Made by a program: the position numbers and the translations under genes. The notes beneath the pieces were generated by a model. The model was not told the origin of the DNA and made no database searches. It worked only from the letters and a program-made list of their open reading frames with translations. Of a stretch of DNA of 43,062 nt, positions 1-43,062 are shown piece by piece. Position 1 is the stretch's first letter. The number at the start of each line of letters is the position of its first letter. The stretch comes from an uncultured Candidatus Peregrinibacteria bacterium (GTDB lineage: Bacteria; Patescibacteriota; Gracilibacteria; Peribacterales; Peribacteraceae): NCBI GenBank assembly GCA_937863435.1, contig CALMES010000119.1:1-43062 (forward strand). The letters run 5' to 3'.

Positions 1-222
1 AGCTCTTGCAGCTCTTGCAGCTCTTGCAGCTCTTGCAGCTCTTGCAGCTCTTGCAGCTCTTGCATCGATTGCAGATATTGCAGCGATTGCAGCGATTGCA
101 GATATTGCAGCGATTGCAGATATTGCAGCGATTGCAGCGATTGCAGCGATTGCAGATATTGCAGCTCTTGCAGCGATTGCAGATATTGCAGATATTGCAG
201 CGATTGCAGCGATTGCAGCGAT
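1..222 (+). repeat. 9-bp tandem array, left-hand part
   Basis: Seven identical units of the CTC type (1-63) are followed by one variant unit (TGCATCGAT) and 17 mixed units. Bases 1-60 are identical to 43003-43062, so the two parts are one array cut by assembly or linearisation. The pure run of at least seven identical units is where a short-read assembler would lose count. Confidence 0.95.
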
Positions 223-627
223 AAAACAGGACAGGCTACGCCTGACGGTGAGGGTAAACCAGTGGAGGGAATTTTCTCAGAGAAAACTATCCCAGTTATT
301 CCAAACATCCACCAGAAAGTTTATGAAGCGGCCAGCGTAGAGAACGCGCTCGATATGGGTAACTGGCACACCAATGAGAAGGTGGACGAAGCAACCGGCG
401 CGCACTGTGGTACAACTCACTGCCGTGCCGGATGGGTGGTTATGCTGGCCGGAGCCGAAGGTCGCAAACTGGAGCTGCTGACCTCAACCGCGTTCGCTGC
501 TCAAATGATCTACAAACATTCGTCACCGATCCACGTAGCACCTACCAAATTCTACGTGAATAACGAGGCGGCTATGGCCGATATGAAAGACTGTGCCGAG
601 CGTGAGGCTGGTATGGTAAAAGGATAA
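1..627 (+). CDS. Cysteine tripeptide-repeat protein, 3' part (continues from 42628)
   Basis: Read in frame 1 from the first base, this holds 25 more Cys-x-x units up to base 222 (counting the TGC supplied by the junction), one of them a variant Cys-Ile-Asp at 61-69. A unique C-terminal domain of 134 residues follows, with the stop at 625-627. The domain contains IPVIPNIHQKVYEAAS, a GNWH element, CGTTHCRAGWVVMLAG and a late AMADMKDCAERE helix; the CGTTHCRAGW block looks like the conserved signature of the family. An independent start at 262 (GTG) would leave out the repeats, but the frame is continuous with the array, so I treat that as an artefact of splitting the gene. A hairpin terminator follows at 655. 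The next gene, portal, faces the other way. Confidence 0.75.
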   Translation, partial: SSCSSCSSCSSCSSCSSCSSCIDCRYCSDCSDCRYCSDCRYCSDCSDCSDCRYCSSCSDCRYCRYCSDCSDCSDKTGQATPDGEGKPVEGIFSEKTIPVIPNIHQKVYEAASVENALDMGNWHTNEKVDEATGAHCGTTHCRAGWVVMLAGAEGRKLELLTSTAFAAQMIYKHSSPIHVAPTKFYVNNEAAMADMKDCAEREAGMVKG

Positions 628-654
628 TCTCTGTTTTCTCACGATGGAAAACCG

Positions 655-685
655 CCCGGATGCAGAAATGTGTCCGGGTTTTTTT
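655..685 (+). terminator. Rho-independent terminator of the repeat gene
   Basis: Stem CCCGGA (655-660) with TCCGGG (673-678), a 12-base loop, then seven T. It lies 28 bases after the repeat gene stop, and its T-run overlaps the stop codon of the oppositely oriented portal gene. Confidence 0.75.
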
Positions 686-1985
686 ATTGCTGACCAGGTG
701 TAGTAGTGACCGGTTTAGGGGTCGTGGCCTTATAGCCCTCAGCGTCGAGTCCGATAATCTCCATAGCGTCGTCGGTTTGGTAACCATTACGCACGAGGAT
801 GTCAACCGCCTGCGTTTTTTTATAGCTCACCTCAGCCTCTTTGGTGCGGTCAAACTGCATGATTGGTAGGTGATCGTACTCCAGGCATACATACTGACGT
901 TTATCTGGCAGACCCAGTGACTTACTGATCGAGTATGAGTAGTCCTCAGCAATAGGTACAATCGTGTCCTGGTAGCAGAGCTTCTCGCCCATCTCAACGT
1001 TGGTGAACGTGGACCCTTTGGCGTTTACGCCGGAGCAGAACATGAACTCATTACCGCCCATAATGTCGATGATCGCCTTACGGTTCGAGTCAACCTCCTC
1101 AAATAACATGAGCTCTTTCGTCGGGTATGTGGCCGGGTTCCACTTCAATGCTTTGGGCGAGATAGCAACCTTATGTTGGTCGTCAAAAATTCCGTATGTA
1201 TCCAGGAGCTGCGCGGTAACATCGTCTACCTCATCCGGTGTGAGCTGAATTGATCCCATGCTATCCTTAGCATCCGAGCTCCATACACCGATAGCACCCT
1301 TTTTAGTCAGGATTGCGTTACGGTAACCGTATGCTGCGCGTATGTTTGAGATCGGCATTTTTAGTGCCATGAGCGGAGACACGCCCATGATCGGGTCGTC
1401 ACAGTCAGGCCGTGCCATCTGAATGATCTCGTAAGGGTAGAAAAACTCGTCGGCGTTTTCATTTTTCAACCGGTACCTGTTTATAATTTCTTCCGGCGTG
1501 GTAGCAGTCCAGATTTTGCCGGTACGCTCCACGACCATGCGCTGAGGTGGTAGATTCCAGAGCGCGGTCGGCACATCTGCGAGTCTTGACCCGATGAGCT
1601 TATAGGTATAGGTAGCGGGGTATAAGCAGCGCTGCACAAACCACTGAAACAGAAACTGGTTACGGGATTGGTGGATGTTAGGATTTTCCAGAAAGCGGAC
1701 GATCTCAGAGTTTTCTACCTCTGTCCCGTCCTCGTTGTAATGCTTCCACATACCGTTTGCAAACATGAGCGCCAGGCGATCCACAACCATGCGGAGCTCC
1801 GGGGTGGTGAGGTAAATTTCGCGCTCTTTACCGTTGATGCTGGTCCACTCCTCCGACTTGTCCAGGCGCATGACCTTCATTTTGAAGTCTGCCGGGGAAA
1901 TAAACCGGTTGCTGTTTTTACCTCCCATTCCAACGAGTCCACCTACGTAGGTGTTACCGAACCAATCCAACATACTAAACGCCAT
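684..1985 (-). CDS. Portal protein, HK97-like
   Basis: 433 residues, the usual size of an HK97-type portal. Portal-like features are an N-terminal region with LYLTTPELRMVVDRLALMFA-type clamp sequence, RPDCDDPIMGVSPLMALKMP (the GxSPL element typical of portals) near the middle, and a long helix ending EVSYKKTQAVDILVRNGYQT. The portal forms the dodecameric ring through which terminase packages DNA and to which the neck attaches. The odd point is orientation: it is on minus, while terminase (40559-41740) and protease/capsid (2520-4809) on either side in the circle are on plus. It has its own promoter at 2008-2040, so it is a separate transcription unit. The 3' end is Pro/Thr-rich. Confidence 0.88.
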   Translation of the reverse strand: MAFSMLDWFGNTYVGGLVGMGGKNSNRFISPADFKMKVMRLDKSEEWTSINGKEREIYLTTPELRMVVDRLALMFANGMWKHYNEDGTEVENSEIVRFLENPNIHQSRNQFLFQWFVQRCLYPATYTYKLIGSRLADVPTALWNLPPQRMVVERTGKIWTATTPEEIINRYRLKNENADEFFYPYEIIQMARPDCDDPIMGVSPLMALKMPISNIRAAYGYRNAILTKKGAIGVWSSDAKDSMGSIQLTPDEVDDVTAQLLDTYGIFDDQHKVAISPKALKWNPATYPTKELMLFEEVDSNRKAIIDIMGGNEFMFCSGVNAKGSTFTNVEMGEKLCYQDTIVPIAEDYSYSISKSLGLPDKRQYVCLEYDHLPIMQFDRTKEAEVSYKKTQAVDILVRNGYQTDDAMEIIGLDAEGYKATTPKPVTTTPGQQ

Positions 1986-2007
1986 AAGAAAATTTTACGA
2001 GTACCGG

Positions 2008-2040
2008 CAAATGTATAGAAATGCGCCGCGAACTTCAAAA
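2008..2040 (-). promoter_or_regulatory. Bacteroidota-type promoter for portal
   Basis: Read on minus: TTTTG (2036-2040), 20 bases, then TACATTTG (2008-2015), a full match to TAnnTTTG of the Bacteroidota housekeeping sigma factor. The predicted transcript starts about 15-20 bases before the portal ATG. Confidence 0.6.
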
Positions 2041-2056
2041 TAAAGTTTACCTGCTC

Positions 2057-2354
2057 GGTTACGTGACATCTGGTTACATGTTCGTGTTAACCGCGTAACC
2101 TTTGATGTGTCTGGGTTTGGTTGGTGCGGTTACACGTAACATGAGTGAGGTGTTTTACTTCCAGCAAACGATCAAATTTTTCACACGGAAAATTCAAAAG
2201 CGAAAGTTTTGCGGTAAGTCAGATATTTTTGTGTTACTCATGTAACTTTAAATATTATTATTAAAGAATGTAGTATTTATAAGGGTTTAGCGGTTTACAT
2301 GAAAAGTTACACGACTCGATTTTCGACATGTAACCTCATGTAACTTGTGTAACC
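2057..2354. promoter_or_regulatory. Cluster of GTTAC/GTAAC inverted repeats (operator candidate)
   Basis: The 421-base gap 1986-2406 holds no convincing gene. It carries about ten copies of GTTAC or its complement. Clear palindromes are GTTAC-AC-GTAAC (2129-2140) and GTTAC-TCAT-GTAAC (2233-2246), and there is a dense group at 2306-2353 next to the rightward promoter. Single arms lie at 2057, 2072, 2086 and 2095. The placement between two diverging promoters suggests binding sites for a dimeric regulator, or an origin; neither can be shown here. Confidence 0.55.
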
Positions 2355-2366
2355 AAAAAAGATTTT

Positions 2367-2398
2367 TTTGTACGTGATTTTTTTTTGCCATAGACTTG
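2367..2398 (+). promoter_or_regulatory. Candidate promoter for head gene operon
   Basis: TTTG (2367-2370), 20 bases, then TAGACTTG (2391-2398), one mismatch from TAnnTTTG. It ends nine bases before the ATG at 2407, so the transcript would have almost no leader. Confidence 0.45.
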
Positions 2399-2406
2399 CA
2401 CTCATT

Positions 2407-2523
2407 ATGTCGAAGTTCATCAAAGAATTGGAGGAGAAAATCAAAACCATGCCAGAAGGCCCGGTAAAAGAACGCCTCATCAAGGATTTGCAGGATAAAA
2501 AAGCAAAAACCGTTACGAAATGA
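2407..2523 (+). CDS. Small helical protein of head operon
   Basis: 38 residues (MSKFIKELEEKIKTMPEGPV and a lysine-rich remainder), predicted helical and highly charged. Its stop overlaps the ATG of the protease gene (ATGA at 2520-2523), which supports translation and coupling. Function unknown; position at the head of the capsid operon suggests a head assembly role, but this is only context. Confidence 0.55.
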   Translation: MSKFIKELEEKIKTMPEGPVKERLIKDLQDKKAKTVTK

Positions 2524-3359
2524 AATTCAAGTGCAGAGAGTTTCCAGGGATGGAGTTTGAAACCAAAGAGGCGATGTTCACTCATTTGAAAGCAAACCTA
2601 CCCCACATTTACGAGCTCAAACGTATGGAGATAAAATTCTCCGACTCACTGCCGATGAGTGATTTTAAAACCAAGTCGGACGGTATAGCGAAGGGCAACG
2701 GCCTGGAAAAAGGGTATATCTACCCGGTGATTAACACCACCAAGTACATGGACTCTCACAACGACGTACACATGGATGGCATCTGGGATGTAAGCGCAAA
2801 AGCGAAAAGCAACAAGGTGTATTACCTGGCTAACCACAATCTCGAGGTAGGTAGTATTATTGCGTTTCCGAAAGACGTTGAGGTTTTCGTTAAGGAGGTC
2901 TCGTGGAGATCACTCGGCGCGAATTTCACCGGCAAAACTCAGGCCCTCATGTTCAAAATTAGCGAGAAAAAAATCCGCAACGGGCAGGCGCGTGAGATCA
3001 TTGACGAAAAGATCGACATCGAGCACTCAGTACGGATGCGCTACGTAAAAATGTTTTTCGCGGTTGACTCAGAGGAGGAGGGTTTCAAAGCTGAAAAGGC
3101 CAACTGGGACAAACACATAAACACTATCATTAACTCCGCACGTGCCAAAGAGGTAGGTTATTTCTGGGGCATCGAGGAGGCAGAAATTTATAAGGAGGGA
3201 TCAATGGTTATCGCCGGATCAAACGACGTTACACCAATGATCTACCCTAAAAGCACTCCTGATCCGTCAAACCCTGACAATGAGGATACCGACCCGTCGC
3301 TGACCGACAGTCAAAAACAAAAGAGAGCGGACGAGCTTAAACGTCGCAGAGTTTACTAA
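2520..3359 (+). CDS. Prohead protease (S78-like) candidate
   Basis: 279 residues directly before the major capsid gene, where HK97-type phages keep their maturation protease. A beta-rich core runs from about 65 to 240. Candidate catalytic residues are His106 (in YYLANHN) and Ser170 (in IEHSVRMRY), in the order of the S78 family, followed by a terminal strand EGSMVIAGSND (226-236) like the EVSLVPxGSN ending of prohead proteases. Residues 245-279 form a Pro/Asp-rich then basic tail. It would cleave the capsid N-terminal scaffold-like region during maturation. The catalytic assignment is inferred by pattern only. Confidence 0.75.
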   Translation: MKFKCREFPGMEFETKEAMFTHLKANLPHIYELKRMEIKFSDSLPMSDFKTKSDGIAKGNGLEKGYIYPVINTTKYMDSHNDVHMDGIWDVSAKAKSNKVYYLANHNLEVGSIIAFPKDVEVFVKEVSWRSLGANFTGKTQALMFKISEKKIRNGQAREIIDEKIDIEHSVRMRYVKMFFAVDSEEEGFKAEKANWDKHINTIINSARAKEVGYFWGIEEAEIYKEGSMVIAGSNDVTPMIYPKSTPDPSNPDNEDTDPSLTDSQKQKRADELKRRRVY

Positions 3360-3375
3360 CCAATACACAAACAAA

Positions 3376-4809
3376 ATGAAACTAAGTGTAAAATTAATTA
3401 ACGCGGTCGGTGTCTTGCTTTTGCTTTACATCGTCGTATTTGCTGCGACTTTCAGTCATGCAGCAGCAGCAACTATCACAGGCACGGCGGGAGTCATGTC
3501 TGCAATCTATCACGTTAGCGCCTACGCAAAGGGAAACTACGCGCTAAGCGGTATCGTGATCCCGGACTTTAAGGTGAAGTCAGAGGACGACATCGAAAAG
3601 CTCGACCTTGTAGGACTCGCCGAGTATCGTAAGGCTGAGCGGGAGTTTGAGATTATGACCAGGTTAAAAGCGTATGACGATGAGCGTCAGAAGCTGGACC
3701 CTAAAACCGATGCAGCCAAAATCGAAGAGCACGAAAAAACCATCTCTCTGATGAAAGCGGAGCTCAACGCGTTTGGCCTTAAAATGAAAGCCATCGCCGA
3801 AAAGGGTAAAGCATTTGGTACCGGAGAAACTCTGGTCGAGCAGCTTAAGGCTAACGTAGAAATCCTGAAACAAATCTCCAAAGGTGTTACCGAAAAGGAG
3901 ATCGAAATCAAAGCAAGCACTTTAGTTGCAAGTATTACAAACAACACACAGGCACAGGATGTGCCAAGTGTCGGTCAGCTTGCTACTCGTGAGCTTACTA
4001 TGTACGATATGTTCCCTAAAATCACAATGGGTACCAAAAACAAAGGCCAGGTACGCTATTGGGACTGGGACCCGGATACTACCGTGAGAGCTGCTGACTA
4101 CGTACTGGAAGGTCAACCATTCCCTGAGTCAACCGCTAAATGGATTGAGTACACTCTACCTCTGAAAAAAATCGGTGATACTATCCCAGTATCTGAGGAG
4201 TTCTACGAAGACGAGCAAATGTTCGCTGCAGAGCTTGACCTGTTCCTGAACACTAACGTGGCGCTGAAAATTGACGATGAAATCTGTAACGGTACTGGTG
4301 GTGCTGAACTTACGGGATTATTCCAGTCAATCCCTGCGTTCAACCCTGCTCTGGTAACTGACGTTGCCTACGCGACATTCTACGACTTGCTGGTTAAAAT
4401 GCGTGAGACAATCACCAAAACCGGTGGCGCAAAGTACAAAGCTAACTTCGCTGTTATGAACATCTCGGCCATCAACAAAATGCGCCTCACCAAAGATGCG
4501 AATAACAACTACATCCTGCCTCCGTTCGTATCGCGCGACGGTCAGATGGTAGACAGTATGGTAGTGCTGGAGTCTAACGTGGTTCCTGATAACGCACTGG
4601 CTATTGGTGATAGACGTTTCGCCAAAATCTACGAAAAAGCCGGTTTCGTTCTGAGCCGTGGTTACAAAGGTGACCAGTTCGTAGAGGACATGGAGACACT
4701 GAAAGTACGTAAACGCATCCTGTTCCTTATCCGTAACGTAGACCGTACCGGATTTGTGAAAGTGACCAACATTGATGCTGCAATCGCAGCGATCAACCTC
4801 GCTTCATAA
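3376..4809 (+). CDS. Major capsid protein, HK97 fold
   Basis: 477 residues. The C-terminal two thirds show the usual HK97-fold signs: PSVGQLATRELTMYDMFPKI, an E-loop-like stretch YVLEGQPFPESTAKW, IPVSEEFYED, a long spine-type helix region, and a C-terminal ALAIGDRRFAKIYEKAGF strand region. Residues about 75-180 are helical and charged and look like a delta/scaffold domain removed by the protease. Unusually, residues 1-32 are a hydrophobic segment ending FSHAAAAT that reads like a signal peptide or membrane anchor. An alternative ATG at 3496 (MSAIYHVSAY) would remove it. A terminator follows, which fits high expression as a separate unit. Confidence 0.88.
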   Translation: MKLSVKLINAVGVLLLLYIVVFAATFSHAAAATITGTAGVMSAIYHVSAYAKGNYALSGIVIPDFKVKSEDDIEKLDLVGLAEYRKAEREFEIMTRLKAYDDERQKLDPKTDAAKIEEHEKTISLMKAELNAFGLKMKAIAEKGKAFGTGETLVEQLKANVEILKQISKGVTEKEIEIKASTLVASITNNTQAQDVPSVGQLATRELTMYDMFPKITMGTKNKGQVRYWDWDPDTTVRAADYVLEGQPFPESTAKWIEYTLPLKKIGDTIPVSEEFYEDEQMFAAELDLFLNTNVALKIDDEICNGTGGAELTGLFQSIPAFNPALVTDVAYATFYDLLVKMRETITKTGGAKYKANFAVMNISAINKMRLTKDANNNYILPPFVSRDGQMVDSMVVLESNVVPDNALAIGDRRFAKIYEKAGFVLSRGYKGDQFVEDMETLKVRKRILFLIRNVDRTGFVKVTNIDAAIAAINLAS

Positions 4810-4833
4810 GGTGTGTAGCTGTTTTCCTGGGAG

Positions 4834-4860
4834 CCCGGTACCGTAAATGGACCGGGTTTT
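4834..4860 (+). terminator. Hairpin terminator after major capsid gene
   Basis: CCCGGT (4834-4839) pairs with ACCGGG (4851-4856), followed by TTTT. The T-run is short, so partial read-through into the next genes is likely. Confidence 0.55.
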
Positions 4861-4885
4861 CCTGGTAAACAAAACTAAATTTTTT

Positions 4886-5116
4886 ATGGCTGGACCAGAA
4901 GTAAAAACCAAAAAAGGCATGCCCGAATTGGACCCAAAGAAAATGTACAACGGTGTGAGCACTGGTACATCTCCGGTTCTCGGGCCGAACGGTTCTGAGG
5001 TTTCTCAGATCGACGGAAACACAGCTACTGTGCTTATGCAAAAAGGTTACATCGAAATGAAGGTAACTGAGTATGTGGCTCCGAAAAAATCCGTTAAAAA
5101 GGCTGAGGATAAGTAA
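4886..5116 (+). CDS. Small head-region protein
   Basis: 76 residues from ATG 4886 (MAGPEVKTKKGMPELDPKKM); an upstream start at 4847 lies against the terminator and is less likely. Basic at both ends, with a GTSPVLGPNGSEVSQIDGN middle that resembles short structural or minor head proteins. Its last base is the first base of the next ATG. Function unknown. Confidence 0.6.
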   Translation: MAGPEVKTKKGMPELDPKKMYNGVSTGTSPVLGPNGSEVSQIDGNTATVLMQKGYIEMKVTEYVAPKKSVKKAEDK

Positions 5117-5622
5117 TGAACGTCATTACTATATCTGACTGTACGGGTGATACCCAGCTCCAAAAGGACAACAATACTGTAGCCAAATTTAACGTCATTC
5201 GTGACGCACACGATAAAAGCTACATCTATAAGTTGCTCGGCGCGGAGCTGGGTACTGCCTTTATTGCGGACCTCGACGTAAACGGGGTACCGCAGACTGT
5301 GCGTTTTACGAATATTTACAACGCGTTTGTGCAGGATGGTGAGGGATGTCAGGGCGTGATCGAGTCCAAAGGCATTAAGTTTTTTCTATCAAACATTATC
5401 TGGTTTTACTTCGCCAGACAAAATAACGTAGTGATCTCCACCGGCGGGAACAAGGCGAAAAAATCTGAGAACTCAGACCAGAACGCTGACGGTTTCCTGC
5501 TGGGCCGGAACTATAACGCGGCCATCAATACGAGCCGTGCAATCCAGTGGTATATCGTTAAGAATATCGCGGATTACCCAGAGTACAGAGGCCAACGCTT
5601 AAAATTCCTGATCGGGCTGTGA
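5116..5622 (+). CDS. Head-tail connector/adaptor candidate
   Basis: 168 residues, mainly helical, with an aromatic-rich helix GIKFFLSNIIWFYFARQNN near residues 86-105 and a late RAIQWYIVKNIADYPEYRG. Size and position (after capsid, before the large tail or fibre gene) match the adaptor-type proteins that sit below the portal in Bacteroidota siphoviruses. I cannot prove the fold. It overlaps the next gene by four bases. Confidence 0.5.
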   Translation: MNVITISDCTGDTQLQKDNNTVAKFNVIRDAHDKSYIYKLLGAELGTAFIADLDVNGVPQTVRFTNIYNAFVQDGEGCQGVIESKGIKFFLSNIIWFYFARQNNVVISTGGNKAKKSENSDQNADGFLLGRNYNAAINTSRAIQWYIVKNIADYPEYRGQRLKFLIGL

Positions 5623-8387
5623 AAGGTGCCGACAACATAATACCCCTTTTTTCCTGGATCGTTTCCCAGATGAGCCCGGTAGTAGAAATTGATGCTATTA
5701 CGCAGGTCGGCGATAACTGGCGTATTGATACCTGTAACACTTACTGGCTCCGCAAAAAAAAGGTAATCACCATTACCGGCGTGGACTTCACGATAGAGGA
5801 CTTTGTCATTAACGAGTCCATTACAGTGTCTGGTCCGAGCATACCGGTTGGTACCTGGTTCCAGATTACCGCGCCGGAATTTCGCCACGGATCACGGCGT
5901 AAAGTGAACGCCGAACGAGACGAGCAAACCGACGTAACGAACGAGTTTGTATATCTGCCTATCCCTATTGTACGGGAGAACCGGCAGTATGACTCCGAGG
6001 TGGTTTACACCGCGCAGGTAAAACCGATTTGCATCTGTGATTTTGACGAGCAGTACGATACCATAGAGGACCAGCAGCGCGACATTATCGAGCCCATGAA
6101 CGCCATGACCGATATGCTACTGCGCGTGATCGACGAGAACGACGACAAGTTTAGTCAGGATGAGGAGGAGATCGCAGAGGTAGAGCGTTACGAGTGGATG
6201 AATTTCGGAGACGAGACCATTTGGGGTAAGGATAAACTCATTTTCGACGGCAACCTCTCGGGAGTTGAGGCGCGGTTCACGCTGTACGTATTGCCTGACG
6301 GCGCGTGTCTTTGTGAAAATTTGCCGCCAGTTACTTGTGCGCCTGCGAATGTGTACGTTAACGACGACTTGGTGGATAGTGCTCCTAGCGGTCAGGATTT
6401 TCCACTAATAGTTAGAGACACAAATGGAGACACTCCAGTTATCAGTTACGACGAACCAACAAAAAAAATAACGGTTCCAGCAGCCACGACTGCTCCAGTA
6501 GATTTCAGGGTAAACGGAACGCTTGTTTTTGACAATGTTACCACGGATCAAGAGCTCGACGTAGTTAATTCAGATGATGTGCAGGTCGGGGCGCCCGGAA
6601 CACTGGGGCAGTGGCGAATAGGCGACACCGAATTACTCATTCACGACTCGTCCGGCAATAACATCGCCCTTGTAACTATTCCAGCCGAAAGCGTTCAGAG
6701 CCCCGTTGTTATATCAGACTCCCAAGAAACGCTAAACGACGACCCGATTACACCTATAAGATCTCAACAAAGCAAAGACATTCGAGTCGTAAAAACAAAC
6801 GGCGCATTTGTCGGCACAAAAACGGTTGACAATGAGACTACTTTGGAGGTTGAAATACAAGACTCCGGCGTAACGCTGGGTGCTGCACCCTTAACAGCGA
6901 TTAAAGCGGAAGGTTCTAAAACAATCAACCTGGTTGATGCTATAGATTTCGATTCGGTTGCTGTAACAATCGGCACAAATACAGAGGCCCTGGCCGAAGT
7001 TATCGTCCCCAACGGTACGGTTAACGTGAAAGATAGCGCAGGCTTGACCCTTCACTCAAAGGTTGTAAAAGCCGGTGGAACAGTCAATCAAACGGTTAGC
7101 GATTCCACCGTAAATGTAAAAGACAGTGCTGGTGCTACGCTTCATTCTAAAGCAGTAAAAGCAGAGGCTACTGCAGATCAAACGGTGAGTGACTCTACGG
7201 TGAACATTAAAACGTATGCAGGCACTTTGCTTTACGCAAAGACAGTTAAGGCCGAGGCAACTGCAGATCAAACAATTGACGATGTGACAGTCGACAACAG
7301 CGATACAAGCTATACTGTTGACATACCGGCGGAGGGAACGCACGTACTTCCGGATATAACGGTGACGAAACCAAACGGAAGCACGGAGACATGGCCCTCT
7401 GTAAAGAACTACGCCTGTACTCAGATTAACGCACTGTTAACAGCCGACCTGATTTCTCAACTTACGGACGCCCAATTGCAGGCTGTCTATGAAGGACGAG
7501 TAACTATCAACGAAGTCACCTATACGACACCCGGATCCACCTCCTACAATAAGCCTTCAAACTTACTTTTCGCACTTGTACTGGCTATTGGGGCTGGTGG
7601 AGGCGGCGGCGGCGGTCAGCGACGCACAGCAGGCACGGCAGCAGGTGGTGGAGGCGGAGGTGCTAATGGAGCGCTTTGTCGAAGGCTAATTACAAACGCA
7701 GAAATTGTTGTGGCTCAAACAGTGGTTGTCGGTGCTGGCGGTACCGGCGGCGCAGGCCGGACAACTGACGGAACCCAGAACGGCGGCAGCGCTGGCGGGT
7801 CTTCGTCTTTTGGTTCTTTTGTGGTTGCTCCGGGAGGGAATGGCGCGTCTACTGGCACCGGAACAGGCGGAACGCTACCGTTGAATTCTGCATGCACACC
7901 ACAGGGGGTAAAGAACAACCACTTAGGCGGTGGAGGCGCTAATGGCGGATCAAGCGCAGCCGGAGGAGCTGGTACAACCATGGCCGGTTCATCCACTGTC
8001 ATTGCTACAGGTGCCGGTGGTGGTGGCGGTGCAACAAACGGCGGCGGCACAACTGCCGGGGCCGGCGGAAACGGGGGTAGAAATTTCAATGCCGCCTATT
8101 CTTTAACCACAGCGGCAACCGGTGGGGCTGCCAATACAAATGGCGGAAACGGGGCCGATAACACGCTGCTACATATTTCATTGGGGCAAGACCTGACGAC
8201 AATAGGCTATGGGAATCCGGGCGGCGGCGGCGGCGCATCAATCACTGGCAACGGCGGCAACGGCGGCAACGGCGGAAAGTACGGGATGGGCGGCGGCGGC
8301 GGCGGCGGATGCCTACAGCCTTTCACCTCCGGGGCTGGCGGCAATGGGGCAGACGGATGCGTGGTAGTAATCGAATATTTAGTGTAA
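5619..8387 (+). CDS. Large glycine-rich adhesin-like structural protein
   Basis: 922 residues in three parts. Residues 1-235 are an acidic, mixed domain that probably anchors the protein to the virion. Residues about 240-640 are beta-rich and include three roughly 29-residue repeats (467-553) built on TVNVKDSAGxTLHSK and QTVSDS. Residues about 658-922 are a glycine-rich domain with many GGGGG and GGNGG runs, ending GCVVVIEYLV. Such glycine-rich ends are known from receptor-binding adhesins (for example T-even gp38), where they pack as polyglycine II helices. This supports host-surface recognition, perhaps as a head or neck fibre since the gene lies among head genes. The Cys-containing N-terminal part (CICDFDEQYD, CLCENLPPVTC) is unusual. 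Confidence 0.7.
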   Translation: MKGADNIIPLFSWIVSQMSPVVEIDAITQVGDNWRIDTCNTYWLRKKKVITITGVDFTIEDFVINESITVSGPSIPVGTWFQITAPEFRHGSRRKVNAERDEQTDVTNEFVYLPIPIVRENRQYDSEVVYTAQVKPICICDFDEQYDTIEDQQRDIIEPMNAMTDMLLRVIDENDDKFSQDEEEIAEVERYEWMNFGDETIWGKDKLIFDGNLSGVEARFTLYVLPDGACLCENLPPVTCAPANVYVNDDLVDSAPSGQDFPLIVRDTNGDTPVISYDEPTKKITVPAATTAPVDFRVNGTLVFDNVTTDQELDVVNSDDVQVGAPGTLGQWRIGDTELLIHDSSGNNIALVTIPAESVQSPVVISDSQETLNDDPITPIRSQQSKDIRVVKTNGAFVGTKTVDNETTLEVEIQDSGVTLGAAPLTAIKAEGSKTINLVDAIDFDSVAVTIGTNTEALAEVIVPNGTVNVKDSAGLTLHSKVVKAGGTVNQTVSDSTVNVKDSAGATLHSKAVKAEATADQTVSDSTVNIKTYAGTLLYAKTVKAEATADQTIDDVTVDNSDTSYTVDIPAEGTHVLPDITVTKPNGSTETWPSVKNYACTQINALLTADLISQLTDAQLQAVYEGRVTINEVTYTTPGSTSYNKPSNLLFALVLAIGAGGGGGGGQRRTAGTAAGGGGGGANGALCRRLITNAEIVVAQTVVVGAGGTGGAGRTTDGTQNGGSAGGSSSFGSFVVAPGGNGASTGTGTGGTLPLNSACTPQGVKNNHLGGGGANGGSSAAGGAGTTMAGSSTVIATGAGGGGGATNGGGTTAGAGGNGGRNFNAAYSLTTAATGGAANTNGGNGADNTLLHISLGQDLTTIGYGNPGGGGGASITGNGGNGGNGGKYGMGGGGGGGCLQPFTSGAGGNGADGCVVVIEYLV

Positions 8388-8391
8388 GTAT

Positions 8392-8628
8392 ATGGTATTC
8401 AGAAATGGTTATTTAGAAATGACAGTCGACGAGTTCACTGTTATGCAGATTCGGGACAACCTCGAAAGAAAGCGCAAGGTTGCGGAGACGTCCACGTGCG
8501 ATCTACTCGTTCAGATGAAGAACTCCAATTCGACCATCGTTGAAGAAATTAAGGGCTTCGAATATTCCGGGGATTCCTGGGAGGATGAAGACATCGAAAG
8601 TTTTATTGTTCAACATCTTAAAGATTAG
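8392..8628 (+). CDS. Hypothetical acidic protein
   Basis: 78 residues, starting five bases after the adhesin stop. Predicted helical (DEFTVMQIRDNLERKRKVAE) with an acidic end. Not recognised. Its position suggests an adhesin accessory or chaperone, which cannot be shown. Confidence 0.55.
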   Translation: MVFRNGYLEMTVDEFTVMQIRDNLERKRKVAETSTCDLLVQMKNSNSTIVEEIKGFEYSGDSWEDEDIESFIVQHLKD

Positions 8629-8632
8629 GGCA

Positions 8633-8983
8633 ATGATAAAAGGCTATACATACTCAGGTAGATCGATGGTTGCAGAAAATTACCTCACAGGAGTCGTTGT
8701 AGATCCGTCATGCGTCACTCCTTTGCAGGGCACGGCGGCAGCGGGTGGCGGCGGGATTGGCTACGCAGCGAGAGGCATCGGGATGTCAGCCGCTAGCGGC
8801 ACCGGCTCCGGGACAAATTCTCATTCAAAATGCCCTTTAGGTAACCATAGACGAACCTATGCAGGATCAATGGCTGTGGATTTGGACGGTATGAGTTGCG
8901 ACTGCGGAGAGTATATTTTTAAAAGAAAAACATGCAGTTGCTGTGGGAATTCTCAATTTGAATTAGTGAAAAAAGAACTTTAG
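8633..8983 (+). CDS. Hypothetical Gly-rich, cysteine-containing protein
   Basis: 116 residues from ATG 8633, chosen because it follows the previous stop by a few bases (an earlier in-frame start at 8540 lies inside the previous gene). A Gly/Ala-rich middle (AAAGGGGIGYAARGIGMSAA) echoes the adhesin tip, and a C-terminal cysteine group (CPLGNH, CDCGEY, CSCCGN) could bind zinc. It may be a tip accessory protein. Not recognised. Confidence 0.5.
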   Translation: MIKGYTYSGRSMVAENYLTGVVVDPSCVTPLQGTAAAGGGGIGYAARGIGMSAASGTGSGTNSHSKCPLGNHRRTYAGSMAVDLDGMSCDCGEYIFKRKTCSCCGNSQFELVKKEL

Positions 8984-9181
8984 ATGACTCAAAAGGAACG
9001 CGACGCCCTCCTGACTCGTCTGGACCAACACAGAGCAATACAGGACGAACGGTATAAGGCTCAACAAAAACAATCGGCAGACCACGAAACACGTGTTCGT
9101 GCCCTGGAAAAGCGCTGGTATACCGCAGTAAGCGCGGCAGTATTGTCAGTCGTTGCATTTATTAAATCGCTTTTTGCATAA
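8984..9181 (+). CDS. Coiled coil plus C-terminal membrane segment (lysis-region protein)
   Basis: 65 residues. A charged helix (about 1-43) is followed by one membrane segment (AVSAAVLSVVAFIKSLFA) at the C-terminus. The layout is like XhlA-type proteins, which help holins, and the gene precedes a lysis candidate and a two-span membrane protein. Starts directly after the previous stop. Confidence 0.55.
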   Translation: MTQKERDALLTRLDQHRAIQDERYKAQQKQSADHETRVRALEKRWYTAVSAAVLSVVAFIKSLFA

Positions 9182-9184
9182 AAC

Positions 9185-9655
9185 ATGGAAACAGACAGCA
9201 AGTATTACGCGGAGCTTTGCCGCACATACAAAAATGACAAGCAAACGCTAGGTCAGATTGACGTTATTGATTCTTCGATTGACCTTCTATCAATGCCAGC
9301 AAAACCGTGCATTGTTTTTACATGTTTTTCTTTAGAACTTCCGGATAAAAACACTGACGGTATCGCAGACAATGAGGTGCGGGAAAGTTGCATCCCGGAT
9401 GGTGAGTATAAAATGACTCTTGAAAATCACAAAAAATTCGGCTGGTGTTATCGCATACATGATGTACCTGGCCGGTCTGGTGTGCTCATGCATTCTGGTA
9501 CAAATTTCACGCACACGCTCGGCTGCATTCTACCTGGAATGGATCAAAAAGATCTGAACGGCGACGGTGAACTGGACAATACATCGAGCAGAATAGCGTT
9601 GGCGAAACTCGTTGAATTCGACATCAAACGCATTAAAATCTACACCCGGCCATGA
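9185..9655 (+). CDS. DUF5675-like protein, endolysin candidate
   Basis: 156 residues. RESCIPDGEY (66-75), VPGRSGVLMHSG (94-105) and THTLGCILPG (109-118) match the DUF5675 pattern. The H103...H110...C114 arrangement recalls L,D-transpeptidase/YkuD-type active sites. Its place between two small membrane proteins suggests the cell-wall step of lysis. No signal peptide is seen, so export would need the holin. Two DxNxDGxxD calcium-loop motifs (54-62 and 123-131) flank the core, an addition I would not expect in a minimal lysin. It overlaps the next gene by four bases. Confidence 0.6.
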   Translation: METDSKYYAELCRTYKNDKQTLGQIDVIDSSIDLLSMPAKPCIVFTCFSLELPDKNTDGIADNEVRESCIPDGEYKMTLENHKKFGWCYRIHDVPGRSGVLMHSGTNFTHTLGCILPGMDQKDLNGDGELDNTSSRIALAKLVEFDIKRIKIYTRP

Positions 9656-9930
9656 AAAAATCGATAACGGATTTCATAAACGGAGCGCTATACTCGTTTA
9701 CCAACGATAAAAAAGGCTTCTCTGCACGAAAGCTGACGGCATTTGCCCTCATGCTTTGCGTTGGCTACATGCACGTGAGGTATGTTGATAAAACAAATGT
9801 GATTGATGCGCTCTTAATCGATCTCTCAGCTATTCTTTTGCTGTTAGGTATTATTACGGTGCAGCAACTTATCGAGTTAAAACTCGGTAAAAGGAATGAA
9901 ACACAGAGTAATGAGTCGGTTTCAGGTTAA
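9652..9930 (+). CDS. Two-span membrane protein, holin candidate
   Basis: 92 residues with two hydrophobic segments (about 29-46 and 51-70) and charged ends, the form of a class II holin. It follows the endolysin candidate with a four-base overlap and is the last gene before a palindrome and a new promoter. The assignment is by topology and context only. Confidence 0.6.
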   Translation: MKKSITDFINGALYSFTNDKKGFSARKLTAFALMLCVGYMHVRYVDKTNVIDALLIDLSAILLLLGIITVQQLIELKLGKRNETQSNESVSG

Positions 9931-9944
9931 TTAACCTTGCTGCA

Positions 9945-9972
9945 ATTTGCAATAAAAAATTTTTTTGCAAAT
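9945..9972. promoter_or_regulatory. AT-rich palindrome (operator or two-way terminator)
   Basis: ATTTGCA (9945-9951) and TGCAAAT (9966-9972) flank an A-run followed by a T-run, making a nearly perfect 28-base palindrome. It ends in the -33 region of the tail promoter, so it could terminate the lysis operon, act as an operator, or both. Confidence 0.45.
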
Positions 9973-9995
9973 CAAACCACGACGGAATAGATTTG
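9964..9995 (+). promoter_or_regulatory. Bacteroidota-type promoter for tail operon
   Basis: TTTG (9964-9967), 20 bases, then TAGATTTG (9988-9995), a full TAnnTTTG match. It leaves a leader of about 55 bases before the tail tube gene. Confidence 0.6.
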
Positions 9996-10056
9996 CATTA
10001 AAACCCTACCGCATCCGGGGGATATTTGTCGGAGGCATAAAAACAACATAAAAAGT

Positions 10057-11031
10057 ATGTTTGAAGTAGAATGTTTCTGTGCCGGAGAACCTTTAAGCCC
10101 CGGACAGAACGGATGTATCCCAATGATCGGACGCGATAAATTTATCGTGCTCTTTGATTATTACGACTCCGACGGTAATTACAATGGCGTAACGAAGGGA
10201 ACCGTTATGAACCAGGCGTGGATCACTGCGAAGCTGAACCACATCGACCCAACTAAACGCTGGACGATTTTCCCTGAAATCTTCGCGCTCGAAGCTCCTG
10301 CACCGGAGGCCGAGGTAGAAACCATCGACGGTATTGATATGCCAACCGGCGAGGAGATCAAACAAAAGGCATCATTCCAGCACGTGAAAGAAGCGGCTAA
10401 CCCTGCTCTGAAAGCGTCTTACGACTCGTTCAAATGTCGTGACCTGGGTATGTTAACCATTACATACAAAGGTCAGCTCGGCGGTATGAACGACGGAGAG
10501 GGTAACCTGATCGGTATCCACCTGCAGGAGGGATCACTCACGGCTCAGTACATGCAGCCGACCAAAGGTTCTGTACAGAAAATGATGGTCACTTTCTACG
10601 TGGACGAATTGGAGAACGACGCGAACCGTGATTTTATCGAGGCCGCGCAGATCGCATACCCTGCTAAAAAATGGTTTGACTTGCAACCGCTGCAGGTTAT
10701 TCCGTTGGAAGTGTCTAACTCTGGTCAGGACACTATCGTTATCACTGCGGACATGCTGTACGGCGGCACTGACCGTAAGAAAAAAATCACCGGGCTTGTG
10801 TCTGCTGACTTCTCTTACGACGACGGCGTAACCGACGCTACAGTGTTTAACGAGACTCAGGACGCATCGGAGACTATCACCTCCGCTGAGACCGGCGGCT
10901 CTGGATCAGGATCAGGTGAGTACACGCTCACTCTGGCGAGCCCGACTAACCCGGGTGATGTGGTCCGCATCGACCTTTTCAAATCCGGCTATTTGATGAG
11001 ATCGCTTCGTGTAACAATGGTTGCGAGCTAA
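10057..11031 (+). CDS. Major tail tube protein candidate
   Basis: 324 residues. First gene after a strong promoter, with a terminator two genes later, as expected for a highly expressed structural protein. The main domain (1-265) is beta-rich with acidic loops. A Ser/Gly linker (TGGSGSGSGEY, about 280-290) leads to a small C-terminal domain ending DLFKSGYLMRSLRVTMVAS, similar in form to the Ig-like decorations on tail tube proteins. No enzyme motif. The assignment rests on position, size and domain form. Confidence 0.65.
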   Translation: MFEVECFCAGEPLSPGQNGCIPMIGRDKFIVLFDYYDSDGNYNGVTKGTVMNQAWITAKLNHIDPTKRWTIFPEIFALEAPAPEAEVETIDGIDMPTGEEIKQKASFQHVKEAANPALKASYDSFKCRDLGMLTITYKGQLGGMNDGEGNLIGIHLQEGSLTAQYMQPTKGSVQKMMVTFYVDELENDANRDFIEAAQIAYPAKKWFDLQPLQVIPLEVSNSGQDTIVITADMLYGGTDRKKKITGLVSADFSYDDGVTDATVFNETQDASETITSAETGGSGSGSGEYTLTLASPTNPGDVVRIDLFKSGYLMRSLRVTMVAS

Positions 11032-11243
11032 TGAGTAAGGAGGATAAAGCTCCAAAGGTCGAAAAAAAATCACCTCCTAAGCCGGAAACAAAGGTGATTT
11101 ACAACAACGGCCCGGTGAACATGCCAGCATCAATGATAAAAGATGAGGAGTCATTTAAAAAGATGTGGAAAGGCAAACTCGGAGGGTACCCTCTGGAGAA
11201 AGCCTGGCAGGAAGCCAAAGAGTTCAAAGCTAAATTGAAGTAA
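11031..11243 (+). CDS. Small basic tail-region protein
   Basis: 70 residues, overlapping the previous stop by one base. A Lys/Pro-rich N-terminus (KVEKKSPPKPETK) precedes a helical end (EKAWQEAKEFKAKLK). Not recognised. A terminator lies directly behind, so it is made with the tail tube protein. Confidence 0.6.
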   Translation: MSKEDKAPKVEKKSPPKPETKVIYNNGPVNMPASMIKDEESFKKMWKGKLGGYPLEKAWQEAKEFKAKLK

Positions 11244-11247
11244 AAAG

Positions 11248-11278
11248 AAAAGCCCTCGCCACTGCGCGGGGGCTTTTT
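11248..11278 (+). terminator. Rho-independent terminator after tail tube unit
   Basis: AAAAGCCC pairs with GGGCTTTTT around a GC-rich loop. This is the strongest terminator in the window. Genes from 11285 onward must depend on read-through or an unseen promoter. Confidence 0.8.
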
Positions 11279-11284
11279 GCTAAC

Positions 11285-11752
11285 ATGAAAAACATCTTTA
11301 AAGGCACCGACATAATGGAGCTCGTCAAGAAAGCGAAAACACTTGACGCCGGTAAGATGTTTGTAGAGATCATGCGGAACCGTTTAGTACAGCGCTACGT
11401 TGTGACGCTGAACACGGACCAGATGCGGCTCGACTTCATGGATAGCAACGGGATACTGCTCGCCAACATCGGAGGACCCTACTCACCGGCAACGATGGCA
11501 ACGGGCAAAAAACGGTCACCGGATAGCGTGGATTTGTACGACGAGGGAGATTTTCACAACTCTTTCAAGATCGTAAACATTACACGCACCAGTTTTGATA
11601 TAACCTCTGACCCGATCAAAGACGACGGTACAAACCTGCTCGTAGAATGGGGTAGGGATATTGAAGGATTGACCGCTGAAAGCATGGAAAAACTCGCCGC
11701 ATTGATGTTGAGGCACTACACCGACAAAGTAAAACAACACCTGGGAATATGA
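11285..11752 (+). CDS. Tail completion / HK97 gp10-like candidate
   Basis: 155 residues with YVVTLNTDQMRLDFMDS, VDLYDEGDFHNSFKI and NLLVEWGRDIEGLT blocks, a form I associate with minor tail proteins of Bacteroidota phages. It sits between the tail tube and tape-measure genes, where completion and chaperone genes lie. The next gene overlaps by four bases. Confidence 0.5.
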   Translation: MKNIFKGTDIMELVKKAKTLDAGKMFVEIMRNRLVQRYVVTLNTDQMRLDFMDSNGILLANIGGPYSPATMATGKKRSPDSVDLYDEGDFHNSFKIVNITRTSFDITSDPIKDDGTNLLVEWGRDIEGLTAESMEKLAALMLRHYTDKVKQHLGI

Positions 11753-12294
11753 AGCACCCACACTGGAAACGATTTTTTTACAAAAACCTGCTGTTAATGA
11801 AAGAGCCGGAGCTGGCTCTATCCATAAAGCAGATGAAGCTCCACAACTGGGAGCAGATGTTATTAACCGGTGATCCTCGCTGGATGGTTATCGATCAGAC
11901 AAAAAAAGACTGGCCGTTTAACCCTGAGAAATTCCACGAGGCATACTTTGCGCTCCACGACGAGTACGCACAGATCACCGGAATTAGCGAAGTGATGGAA
12001 CGATGGGCCGACTTAATGACCTCGCGCATGGACGCACGGGCAGCAGCAGCAGACGGAGACAAATCACAGTTGAACTGGGTTGAGTATTACACCGACCAGA
12101 TCGACAACCTAATGAGAGGCAACAAAGATGCAGACATCATTAAAACCAGAATGACAATGCAGTTTTATTATAAACAACCGATCCGCGAGCATGAGATCAC
12201 GGTTTACGATTACTTAATGATCTGTAAATTCTTAGAGGAGAAAGCAGCAGCGGACGCGGCCAAAAACCCGCAGGAAAATGTCGAAAACGATTGA
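11749..12294 (+). CDS. Tail assembly chaperone candidate
   Basis: 181 residues, helical, with no enzyme motif. It lies immediately before the tape-measure gene and overlaps it by 17 bases, the usual place of gpG-type chaperones. No slippery site or second frame was found, so if it is the chaperone it lacks the common frameshift. Ends in Ala/Lys/Asn-rich sequence. Confidence 0.5.
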   Translation: MKHPHWKRFFYKNLLLMKEPELALSIKQMKLHNWEQMLLTGDPRWMVIDQTKKDWPFNPEKFHEAYFALHDEYAQITGISEVMERWADLMTSRMDARAAAADGDKSQLNWVEYYTDQIDNLMRGNKDADIIKTRMTMQFYYKQPIREHEITVYDYLMICKFLEEKAAADAAKNPQENVEND

Positions 12295-15200
12295 GAGTCC
12301 GGTAAGGCAGGACCTATTTCAGAACACCATTGACTCAGCTATTAAGCTGGAGACTCACCTCGAGGAGGTGTCGGAGAGTTTCGGCAAGGTCATTAAAATG
12401 TCTGCACAGTATGCAGACCAGACTAAGCGTAATGCAAAGGGGTACCGGGAGCTCGTGGAACTGGAGGAGCGCAGCAAAAAAGCGTATGCGGCAAAGCTCA
12501 AAGTAGAGGAGCAACTTACAAAAATCCGGATTGCCAGAGAGAAAGCTACTCAGGCATCCATGAAAACCGAGCAGGAGTTTAACAAAGCCCTGCAGCAGGA
12601 AACCAAAACGCGCCAGGAGAACAGTAAGGCGATCAAAGAGGAGATGAAAGCAGAGGCAGAACTCAACAAGGTTCTGCAGCAGGAGGAGAAACTCAAACGC
12701 GAAAAAATCAAAACCTCACAGATGCTCCGTAAGGAGGCTGAACGTGAGGCGAAAATCACCAAACAGAACGGATCAGCATACTACCAGCTCACAAAAAACA
12801 TTGAGCGACTTACCGCTGAGTACCGAGACATTATAGCCGCTGAGGGTAAAGAGACCCACACAGCAAAACTCCTGCGTCAGGAGATACTCGCCCTGAACAA
12901 GGTCCGGGACAAATCCAATGAGGCGCTGGGCATGCACCAGAATAAGGTCGGCCAGTATGAGCGTGCGCTCAGGGGATTGAATAACACACTAATGCAGCTC
13001 GGGCTATCGTTCGGGGTGTTCTACATATTACGGGATATTACGAGTATTGTCAGTGAGTCTGAGGATGCGTTCGCCAGTTTGTCAGCTATCACCGGTTTAA
13101 GTGGTGACGAGCTGGAGGTGTTCAAAAATAAGCTCATGGACGTTGCGACCAACGTCGGAGTGAGTGGCACGACCGTGGCCGAGGCAGCGGAAAAAATCGC
13201 ATCCGCACAGCCAGCACTCCTCGAAAACGCAGACGCGCTGGCCGGGGTGACCGAGCAGGCTATTATCCTGAACAAAGCTATTAAGGGTGATCTCACAGAA
13301 ACATCAATGGCGCTCGTCGGTGTAATGAACCAGTTTAGCCTCGGCGCTGACCAGGCGAGCCGGATCATTAACGTACTCGCTGCCGGTTCTAAAGCCGGTG
13401 CAGCTACCGTGAACCAGATCAATGAGTCTATGGTGAAGTTTGGAACCACTGCCAAGCTCTTGAATATTTCTGTAGAGGAATCGGTCGGCCTCATTGAAAC
13501 ACTCGGCGAAAAAGCAATTTTCGGAGCAGATGCTGGTACCGCATTGCGTAATATCCTCCTTAAAATGGCATCAATCGACGTGCTGCCTAAAAAAGCCATG
13601 AAGCAACTGGAGGCTTACGGAGTAAACGTGAACATCGTAAAAGACACTACCCTGTCATTTGAGGAGCGCCTGAAAGAGCTCTCGAAAATTGCCGGTGATT
13701 CTACCGCTATTATGCAGGTATTTGGAACAGAAAACGCCACGGCTGCTACTGTGCTCCTGAACTCTCTCGGAACTTACCACAACATGACGGAGGCGGTGAC
13801 TGGCACAAACGTAGCCGTAGAGCAGGCTGCGGTAAATTCTAATACACTTAGCGCTGTAGTTGAAAAACTTAGAGCGAATTGGGAAAACCTCGTTATTGAA
13901 TTCTCAGAGGGTACGGATGTGGCCGGGGGGCTGAAAGCGATTTTAAATTTTTTGGCTGATAACTTAAAAGACATTGTTTCAATTGTTCTAAAAGGGGTTA
14001 TAGCTTGGGGGTCTTACAGGCTGGCTTTACTTGCATGGAATAAAGAGGGTACTGGAGCTATACAGGTATTGGGGCGGATGACTAAAGAGATGTATTATAA
14101 TGCAAAAGGAGCCATTATAATGAATGGTGCCACTGGTACGCTAAAAAAGGGATTGACAGGTCTCGGTGCAGCTATGAAATCAATACCTTTTGCAGGCTGG
14201 GTTGCTATACTGGTGACATTAATCCCGATGCTTATTGATTTTGGCAGATCAATAGCGGAAGCTTTTGACAGGACTACAGCGCTAGAGAAGGTTACCGCAA
14301 AGTATAACGAGAGAATGATCGAAGAACAGGCCAAACTAGAAATGGTTTTCTTTCAACTTCGTAACACAAACGCCGGTTCAGATGAAAGGTTAAGGCTGAT
14401 AACAGAAATTAACAAAACATACGGCACGACTCTTGAGAATTTAGCGAACGAGGAAGAGTTTTTACTTCAATTAGCTGACGCATATAAGCAGGTGAACGCT
14501 CAAATGGAAAAAAGGATAATGAAACAGCTCATAGAGGAAGAGCTGGCTAATCTTTTTAAACAAAGGAGATCAATAGAAAAGGCGCTCTCAGATGGTGTAG
14601 GTGAGGGCAATTTTTTGATAGGATCACTGACTGATGACCTGCAAAACGACTTGAGTATCGTTAATTCAGATATTAAGGAATTACAAGCCGAACTGTTTAA
14701 ACTCAACCAGATGTCGGTTGATACAAAAACCGGAAAAACGCTGTCCCAGAAATTAACTGGTAAAAATCTCGGAAAGACATCTGAATCGGATAAAAAAGAG
14801 AAAACTCAAGCACAGATAAACGAAGAAAAACTCGCAGAACTTCGTAAGAAAAACGCAGCGGATCTGCTGGCCCTGGAAAACGAGCTCATGCAGCAAGGCG
14901 TAGCACGTGAGATTATTGACCGCAAAATCTATGAGGCTCGCATGATCCAGTACGACGGCGAGCTGGCAATGATTACCGACCTGAATATCGGGCAGGAGGA
15001 ATATAATAAAACGCTCAACGAGGCCCTAAAATTACAGGAGGCAAACATCGAGAACATTAAGAAAATAGAAAAACCAGTACGTAACGAACCGAGTACAGAT
15101 CCTCTGCACGATGCTTATGACCGTATGGTGAAGCTCAATGAGATGCTGGCAGAACAGGAGAAAAAAGCACTCGAAAACCGCCAGCGTGCCATTGAGGCCA

Positions 15201-15973
15201 TTAAGACCTCCATCGACAGCGCTAACCAAATGATCCGGGAGATGTTGGAGTCTAACATCTCCATGCTGGACAAACAGGTAGATAAACAGCAGGCTATGTT
15301 TGACGCATCAAAGGACCGGGAGACTCAGCTCCGGGACATCGCACGCGAGCGTAAACTGAACGCTACAGAGTCCATCGAGGCAGAACGTGAGAACCAAAAA
15401 CGCGCTCTCAGGGAGATTGAGAAACTCGAAGCAAAAAAACGCCAGCTCGAATTAATGATCGCGGCTATGACCCTGTTATCTCAGGGCAAATCAGTGGCCG
15501 ATATTAAAGGATCGCTGACCGATATTAAGAATTTCGTAGAGGGGTCATTCTACGAGGGTACTCCTACGACCGTGGGCGCAGCTCTCGGATATAATGGTAA
15601 AAAGGACGGGCATATCGTAAACGTGGACGACCACGAGGCGATCCTGAACCCTTCACAGACACACGCGCTCGGTATCGGAGTGAATGGCCGGACTACTCAG
15701 GACGTAGTAGACGACATGACCAAAGGACCACTGGCAGACTCATTGCGTATGCACGTGCAGCCTAACCGCGTTATGCGTGCGTCTGCTGGACTCACAAATG
15801 GGACGGATCCGGAAACTAAAGCTCTCCTGCGCCGGGTAGCGCACAACACAGCGCCGGAAAACCAGCCACGTATAGACGGATGGGTTAATCAGGCAATCGG
15901 CGTCATGGAGTGGCAGTACCGTGATGGTAAGCGTAGAGAGAAAAAAACGTACTTAATCCGTAGAAAAAAATGA
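12278..15973 (+). CDS. Tail tape-measure protein
   Basis: 1231 residues, setting the tail length (at about 1.5 angstrom per residue this predicts a tail near 180 nm). Residues 1-200 are coiled coil, followed by a TP901-type core (about 225-520) with SGLSGDELEVFKNKLMDVAT, GTTVAEAAEKIASAQP and DAGTALRNILLKMA, then hydrophobic segments (about 565-665) and more coiled coil (about 780-1110). The stop overlaps the next ATG. From about 13,920 to 14,800 base use shifts to AT-rich compared with both sides, which suggests an exchanged segment around the membrane-active part. Confidence 0.9.
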   Translation: MSKTIESPVRQDLFQNTIDSAIKLETHLEEVSESFGKVIKMSAQYADQTKRNAKGYRELVELEERSKKAYAAKLKVEEQLTKIRIAREKATQASMKTEQEFNKALQQETKTRQENSKAIKEEMKAEAELNKVLQQEEKLKREKIKTSQMLRKEAEREAKITKQNGSAYYQLTKNIERLTAEYRDIIAAEGKETHTAKLLRQEILALNKVRDKSNEALGMHQNKVGQYERALRGLNNTLMQLGLSFGVFYILRDITSIVSESEDAFASLSAITGLSGDELEVFKNKLMDVATNVGVSGTTVAEAAEKIASAQPALLENADALAGVTEQAIILNKAIKGDLTETSMALVGVMNQFSLGADQASRIINVLAAGSKAGAATVNQINESMVKFGTTAKLLNISVEESVGLIETLGEKAIFGADAGTALRNILLKMASIDVLPKKAMKQLEAYGVNVNIVKDTTLSFEERLKELSKIAGDSTAIMQVFGTENATAATVLLNSLGTYHNMTEAVTGTNVAVEQAAVNSNTLSAVVEKLRANWENLVIEFSEGTDVAGGLKAILNFLADNLKDIVSIVLKGVIAWGSYRLALLAWNKEGTGAIQVLGRMTKEMYYNAKGAIIMNGATGTLKKGLTGLGAAMKSIPFAGWVAILVTLIPMLIDFGRSIAEAFDRTTALEKVTAKYNERMIEEQAKLEMVFFQLRNTNAGSDERLRLITEINKTYGTTLENLANEEEFLLQLADAYKQVNAQMEKRIMKQLIEEELANLFKQRRSIEKALSDGVGEGNFLIGSLTDDLQNDLSIVNSDIKELQAELFKLNQMSVDTKTGKTLSQKLTGKNLGKTSESDKKEKTQAQINEEKLAELRKKNAADLLALENELMQQGVAREIIDRKIYEARMIQYDGELAMITDLNIGQEEYNKTLNEALKLQEANIENIKKIEKPVRNEPSTDPLHDAYDRMVKLNEMLAEQEKKALENRQRAIEAIKTSIDSANQMIREMLESNISMLDKQVDKQQAMFDASKDRETQLRDIARERKLNATESIEAERENQKRALREIEKLEAKKRQLELMIAAMTLLSQGKSVADIKGSLTDIKNFVEGSFYEGTPTTVGAALGYNGKKDGHIVNVDDHEAILNPSQTHALGIGVNGRTTQDVVDDMTKGPLADSLRMHVQPNRVMRASAGLTNGTDPETKALLRRVAHNTAPENQPRIDGWVNQAIGVMEWQYRDGKRREKKTYLIRRKK

Positions 15974-17796
15974 GCATGAAATTTTTATACGGCCCCAGTT
16001 ATGCAGCGAAAAATCCCCCGCTGGAATGGAATGAGGTAGGCATAGACTCCACGATTAACGACGACATGGTGGAGGCAGCGATCAATACCAACGAGTTTAC
16101 GTTCGTCGGTGAGGCTGCGGAATATTTAAAGAACTGGAGGAGCTCACCTGGTAAAGGTATCGGTAACGGTGTGCCGTTCCGTATCGTGGTAAGCTCCAAT
16201 AAAAACAGCAGTTTATCGTCGGTTGTGTTTGACGGATTCATTGACCTGTCAAAGGGTACGCTCCAGTCGCAGTTTAACCCTATCCGGTATACCGCCCCCG
16301 TTGTTGAGCTGGAGCGTACGGACCGGATTATAGATAAAATGGCCGTCCTCACTCAGGGGGTACTCGCAAAAAAGGGAGTAATTAACTACACCGACTTTGT
16401 AGACGTGCCGGTGATCCGTGAGAGTAAAAAGAATGTGGCCGAACGAACCCTCATTATTACCAATTTCGGAAGCAAAAGCGTAATGGCTTTACTGCAGATA
16501 AATAACAACATTTTGAGCGCAATATCAGACGTTATTGGCCTCTCTGTATTGATAGGGATAGTCGAAATACTTTTGACGTTCGCTAATGCTGTCATTGTTA
16601 TTAAAAGATTATTTGATGAAGGTAAGCAACTAGTTGAATTATTTTTCTCTCCCGTGAGTTATTACAAATGTTTTAACATATCACACATGGTATCTAAGGC
16701 TCTTCAATATAAGGGCTATGACGTAAATTTTGGTACATTACAACCGTTATTTGATAATCTATTTCTGCTTGCATCACAGAATGAGGAAAACGGTTGGCCT
16801 GCTCCCGGTGTGCCAGCTATGGGGTTGAATAAACCAAACGATTTTGGTTATTCCATTGGTGAGCTCATCGACGGGCTGGGTAAAATCGGTAATATGCGCC
16901 ACGAGGTCCGAGACGGTGTAGTGCATCTGCGCAACCGCCTAGACCCATTCTGGAGTTCTTCACCGACGTACACTCCGGAGCCTGTGCTCATCAAAACAGT
17001 AGCTCAGTACTCTAACGGGTCATATCGGGACGATACCGACCGGTTAAAATCTACGGTTATTGTAAATTTCGCATACGATGAGACTGACGCGCATACTCTC
17101 ACTGAAAAGAACGGGGATACTCACGAGGTGCACCGGGATTTGATAAACGAGCTCGACGTGAAAATGAACACCCTCGAAGGTATCCAGGAGATTGAGATAC
17201 CATGGGCTATGTGCGTGCGTAAAAAACCGTTCGACAATCTTTGGGACCTGTTCAGCAATATTTCTGCGGAGTTTGACGGGTTTGTGGGGGACGTGGTGGA
17301 TCTAATAAACCAATTCAATTCAGAACTTAATGCCTCTGGTGTAGACATATCCTCCCAGGTGAGTGAAATAATTTCACAAACTCCACTTTCTATGGCGTTA
17401 TCTAGCCGTGCAGGATGTTTAAAGATTGAGGACAACGCTTACGCTATACCTAAAGTAATCTATATGGTGCCGTCAGGAGCTCCAGATGGAGTGCGCCGCA
17501 TCCCGCAAAACTTTAAGGAATATATAGGAGCCAAAGCCTTATACTTGAATTGGTATTTTGGAGAGTCTCCAGCAGATATTAATGGATTCGCAGGGCAATG
17601 GAGAATAATTGAGCAGTTACAGATGCGCTGGGCTTATGAAAAATACATTCAGACCAAAACAAATCCTTTTTTTGCATTAAGCGGAAACAACGCTAAATTT
17701 ACTTTCATAAACTGGATTGAAGCAAAACATAAAGCAACTGTTAACATTGAATTGCAGGAGCCGTACGATACTAATATAACTGAGGAGGAGATATGA
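15970..17796 (+). CDS. Distal tail / baseplate protein
   Basis: 608 residues, first gene after the tape measure, where distal tail and hub proteins lie. The N-terminal 120 residues (FLYGPSYAAKNPPLEWNEVG, then a beta-rich domain ending APVVELERTD) look like a baseplate domain. The middle contains a hydrophobic stretch (about 180-210). Two segments (about 16,480-16,850 and 17,310-17,790) are AT-richer than the rest, again suggesting exchange. No enzyme motif recognised. Confidence 0.6.
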   Translation: MSMKFLYGPSYAAKNPPLEWNEVGIDSTINDDMVEAAINTNEFTFVGEAAEYLKNWRSSPGKGIGNGVPFRIVVSSNKNSSLSSVVFDGFIDLSKGTLQSQFNPIRYTAPVVELERTDRIIDKMAVLTQGVLAKKGVINYTDFVDVPVIRESKKNVAERTLIITNFGSKSVMALLQINNNILSAISDVIGLSVLIGIVEILLTFANAVIVIKRLFDEGKQLVELFFSPVSYYKCFNISHMVSKALQYKGYDVNFGTLQPLFDNLFLLASQNEENGWPAPGVPAMGLNKPNDFGYSIGELIDGLGKIGNMRHEVRDGVVHLRNRLDPFWSSSPTYTPEPVLIKTVAQYSNGSYRDDTDRLKSTVIVNFAYDETDAHTLTEKNGDTHEVHRDLINELDVKMNTLEGIQEIEIPWAMCVRKKPFDNLWDLFSNISAEFDGFVGDVVDLINQFNSELNASGVDISSQVSEIISQTPLSMALSSRAGCLKIEDNAYAIPKVIYMVPSGAPDGVRRIPQNFKEYIGAKALYLNWYFGESPADINGFAGQWRIIEQLQMRWAYEKYIQTKTNPFFALSGNNAKFTFINWIEAKHKATVNIELQEPYDTNITEEEI

Positions 17797-17963
17797 GTTT
17801 TAAAAAAGGCCAGATAAAAGAGATGCTGCAGAATGCAGACGAAAAAACGATCAGGGCAGCGAACAGTATTACAGCTACCTTTGACGCACTTATAGCCGAA
17901 GGAAGAACCTCCGACGCTAAAAAGTTTCTGCTACACATGAAAAAAAAACTATCTAGAAAATGA
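17793..17963 (+). CDS. Small helical tail-region protein
   Basis: 56 residues (MSFKKGQIKEMLQNADEKTI...), helical and basic, ending KKKLSRK. It overlaps the gene before (ATGA) and after (ATGA), a strong sign that it is translated. Unknown function, perhaps a chaperone for the large tail proteins. Confidence 0.65.
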   Translation: MSFKKGQIKEMLQNADEKTIRAANSITATFDALIAEGRTSDAKKFLLHMKKKLSRK

Positions 17964-20371
17964 ACCAGATCGCTATACTCAGTCGTAAATTTTACTGTGA
18001 GCCCATTAACGGGTCTACGTTTTCCGCAAATCTCGGTGACTTTGTACCATATTTGAAGGCTAACATTATCGAGAAACTGAAATTTATCTCAGAATTTGAG
18101 GTAAAAACAAGCGTTCTCGCGGATGCTACTACCGAAATTCTGTTCACCACTAGCGGCGGTAATAGCTTTTTGACACATCCGTATTTATCGTGGGCTCCGG
18201 AAGGTTTTAAAATCGGCGATACAATTAAAGTAGTGCGGGGAGCCAACTCAGATACCGGTACGATCACGGCTCTATCTGCCGGAGTTATGACCATATCCGG
18301 CACTGACTTTGCTGGAGCGCCTCTTAACCTAGTTAGCGGTACATCGTACAATGATTTGGAGGTTTATAATGCCACAGTACCAACTTCATGCGTGTTCAAA
18401 TATGGGGTAGTGGCAAACATTACAGGCAGCCCATCCCTTACAACCGCGTCACCGGACCCGTACGCCTCGTGGTTGGACGGACAGCAACAAGCGTTTTACT
18501 GTGACGGTATCACCGGATCGCTCACGCCTATGACCTCCACTATGACTTCCTCATCCATATACGCAGACCCTCGCATAAAGTACGACGGTGTGGCCGCAGA
18601 TGGGTACACGTTTTCGTTTACTCTGGAGTTTGAGTTCCGGCAGGAGTTCTGGAAGGTTGACTGGGGCACCAATTTTGATACTCAGACGGTACCGTATGTT
18701 TTTACGTTTCCTAATTCATTCCGTTTGCAATGCGAGTACCGTCTCGGCACTTCTGCGAACGACCCCAACGAGCTCCGGGTTTTCACCGACGGTACACCGG
18801 CCAACTACGTTAACGGTTCGGTGGGATTTGTCGGTAAGAGCTTCGCAAATGGCGGCGTAAATTATGCTAAGAGCGGAACTGTATCGTATACAAATGGGTC
18901 CGAAGTTCTCACTACCCCAGAGGCGACAGTAACAACTCACTGCGTAGCTCAGATTGAGAAGTTCTCAGGCATCTTTGCAGCCGGTCAGAAAATTATCCTA
19001 TACTTTGCGAAACTGGCAACCGATACAGAGTACTCCAATATCAATACAGCGTCGTGGGATACTATTCGTATTTTCGACTCCAAAGAGCAGACGGAGGGAG
19101 CGGCATCGGTTGACTCTACGGTAATTCAGAACCTCGTGGTAGCAATCAACGGCACAGCTACCCTCCTCGATCTAGAGTGGGATTTAGTTTTCGATGCGGC
19201 ACAGCAGGCGTTGATTGATAACGGTACAAAAATTTTCATCGGGGTAGGAGTTGCGGACGATTCTCTCTCAGCTCTGGACTCTGACCGTATGATCGTATGG
19301 CTCGATTGCCGGACCATGACAAAAAACACAGACATAACTGGCTTAATTACGGGCAACAATTGTAATTTATACACGAGTGAGAAAGATTATCGGAGCACAG
19401 GTGTAAAAACGTCCGATGTGAACACATGGGTAAACAGGCTACATTTGTGTTCGTTTCAATTCTATCTAACGAAAGAGACTCAATCATTATCGGCAAGACC
19501 TATAACAAATATCAAGTCAATATCGGGGCAAATAATTTCTCGAAATCAGACAACTGGAGCCGAATTCATTTTAGATAATTTTGACATAGATATGGGTTCT
19601 GTAGTACAGTTTCCTATTGGTAGCGCTTATTATCAGCTTGTGAACAATTCAGGAAATCGTGATTTTAAAATAAAACCAGGATCAGATCAAAGTTACTGGT
19701 TTGTTACATCGCAAAAACCGGTAGCTTTTGACGCAACGCAATTGTGGACAGTTGGGTGGCCTTTTATTATTCCGTGGCAGCAATGGAAAGCTAATCCAAA
19801 CGTCCCGGTTGAATTTTACAACTCTACTGAGGAGCAAAATAATTTGAATTATAGAACCTCAAATTATGATAATACTGGCGACTGGGATATTTTCGTTAGA
19901 CTACTTGTTAAAGTTGAGAAGAACGGAGTAAGTACTGACTATGGGTTATATTCTACAGAGTGTAACGTGAAAGACTTTAACGCTCAACCGTCTGCGCTAT
20001 TCGCATATTCCGCTACCACCAAATTAAAAGATAAGGACGGTAACTATGTTGACGACATCTATATCGGTGAAAAAATGACTATAGAGACTACCATTACCGA
20101 ATCAAGTATTAGCTCCCTCGATTCAACAAAAATTTTAGCCGAGCACGTAATGGGCGTATCAGGATCTATCGACGAATTTTGTCGTTTACATTCAAGGGTA
20201 TTATGGGATTATCCAGGTAACTTATTAAAGCCTATCGATGGAGAAACGCGCGTGAAATTAACTTTTGATGGGCCAGGAGACAAAGTAATTATAGAGTCGG
20301 CTATAGATGAGGATTCGGTGGATCCAACTCAGCCGTATGACATTTATACTCATTTTTTAGAGGAAAGATAA
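17960..20371 (+). CDS. Large tail structural protein
   Basis: 803 residues, beta-rich throughout, no enzyme motif. The N-terminal block (IAILSRKFYCEPINGSTFSA) and the late domain (about 690-803, containing KLKDKDGNYVDDIYIGEKMT) are framed by long beta regions. Size and place suggest a baseplate component or fibre base. The segment from about 19,330 to 20,100 is AT-richer than the first half. Confidence 0.55.
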   Translation: MNQIAILSRKFYCEPINGSTFSANLGDFVPYLKANIIEKLKFISEFEVKTSVLADATTEILFTTSGGNSFLTHPYLSWAPEGFKIGDTIKVVRGANSDTGTITALSAGVMTISGTDFAGAPLNLVSGTSYNDLEVYNATVPTSCVFKYGVVANITGSPSLTTASPDPYASWLDGQQQAFYCDGITGSLTPMTSTMTSSSIYADPRIKYDGVAADGYTFSFTLEFEFRQEFWKVDWGTNFDTQTVPYVFTFPNSFRLQCEYRLGTSANDPNELRVFTDGTPANYVNGSVGFVGKSFANGGVNYAKSGTVSYTNGSEVLTTPEATVTTHCVAQIEKFSGIFAAGQKIILYFAKLATDTEYSNINTASWDTIRIFDSKEQTEGAASVDSTVIQNLVVAINGTATLLDLEWDLVFDAAQQALIDNGTKIFIGVGVADDSLSALDSDRMIVWLDCRTMTKNTDITGLITGNNCNLYTSEKDYRSTGVKTSDVNTWVNRLHLCSFQFYLTKETQSLSARPITNIKSISGQIISRNQTTGAEFILDNFDIDMGSVVQFPIGSAYYQLVNNSGNRDFKIKPGSDQSYWFVTSQKPVAFDATQLWTVGWPFIIPWQQWKANPNVPVEFYNSTEEQNNLNYRTSNYDNTGDWDIFVRLLVKVEKNGVSTDYGLYSTECNVKDFNAQPSALFAYSATTKLKDKDGNYVDDIYIGEKMTIETTITESSISSLDSTKILAEHVMGVSGSIDEFCRLHSRVLWDYPGNLLKPIDGETRVKLTFDGPGDKVIIESAIDEDSVDPTQPYDIYTHFLEER

Positions 20372-21306
20372 TGGTAAGACTATGGAACGGGTCAACGACG
20401 ACCCAAAATCAACGGCACTACTCCACAAAGAGGACATTTATACCGACTCTTCGTCGTGCATTAACTGAAACAGACCAAGACTTTTGCACCTGTAAGGTTC
20501 AGTGCATCCCTTGCTTGAAATTGCTCACTGATGAGATTGGACAGGATAAATATAAAAACGACTTTTTCACTCTGTTTCAGAATTCAGTAACCGGAGGATC
20601 ACATAAGGTATTTATTATAGTCGATGGAATAGAGAGTGAAGTCACCGACAATACGTTTGGGGAACTATTTAATGGAGTAAATACTTACGGCTATCGTTTT
20701 GATGCTTATAAAATTTGGCTTTCGTTTCAGAGGTACCAGGAGTTTAGCGCTGTTATTAGAAATTATAACTCGGCTGGGGCTATGGTTCAAGAAAAATACT
20801 CTGTTTGTTTTCGATTGATGAAATACACAGACAAGACTGCTAACGGAACTGTACGTATAGAAACTCGTAAAGTTGGAAAGTTGAGGCATGGTAATGATTA
20901 CACGAATTTAGAACAAGTAAGTTCGCTGGTAAAAACACCTCCATACTGGAAACAACAGGTTAGGCTTCCGGGATCGCTAAAATTATCAGGCAACCCGATT
21001 GAACTTGACCGTCTTATGTTGAACGACAATGAGCAGAGTTCATTGCAGATTATGGACAGAGGAGACCTAGAGTACGATCTCACTATTAACCTGGTATCGT
21101 CCGAACAGATCATGGATGTACTCATGGATGACCTGTTCGCTAACATGGTAATGGTGAGTGATTACAACGTGTACAACTTTGAAAAATACCGCGACGTTAG
21201 GCTGATCCGAATATCTACGGAACTGCAGCCGCGAGTAGTAAAAAGAAAATCGTTTACTTTTAAGATGAAACGAGAGCTCTCGAATATTGAGAAGTTCAAC
21301 GACTAA
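20371..21306 (+). CDS. Tail-associated protein
   Basis: 311 residues, last gene of the tail operon; its ATG overlaps the previous stop by one base. An N-terminal cysteine cluster CTCKVQCIPC (about residues 37-46) is notable. The rest is mixed alpha/beta without a known motif. Its stop overlaps that of the convergent gene at 21303. Confidence 0.55.
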   Translation: MVRLWNGSTTTQNQRHYSTKRTFIPTLRRALTETDQDFCTCKVQCIPCLKLLTDEIGQDKYKNDFFTLFQNSVTGGSHKVFIIVDGIESEVTDNTFGELFNGVNTYGYRFDAYKIWLSFQRYQEFSAVIRNYNSAGAMVQEKYSVCFRLMKYTDKTANGTVRIETRKVGKLRHGNDYTNLEQVSSLVKTPPYWKQQVRLPGSLKLSGNPIELDRLMLNDNEQSSLQIMDRGDLEYDLTINLVSSEQIMDVLMDDLFANMVMVSDYNVYNFEKYRDVRLIRISTELQPRVVKRKSFTFKMKRELSNIEKFND

Positions 21307-21677
21307 TAGATGAGGGTGCATTTTACCGCCATTCTAACTCGCTGACGTTCGCCGTTTATTTCACCTGCAGGGACTTTCACGCGTCCGAAAACTGTAGCCA
21401 TTGAAATAACGCCTATTTCGTATTTAACGTCCTTTACTCCTTCAAGGTTCTGACCCTTCCAGTAGGATTTTTTATTTACCACCGGCTCCATACATTTGGC
21501 CAGCAATTGACAGGTAAATAACAGTGTTCCGTCGTGTGAACTACCTCGAATTATCTCGTATTGAGCGCCTGTTTTCTTTGTTAGGTTTGGATTTATGGTA
21601 ATATGCTCTGGTAGTGCTATACCCATCATGTTTACACAAACTGATTCTGGATTCACGTACTCTTTTTTGAATTTCAT
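21303..21677 (-). CDS. Hypothetical protein, end of minus operon
   Basis: 124 residues, beta-rich (EIGVISMATVFGRVKVPAGE), last gene of the leftward operon. It meets the tail operon tail to tail, with overlapping stops and no hairpin between. Not recognised. Confidence 0.55.
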   Translation of the reverse strand: MKFKKEYVNPESVCVNMMGIALPEHITINPNLTKKTGAQYEIIRGSSHDGTLLFTCQLLAKCMEPVVNKKSYWKGQNLEGVKDVKYEIGVISMATVFGRVKVPAGEINGERQRVRMAVKCTLIY

Positions 21678-21679
21678 AT

Positions 21680-21982
21680 TTAAAATAGTTTTGCCTGTGT
21701 GTTTTCTGGAGCGTCGATTTTAGGAAGTTTTCTACCCCCCCCTTGTGTAGACCGGTGTATCTGCTCCAGAATAGCGTACAGCTTGTCCCAGTTCACTTGC
21801 TTACTTATCCCTGTGTTGAGGTTTTTTACGTCACAAAAGTAAATTCGGCCATCGTAGTGCGTGCCGGTGACCTCAAACTCCACGCCCTCTGAGTAAAATT
21901 TACGATTAGGAGCCAGCCGGAGGGTGCCGGTGATGTACTCATTATTGCTGGTCTGCTTTTTTGCTTTAGCGCCTGATCCCAT
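21680..21982 (-). CDS. Hypothetical small protein
   Basis: Up to 103 residues; the ATG at 21982 (MGSGAKAKKQ) gives 100 and overlaps the upstream gene less than the ATG at 21991. A short basic start, a beta-rich centre (GVEFEVTGTHYDGRIYFCDV), and a tail ending AKLF. The opening of the protein resembles an SH3-like small barrel, but this is a guess. Confidence 0.5.
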   Translation of the reverse strand: MGSGAKAKKQTSNNEYITGTLRLAPNRKFYSEGVEFEVTGTHYDGRIYFCDVKNLNTGISKQVNWDKLYAILEQIHRSTQGGGRKLPKIDAPENTQAKLF

Positions 21983-22145
21983 GCTGCACACCCTTTGACA
22001 TTACGCGCATGCAGTGAGCCGCCTCCTCAGCAGTAACTACTCCGCAATGCGAGTTATAATTTGTGCGGATGCGGAACCACCAGTAAAGCTCACGTATTTT
22101 ATCGAGCTGTTCCTGCTCCTTTTTTGAAATTAGATTTATTTTCAT
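21966..22145 (-). CDS. Hypothetical small protein
   Basis: 59 residues from ATG 22145 (MKINLISKKEQEQLDKIREL), preferred over the longer frame because it overlaps the preceding small gene by ATGA. Helical, with WWFRIRTNY and EEAAHCMRVMSKG. Not recognised. Confidence 0.5.
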   Translation of the reverse strand: MKINLISKKEQEQLDKIRELYWWFRIRTNYNSHCGVVTAEEAAHCMRVMSKGVQHGIRR

Positions 22146-22243
22146 GGTGTCATTATTACGGCTCCTACCGTCCACATGGTCAGTACAAATACTACTGAAA
22201 ACGTGAGTATCCAAAAGCCGAGATTTTCTTTAAATTTTTTCAT
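22142..22243 (-). CDS. 33-residue single-span membrane peptide
   Basis: Starts MKKFKENLGFW, then one membrane segment (LTFSVVFVLTMWTVGAVIM). It overlaps the gene after it by four bases (ATGA) and the gene before it at a single base. The tight chaining supports translation. It may act on the host envelope, perhaps in exclusion or inhibition; that is a guess. Confidence 0.5.
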   Translation of the reverse strand: MKKFKENLGFWILTFSVVFVLTMWTVGAVIMTP

Positions 22244-22344
22244 CAATTCAGTATTAAGTAACCGATCACAATACCTGCAGCAAACCCGATGTAGATAAGT
22301 CCGTAATCTTTCAGGTAATCTACAGCAGCGTAGTAAATTATCAT
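22243..22344 (-). CDS. 33-residue membrane peptide
   Basis: MIIYYAAVDYLKDYG followed by LIYIGFAAGIVIGYLILN, one hydrophobic segment ending at the C-terminus. Its start overlaps the upstream stop (ATGA at 22341-22344) and its stop adjoins the next start. Same length as the neighbouring membrane peptide but with no shared sequence. Confidence 0.5.
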   Translation of the reverse strand: MIIYYAAVDYLKDYGLIYIGFAAGIVIGYLILN

Positions 22345-22607
22345 GGCTGAGGTTTTAAAATAAACAAATCAATGTCGCTGAGTGGAAGTTCAAATATCAT
22401 TTTATAAACATAGGGGACTATATAATGCTTGCCGGTGAATGGGCTTACATAGTCTCCCTCCTTTTCAAAATCGTACTCAACGATGTAGGTCTCTTTTCCT
22501 ATCTCTTTCATTACACATGACTGACCTCTACGAATAAACCCGTTATCACCATTTCGGAATGATCGAATTTCTTTTTGTGCAATAACCGTACTGCCTGCCT
22601 GCATCAT
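22341..22607 (-). CDS. Hypothetical protein
   Basis: 88 residues, beta-rich (KEIRSFRNGDNGFIRRGQSC, DYVSPFTGKHYIV). It overlaps both neighbours by four bases. The form suggests a small SH3-like or OB-like protein; not recognised. Confidence 0.5.
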   Translation of the reverse strand: MMQAGSTVIAQKEIRSFRNGDNGFIRRGQSCVMKEIGKETYIVEYDFEKEGDYVSPFTGKHYIVPYVYKMIFELPLSDIDLFILKPQP

Positions 22608-22801
22608 TTTCTGATTTGTTTTTTGAGTTGTTCTACCTGCATTTTCAGGACCTCCTCGCGCTCCCGCATGTCGCAGAATAGCTTTAAAAATTTCGGTCCT
22701 GCTTTTTCTCCTGCAGTAAGGAGATCTGCCTGGGCGATCACCGACTCATCGGTGATCCGGTCCCGGGTCTCTTTGGGTAATTCGCTGTATGTGTTACTCA
22801 T
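22604..22801 (-). CDS. Hypothetical helical protein
   Basis: 65 residues from ATG 22801 (MSNTYSELPKETRDRITDES), with a coiled-coil end (REREEVLKMQVEQLKKQIRK). The longer upstream frame would run through the acidic small gene and is rejected. Possibly a DNA- or protein-binding helper. Confidence 0.5.
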   Translation of the reverse strand: MSNTYSELPKETRDRITDESVIAQADLLTAGEKAGPKFLKLFCDMREREEVLKMQVEQLKKQIRK

Positions 22802-22925
22802 CGTCCTCCATTGCTTCGTCCTCTTTGGACTGGTTATAATCGTCGAGTTCGTCCTGATCCTCTTCGGTCCATACTTCCGGCTCATCGTCCTGACGATCCG
22901 GCATAAAGTCTCTCCAGTTGTTCAT
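22794..22925 (-). CDS. 43-residue acidic protein
   Basis: MNNWRDFMPDRQDDEPEVWT followed by an almost wholly acidic tail (16 Asp or Glu in the last 24 residues). The stop overlaps the next start region by eight bases. Such acidic small phage proteins often mimic DNA or bind host enzymes; here that is only an analogy. Confidence 0.45.
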   Translation of the reverse strand: MNNWRDFMPDRQDDEPEVWTEEDQDELDDYNQSKEDEAMEDDE

Positions 22926-22948
22926 AGTGCTTCTTTTTACCACCAAAT

Positions 22949-22973
22949 CCCCGGACTCATAAATGAGCCGGGG
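22949..22973. other. Strong hairpin between small genes
   Basis: CCCCGG with CCGGGG plus an inner CTCA/TGAG pair around TAAA. No good T-run on either side, so it may slow transcription, protect the RNA end, or weakly terminate the 23007 gene. Confidence 0.4.
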
Positions 22974-23006
22974 CGGTGTTCCTGAGACTTCCAGGAACTC
23001 AGAAAA

Positions 23007-23321
23007 TTAGATTACTACCATTGTTTCAATCAATTGTTTTTTTGTTGCTACAGTCACGAATGGCTCGTAGTATTGGCAGTTGCCAAATTGTTTGTCAGTA
23101 ATGAAGGTTACTTTGTGCGGCTTAGAAAGACCTGAGATTTTCTTTACTGCGGCTACTGCAGCCTCTTTTGAGGCAAAGTGTCTGATAATTTCGGTTTGCG
23201 CAATTGAGTAACCACCATTTGCGTGTGATTTGTTAATCAATTTTAGATCGGCTTTTGTCGGTTTGTTGTTTACCGGTGTGATAATCGCCCATGTGATTGT
23301 GTAAGCGTTTAATGTTGTCAT
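23007..23321 (-). CDS. Hypothetical protein with own promoter
   Basis: 104 residues, beginning MTTLNAYTITWAIITPVNNK and containing HFASKEAAVAAVKKISGLSK. The mixed alpha/beta form resembles small protein-binding phage proteins. It follows a 131-base gap with a TAACTTTG promoter element, and a hairpin lies behind it, so it may be expressed separately from the upstream glycosyltransferase genes. Confidence 0.55.
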   Translation of the reverse strand: MTTLNAYTITWAIITPVNNKPTKADLKLINKSHANGGYSIAQTEIIRHFASKEAAVAAVKKISGLSKPHKVTFITDKQFGNCQYYEPFVTVATKKQLIETMVVI

Positions 23322-23365
23322 ATTGGAAGTTTTTAACCCGCCAGCTTTATTGCTCTTGGATGAAC

Positions 23366-23373
23366 CAAAGTTA
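23366..23373 (-). promoter_or_regulatory. Promoter element for 23321 gene
   Basis: TAACTTTG on minus matches TAnnTTTG and lies behind the AT-rich ATAAATTATA-type block (23376-23420) shared with other phage promoters. It leaves a leader of about 40 bases. Confidence 0.45.
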
Positions 23374-23452
23374 AGACATTTATTTATAGTTTTATATATA
23401 ATTTATAAATAAATTACGTTTAAATTTTAACAAACCAGTAACGACGCGGTTT

Positions 23453-24097
23453 TCAGGCTGGAAAATACCGCCGGATTACGGCGTTTATGCGGTCTGCGCG
23501 CTTGACCTGGTTAATACCCCGTCCGGTTGAGGTTTGTTTATCGTGGTATCGGTACCAGTACAGAAAGTGCGGGCAAAATTCGGTGCGGCGGTCATGGCTC
23601 AGTAACCACATATTTAGGTCAGTTTCCTGAGCATCCTCGAGAGATTGGTCAAATATGAACCCGCGCGACTCACGAACGAACTCCAGAGCCTCCTTGGTGT
23701 ACATGAGTGTGCCGCCGTGCAACGGGTTACGGTAACGAAAATCCTTTAATGTTACTTGCTGATTAACCGGTACGATCTCTGTCACTTTGCGACTACCCTC
23801 AATATCCCGAAAGTTGTACGCGCAACCATAAATAAAGTCTGCACCGGTTGCCTCCAGCGTCTCAACCGACCGGCTCACGCAGTCAGGGGGCAGAAAATCG
23901 TCCTCGCTGAGGTATTTAATGTAATCACCGGTACACCTGGCGATACCGTTATTTGCGTTCTCTGAGGCATTTTTATCTGGTCCATACTCCACGATCACCT
24001 CAACATTGGGGTAATCCTGTGCATGAGCGGACGCTATAGCCTCGTGCAGCCAGCCGCGATCCTCTGAGTAGTTGATAATGATTGATACTTTTTTCAT
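23453..24097 (-). CDS. Glycosyltransferase family 2
   Basis: 214 residues. The opening strand MKKVSIIINYSEDRGWLHEA, the helix ASAHAQDYPNVEVIVEYGPD and the nucleotide-sugar/metal motif SEDDF (64-68) are typical of GT-A fold family 2 transferases. A late FDQSLEDAQETDLNMWLLSH corresponds to the catalytic ED region. It would move a sugar from a nucleotide donor to an unknown acceptor: virion protein, DNA or host surface glycan. It is the last gene of the module with AsnB and the acyltransferase. Confidence 0.85.
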   Translation of the reverse strand: MKKVSIIINYSEDRGWLHEAIASAHAQDYPNVEVIVEYGPDKNASENANNGIARCTGDYIKYLSEDDFLPPDCVSRSVETLEATGADFIYGCAYNFRDIEGSRKVTEIVPVNQQVTLKDFRYRNPLHGGTLMYTKEALEFVRESRGFIFDQSLEDAQETDLNMWLLSHDRRTEFCPHFLYWYRYHDKQTSTGRGINQVKRADRINAVIRRYFPA

Positions 24098-24294
24098 TTG
24101 CCGTGCTTTTTGTTGGCTATCTTAAACTCTGGCCGACTCATAATCCTGTTCTGGATATTGTGTATATCTCGTGCATGCTCTTGAAGGTCTGCCGGGTGCA
24201 TTTTTGGCAGTGCATGTAGAGTGTTCCATAGTTTTACTGTGAGATTTACTGCGTCGCGTTCCATTTTGGTTAATCGGGTTCTTTGCGCTTTCAT
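24094..24294 (-). CDS. Hypothetical helical protein
   Basis: 66 residues, wholly helical and basic, lying between the acyltransferase and glycosyltransferase genes and overlapping both by four bases. Not recognised. The tight overlaps place it in the same module. Confidence 0.55.
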   Translation of the reverse strand: MKAQRTRLTKMERDAVNLTVKLWNTLHALPKMHPADLQEHARDIHNIQNRIMSRPEFKIANKKHGK

Positions 24295-24803
24295 TTGCTC
24301 AGGGGTTTTGCCGGGTTGCCTACTACTGTCTGCTGATCCTCCACATCTTTTACGACCACAGCACCCATGCCTACCAGTGAATTTTTACCGACTTTTTTAC
24401 GGTTGCGAACCGTTACGCCGAGCTTTATTTTGGCTCCGTCGCCTACCTGCACATAACCGCCGAGAATTGTACCGGTGCAAATTTCGCAGCCGTTGCCGAT
24501 TACAACGTCATGGCCTACATGTGAGTGCGCCATGATGAGGTTATCGGACCCGATCACCGTCTTTTTACCTTCATCAAATGGGCGCTGAATGGTCACCATT
24601 TCACTGATTACGTTATTATCGCCTATCTGCACTGTCCCCTTGAAGTCGGCGGGAATCTTGCCTCTAATCTCTCCGTTGCCTCCGATAACTGTATAGGGAC
24701 CAATCGTATTACCCTTGCCGAGAGTGACGCAATCGTGGATAATAGCTGTTTCGTGGATTTTATTGCTCGGGTCATGGCGTGAATTTGGGTCGTAAATATC
24801 CAT
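24291..24803 (-). CDS. Left-handed beta-helix acyltransferase (LpxA/sugar O-acyltransferase type)
   Basis: 170 residues of hexapeptide repeats ([LIV]Gxxxx). KIHETAIIHDCVTLGKGNTI, GPYTVIGG and MAHSHVGHDVVIGNG closely follow the LpxA pattern, with the catalytic-type His in AHSHVGHD (about 92-99). LpxA itself is about 260 residues and has a helical C-terminus that is absent here, so a sugar acetyl- or acyltransferase of the NeuD/WbbJ kind is more likely. One base overlaps the AsnB stop. With the glycosyltransferases it suggests the building of an acylated sugar. Confidence 0.8.
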   Translation of the reverse strand: MDIYDPNSRHDPSNKIHETAIIHDCVTLGKGNTIGPYTVIGGNGEIRGKIPADFKGTVQIGDNNVISEMVTIQRPFDEGKKTVIGSDNLIMAHSHVGHDVVIGNGCEICTGTILGGYVQVGDGAKIKLGVTVRNRKKVGKNSLVGMGAVVVKDVEDQQTVVGNPAKPLSK

Positions 24804-26176
24804 TATTTCTGGGTTTTATGGGCGAGGGCCAGCTCGACCCACTCCTCGTTTGTTACTGGATTTGAAAATCCGCGTTTTTTTGCATACGCTACAGCAGGTT
24901 TGAGCCAGTGCTCCTCGATGGCTACATCCTTTAAAATCCGTTTCTCTCTCCTGAATTCTTCCGGTAGGGAGAGAACAAAATCCACCAGGTCGTTATCCAG
25001 GAAAGGGTACCGAGTCTCCAGTGTGTGCGCTCCGGCCATGCGGTCCTCCACTACGAGTATGCCACGCAGGTAAAGCCAGTCGTATTGCTTGTGCCACACA
25101 GTAGCGTAGTCAGATTTAGGGTGAGAGGTGCGTTTAATTACCTCCTCAATCTCGCGGTTATACCGGTGAGTATAACCGGAAAAAAGCTCATCGGAACCCG
25201 CGCCGGAATAAACCACCCGGCAACCGAGCTGTTTTGCCATTTCTGCCAGCGCATAATTGGTATAGCATGATCCCACTTTCAGGTCGTCCAGCGCATCCAG
25301 TGCGCGAGGGATGTACACAGCTTTTAAATCTGAATTATGCACGCGGGTGAAGTGCTGGCCGTGAGAATTTACTTTAAAGAGCTCGGCCTCGCTGTAATCC
25401 TTTTCCTGGTAGTCCATGCTCAGGCAAATATCCGGTAGATTCGCTGCGAGGATACCGCTATCTACACCACCGGAGAGGTAGCAGGCTGTTTTATGCTTTG
25501 TCTGGTTGCGTCTGAACGACTGCTCCAGTAATTTTTTGAGCTGGAGCTTTGCTGAGGTGTAATCTATATTGATTTCATCCCGGTAGCAGTCAAACGGTAA
25601 CGACTCAACTCTGCGGATGCCTTCGTAAATCGTATCATTTGTCATTACACCGAGAGAGTGTTTCCAGTCGGCGACCGCAGCAGGTTTGAGGGGTAGGTCA
25701 GGGAACACAGCCAGGATGCCTTTAACCTCAGAGCAAATGTAAGTAGTACCCTCGTGTGTGTACTCATAGAGCTGTTTGATACCGTACCGATCGGTGAACC
25801 GGTGGAGCTGTTTTTTTTTGTGATCGTACCACACTACGGCGAAAAAGCCGTTTAACTCGTCCAGTTTTTCGAGCCCGAATTTGTAAAGAAACGAGCCCAG
25901 TAACTCTGTGTCACTGTCACTACGCAAATCAATGTCGTATTTTGCTGCCAACTCTCTGTAGTTTGAGATGAACCCATTAAACAGCATATTTTTATAGGGC
26001 TGAGGTTGATTATCCGGTGACACTGGCAACCATTCAAACCGTGCGTATATGTTTTGCGCCAATTCTACAGTGTGTGTGCCTCTCATTCCGCGCGACTCAA
26101 TCGCTTTGCTCATTTTGGCGAGCTGACCGTCATACCCGAACTCCTCCGGGGTGATTACTACGCTGATTCCGCACAT
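24803..26176 (-). CDS. asnB: Asparagine synthetase (glutamine-hydrolysing) homologue
   Basis: 457 residues. Cys2 of MCGISVV is the nucleophile of the class II glutamine amidotransferase domain (1-190), which also shows the FNGFISNYREL glutamine-site region. SGGVDS (235-240) is the ATP-pyrophosphatase loop, followed by YSGAGSDELFSGY and ETRYPFLD. The family releases ammonia from glutamine and transfers it to an adenylated carboxylate, usually aspartate. In sugar gene clusters homologues amidate uronic acids. Somewhat shorter than cellular AsnB. The start overlaps the end of the upstream glycosyltransferase gene. The neighbours make sugar amidation more plausible than asparagine supply, but that is inference. 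Confidence 0.88.
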   Translation of the reverse strand: MCGISVVITPEEFGYDGQLAKMSKAIESRGMRGTHTVELAQNIYARFEWLPVSPDNQPQPYKNMLFNGFISNYRELAAKYDIDLRSDSDTELLGSFLYKFGLEKLDELNGFFAVVWYDHKKKQLHRFTDRYGIKQLYEYTHEGTTYICSEVKGILAVFPDLPLKPAAVADWKHSLGVMTNDTIYEGIRRVESLPFDCYRDEINIDYTSAKLQLKKLLEQSFRRNQTKHKTACYLSGGVDSGILAANLPDICLSMDYQEKDYSEAELFKVNSHGQHFTRVHNSDLKAVYIPRALDALDDLKVGSCYTNYALAEMAKQLGCRVVYSGAGSDELFSGYTHRYNREIEEVIKRTSHPKSDYATVWHKQYDWLYLRGILVVEDRMAGAHTLETRYPFLDNDLVDFVLSLPEEFRREKRILKDVAIEEHWLKPAVAYAKKRGFSNPVTNEEWVELALAHKTQK

Positions 26177-26892
26177 AGCATTTTAAATTTTTGGGTTAGG
26201 GTTTTTGCTTCGACGTACTGGGTATTATCCCAGAGTTTAAAAGGGGTCATATTGGTGGAAGACTTGACATCAACCGCCATGACTCCGTAATCTTTCATTG
26301 CGAAAACACAGGACCGGTGCTCAATCGCTCTTAGCTTCTCGTCGATTGAGTTATCCAGTACCGAGTTGTGCCTGGTTTCCCATATTTTCCACTGCCACAG
26401 GTCGAGCAGCCTTTTAGAGATCACCCGGCCAGCTCCACAGGTCACGCCCCTACGAAACGGCTCACGATAGCCGCCCCAGTATGCTGCTTTTTTAGTAACA
26501 GTGTCGTAAAAATAAAAATCGGTCACGCCGATAAAGTCAGCACGGCGACGCATGGCGCTGATGTAAATTTCGATGAGCTCCGGCGATAGTATGTCGTCAG
26601 AACCGACACAGAGCACGTAATCAGCGCCCCAGTGTTTAGCCCAGTGCAGCGGCGCGTTAACCTTTGCGGCGAGCGGCTGGTTTGGAGCCTCGCTGTAATG
26701 AAACCCGTGTTTCAAAACCATTTCTTTTGAGTCTTTACCTTCACTGCCAGCGACAAACACCTGGTAATCGATGTTTAACCGCTCAAATGTAGGCGCGAGG
26801 GCGTGGATGCCCTGCGCGAACATTTCAAATATCTCCGGTCGTTTCCAGACAGCGGTTATAATGGCGAGCTTTATCCGTTTTTTCACTGGCAT
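26158..26892 (-). CDS. Glycosyltransferase-like protein (GT-A fold)
   Basis: 244 residues from ATG 26892 (MPVKKRIKLAIITAVWKRPE); nine extra upstream residues are possible. The strand LAIITAVWKRP, the ADYVLCVGSDDILSP block with GSDD (97-100) as DxD-like site, and GVTCGAGRVISKRLLDLW fit a family 2 type fold. Donor and acceptor unknown. It overlaps AsnB by 19 bases and the nuclease gene by about ten. Confidence 0.75.
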   Translation of the reverse strand: MPVKKRIKLAIITAVWKRPEIFEMFAQGIHALAPTFERLNIDYQVFVAGSEGKDSKEMVLKHGFHYSEAPNQPLAAKVNAPLHWAKHWGADYVLCVGSDDILSPELIEIYISAMRRRADFIGVTDFYFYDTVTKKAAYWGGYREPFRRGVTCGAGRVISKRLLDLWQWKIWETRHNSVLDNSIDEKLRAIEHRSCVFAMKDYGVMAVDVKSSTNMTPFKLWDNTQYVEAKTLTQKFKMLCAESA

Positions 26893-27629
26893 AAAGTTAA
26901 TAGAGTTTCGTAAATCCACTCTCTGCCCTTTTCTACACGCTCGTGAATACCCTCGATGTACTCTTTACTGCGTTGCACCTCAAACGCGCGGATTTTCATC
27001 TCGTCTGGGATGTCGCCGTAGGTCAACCGTGCCTGTGTTTCTTTGAAAATGTCCTCCACTTCGTCGTCGTCGTGAGCAAACCCGAGTTGCTTTGCAATAT
27101 TGTACGTCTCCTGCATGATGAGCGCGTGAGGCGTATCCATAAGCGTGTAGTATACGATGTGTTTGTCCTTGCCGGTCAGGTCCATGTATACCTGTCCCTG
27201 AAATTCGTAACGCTTATCCAGAATTTTGTCAAAGAACGGAAACGATGCAGCGGTCCAGCTCGCCTTATTGTCGGCTGTGTGATCGTCCAGGATAATGTCC
27301 GGTGTCCCTGTTTTGTGGCTATCAGCGAAATGCTCATCATTCGGCAGCACGAGACCTCCGTTATACTTCATTTTGCTGATGAACCGGATTGAGTCGGCCT
27401 CCACTGCGTTGCCTTTGCGGGTGTGCTTAGACGAGAACTCGTTAATTTTTCGGTTAAAAAATTCCGGCTGCTCCAGTATCCACATGCTCATAAATTCTTT
27501 GGCAGTTTCGCCGAAATAATCGTCTTTACCTCTGCCGCGAGTCATAATCTCGTAGCCGGAGCCGCGAGCTTTAAATCGTAGGCTAATACCTTTAGCGTCT
27601 GCTTTGGTGAGTTTACTTTTTGTTTCCAT
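26883..27629 (-). CDS. PD-(D/E)XK nuclease of recombination module
   Basis: 248 residues. KGNAVEAD (Glu77) corresponds to the first conserved acid, TPDIIL (Pro110-Asp111) and DNK (120-122) to the PD...(D/E)xK pair, and the following helix with QGQVYMD (144-150) to the Q/Y motif of RecB/YqaJ-type nucleases. With the neighbouring ERF-type annealing protein this is a phage exonuclease-annealase pair, processing double-strand ends for single-strand annealing. It overlaps RNase H by 17 bases. Confidence 0.75.
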   Translation of the reverse strand: METKSKLTKADAKGISLRFKARGSGYEIMTRGRGKDDYFGETAKEFMSMWILEQPEFFNRKINEFSSKHTRKGNAVEADSIRFISKMKYNGGLVLPNDEHFADSHKTGTPDIILDDHTADNKASWTAASFPFFDKILDKRYEFQGQVYMDLTGKDKHIVYYTLMDTPHALIMQETYNIAKQLGFAHDDDEVEDIFKETQARLTYGDIPDEMKIRAFEVQRSKEYIEGIHERVEKGREWIYETLLTLCQ

Positions 27630-28053
27630 AATCTGCTGAAATTTCTCCCCATTCTGCCGTATGCCATTTTGATACAGCGATGGAGTCGTTAATAACTAAA
27701 TCTATGCCGTCGTGCTCTACCTCAACTGTTTTGAGAAATTCGAGTGATCGACGTACAAGCTCGTGGGCTTTTTTGGTTTTTTCATGCACCACGAGTTTTG
27801 AATTTACTTTTTTGTCCTTTAACCAGGCCATTGCCGTTACTGAGTCGCAATAAATCTGAGTGTGCCCGTTCTGCATGGCGTACCCGATAGCGTGGCACAG
27901 CGCCACAAATTCGCAAATATTGTTTGTGGCGTAGCCGATTTGCGAGCTAAACACAATGTCTCCGGTGTAAATGTCAACGCCGCGATATTTTGACGGCCCG
28001 GGATTACCGCTGCACGCTCCATCTACGGCGAGTCCGCTATTAGGCATTTGCAT
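27613..28053 (-). CDS. rnhA: Ribonuclease HI
   Basis: 146 residues if the start is ATG 28053; an in-frame ATG at 28077 would add eight. DGACSGNPG carries the first catalytic Asp, NNICEF the Glu, YCDS the second Asp, and the end GEISADYG the last Asp, so the active site is complete. It removes RNA from RNA-DNA hybrids, such as primers or R-loops. The start overlaps the annealing protein stop, indicating coupling. Confidence 0.85.
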   Translation of the reverse strand: MQMPNSGLAVDGACSGNPGPSKYRGVDIYTGDIVFSSQIGYATNNICEFVALCHAIGYAMQNGHTQIYCDSVTAMAWLKDKKVNSKLVVHEKTKKAHELVRRSLEFLKTVEVEHDGIDLVINDSIAVSKWHTAEWGEISADYGNKK

Positions 28054-28768
28054 TGGTGACAGGTTTTGATTGTTCAATCAACATTTTTTCGTGCTCCTCG
28101 GATAGCTCGTAATGTTTTTTGATTGCTTTCAGTTTCGCAGGGCTCGCAGTCATTGTTTTCACTGCCTCTGACCATTGAGGAGATTCCGGTGTGAGCGGTT
28201 GTTTACCCTTCGTCGGTTGTGCTGCTGGCTGATCGCTTTTAGGCTCTCCAGTCGCTTTACCGTCGTCGTCCTTGTCAGACGAAAGGCCGAGAGCGCCTTC
28301 AAGTGTGTAGCGTTTCAGGTAGCTGATCGAGGACCCGATACTCTGGATTGCATTTTTTTTGCCGCTCACGTCTGCAGGTGCTACGATAAACGTCTGCTCC
28401 TCGTGGCCTCCAACGTGAGAAACGATACAGGTAACCTTGAATTTATCCCCCTCTGGTTGCTGTTCCCAGCGGTAAGACAACCCTACCTCGCTGAGGATTG
28501 GGTCTACCTGCGCCTGAATGTTCGGCAAAGAGTTGTAAACGTAGTTAACCCGTCCTCCTCCCTGGAGCGCATAGTCCACCTTACTTTCTTTTACGAGCTT
28601 AGGTTTTTTTGCCTGAAAATCTACCATTGCCTGTTTGAACGCTTTAGCTGCTTCTTTTTTCTCCCAGCGTTCGTTGAGGTCGAAAAGTTTTTCCATCGTT
28701 TCGATGGTTGTCCCCTTTTCAATAGCCTGAGAGATCAGATTATAAGGGGTCATTAATTCATTACTCAT
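28040..28768 (-). CDS. ERF-type single-strand annealing protein
   Basis: 242 residues from ATG 28768, first gene of the minus operon. The N-terminal 170 residues carry the ERF pattern (FKQAMVDFQAKKPKLVKES, RVNYVYNSLPNIQAQVDPIL, then IGSSISYLKRYTLEGALGL). The C-terminal part is a flexible linker (GEPKSDQPAAQPTKGKQPLT) and a small helical end. It anneals complementary single strands in recombination-dependent replication or repair, partnered by the nuclease two genes downstream. Confidence 0.85.
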   Translation of the reverse strand: MSNELMTPYNLISQAIEKGTTIETMEKLFDLNERWEKKEAAKAFKQAMVDFQAKKPKLVKESKVDYALQGGGRVNYVYNSLPNIQAQVDPILSEVGLSYRWEQQPEGDKFKVTCIVSHVGGHEEQTFIVAPADVSGKKNAIQSIGSSISYLKRYTLEGALGLSSDKDDDGKATGEPKSDQPAAQPTKGKQPLTPESPQWSEAVKTMTASPAKLKAIKKHYELSEEHEKMLIEQSKPVTNANA

Positions 28769-28791
28769 AATAGGTGTATTTGTTTCGTGTA

Positions 28792-28799
28792 CAAATATA
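28792..28799 (-). promoter_or_regulatory. Promoter element of minus operon
   Basis: TATATTTG on minus, a full TAnnTTTG match, 23 bases before the ERF start. It shares the AT-rich block 28797-28845 with the divergent rightward promoter, so the two early operons are controlled from one site. Confidence 0.5.
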
Positions 28800-28845
28800 A
28801 ATAATTTATTTATAATAAATAATTTTTTTATAAATATTTTATTCT

Positions 28846-28853
28846 TACATTTG
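28846..28853 (+). promoter_or_regulatory. Promoter element of replication operon
   Basis: TACATTTG, a full TAnnTTTG match, after a T-run in place of a clear TTTG. It faces away from the ERF promoter and gives a leader of about 85 bases that contains a stable hairpin. Confidence 0.5.
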
Positions 28854-28868
28854 TCGTGTTTGGAGATA

Positions 28869-28911
28869 GAGGGCCGGTGACGGGCTTTTGCACCTACAGG
28901 GTCCGGCCCTC
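28869..28911 (+). promoter_or_regulatory. 5' leader hairpin
   Basis: GAGGGCCGG (28869-28877) pairs perfectly with CCGGCCCTC (28903-28911), nine base pairs closing a 25-base loop in the leader of the replication operon. It may be an RNA control element, an attenuator or an operator. No T-run follows. Confidence 0.5.
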
Positions 28912-28942
28912 GCTCCATAGTATTAATCATTTAATCAAAATT

Positions 28943-29140
28943 ATGGCAGGAGAATCACCGCAAATGATGGCCGGTGTGCGTCTTACGAAAACGGAGCGGA
29001 CTAATTTCAAAAAGAAACTGAAAGAGATCAGCAAAGAGAGAGACATTAAGTTGTCCATTTCTGACTTTTATCGTAAATGCACGCTCGCACTCAGCGACGA
29101 CACAACGTCAAAGCAAATTTTAGAACTCATTAAACTGTAA
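28943..29140 (+). CDS. Small basic protein, possible ribbon-helix-helix regulator
   Basis: 65 residues from ATG 28943. VRLTKTERTNFKKKLKEIS gives a strand followed by a helix, and LSISDFYRKCTLAL a second helix, in the order of MobC/ribbon-helix-helix DNA-binding proteins. As first gene of the operon beside a shared control region it could be an autoregulator. A longer upstream frame from 28856 would run through the leader hairpin and is rejected. Confidence 0.5.
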   Translation: MAGESPQMMAGVRLTKTERTNFKKKLKEISKERDIKLSISDFYRKCTLALSDDTTSKQILELIKL

Positions 29141-29145
29141 AACCC

Positions 29146-29496
29146 ATGTACACATTAAAAGGAGAATTGAAAGTAATTAGCCCTACTCAACAGGTATCGG
29201 ACTCATTTAAAAAGAGAGAATTTGTGGTGGTGGATGCCTCTGGGCAGTACGCGCAAACTATCCAATTTCAAGCGGTTCAGGATCGATGCGATTTATTGGA
29301 TAAATTTAAAGCCGGTGATAATGTTGAGGTTACTTTTTTTCTAAGAGGCCGCGAATGGACCAATCCGAAAGACGGACAGGTGCGTTATTTTAATTCACTC
29401 GACGCTTGGAAAGTCGAACCACTCGGAGGCACAGGTAAAACCGCCAACAACGCTGAGACATTTGTAGCAGAAGGAGACGACGATTTACCTTTTTAA
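29146..29496 (+). CDS. SSB-like OB-fold protein (DUF3127 type)
   Basis: 116 residues. YTLKGELKVISPTQQVSDSF and REFVVVDASGQYAQTIQFQA, then GDNVEVTFFLRGREW, follow the DUF3127 family of Bacteroidota, an OB-fold relative of SSB. The end is DDDLPF, the same kind of acidic tip by which bacterial SSB recruits its partners. It probably coats single-stranded phage DNA and gathers replication proteins. It lies five bases after the possible regulator gene. Confidence 0.75.
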   Translation: MYTLKGELKVISPTQQVSDSFKKREFVVVDASGQYAQTIQFQAVQDRCDLLDKFKAGDNVEVTFFLRGREWTNPKDGQVRYFNSLDAWKVEPLGGTGKTANNAETFVAEGDDDLPF

Positions 29497-29502
29497 GATC
29501 GG

Positions 29503-31713
29503 ATGAAAATAGCTTACTTTTCATCTCTGCCTGAGAAGGGCAAGCCACATCTATGCTCTAAAGTTATTACCGTTGAGGATTTTCTCAACGGTATTAAGTA
29601 CGGAGAGTGGCGGGAATTGGTCGAAAAAATACGGCTCGAAAAGGACAAAAAAAAGCGAGACCTCCTCAAAAAAAGCCTGCCCAGTGTAACAATGGGCGGC
29701 GTGTTCAAAGAACGTAAGGAGGACAAGCTGGTAAGTCACTCGGGCTTTATTTGCGTGGATATTGACCAGTTTAATGACCGCAGCTCTCTACTGAGCGACC
29801 CGTACACGTTTGCCCTCTTTAAATCCGTTTCCGGTAATGGTATTGCTATTGTCGTAAAGGTCAACCCGGACAAACACAAAGAGTCTTACCGGTGGCTGGA
29901 AAACTACTACTTTGCAACATACGGCATATCGGTGGACCCTGCGCCGAAAAATGTTGCCTCGTTGCGGTATGTTACGTATGACCCGGAGGTGTTTGTAAAT
30001 TCCCGGTCGCGACAGTCAAAAACCAAATCGGAAAAACCTAAACGCATTGCCACGCTGCCGGTAATTTTGCCGTCCAACCAGGTTGAGGAGATGATCGCAC
30101 AGGTTGTGAGTGCACGCATCAATATTGCGCCGGATTACGATACCTACCTGCGTTTGGGGTTTGCCATTGCGTCCGGTTTTGGTGAGGATGGCCGTCAATA
30201 TTTTCACCAGCTCTGTAGCACATCTGAAAAATACAATTCGCAGCAGTGCGACAAGCAATACGACCGATGTATAGCTGGCGCTGGTAAGTCTGGTACGTCA
30301 GTCGGTACGTTTTATTACCTGTTGAAATATGCCGGGGTGACCATGCCGAAAACCAACTCAAAGGCTGTGCAGGTTGCCGCGATGGGTAAAAAATCAGGCA
30401 GATCACAGGAGGCGGTAGAAAGTCAGCTCGTGCAGATAAACGGCCTTGACCCGAATGATGCCAAAGAGATTGCCGCGCAAGTCTACGAGAGGGACGACAT
30501 CAACCTGACGACCGTCTCAAAGGACCCGGATCAGCTCATTACGTCGCTCATTGAGTGGATCAACCAGAACCACCCGGTGCGGATCAACCAGGTTACAAAA
30601 ATGATCGAGGAGGCACCCGGAGACATTGAAGTGAACCGGGCAAGGCTCAATACGATTTATCTACGGGCACGAATGGTGTTCAATACTAAAGAGATCACAA
30701 AGGACCTGGTAGAGTCGATTATTTTCTCCGACCTCATCCCGGAATTTAACCCGATAACTGAGTACATTGATGCCAACCGGCACCGCAACACGACTGGCAA
30801 CATTGACGCGATCATTAAATCAATCAACACCGACACGGAGATGGCTCCGGTTTTTATCCGTAAATGGCTTATCTCAATTATTGCAGCATACGACGGCCAC
30901 GTGGTTCGATTGGTCCTCGCTCTGGTTGGCGGTCAGCATACCGGTAAGACAGAATTTTTCAGGAGGTTGCTACCGAAAAAAATAGGCATCGGTAAATACT
31001 ACGGTGAGTCTCGTCTGGATGCAGGTAAGGACGATGAGCTGTTAATGACACAAAAGCTCGTACTCATGGACGATGAGCTGGGCGGTAAATCAAAGAACGA
31101 CGAAAAGCGGTTCAAAGAGCTGACCAGTAAACACACGTTTTCACTCCGGGCACCATACGCTCGAAATAACGAGGACTTTAGGAGGCTTGCCGTACTTTGC
31201 GGGACTTCAAACGATCGGTCGGTAATCAACGACCCAACCGGTAACACCAGGGTACTGCCGGTGAACATTATTTCGATAGATCACGAGGCATACAACGGGG
31301 TAGATAAAGACGAGTTATTCATGGAGCTTGTTCGCGCATACGAGAGCGGCGAGGAGTGGCACCTGACCAAAGAGGAGATGAGCGGACTAACCACTATGTC
31401 TGAGGAGTTTGAAAGCATACCGTTTGAGAGAGAGCTTATCATGCAGTTTTTTAAGGCCGGTGCCGGTCATGCTGGCTTTACAGAGTACCTCATGTCAACT
31501 GAGATAAAGGATTATATCGAGAGCTCATCAAAACAGCGTATTATGAACTCCCGCCGGTTTGGGTTGGAGCTGGCAAAGGTCCTCGGTAAAACCGAGATCA
31601 GAAAAAAGAACGGGATAGCACAACGCGTGTACCATGTCGTGCGACTAAAATCAGACTCACCGCCGCCGCCTGTTTTGGAAAACGTAAACCCCGCAGATGA
31701 GTTACCATTTTAG
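29503..31713 (+). CDS. Primase-helicase (BT4734-like N-terminus, VirE-type ATPase)
   Basis: 736 residues. The N-terminal domain (1-165) has GFICVDIDQF (Asp86, Asp88) and SVSGNGIAIVVKV, as in BT4734/VirE N-terminal primase-like domains. Residues 205-280 (DYDTYLRLGFAIASGFGEDG) form a PriCT-like helical linker. The P-loop ATPase has GGQHTGKT (476-483) and LVLMDDEL (519-526), with a late arginine-rich region as in VirE/superfamily 3-type helicases. It would prime and unwind at the phage fork. The C-terminus ends ADELPF, like the SSB tip of its neighbour. Confidence 0.85.
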   Translation: MKIAYFSSLPEKGKPHLCSKVITVEDFLNGIKYGEWRELVEKIRLEKDKKKRDLLKKSLPSVTMGGVFKERKEDKLVSHSGFICVDIDQFNDRSSLLSDPYTFALFKSVSGNGIAIVVKVNPDKHKESYRWLENYYFATYGISVDPAPKNVASLRYVTYDPEVFVNSRSRQSKTKSEKPKRIATLPVILPSNQVEEMIAQVVSARINIAPDYDTYLRLGFAIASGFGEDGRQYFHQLCSTSEKYNSQQCDKQYDRCIAGAGKSGTSVGTFYYLLKYAGVTMPKTNSKAVQVAAMGKKSGRSQEAVESQLVQINGLDPNDAKEIAAQVYERDDINLTTVSKDPDQLITSLIEWINQNHPVRINQVTKMIEEAPGDIEVNRARLNTIYLRARMVFNTKEITKDLVESIIFSDLIPEFNPITEYIDANRHRNTTGNIDAIIKSINTDTEMAPVFIRKWLISIIAAYDGHVVRLVLALVGGQHTGKTEFFRRLLPKKIGIGKYYGESRLDAGKDDELLMTQKLVLMDDELGGKSKNDEKRFKELTSKHTFSLRAPYARNNEDFRRLAVLCGTSNDRSVINDPTGNTRVLPVNIISIDHEAYNGVDKDELFMELVRAYESGEEWHLTKEEMSGLTTMSEEFESIPFERELIMQFFKAGAGHAGFTEYLMSTEIKDYIESSSKQRIMNSRRFGLELAKVLGKTEIRKKNGIAQRVYHVVRLKSDSPPPPVLENVNPADELPF

Positions 31714-31715
31714 TT

Positions 31716-32117
31716 ATGAAGTGCGCGACTCCACACTGCCGGAATCAGCAGAAAAAAGGCCGTTTCTGCTGTAAATGTGTCTCCCGAAAATACCGGGCCA
31801 AAAATCCTGTGCGTGCCAGCTACCACAACCATAAGAGCAACGCAAAACGGCGTAATATTCCGTGCGATCTGACCTTTGAGCAGTTCTCCGAGTTCTGCAT
31901 CAAAACCGACTACCTCAACGGATGCGGTCGCGGAGCTGACTCCTATCACATTGACCGGATAGATGAGTCAAAAGGTTATACCATCGATAACATCCAGAAA
32001 ATTAAAAACAGCGAAAACATTAAAAAATCCATAATCTACCGCATGACTCGTAAGGGTCCTGTAGATTTCAAAGTGATAAAACATGACGAGCCCGATTTTT
32101 CGTCTGTTCCGTTTTAG
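31716..32117 (+). CDS. HNH-type nuclease-like protein
   Basis: 133 residues. The N-terminal cysteine set CATPHC...CCKC could hold zinc. The HNH-like core is DSYHIDRIDESKGYTIDNIQ, with the His and Asn-rich helix of the family. Starts two bases after the primase stop. The C-terminus ends DFSSVPF, again a Pro-Phe tip. It could nick DNA near the fork, or be a domesticated homing nuclease. Confidence 0.65.
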   Translation: MKCATPHCRNQQKKGRFCCKCVSRKYRAKNPVRASYHNHKSNAKRRNIPCDLTFEQFSEFCIKTDYLNGCGRGADSYHIDRIDESKGYTIDNIQKIKNSENIKKSIIYRMTRKGPVDFKVIKHDEPDFSSVPF

Positions 32118-32161
32118 TTTTACCGTTTCACCATTTTACCTATATTAGCAAAAAAATATTT

Positions 32162-32590
32162 ATGGAACAAGAAAAATGGATAGATGCTGTAGGATTTGAT
32201 GGCCTTTATGAGGTCAGTAATTTAGGTCGTATTAGACGAAAAAAAGGAGAAACTATTTACAAAGACGGGAGAGTTGCTCATTTCTCTGAGACGATACTAA
32301 AAGGTAATCCTAATGGCAAAGGGTATCTTAAAGTTTACCTTTCGGTCAAGTCAAAAAAAATAACCAGAAGCATACATAGAATTGTCGCTGAGTCTTGGAT
32401 AGAAAACCCTGAAAACAAAAAAACAGTTAACCACATTGATTGCGACAAAACCAACAATCGTGTGGATAATTTGGAATGGGCTACGAATAAGGAGAATATT
32501 AACCATGCCTTTGAAAATGGTCGATTTAAGGAACGTGATAAATCTACTATTTTGAACATAAAACACATGAAAAACAGACTTTCAAAATGA
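32162..32590 (+). CDS. Homing endonuclease, NUMOD4 + HNH
   Basis: 142 residues. WIDAVGFDGLYEVSNLGRIR is the NUMOD4 DNA-binding module, and VNHIDCDKTNNRVDNLEW the HNH core, followed by ATNKENINHAFENG. It is free-standing, not inside an intron or intein. Base use is AT-richer than both neighbours, a sign of recent arrival. Its stop overlaps the ATG of the helicase (ATGA at 32587-32590), which is the gene broken by a UGA about 100 bases further on. Confidence 0.85.
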   Translation: MEQEKWIDAVGFDGLYEVSNLGRIRRKKGETIYKDGRVAHFSETILKGNPNGKGYLKVYLSVKSKKITRSIHRIVAESWIENPENKKTVNHIDCDKTNNRVDNLEWATNKENINHAFENGRFKERDKSTILNIKHMKNRLSK

Positions 32591-34047
32591 TTGAATTAAG
32601 AGACTATCAAATTAACAGTATCAGCGCCCTAAGCGATGGATTTAAGAGTTCTGTTCGTCAGATTCTTTGCCTCCCTACGGGCGCTGGCTGAGGCAAGACG
32701 GTTGTATTTTCCGAAATCGTCCGGCGAACTGCCGAGCGCGGTACCCAGGTGTTACTCCTGACTGATCGTATTGAGCTATTCCTGCAGACGTTTGAAGCGC
32801 TGAACCGCATCGGCGTAATGGTGCAATGCCTCGATGCAAAGTCAAAAAAGGATCAATTTAACCCGGCGGCGCTGGTCACTGTCGGAATGGTGGAGACGGT
32901 TAAACGTCGTTTGCTACTCGGCTATGTACCTGGCCTGATCGTAATCGACGAGTGCCACAAGGGGAATTTTACTAAGGTCATGGACCTGTATCCGAGTGTA
33001 AAGGTGATAGGAGCCACGGCCACACCGGTCGGTAAACACATTCCCACATATTACCACCGCATCGTCAACCTGGTCAATATTCCGATTTTGATTAGCCAGG
33101 GTTACCTCGCTCCGTGTAAAGCATTCCAGATGCAGGAGGACCTTAGCGATTTGAAGGTGAAGGGCGGCGAGTACACCGACGACTCACTGTACAATCACTT
33201 CAATAAACGAAAAATGTACACCGGTGTAGTGGACGAGTGGGTGAAGCGGTGCGGCGGTGAGAAAACAATCGTTTTTAACGTGAACATTGAGCACGCGGAA
33301 CAGATGCACCAGGATTTTTTAAGCCGAGGCATTCAGTCGGAGGTCGTGACCAGCAAAACGCCAAAAGAGGAGCGCCGCCGGATACTTGCAGCGTTCAAAG
33401 CTGGACTGGTTCCGGTGCTGAATAACTGCGGTATCCTCACAACCGGGTACGATGAGCCGACTATCCGCTGGGTGATCGTGAACCGGGCGACAAAATCTCT
33501 ACCTCTCTGGCTACAGATGTGCGGACGTGGCTCCCGGACCTGTGAGGGTAAATCGTATTTCGGCGTGCTGGATTTTGGTATGAACCATGATGAGCACGGA
33601 CTCTGGGAGGAGCCGCGCGACTGGTCGCTGGATGTCAAAAAGAAAAAAGACAAAGAGAAAGCTCCACCGACAAAAGACTGTCCGCAATGTGAGGCGATGC
33701 TACCGGCATCTGTAATGAAATGTAAGCACTGCGGGTACGAATTTGAGCGCAAGGAAACTGAGATGTTAACCGGCAAAATGGTTGAGATCAAATCGAAATT
33801 ACCGGACTACCTGGTAGGCATAAAAACGGAGGAGCTCACCGCGCAACAACTTTGGGACCTGCAGCAGAGTAAACGTTTTTCTCATAAATACGTCTGGTCT
33901 CTGGTTCGGCAGCATGACGACGACTTTTTAAAAGAGTTCGCCACGATTGCCGGTTATAAATGGAGCTGGAGACAGGAACAGAAACGCCTCCGCAATCAAG
34001 AGCAGGAGCAAAATAAAAAGGTTGTTAATTTCACACTTCAAGACTGA
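32587..34047 (+). pseudogene. DECH-type superfamily 2 helicase with in-frame UGA in the P-loop
   Basis: Read from ATG 32587 the frame encodes LRDYQINSISAL (Q-like motif), then LPTGAG, a UGA at 32689-32691, then GKTVVFSEIVRR. Removing the UGA and one Gly restores a perfect LPTGAGKT Walker A; a sense codon at the UGA also gives a usable P-loop. Downstream is intact: VIDECHKG (codons 119-126), GATATP (142-147), an RGxR-like MCGRGSR, and a zinc ribbon CPQC...CKHC. The length (486 codons) is right for a phage type III restriction-like helicase. So either a fresh nonsense or sequence error, or UGA is read through. A start at 32749 would leave no P-loop. Confidence 0.75.
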
Positions 34048-34412
34048 TGGAAAAATCAAAAGCCGAAAGCAAAATACAGCACGAGATCGTAGAGTATTTT
34101 CGTAATAACCACTGCCTGAAAATTCATACGCCGCGCTGCGTAATTTTTTCGGTGCCAAATGAGGGTAAGGACATGATGGAGCTTATGTTCAAAAAATCTA
34201 CCGGGCTCATGGCTGGAGCGTCTGACCTTATAGTGGTTTTACCGGGATATGTGGTTTTTGTTGAGGTAAAGGACGCAACCGGTAGGCAGTCCGATAAGCA
34301 AAAGGATTTTGAGCAGCAGGTCAAATTATTGGGGTTTCATTACTATGTTGTTCGATCTTTGGTAGAATTTCAGCAGGCAATAGAAAAATTTTTGCCTCTG
34401 AGAATATCGTAA
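34047..34412 (+). CDS. VRR-NUC domain nuclease
   Basis: 121 residues, the whole VRR-NUC fold: Glu in QHEIVEYF, FSVPNEG, GASDLIVVLPG (Asp60), VEVKDATGR (Glu73, Lys75), and SDKQKDFEQQVKLLGFHYYV. These stand-alone phage nucleases are thought to cut branched DNA, often beside a helicase, as here (one base overlap with the helicase stop). Confidence 0.85.
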   Translation: MEKSKAESKIQHEIVEYFRNNHCLKIHTPRCVIFSVPNEGKDMMELMFKKSTGLMAGASDLIVVLPGYVVFVEVKDATGRQSDKQKDFEQQVKLLGFHYYVVRSLVEFQQAIEKFLPLRIS

Positions 34413-34468
34413 ATGCTGGATTTTTAAAAATATTTCAGAATTTATGTATAAATTATAAATAAACTATT

Positions 34469-34476
34469 TATATTTG
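34469..34476 (+). promoter_or_regulatory. AT-rich promoter element
   Basis: TATATTTG after a run of AT (34441-34468) that matches the blocks at 38271 and 42573. It leaves about 25 bases before the next ATG. Confidence 0.5.
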
Positions 34477-34503
34477 TCAGGTAAACAATTAAAAACAGCG
34501 ACT

Positions 34504-34806
34504 ATGAGCACACCAAGAGCAAACAAGGCATTTGATTTTCTGGCGACCAGAAACGTGTTTTCTGACAACTTGGAGCAATCCGATTGGGTATTTAACCTTA
34601 TGAATTTTCAGGACCATAAAGGCGATGAGGCGCTTTGCGCGTTGGCTGGGTTCTACCTTTATGTTGTAAAAAATGTAGATGGAGAGGAGAAACAAACGCG
34701 GGCTTTAAAATCCACATTCGCCCATGATCTTAACGGGGCTGCTGACGAGATGCTGTTACCTCGATCTTCCAGTTATGTTGAATATTTCGACCAAGAGTTT
34801 AACTAA
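34504..34806 (+). CDS. Hypothetical protein
   Basis: 100 residues from ATG 34504 (MSTPRANKAFDFLATRNVFS), preferred to a TTG 30 bases upstream that lies at the promoter itself. Mixed helices with LAGFYLYVVKNVDGEE in the middle. First gene of the accessory block. Not recognised. Confidence 0.55.
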   Translation: MSTPRANKAFDFLATRNVFSDNLEQSDWVFNLMNFQDHKGDEALCALAGFYLYVVKNVDGEEKQTRALKSTFAHDLNGAADEMLLPRSSSYVEYFDQEFN

Positions 34807-34819
34807 AAATCTCACGACA

Positions 34820-34963
34820 ATGTTATACTTAGTTTTATACTACAAAAAGCAGGTGCCTGGGTGCCAGAAACAGGAGGGGTTTTCAACACGAGAAAAAGCG
34901 CTCGCATGGCTGCAAACTTTCTGGGATGAGGTAGAATGGTACTCAATCGAACCACAGGTTTAA
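34820..34963 (+). CDS. Small protein
   Basis: 47 residues from ATG 34820 (MLYLVLYYKKQVPGCQKQEG), 13 bases after the previous stop. The rest (TREKALAWLQTFWDEVEWYS) is a helix. An upstream start overlapping the previous gene is less likely. Not recognised. Confidence 0.5.
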   Translation: MLYLVLYYKKQVPGCQKQEGFSTREKALAWLQTFWDEVEWYSIEPQV

Positions 34964-34971
34964 TAAAACTC

Positions 34972-35005
34972 ACAGCGGCTCTCGTCGCTGTTACTCCGAT
35001 GGAGT
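34972..35005. other. Pair of small hairpins
   Basis: ACAGCG/CGCTGT (34972-34991) and ACTCC/GGAGT (34993-35005) in the 105-base gap before the next gene. They may be RNA processing or control structures. No T-run follows. Confidence 0.35.
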
Positions 35006-35068
35006 CTGCCGCCTCGCTGAATATCACAGCGGGGATTTGGCAGTAAAAACAAGTAACAGCGAAAAAAT

Positions 35069-35479
35069 ATGAACATTAAAGAATTAGAACAGACGGTCAC
35101 TAAGTTGAAACAGGTCGAGGATCGTATCAGGAAAATCAGCAGCCAGATTGAGGCTGTTCTACGCGACAAAGTAATGTCTATTGATCTGACATTTAAAGTT
35201 GAAAAACACAAAGAGAGAAAAGCGACCACTAACCACGATGGTGATCTGGTGTTTTTTGATCCGTCAGAGTCATACAAAAAGTTATTCCAAAATTACCACT
35301 ACCCGAACATTGATAAGATTTTAGGTAGAGAGCCAAAGGAGAAAGAGGATGAGGTAAAACTGTCTGTAAACGACTCTATGTTCATTGAGATAATGACCAT
35401 TTTACTGAGACCTCTTGAAACAGAGCGCGAGGCTATTTTATTGAAGTTACAGGAGTCTGGTATTAAAATCGAGGAGTAA
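35069..35479 (+). CDS. Hypothetical coiled-coil protein
   Basis: 136 residues. The first 40 are a coiled coil (ELEQTVTKLKQVEDRIRKIS) and the last 35 a second helix. Its stop overlaps the methyltransferase start (TAATG), so it may be an accessory of that enzyme. No known motif. Confidence 0.55.
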   Translation: MNIKELEQTVTKLKQVEDRIRKISSQIEAVLRDKVMSIDLTFKVEKHKERKATTNHDGDLVFFDPSESYKKLFQNYHYPNIDKILGREPKEKEDEVKLSVNDSMFIEIMTILLRPLETEREAILLKLQESGIKIEE

Positions 35480-36357
35480 TGATAAATATCCAGACAGAGA
35501 GCTATTTTTCAGGCGCCGGACTTATGAACATAGGCATCGAGCAGGCCGGGATAAAAATTAACCGGTCCTACGAAATTGATCCTGCTTGCTGCAAAGTACA
35601 GCAAAAGAATTTTCCGGGAACGGAGGTGATTAAAATCGACATCTCACAAAAATTGGTAGGTGAACGCGACACAGATGTGATGCTCTTTACATATCCATGC
35701 ACCAAATACAGCACTATTGCTGATATTCACGGCACGCGCACCGGGGATGAGTATTTCTTACATGCGTTCCGACACATGGCAATAAAGCAGCCTGAGATTT
35801 TCGTCATTGAGAATGTGCCAGGCATGAAAGCGTTTCCGGTAGTAATGGAGGCCATGACAAAGTTACCAGGGTATTACGTTACCACGTTTTGCCCGATTAA
35901 AGCTGAAACATGGCTACCTCAGCGCCGTGATCGTTTGATAATTATCGGCAGTAAAAAACACTTTTCATTCCGCGAACCGTCTCAGGACCGCCGAGTTAAG
36001 TTGAGTGATATTATCGAGGATAATCCTCGCATAACCTTGCCGTCAGCAATTCGCGAACGCATGAACGGTATGTACCGTGATTTGCCCATCATTTCTGATC
36101 CAGAACGTGACGACATAGCGCCTACGGCGGTTGCGCATTATGCCAAAGATAAGTCTACGAGACTACTCAGAGATAAACGTTATCCAATGGGAGTGCGACC
36201 GTACTCTGTGCGTGAATTTGCAAGGCTACAGGGCGTCCCGGATTGGTTTCAGTTCGATTGCTCAGATACTGACGCATACAAAGCAATAGGTAACGGAGTG
36301 GCTGTTCCGGTTGGGCGATGGATTGGAACAGAAATAATGAGATATTTTAGCAAATAA
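35479..36357 (+). CDS. DNA cytosine-C5 methyltransferase
   Basis: 292 residues. Motif I FSGAG (10-14), motif IV TYPCTKYS with catalytic Cys74, motif VI ENV (111-113), motif VIII QRRDR (148-152), a short target region, motif IX-like SVREFARLQGVPDWF, and motif X GNGVAVPV (271-278). It would place methyl groups on cytosine C5 to protect phage DNA from host restriction; no nuclease partner is seen beside it, so it acts alone. Small for the family (usually 330 or more), mostly through a short recognition domain. Confidence 0.9.
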   Translation: MINIQTESYFSGAGLMNIGIEQAGIKINRSYEIDPACCKVQQKNFPGTEVIKIDISQKLVGERDTDVMLFTYPCTKYSTIADIHGTRTGDEYFLHAFRHMAIKQPEIFVIENVPGMKAFPVVMEAMTKLPGYYVTTFCPIKAETWLPQRRDRLIIIGSKKHFSFREPSQDRRVKLSDIIEDNPRITLPSAIRERMNGMYRDLPIISDPERDDIAPTAVAHYAKDKSTRLLRDKRYPMGVRPYSVREFARLQGVPDWFQFDCSDTDAYKAIGNGVAVPVGRWIGTEIMRYFSK

Positions 36358-36368
36358 CACACCAAAAT

Positions 36369-36641
36369 ATGAAACGAACAATAACGCACGTCACTAAGAC
36401 GACTGAGGAGGTTGAGGTAAACCTGCCCTACTTCTCAAAAGACAAAAACGGAAACCTGTATAAGGTCGTGAGCGAGGAGAAAACGGTAGCCGTTCAAAAC
36501 TCGAATTACGTCACATCTATTCAGGTATACGAGGGTATCCGCAAAGATGTGGCCTTTGAGCCAGAATGTGAGCAGATTGATGAGTCGGAGTTTAAACAAC
36601 AATTTGAAAAGGTTCTCGGATTCTTGGCCGCTGAAATCTAA
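36369..36641 (+). CDS. Hypothetical small protein
   Basis: 90 residues, a strand-rich start (TITHVTKTTEEVEVNLPYFS) and an acidic helical end. Its final A is the A of the next ATG. Not recognised. Confidence 0.55.
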   Translation: MKRTITHVTKTTEEVEVNLPYFSKDKNGNLYKVVSEEKTVAVQNSNYVTSIQVYEGIRKDVAFEPECEQIDESEFKQQFEKVLGFLAAEI

Positions 36642-37183
36642 TGAGCGCACACCTAATGCAATTAAAATGCCTCTGGCTGGAGGTTGAGTTCTATCGTACA
36701 GGTCGCACACCGTTTGACCTATTCGGGCACGGCCTGTACGAGTGGCTCAATGATCCTACCAGACCGAGGTATTACCATTTAACCAAACACCTTAAAAAAC
36801 GAAAACCCATGTTAAACGAGTTAGCGAATGAAATCTACAAAAACGCTGTAGATAAAGGTTTCTATGAGAACGGAGCCGCAACAAATGTAGGTGAGAGAAT
36901 GGCTCTCATTCACTCGGAAGTATCGGAGGCTCTGGAAGCCGACCGTAAAAAAAAGTATGCCGGCAATGAGGTTGCAATGCTGGTAAACCAAATCAGCAAC
37001 CCGAAAGAGTTTGAACAGCGGTTCAGAGAGACTGTGAAGGACACACACGAGGACGAACTGGCCGACGTAATTATCCGGGCGCTGGATCATGCAGCCTTTA
37101 AAGGTATTGACATTGACGCTCACGTAAGAGCTAAAATGCGCTTCAATTCAATGAGAGAATATAAGCACGGAAAAGCCTATTAG
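36641..37183 (+). CDS. MazG-like nucleotide pyrophosphohydrolase with N-terminal extension
   Basis: 180 residues. From Met57 (MLNELANEIYKNAVDKGFYE) it has the all-alpha NTP-PPase pattern: ALIHSEVSEALEADR (metal-binding EExxE-type) and later EDELADVIIRALDHA (ExxD). These hydrolyse non-canonical or signalling nucleotides, and phage copies are thought to adjust host alarmone or nucleotide pools. Residues 1-56 (LWLEVEFYRTGRTPFDLFGH) are not part of the family; ATG 36809 could be the real enzyme start with a small gene fused or overlapping before it. Confidence 0.7.
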   Translation: MSAHLMQLKCLWLEVEFYRTGRTPFDLFGHGLYEWLNDPTRPRYYHLTKHLKKRKPMLNELANEIYKNAVDKGFYENGAATNVGERMALIHSEVSEALEADRKKKYAGNEVAMLVNQISNPKEFEQRFRETVKDTHEDELADVIIRALDHAAFKGIDIDAHVRAKMRFNSMREYKHGKAY

Positions 37184-37184
37184 T

Positions 37185-37892
37185 GTGCAGCAGCCCATTT
37201 CTATGAACTTCGCAACCTACCCGGGCGAGGGCAGGATCGAAACGCTACACGACGCGGTAAAGTCTGTGATTAACCAGGTTGACATTGTACGCATTTATTG
37301 GAACCGGTATAGCATCTACCAGTTACCAGATTGGGCACACCACCGAAAAATCAGCAACATGGTTGGCGGTGCAGACCTGACCGATAACGGTAAATTTCGG
37401 TTTGTGGAGGACTGTTACTATGGAGAGCTGTACCTCACCGGTGACGACGACATTATCTACCCGCCAAATTACGCAGCCATGACCCGCGAGTGGTTGATGA
37501 GGTACCCGGTGGTGTGTTACCACGGGCGCATCCTGAACGATACGGAGCTGGCCGGTGAGTCCTATTACAAAGGAGGGCACTACGTTTACTCATTCGTCAA
37601 CACGTTTCTGGATGGTCGCATGGTTGACGTGCCAGGTACCGGCGTAATGGGTTTCCGTACCGACAAGTTCAGGCCGGTGAAGTTGTGGCGGCGCGAGCCT
37701 AAAAAAATGGCTGATCTAATCATGGGACTGCAGTGTGCCGAGGACCGGGTTAAAATCTGGTGCGCTCCGCATGCTCAGGGGTGGATCAGGCCGAATGACT
37801 ACCGGCACCGGCAAAGCATCGCCATTGAAGCGCAGAACCTCGACCAGTCGAAGCACTGCGAGATTGTTAAACGAATTTTGTTGTTAAAATGA
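37185..37892 (+). CDS. Glycosyltransferase-like protein
   Basis: 235 residues with a GTG start; an ATG at 37203 would remove part of the first strand (ISMNFATYPG). YLTGDDDIIYPP (DDD 87-89) is a clear metal/nucleotide-sugar motif, and GRMVDVPGTGVMGFRTDKF with AEDRVKIWC fits the acceptor side of family 2 enzymes. It is the third transferase of the phage, away from the other two. Substrate unknown. Overlaps the next gene by four bases. Confidence 0.75.
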   Translation: MQQPISMNFATYPGEGRIETLHDAVKSVINQVDIVRIYWNRYSIYQLPDWAHHRKISNMVGGADLTDNGKFRFVEDCYYGELYLTGDDDIIYPPNYAAMTREWLMRYPVVCYHGRILNDTELAGESYYKGGHYVYSFVNTFLDGRMVDVPGTGVMGFRTDKFRPVKLWRREPKKMADLIMGLQCAEDRVKIWCAPHAQGWIRPNDYRHRQSIAIEAQNLDQSKHCEIVKRILLLK

Positions 37893-38266
37893 AAAAACAT
37901 GTAAGATGCGCCGATTTTCTGAAAAGGATAGCCGAGGACTTTAACGTATCTACATTCATGGAGTACACCCTGAAACTACCAGCAGATAAAAGAGAAATCA
38001 AAAATTTTACACGAGGAGTCGCTCACCAGGTTAGGATTTTTGACGGCAAAACGGAAAACGATTACATGATCTCTCAAAGTGTGCGAGACGATTTTTCTCT
38101 CGCCAAAGGAACGGAACTGAGATGGACCGGATTAAAACCGCTTGGTAAACTAATTCACGAGACAGGCGCGGAGGTTATAGGAGAAAAATGTCGAATCTGT
38201 GAGGGCGGTGGCTGGACGAGTGAGGGTATGCGATACACTTACGGCGACATCTATTGTGAGGAGTAA
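37889..38266 (+). CDS. Hypothetical protein with cysteine-rich end
   Basis: 125 residues. A helical start (CADFLKRIAEDFNVSTFMEY), a beta middle, and CRICEGGGW...YCEE at the end that could bind zinc. Starts inside the glycosyltransferase stop. Not recognised. Confidence 0.55.
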   Translation: MKKHVRCADFLKRIAEDFNVSTFMEYTLKLPADKREIKNFTRGVAHQVRIFDGKTENDYMISQSVRDDFSLAKGTELRWTGLKPLGKLIHETGAEVIGEKCRICEGGGWTSEGMRYTYGDIYCEE

Positions 38267-38280
38267 TTAAATAATTTATT

Positions 38281-38288
38281 TATATTTG
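38281..38288 (+). promoter_or_regulatory. AT-rich promoter abutting a start codon
   Basis: TATATTTG, four bases, then ATG at 38293. RNA synthesis from such an element begins a few bases downstream, so the transcript would be nearly or fully leaderless. The upstream AT block repeats that before 42594. Confidence 0.5.
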
Positions 38289-38292
38289 CCTT

Positions 38293-38565
38293 ATGAAAAA
38301 AGTAAAAATCAAAAAAGCAACGATGTGGAACCAGGAGGTAACAGCACCTAAACCAGAGGTTCGCGCGACGTTCTATAACGTCGGCTGGCTTGTGCTTATG
38401 CTTTATCTCGCGCTGGAGCACCACTGGATCACATTCTGGTTATTCATGCTCGCATGCCCTGCATTTGTTCATTTCTGGCGCTGGCGCAACGATAAAAAAG
38501 AACTCGTAGCCCGTCACAATGCTAACCTGGTAAAACACGGATTACTCCATGAGTCAGATCAATAA
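38293..38565 (+). CDS. Membrane protein
   Basis: 90 residues with a basic start (MKKVKIKKATMW), two close hydrophobic segments (GWLVLMLYLAL and WITFWLFMLACPAFVHFW), and a charged end. It could act at the inner membrane, for example in exclusion of other phages; no motif supports a precise role. Overlaps the next gene by 17 bases. Confidence 0.6.
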   Translation: MKKVKIKKATMWNQEVTAPKPEVRATFYNVGWLVLMLYLALEHHWITFWLFMLACPAFVHFWRWRNDKKELVARHNANLVKHGLLHESDQ

Positions 38566-38878
38566 CGAGGCAGGCTCAGTGTTTCCGAATGAGACACCAG
38601 CTACAGTAACAGAACGCGGCAGCGATACCCGGTACTCCCGTCAGGAGAGACGTAAAAAAGCGTTTGTGATCCTGAACGAGAATAACGGTAAATTCATTAA
38701 GCACCAGATCGAGCAAAAAGGAGCTCGCAAAGTGCTGAGGTTTTATGACGTTGAACTGGAGGAGGCGACTACTTACGCATTCAAGGACATTGCCGAGATC
38801 ATGGGTTACATAAACCGGCAAAACCTCACGTATAAGCTGTGTTATCTGGATGCGAGAGGTAAACGGCAGGTAAGATAA
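38549..38878 (+). CDS. Hypothetical basic protein
   Basis: 109 residues. A disordered start, a basic segment (RYSRQERRKKAFVILNENNG), and AFKDIAEIMGYINRQNLTYK, which could be a helix-turn-helix-like end. Not recognised. Confidence 0.5.
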   Translation: MSQINNEAGSVFPNETPATVTERGSDTRYSRQERRKKAFVILNENNGKFIKHQIEQKGARKVLRFYDVELEEATTYAFKDIAEIMGYINRQNLTYKLCYLDARGKRQVR

Positions 38879-38883
38879 AATAC

Positions 38884-39029
38884 TGGGTGCAATCAGTGGC
38901 GACTGGTTTACCCTGGGAGGCAAAAGCAATCATTAAGTTACGCGACTTACTTATTTACCGGATAGGAGTAACGACCTTGTAAAACGTGTAAAGAGCCGGT
39001 GAACTGTGAGTAGCCTCCCAAAGCAATTA
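38884..39029. ncRNA. Structured non-coding stretch upstream of tRNA-like element
   Basis: No ORF. AATCAGT-GGCG-ACTGGTT inside GGGT/ACCC makes a hairpin (38884-38913). TGGGAGGC (38914-38921) can pair with GCCTCCCA (39013-39020) over 90 bases, and AAAGCAAT recurs just after each arm. This looks like a folded RNA, but I cannot assign it to a known class. Confidence 0.35.
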
Positions 39030-39105
39030 GGCATCGAGCGTCGATGGAATGACGCAGCAACGACTCCAATCTAACGGGTTCAGGGTTCGAGTCCCTGAGA
39101 TGCCA
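39030..39105 (+). tRNA. tRNA-like gene with non-canonical anticodon arm
   Basis: GGCATC (39030-39035) pairs with GATGCC (39099-39104), with A as the next base. GCGTC/GACGC with a loop containing GG forms a D-arm (39038-39055). CAGGG-TTCGAGT-CCCTG (39081-39097) is a perfect T-arm. The 25 bases between do not form a 5-pair, 7-base-loop anticodon arm: the best stem, GACTC/GGGTT, has a 9-base loop and leaves no variable region. No CCA is encoded. So either a damaged tRNA, a decoy, or an unusual tRNA. I give no isotype. Confidence 0.5.
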
Positions 39106-39121
39106 CTAAAAATACACAACT

Positions 39122-39490
39122 ATGGAAGCAGATGAGCAAGAGTGCCAAACTAAAGCGAAATGGCGTTTTATTCTTGGTGGTTTAACAGACACGGACAGGC
39201 ATAAGTCCCGCGTCAAAATCATTAAAAGACGGATGCGTAACGCACGTCGCAGCGGGTTATACGTTGACCCGATCAAAAATTTAACCAGACGACTGGCGTT
39301 AGCCCTGACGATTGGATTTTTTCTAACCGCCTGTACAAAAGAGTGGAGTTGTGTCACGGAGGTACACACCAGTGACTTTCAAGGTAACGAGTACGTTATC
39401 GAAACCGAAACTACATTTCACGGTACTACTGCTGAGAAAAACGACCTGGAGGCAACCAGTACCCCGGATAAAACCATAGAGTGCCATTAA
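39122..39490 (+). CDS. Lipoprotein-like protein
   Basis: 122 residues. A charged stretch of about 60 residues precedes RRLALALTIGFFLTACTKEW, a hydrophobic segment with a lipobox (LTAC). If the first ATG is used, the long N-region is unusual for a lipoprotein; an internal ATG (MRNARRSGLY, about residue 38) would give a normal one. The mature part is beta-like and hydrophilic. A phage lipoprotein may block superinfection or work in lysis. Confidence 0.55.
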   Translation: MEADEQECQTKAKWRFILGGLTDTDRHKSRVKIIKRRMRNARRSGLYVDPIKNLTRRLALALTIGFFLTACTKEWSCVTEVHTSDFQGNEYVIETETTFHGTTAEKNDLEATSTPDKTIECH

Positions 39491-39491
39491 T

Positions 39492-39686
39492 ATGAGTTAC
39501 GATAGAACTGGTAGGCCGGAAAACTTCGACATTTATAAGGTTATAAATGATCTTACGGGTAGCACGATGAGCATTGACGATGCTGTAGAGTCAAATTATC
39601 CAGGTATGGAATGGACCGACCTCACCACCGAGAACCCGCCATATTGCCTATCTGCTGTTATAGGTAGGGCTTCTCACAAAACTTAA
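39492..39686 (+). CDS. Hypothetical small protein
   Basis: 64 residues (MSYDRTGRPENFDIYKVIND...), acidic, one base after the lipoprotein stop. No motif. Not recognised. Confidence 0.5.
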   Translation: MSYDRTGRPENFDIYKVINDLTGSTMSIDDAVESNYPGMEWTDLTTENPPYCLSAVIGRASHKT

Positions 39687-39692
39687 ATAGAA

Positions 39693-39875
39693 ATGAAAAA
39701 TATGGAATTTACCCATTATTGGGTTAGCGGATTTGGATGGGAAAATACAATTTACCAACCAGAAGATTTTGTAACAGTTGAAGAAATGGGATTCAATGAT
39801 GTTGATGGTCATATATTCTTAGGAATAAATGAGAAAGGTGGTAAACATATTTTGAAAGGTGTATATGTTTCTTAG
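39693..39875 (+). CDS. Hypothetical small protein
   Basis: 60 residues (MKNMEFTHYWVSGFGWENTI...), six bases after the previous stop. Codon use is distinctly AT-richer than the neighbours, suggesting recent gain. A longer frame overlaps its end. Not recognised. Confidence 0.5.
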   Translation: MKNMEFTHYWVSGFGWENTIYQPEDFVTVEEMGFNDVDGHIFLGINEKGGKHILKGVYVS

Positions 39876-40080
39876 CCTTACCTATAACGGGCAAGTGCTT
39901 GTGTCCGTCGTATCGATGCTGGCCGACTTTGTGGCTTGCGCCTGCACTGTCAATGAAATAAAGGCCGAGTATGCCAGACAGCGAGAACTTAAAATTTGCG
40001 TCACCAGTCCTAAACTCGTGGCCCTTCACCGTAAGTTACATTACCAGGTTGGTAAAGTGGCTAATAAGAAGTATTTTTGA
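39865..40080 (+). CDS. Hypothetical protein with hydrophobic start
   Basis: 71 residues from ATG 39865, overlapping the previous gene by 11 bases. A weakly hydrophobic N-terminal part (VLVSVVSMLADFVACACTV) is followed by basic helices. Not recognised. It ends just before the small terminase gene. Confidence 0.45.
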   Translation: MFLSLTYNGQVLVSVVSMLADFVACACTVNEIKAEYARQRELKICVTSPKLVALHRKLHYQVGKVANKKYF

Positions 40081-40083
40081 TTT

Positions 40084-40584
40084 ATGGGAGCACCGGAAGG
40101 TAATCAGTTTTGGAAACTACGCTCGAAACACGGGCGCGATAAGATTTTTGAGTCACCAGAGATACTCTGGGAGGCTTGTACAGAGTATTTTGAGGCCACA
40201 GACGCACGTAAGTGGTGGAAAACCGAATTTCACGGCAAAGACGTTGAGGAGTGTAAGGTCCCCACAGACACACCATACACATTAACAGGCCTTTGGGTAT
40301 TTCTCGACATCGTTAAATCTACGTGGTATCAATACAAAGAGCATAAAGATTTTTCGACCATCGTTACACGTGTAGAACAGATTATTTATACCCAAAAATT
40401 TGAGGGCGCGGCGGTCGGGGCGTATAATTCCAATATCATTGCTCGTGATCTCGGTCTGAAAGATCAGCAGGACATTACCACCGGCGACAAGCCCATAACA
40501 CCTGAAATCATTATCAATCACATGAACACAGGCGTTGATCTCAAAAACGATGAGGCCGATGTCGACGGGGAGCAAGGGGCTTAA
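40084..40584 (+). CDS. Terminase small subunit
   Basis: 166 residues. MGAPEGNQFW and an N-terminal basic segment are typical of small terminases, and the LTGLWVFLDIVKSTWYQYKE region resembles the recognition helix part. It lies directly before the large subunit with a 26-base overlap. It binds the packaging start site and loads the large subunit. Confidence 0.8.
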   Translation: MGAPEGNQFWKLRSKHGRDKIFESPEILWEACTEYFEATDARKWWKTEFHGKDVEECKVPTDTPYTLTGLWVFLDIVKSTWYQYKEHKDFSTIVTRVEQIIYTQKFEGAAVGAYNSNIIARDLGLKDQQDITTGDKPITPEIIINHMNTGVDLKNDEADVDGEQGA

Positions 40585-41740
40585 TATCGATGTTACTCCG
40601 GTTTTCTGGGCCAACTACAGCGCGACTGAAAAGTGCATCATTAACCAGGGCGGTACCAGCAGCTCGAAAACCTATTCAATCATTCAGCTACTATTCATCA
40701 AAGCAGCAACCGTTCCGGGGCTTGTCATTACCGTGACTGGCGAGAGCATTCCGAACCTCAAGAAAGGAGCCTACAGGGATGCTCAGACGATCTATCAGCG
40801 TTCGCCTGATATGTCACGAGCTGTGAAGTTTTGGAACCAATCAGAGCGAATCATTTTCTTTCACAACGGGTCGCTGATTGAATTCATTTCAAACGTAGAT
40901 GAGCAGAGCGCAAAGAACGGTAAACGCGACATCCTGTTTGTGAATGAGGCCAACGGTGTTACCTGGCCGATATTTTTCCAGATGGCGATCAGAACCAGGG
41001 GCCAGATTTACATTGATTACAACCCTACCGCGCCGTTCTGGTGTCACGACAAACTCATAGGCACCAACCCGGACACAAACGACCTGAGCGCCACGATAAA
41101 GCTGCTCATCTCCGATCACCGGCATAACTCATTCCTGAGCGACGATGAGCACCGTAAAATAGAAGGGATAAAGGATAAAGAGATGTGGCGAGTGTATGCG
41201 CGTGGACTCACGGGCAACCTGGCTGGGCTCATCTATCCTAACTGGAAGGTGATACCGGACGCTGACTACCCGAAAGAGGGTGTGAAGTTTTACGGCGGTC
41301 TTGACTTTGGGTATACCAATGATCCTACTGCCGGGACAAAGATTTGCCAGGTTGCCGGGTCCATATTCCTGCACGAGCTCTGCTACGAGCCAGGGATTAG
41401 TGCCGTGAACCTAAAGCAGCTATTCTGGGCCAATGGCTTTACATCTGGCACGCCACTGTACTGCGAGCATGACCCAGACATTATCGCGCAGCTCCGCAGG
41501 TTGGGTGTGAACGCTCTCCCTGCTCACAAGGGAGCAGGCTCAATAAAGGCAGGTATACATAAGGTTAAAGAGTTTGACGTGTTCTACACTGAGAGCTCAC
41601 GTAACATCTACGAGGAGCGCCGCCGGTACATGTGGGAGAAAGACCCGGTAACGGGTAACGCGACAAATGAGCCTATCGACGATTTTAATCACCTCATGGA
41701 TGCAATCCGATACGGCATTTATACACACTTCTATAAATAA
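40559..41740 (+). CDS. terL: Terminase large subunit
   Basis: 393 residues from ATG 40559, chosen over 40535 because it lies closest to the family start. Walker A-like GGTSSSKT (31-38), Walker B DILFVNEAN (124-132), the nuclease-domain GLDFGYTND (Asp249), and the closing DDFNHLMDAIRYGI (nuclease acids) fit PBSX/SPP1-type enzymes. It cuts DNA and pumps it through the portal. The order TerS-TerL is normal; the portal that should follow is 2 kb away on the other strand. Confidence 0.92.
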   Translation: MSTGSKGLNIDVTPVFWANYSATEKCIINQGGTSSSKTYSIIQLLFIKAATVPGLVITVTGESIPNLKKGAYRDAQTIYQRSPDMSRAVKFWNQSERIIFFHNGSLIEFISNVDEQSAKNGKRDILFVNEANGVTWPIFFQMAIRTRGQIYIDYNPTAPFWCHDKLIGTNPDTNDLSATIKLLISDHRHNSFLSDDEHRKIEGIKDKEMWRVYARGLTGNLAGLIYPNWKVIPDADYPKEGVKFYGGLDFGYTNDPTAGTKICQVAGSIFLHELCYEPGISAVNLKQLFWANGFTSGTPLYCEHDPDIIAQLRRLGVNALPAHKGAGSIKAGIHKVKEFDVFYTESSRNIYEERRRYMWEKDPVTGNATNEPIDDFNHLMDAIRYGIYTHFYK

Positions 41741-41744
41741 TTTA

Positions 41745-41752
41745 TACATTCG
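41745..41752 (+). promoter_or_regulatory. AT-rich promoter abutting a start codon
   Basis: TACATTCG (one mismatch to TAnnTTTG) after TAAATAATTTA, four bases before ATG 41757. The same arrangement as at 38281, so the transcript would again be leaderless. Confidence 0.45.
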
Positions 41753-41756
41753 CCTC

Positions 41757-42011
41757 ATGGCATTTGACAAAGAGATCGGTCAGGAGATTGCTCGGCAGCT
41801 CCGTGGCACACGTAAAAAGCTGGCCGACGTTATGGGCGAGCTGTTCGGTAAAGAGTTCACACCGGTGCTACTGCAGGAGTATGAGTATGGTCTCGACGAT
41901 CTGGTGTTTATGTGCGATGAGTGCAAAAAGTGGCGACCAATCAGTGAGCAGTCTACTACAGGCATGGTGCGCTCGTGTGATCGGTGTTTTGATAGCGGAA
42001 TTTTAAACTAA
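41757..42011 (+). CDS. Small HTH-like and zinc-ribbon protein
   Basis: 84 residues from ATG 41757. GTRKKLADVMGELFGKEFTP and LLQEYEYG resemble an XRE-type helix-turn-helix, followed by CDEC...CDRC, a four-cysteine zinc site. The ORF upstream of this ATG overlaps terL in another frame and is rejected. This may be a late regulator or a packaging helper. It sits alone behind a promoter. Confidence 0.55.
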   Translation: MAFDKEIGQEIARQLRGTRKKLADVMGELFGKEFTPVLLQEYEYGLDDLVFMCDECKKWRPISEQSTTGMVRSCDRCFDSGILN

Positions 42012-42015
42012 GTAT

Positions 42016-42291
42016 ATGAACAAAAACGGCTTTATCTGGGCACTCCTGCTCATCAATTCAGTGTCAATCTGCCTGCTCAATTTTAAGGCGTGCAAAAATG
42101 AAACAGCACCAGATACACCTATCAACTACGAGCTATACAAGCACCGCTTCAATGAGCTGGAGGACCGGTTCGATACCCTGCAAAATCACTATAAATCTAT
42201 ATCCCATGAAATTACTAAAGACAGTATCGTTATTGTTAATGCTCCACGCAGCAAGCGTGACAGTATCCGCGCAGTCGTCAATCCCAGATAG
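42016..42291 (+). CDS. Inner-membrane spanin-like protein
   Basis: 91 residues. One N-terminal membrane segment (FIWALLLINSVSICLLNF) followed by a coiled coil (about 40-75), the form of an Rz-type i-spanin. A second envelope gene overlaps its end in another frame, as in Rz/Rz1 pairs. The assignment is by topology only. Confidence 0.55.
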   Translation: MNKNGFIWALLLINSVSICLLNFKACKNETAPDTPINYELYKHRFNELEDRFDTLQNHYKSISHEITKDSIVIVNAPRSKRDSIRAVVNPR

Positions 42292-42568
42292 CTGCATCTG
42301 CTACACCGACGCTCAGGACATCCGATGTTTGGAGTGTCTGGTGAATGCGCCTAAGCGTGCGGCGCAGCTCGAAAACGTACAGGATCAGCTATCACTCAGG
42401 TTGGCCGAGCTGGAGCTGGCCGGTGAATTGGTGACCGAACAGGCCGAGGTTATCACGGAACAGCAGGCGAAAATCGCCGAGCTGGACCGTAAAACCCAGA
42501 ACCGTACCCGGATTATTTTCGGGCTGCTGGCCGCGTTGGGTATAGAAACCATTATTTTGTTGAAATAA
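42206..42568 (+). CDS. Signal peptide, coiled coil and C-terminal membrane segment (spanin partner)
   Basis: 120 residues from ATG 42206, which overlaps the previous gene by 86 bases in another frame. A signal peptide ends about VSAQS; then CICYTDAQDIRCLECL, a coiled coil (about 45-90), and a C-terminal membrane segment (FGLLAALGIETIILL). The longer frame from 42098 would bury the signal peptide and is rejected. The overlap and topology suggest an envelope-spanning lysis protein, although there is no lipobox. Confidence 0.55.
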   Translation: MKLLKTVSLLLMLHAASVTVSAQSSIPDSCICYTDAQDIRCLECLVNAPKRAAQLENVQDQLSLRLAELELAGELVTEQAEVITEQQAKIAELDRKTQNRTRIIFGLLAALGIETIILLK

Positions 42569-42593
42569 TTTTATAGATTATAAATAATTTATT

Positions 42594-42601
42594 TATATTT
42601 G
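42594..42601 (+). promoter_or_regulatory. AT-rich promoter of repeat gene
   Basis: TATATTTG after TAAATAATTTATT, the same block as at 38271 and 28797. It leaves a leader of about 25 bases before the tripeptide-repeat gene. Confidence 0.5.
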
Positions 42602-42627
42602 TTGCATAAACATTTAATTTTTATCGA

Positions 42628-43062
42628 ATGAAAACAGAGATTTTTAAGGATTTTCGCGCGTTTCTGAACCGTGAGGATAAAACGGTGAACGGTGTTAGCG
42701 CATCATTTGCCGAGAAGCACCCAAATTTTGCGGAGCAAAATAGCACAAACGAAGGTTGTTGGAATTGCAGCTCTTGCAGCGATTGCAGCGATTGCAGCGA
42801 TTGCAGCGATTGCAGCTCTTGCAGCGATTGCAGATATTGCAGATATTGCAGCGATTGCAGATATTGCAGCTCTTGCAGCGATTGCAGATATTGCAGATAT
42901 TGCAGCGATTGCAGCGATTGCAGCGATTGCAGCTCTTGCAGCGATTGCAGCGATTGCAGCGATTGCAGCTCTTGCAGCGATTGCAGATATTGCAGATATT
43001 GCAGCTCTTGCAGCTCTTGCAGCTCTTGCAGCTCTTGCAGCTCTTGCAGCTCTTGCAGCTCT
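42628..43062 (+). CDS. Cysteine tripeptide-repeat protein, 5' part (continues at base 1)
   Basis: Start ATG at 42628, 27 bases after a TATATTTG promoter element. A 46-residue N-terminal segment (MKTEIFKDFRAF..., ending GCWN) leads into tandem 9-base units encoding Cys-Ser-Ser, Cys-Ser-Asp or Cys-Arg-Tyr, and the frame is open to the last base of the window. The last 60 bases equal the first 60; merging them continues the frame into the segment ending at 627, giving 333 residues (46 N-terminal, about 153 of repeat, 134 C-terminal). The order of the three unit types is irregular. I recognise similar Cys-x-x repeat proteins with the same C-terminal domain from environmental and phage sequences, but know no function. 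A cysteine every third residue could line up on one face of an extended helix and bind metal or cross-link; that is inference. The true repeat number is uncertain. Confidence 0.8.
   Translation, partial: MKTEIFKDFRAFLNREDKTVNGVSASFAEKHPNFAEQNSTNEGCWNCSSCSDCSDCSDCSDCSSCSDCRYCRYCSDCRYCSSCSDCRYCRYCSDCSDCSDCSSCSDCSDCSDCSSCSDCRYCRYCSSCSSCSSCSSCSSCSSCSS
42757..43062 (+). repeat. 9-bp tandem array, right-hand part
   Basis: Tandem 9-base units with a constant TTGCAG and a variable triplet that is CTC, CGA or ATA. After a divergent first unit (TGTTGGAAT) there are 26 mixed units to 42999, then a pure run of the CTC type to the window end. No base drifts inside the units, so either the array is young and kept uniform by slippage or recombination, or selection holds both the DNA and the peptide. 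All six reading frames stay open through the array. Confidence 0.95.
43003..43062 (+). repeat. 60-base right end identical to bases 1-60
   Basis: Six full 9-base units plus six bases, equal to bases 1-60 in order and phase. Merging the copies keeps the open frame and the repeat phase, whereas simple end-to-end joining would lose three bases of phase. This supports a circular or circularly permuted molecule of about 43,002 bases, or that plus a multiple of nine. Confidence 0.7.

What the first reader, a model, noticed from the sequence alone, without database searches (positions are those of the whole stretch)
42628..43062. Gene with about 51 cysteine tripeptides in a three-letter code, spanning the genome junction
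The joined gene (42628-43062 plus 1-627) encodes a short N-terminus, about 51 units of CSS, CSD or CRY in irregular order, and a conserved C-terminal domain (CGTTHCRAGW). A strict Cys-x-x period over some 150 residues is very unusual for a phage cytoplasmic protein. It could be a metal-binding or cross-linking rod, and the three side-chain types (neutral, acidic, basic-aromatic) look like a surface code. The C-terminal domain with Cys and His may be the functional head. I know related proteins exist but no function; this is the best candidate for an undescribed system.
Basis: partly seen in the sequence, partly recalled or inferred. Interest (0 to 1): 0.85.

Follow-up and report, generated by a model that had tools for sequence, protein, structure and literature searches.

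The report
Phage cysteine-repeat rod with conserved head
Many bacterial viruses carry a protein made of a rod of up to about 60 three-residue cysteine units joined to a small conserved head; here it is real but cut in two by the assembly, its rod most resembles a beetle antifreeze protein coil, and what it does in the infected cell is still unknown.

Summary
The gene is real and in frame, but the window's ends fall inside the array: both ends are pure TGCAGCTCT, overlap by up to 60 nt, and abut with one TGC missing. The unit number is therefore unknown (51 if the ends overlap, about 57 if they abut, possibly more). Six other phage contigs are cut at the same place. The protein has an N-cap, a Cys-x-x array and a ~100-residue helical head (AlphaFold pLDDT 90-98). 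The head is widespread (398 IMG/VR stretches, 36 GTDB loci), has no Pfam or NCBIfam model, and is remotely related to stand-alone actinophage proteins (PHROG_889). Most relatives fuse it to Cys arrays, others to pentapeptide repeats. Cys period 3 is kept at protein level: codons and outer residues differ between phages, and Cys is replaced by Ser, Ile, Leu or Ala, not His, Asp or Glu. The arrays' only good match among solved structures is the Tenebrio antifreeze beta-helix (1EZG), in register; shuffled arrays match nothing. The gene has its own phage-specific promoter element, shared with the Erf recombinase gene, and a terminator. Best reading: an early phage accessory protein, a solenoid rod presenting a head. 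Target unknown; AlphaFold did not fold the array.

The parts
42580..42601 (+). Phage-specific promoter-like element ATAAATAATTTATTTATATTTG (contains TATATTTG, fitting the Bacteroidota -7 box TAnnTTTG); ATG follows after 26 nt
   Evidence: Six matches with up to 3 mismatches in the window, expected 0.00 in shuffles; with up to 2 mismatches four copies, all on this contig, none elsewhere in the 2.14 Mb assembly; gene distances
42628..42756 (+). N-terminal cap, 43 residues (MKTEIFKDFRAFLNREDKTVNGVS...NEG), conserved in NGVS-type relatives
   Evidence: Alignment A4; model of relative L106 gives strand-helix-strand-helix at moderate confidence
42757..43062 (+). First part of the Cys-x-x array: CWN and 33 nine-base units, ending in 7 identical CSS units at the contig end
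1..222 (+). Second part of the array: partial unit AGCTCT, then 24 units starting with 6 identical CSS units; the first 60 nt are identical to the last 60 nt of the window
223..285 (+). Polar linker between array and head
   Evidence: Low conservation; low pLDDT before about residue 90
286..624 (+). Conserved helical head domain (NIHQKVYEA...CGTTHCRAGW...LAG...MADMK)
   Evidence: PHROG_31265 E 6.5e-29; alignments A1 and A2; AlphaFold2 pLDDT 90-98 over most of it
654..679 (+). Intrinsic terminator after the gene (11-pair stem, T run)

Best explanation
This is a phage accessory protein built as cap, rod and head. Inferred: the Cys-x-x array folds as a thin right-handed beta-solenoid of the Tenebrio antifreeze kind. 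There, every third side chain points inward and four tripeptides (12 residues) make one coil, so 51 or more units would give about 13 or more coils, a rod of roughly 60 A. The interior here would be stacked Cys thiols, because the protein has no visible secretion signal and should stay in the reducing cytoplasm. Shown: the array is joined to a compact conserved head (helical in the model), and the gene stands alone between a phage-specific promoter-like element, shared with the Erf recombinase gene, and a terminator. Inferred from this: it acts early in infection, the head contacts a host or phage target, and the rod sets distance, multivalency or a binding surface, as pentapeptide rods would in the sister proteins. 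The nine-base units let the rod change length in frame by unit gain or loss. The target is unknown; a takeover or counter-defence role is the most likely class.
For: In-frame gene and homogeneous units. Head fused to Cys arrays (89 loci) or pentapeptide repeats (29 loci), with at least two changes between these types on a head tree. Stand-alone relatives of the head without an array in Gordonia and Synechococcus phages. Different phages encode CSx with different Ser codons, each array homogenised on its own, and other frames often contain stops, so the Cys-x-x frame is what is kept. Strongly diverged arrays keep little but Cys at period 3. Internal Cys replacements are Ser, Ile, Leu, Ala, Thr, Gly, Phe or Met once wrong-frame rows are set aside, much like the inward residues C, S, C, A of the beetle coil (PMC8038014). 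phmmer: 1EZG is the best solved-structure match of the window array (E 7e-4) and of diverged array L195 (E 5e-4), in register; residue-shuffled arrays match nothing. Promoter-like element and terminator. Unit indel in frame in an otherwise identical 15.3 kb.
Against: AlphaFold2 left the array at pLDDT about 40 or below, so the solenoid is not modelled. The 1EZG match is short and composition-biased (bias about 34 bits), and a profile of arrays matches it only at E 0.0013, with CXXC zinc fingers next. Beetle proteins are secreted and disulfide-bonded; this one is presumably not. No significant 4-unit period was found in outer residues. Exchange with pentapeptide repeats needs only a few events on the tree. 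The gene's neighbours in the window are late genes (terminase, portal). No evidence identifies a target.
Confidence: 0.5

Rival explanations
1. The array is a metal-binding polymer, a phage metallothionein-like sink or store, with the head as regulator or metal-using domain.
For: One residue in three is Cys and the array is presumably cytoplasmic; a profile of arrays weakly matches CXXC zinc fingers; the head has conserved Cys and His.
Against: Cys is not replaced by His, Asp or Glu in genuine arrays; heads with pentapeptide repeats do without the Cys array; the spacing is rigidly three, unlike the mixed C-C, C-x-C and C-x-x-C spacing of metallothioneins (general knowledge).
Confidence: 0.2
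2. The array is a fast-changing binding surface: phages gain and lose units to change specificity or length, like a contingency locus, and the unit order matters.
For: Between L052 and L056 the only differences in 15.3 kb are a three-unit indel and one base, both in the array; arrays of L080 and L111 differ throughout although the surrounding gene parts are about 89-90% identical.
Against: L067, L068 and L111 are 99.7-99.8% identical with the same array where compared; unit order is near random with only a weak lag 3-6 excess; plain slippage or recombination in nine-base repeats explains the variation without selection; L052 and L056 could be two assemblies of related samples.
Confidence: 0.15
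3. The array is an unfolded or polyproline-II-like flexible spacer, and only the head has a function.
For: AlphaFold gives the array very low confidence; array length varies from about 5 to over 60 units; stand-alone heads exist in actinophages.
Against: A spacer need not keep Cys at every third place while all other positions drift; well over ten N-cap array proteins of the second scan have an array and no head in frame, so the array is kept for itself.
Confidence: 0.12
4. The array is read in another frame, or is a DNA element, and the Cys frame is incidental.
For: In the window several other frames are open; in Flavobacterium phage FL-1 a different frame of the array was annotated as the gene.
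Against: Across 78 arrays other frames often contain stops, and codons differ while CSx is kept; N-cap and head are both in the Cys frame in all complete relatives.
Confidence: 0.02

Closest known systems
PHROG_15341 and PHROG_31265 (phage protein families of unknown function)
   Same: The window's array matches 15341 and its head matches 31265; 100 of 100 head-bearing relatives match 31265.
   Different: 31265 appears to be modelled on the pentapeptide-plus-head form: its positions 68-152 match a pentapeptide protein and 149-249 the head. Neither family has a stated function or architecture.
Tenebrio molitor antifreeze (thermal hysteresis) protein, 1EZG
   Same: Every third residue is inward (C, S, C, A), giving a Cys-rich right-handed beta-helix (PMC8038014); best solved-structure match, in register.
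   Different: All inward places are Cys here; there are no TCT ice-binding ranks, no visible secretion signal, and there are an N-cap and a head. Ice binding is not proposed.
Pentapeptide-repeat proteins (Pfam PF00805; MfpA/Qnr type)
   Same: Sister proteins with the same head have a pentapeptide array in the place of the Cys array; both are tandem arrays of short units with small inward residues (pentapeptide fold from general knowledge).
   Different: Unit of three residues instead of five, Cys at the inward place, unrelated N-caps. The charge is mildly negative, not clearly DNA-mimic-like.
PHROG_889 / PHROG_30739 stand-alone proteins (e.g. Gordonia phage Yvonnetastic gp90-92)
   Same: Shared core motif W...CGTxxCxAGWAxxLSG, hhalign probability 95.5%.
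   Different: No repeat array; the His of the HC motif is not kept and the alignment covers only 39 columns.

Membership tests
PHROG_31265 / head family | Head domain with C...TTHCRAGW | tested here: met
   E 6.5e-29; invariant C136, H140, C141, R142, A143, G144, W145 in 100 sequences
PHROG_15341 / phage Cys-tripeptide arrays | Cys at every third residue after a CWNC start | tested here: met
   E 8.4e-12 and 1.8e-09 for the two halves; N-cap alignment
Beetle antifreeze protein family | Cys-rich array with an inward-type residue at every third position | tested here: met
   1EZG match in register, shuffled controls empty
Beetle antifreeze protein family | 12-residue consensus TCTxSxNCxxAx with TCT ice-binding ranks | tested here: not met
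   Array is CSS/CSD/CRY; no Thr ranks
Beetle antifreeze protein family | Right-handed beta-helix structure | tested here: inconclusive
   Array not modelled by AlphaFold2, pLDDT about 40
Pentapeptide-repeat proteins (PF00805) | A(D/N)LXX repeats detected by Pfam | tested here: not met
   No Pfam match in the window protein
Metallothionein-like proteins | Binds metal through Cys clusters | not testable with these tools
   Needs purified protein; the sequence evidence speaks against it
Gyrase-binding DNA mimics (MfpA, Qnr) | Rod with strongly negative surface that inhibits or protects gyrase | tested here: inconclusive

The most novel reading that the evidence does not exclude
A new class of phage solenoid: a rod with an all-cysteine core stable in the reducing cytoplasm, whose length and surface change by in-frame unit gain and loss, serving as an exchangeable stalk for a widespread phage head domain that acts on a host target early in infection.
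Probability: 0.3. Interest if true: 0.8.

Novelty: new variant of a known kind. Interest (0 to 1): 0.55.

Why it matters
The head occurs in hundreds of phage contigs yet has no Pfam or NCBIfam model and no described function. The Cys-x-x array would be an unusual solenoid, with a core of free cysteines in the cytoplasm. The alternative pentapeptide form points to a common rod-and-head design that can be tested at once with one short member. The arrays also break assemblies, so circular phage genomes are cut there and genes are annotated as halves or in the wrong frame, which may be why the family has stayed unnoticed.

Tried and rejected
Pfam and NCBIfam for head, array and relatives: nothing above cut-off apart from pentapeptide repeats in a few relatives. 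PDB by sequence for the head: only insignificant matches. Fold searches of both models: no match in PDB; in BFVD only a 74-residue protein, A0A1P8VWG3, that is also sequence-related (55% identity). Coil period in unit order or outer residues: not found. Common ancestry of N-caps: not supported for the two comparisons made. Fixed genomic partner: none; neighbours are mixed phage genes (YqaJ-type exonuclease, methyltransferases, ASCH-like, terminase; names judged from sequence), each near only a minority of arrays. Copies in E. coli genomes by DNA: none. Literature on Cys tripeptide repeats in phages: none found. A tblastn with a partly made-up pentapeptide query gave nothing and is uninformative. 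The assembly was not available as a file.

Full report
What is there. The open frame from 42628 to the window end and that from 1 to 627 join in frame into one protein: a 43-residue cap, a Cys-x-x array, a linker and a conserved head. The array units are nine bases (TGCAGCTCT, TGCAGCGAT, TGCAGATAT, one TGCATCGAT), read CSS, CSD, CRY and CID. The joint itself is not clean: it reads CSS|SSC, one TGC short. Both ends of the window are 64 nt of pure TGCAGCTCT repeat and overlap by up to 60 nt. An assembler that meets a homogeneous repeat longer than its word size stops in this way. With the 60-nt overlap the array has 51 units plus CWN; with plain abutment about 57; the real CSS run may be longer.

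The junction is an assembly effect. In six other phage contigs (IMGVR_UViG_3300028841_000222, 3300027573_000048, 3300021088_000012, 3300003323_000950, 3300044693_000163, 3300035703_000016) an N-cap lies at one end and a head at the other, on one strand (loci), and 23 of 89 array loci begin inside an open frame at the contig start. The array is not an artefact in itself: 66 array loci are closed on the 5' side and hold array and head in one frame.

The family. A scan with the head alignment found 398 related stretches in IMG/VR and 36 loci in GTDB genomes, among them Dyadobacter, Spirosoma, Kaistia, Bosea and Xanthomonas. No Pfam or NCBIfam model covers it. PHROGs holds it as 31265 (head with pentapeptide repeats, judged from the matched positions) and 15341 (Cys array), both of unknown function. 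Three N-caps occur: NGVS type (including this window), GN type (many in Alphaproteobacteria), and the pentapeptide type; profile comparison of GN with pentapeptide caps and of NGVS with GN caps finds no relation outside the first Cys units. Array proteins without the head exist, for example Vibrio phage 1.238.A gp68, annotated as insect antifreeze protein (InterPro IPR016133).

The head. AlphaFold2 with 100 relatives gives a compact helical domain with pLDDT 90-98 over most of it, and no PDB match. Invariant residues cluster in C...HCRAGW. Stand-alone Gordonia phage proteins (three in a row in Yvonnetastic, gp90-92) and Synechococcus phage B23 gp222-223 share W/Y...CGTxxCxAGWA; hhalign gives 95.5% for the Gordonia set over 39 columns. 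In B23 the two head proteins stand next to a separate pentapeptide protein, gp224. In the Gordonia proteins the His is not kept, so a metal site of Cys and His is not general; the two Cys are kept.

The array is kept as protein. Each array uses mostly one or two Ser codons, but different phages use AGC, AGT, TCC, TCG, TCT or TCA; other frames have stops in many arrays. Diverged arrays keep Cys at every third place while other positions range over most residues. Where Cys is missing inside genuine arrays the residue is mostly Ser, else Ile, Leu, Ala, Thr, Gly, Phe or Met; the R, Q and H counts and part of the L counts come from wrong frames of L058 and L084. This fits a buried place better than a metal ligand.

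Fold. The only good sequence match among solved structures is the Tenebrio antifreeze protein 1EZG: E 7e-4 for the window array and 5e-4 for diverged array L195, aligned in the three-residue register; two residue-shuffled controls match nothing at E up to 5. In that beta-helix the pattern is out-in-out, with C2, S5, C8 and A11 inside a 12-residue coil (PMC8038014). The caveats are real: strong composition bias, AlphaFold gave no structure for the array, and no four-unit period shows in the outer residues. I therefore hold the solenoid as the best inference, not as shown.

Evolution. L052 and L056 are identical over 15.3 kb except for a three-unit indel and one base, both in the array; they could be assemblies of related samples. 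L067, L068 and L111, at 99.7-99.8%, share the same array. Unit order has a weak excess at lags 3-6 and none at lag 1, as block duplications would leave. On a tree of 112 heads the Cys and pentapeptide types need at least two changes (few columns, weak forks). So exchange looks rare but real.

Expression. An exact 22-nt element, ATAAATAATTTATTTATATTTG, ends 26 nt before the start codon. Three more copies with 1-2 mismatches stand before the Erf recombinase gene (start 28768, minus strand), an ORF at 34504 and one at 38293; shuffles give 0.00, and the rest of the 2.14 Mb assembly has none (Erf by PHROG_155). It contains TATATTTG, fitting the Bacteroides -7 consensus TAnnTTTG (from general knowledge; the term occurs in the papers listed, which were not read). 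A terminator follows at 654-679. The gene lies between the terminase genes and a portal gene on the other strand, so in a late neighbourhood, but has its own unit shared in control with a recombination gene. Early expression is an inference.

How it most likely works. Cap, rod, head; early; the head binds a target, the rod sets reach or multivalency. Takeover or counter-defence is the likeliest class because the gene is accessory, stand-alone and variable in position; nothing here identifies the target. Rivals and tests are listed in their sections.

Noticed in passing
window 28792-28813, 34455-34476, 38267-38288, 42580-42601: A phage-specific regulon element, near-palindromic AAATAAxTTATTT joined to TATATTTG, stands before four transcription units and nowhere else in the assembly.
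   Followed up: partly
window 28040-28768 (minus strand): The Erf-like annealing protein most likely starts at 28768, 23 nt after the element, not at 28930 as the longest ORF suggests.
   Followed up: partly
whole window (G000:C119): Relatives of the assembly have genomes of about 0.7-1.8 Mb, mostly about 1.2 Mb, without this family, while the phage looks Bacteroidota-like by promoter, terminase and array relatives: the contig may be mis-binned.
   Followed up: partly
L009 5564-6310 (Flavobacterium phage FL-1, KY421186.2): The Cys array is annotated in another frame and the head as a separate hypothetical protein; the head carries a one-base shift next to the TTHC motif (sequencing error or broken gene).
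   Followed up: partly
L148, L155, L157, L059 (IMGVR_UViG_3300035703_000016, 158 kb): One large phage contig carries three N-cap array genes, two of them without a head in frame.
   Followed up: no
L126 and L127 (Xanthomonas sp. NCPPB 1128, one contig): Two places about 37 kb apart share 15,093 identical bases including the pentapeptide-head gene: a duplicated prophage or an assembly effect.
   Followed up: no
L144 2306-3975 (Synechococcus phage B23 gp222-gp224): Two stand-alone head proteins directly precede a separate pentapeptide-repeat protein, a split form of the fused architecture.
   Followed up: partly
L110 5' end (uncultured Paracoccus MAG): The head is preceded by a leucine-rich-type repeat (LTVGGGLYLSGTPITALPE) instead of Cys or pentapeptide units; the contig starts within it.
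   Followed up: no
window 42016-42291 and 42098-42568: Overlapping ORFs in different frames after the terminase, the first starting with a hydrophobic segment that contains a Cys, look like a possible spanin pair; no PHROG match.
   Followed up: no
window 684-1985 (minus strand): The portal gene is on the opposite strand from the terminase and major head genes, an unusual order for a tailed phage.
   Followed up: no
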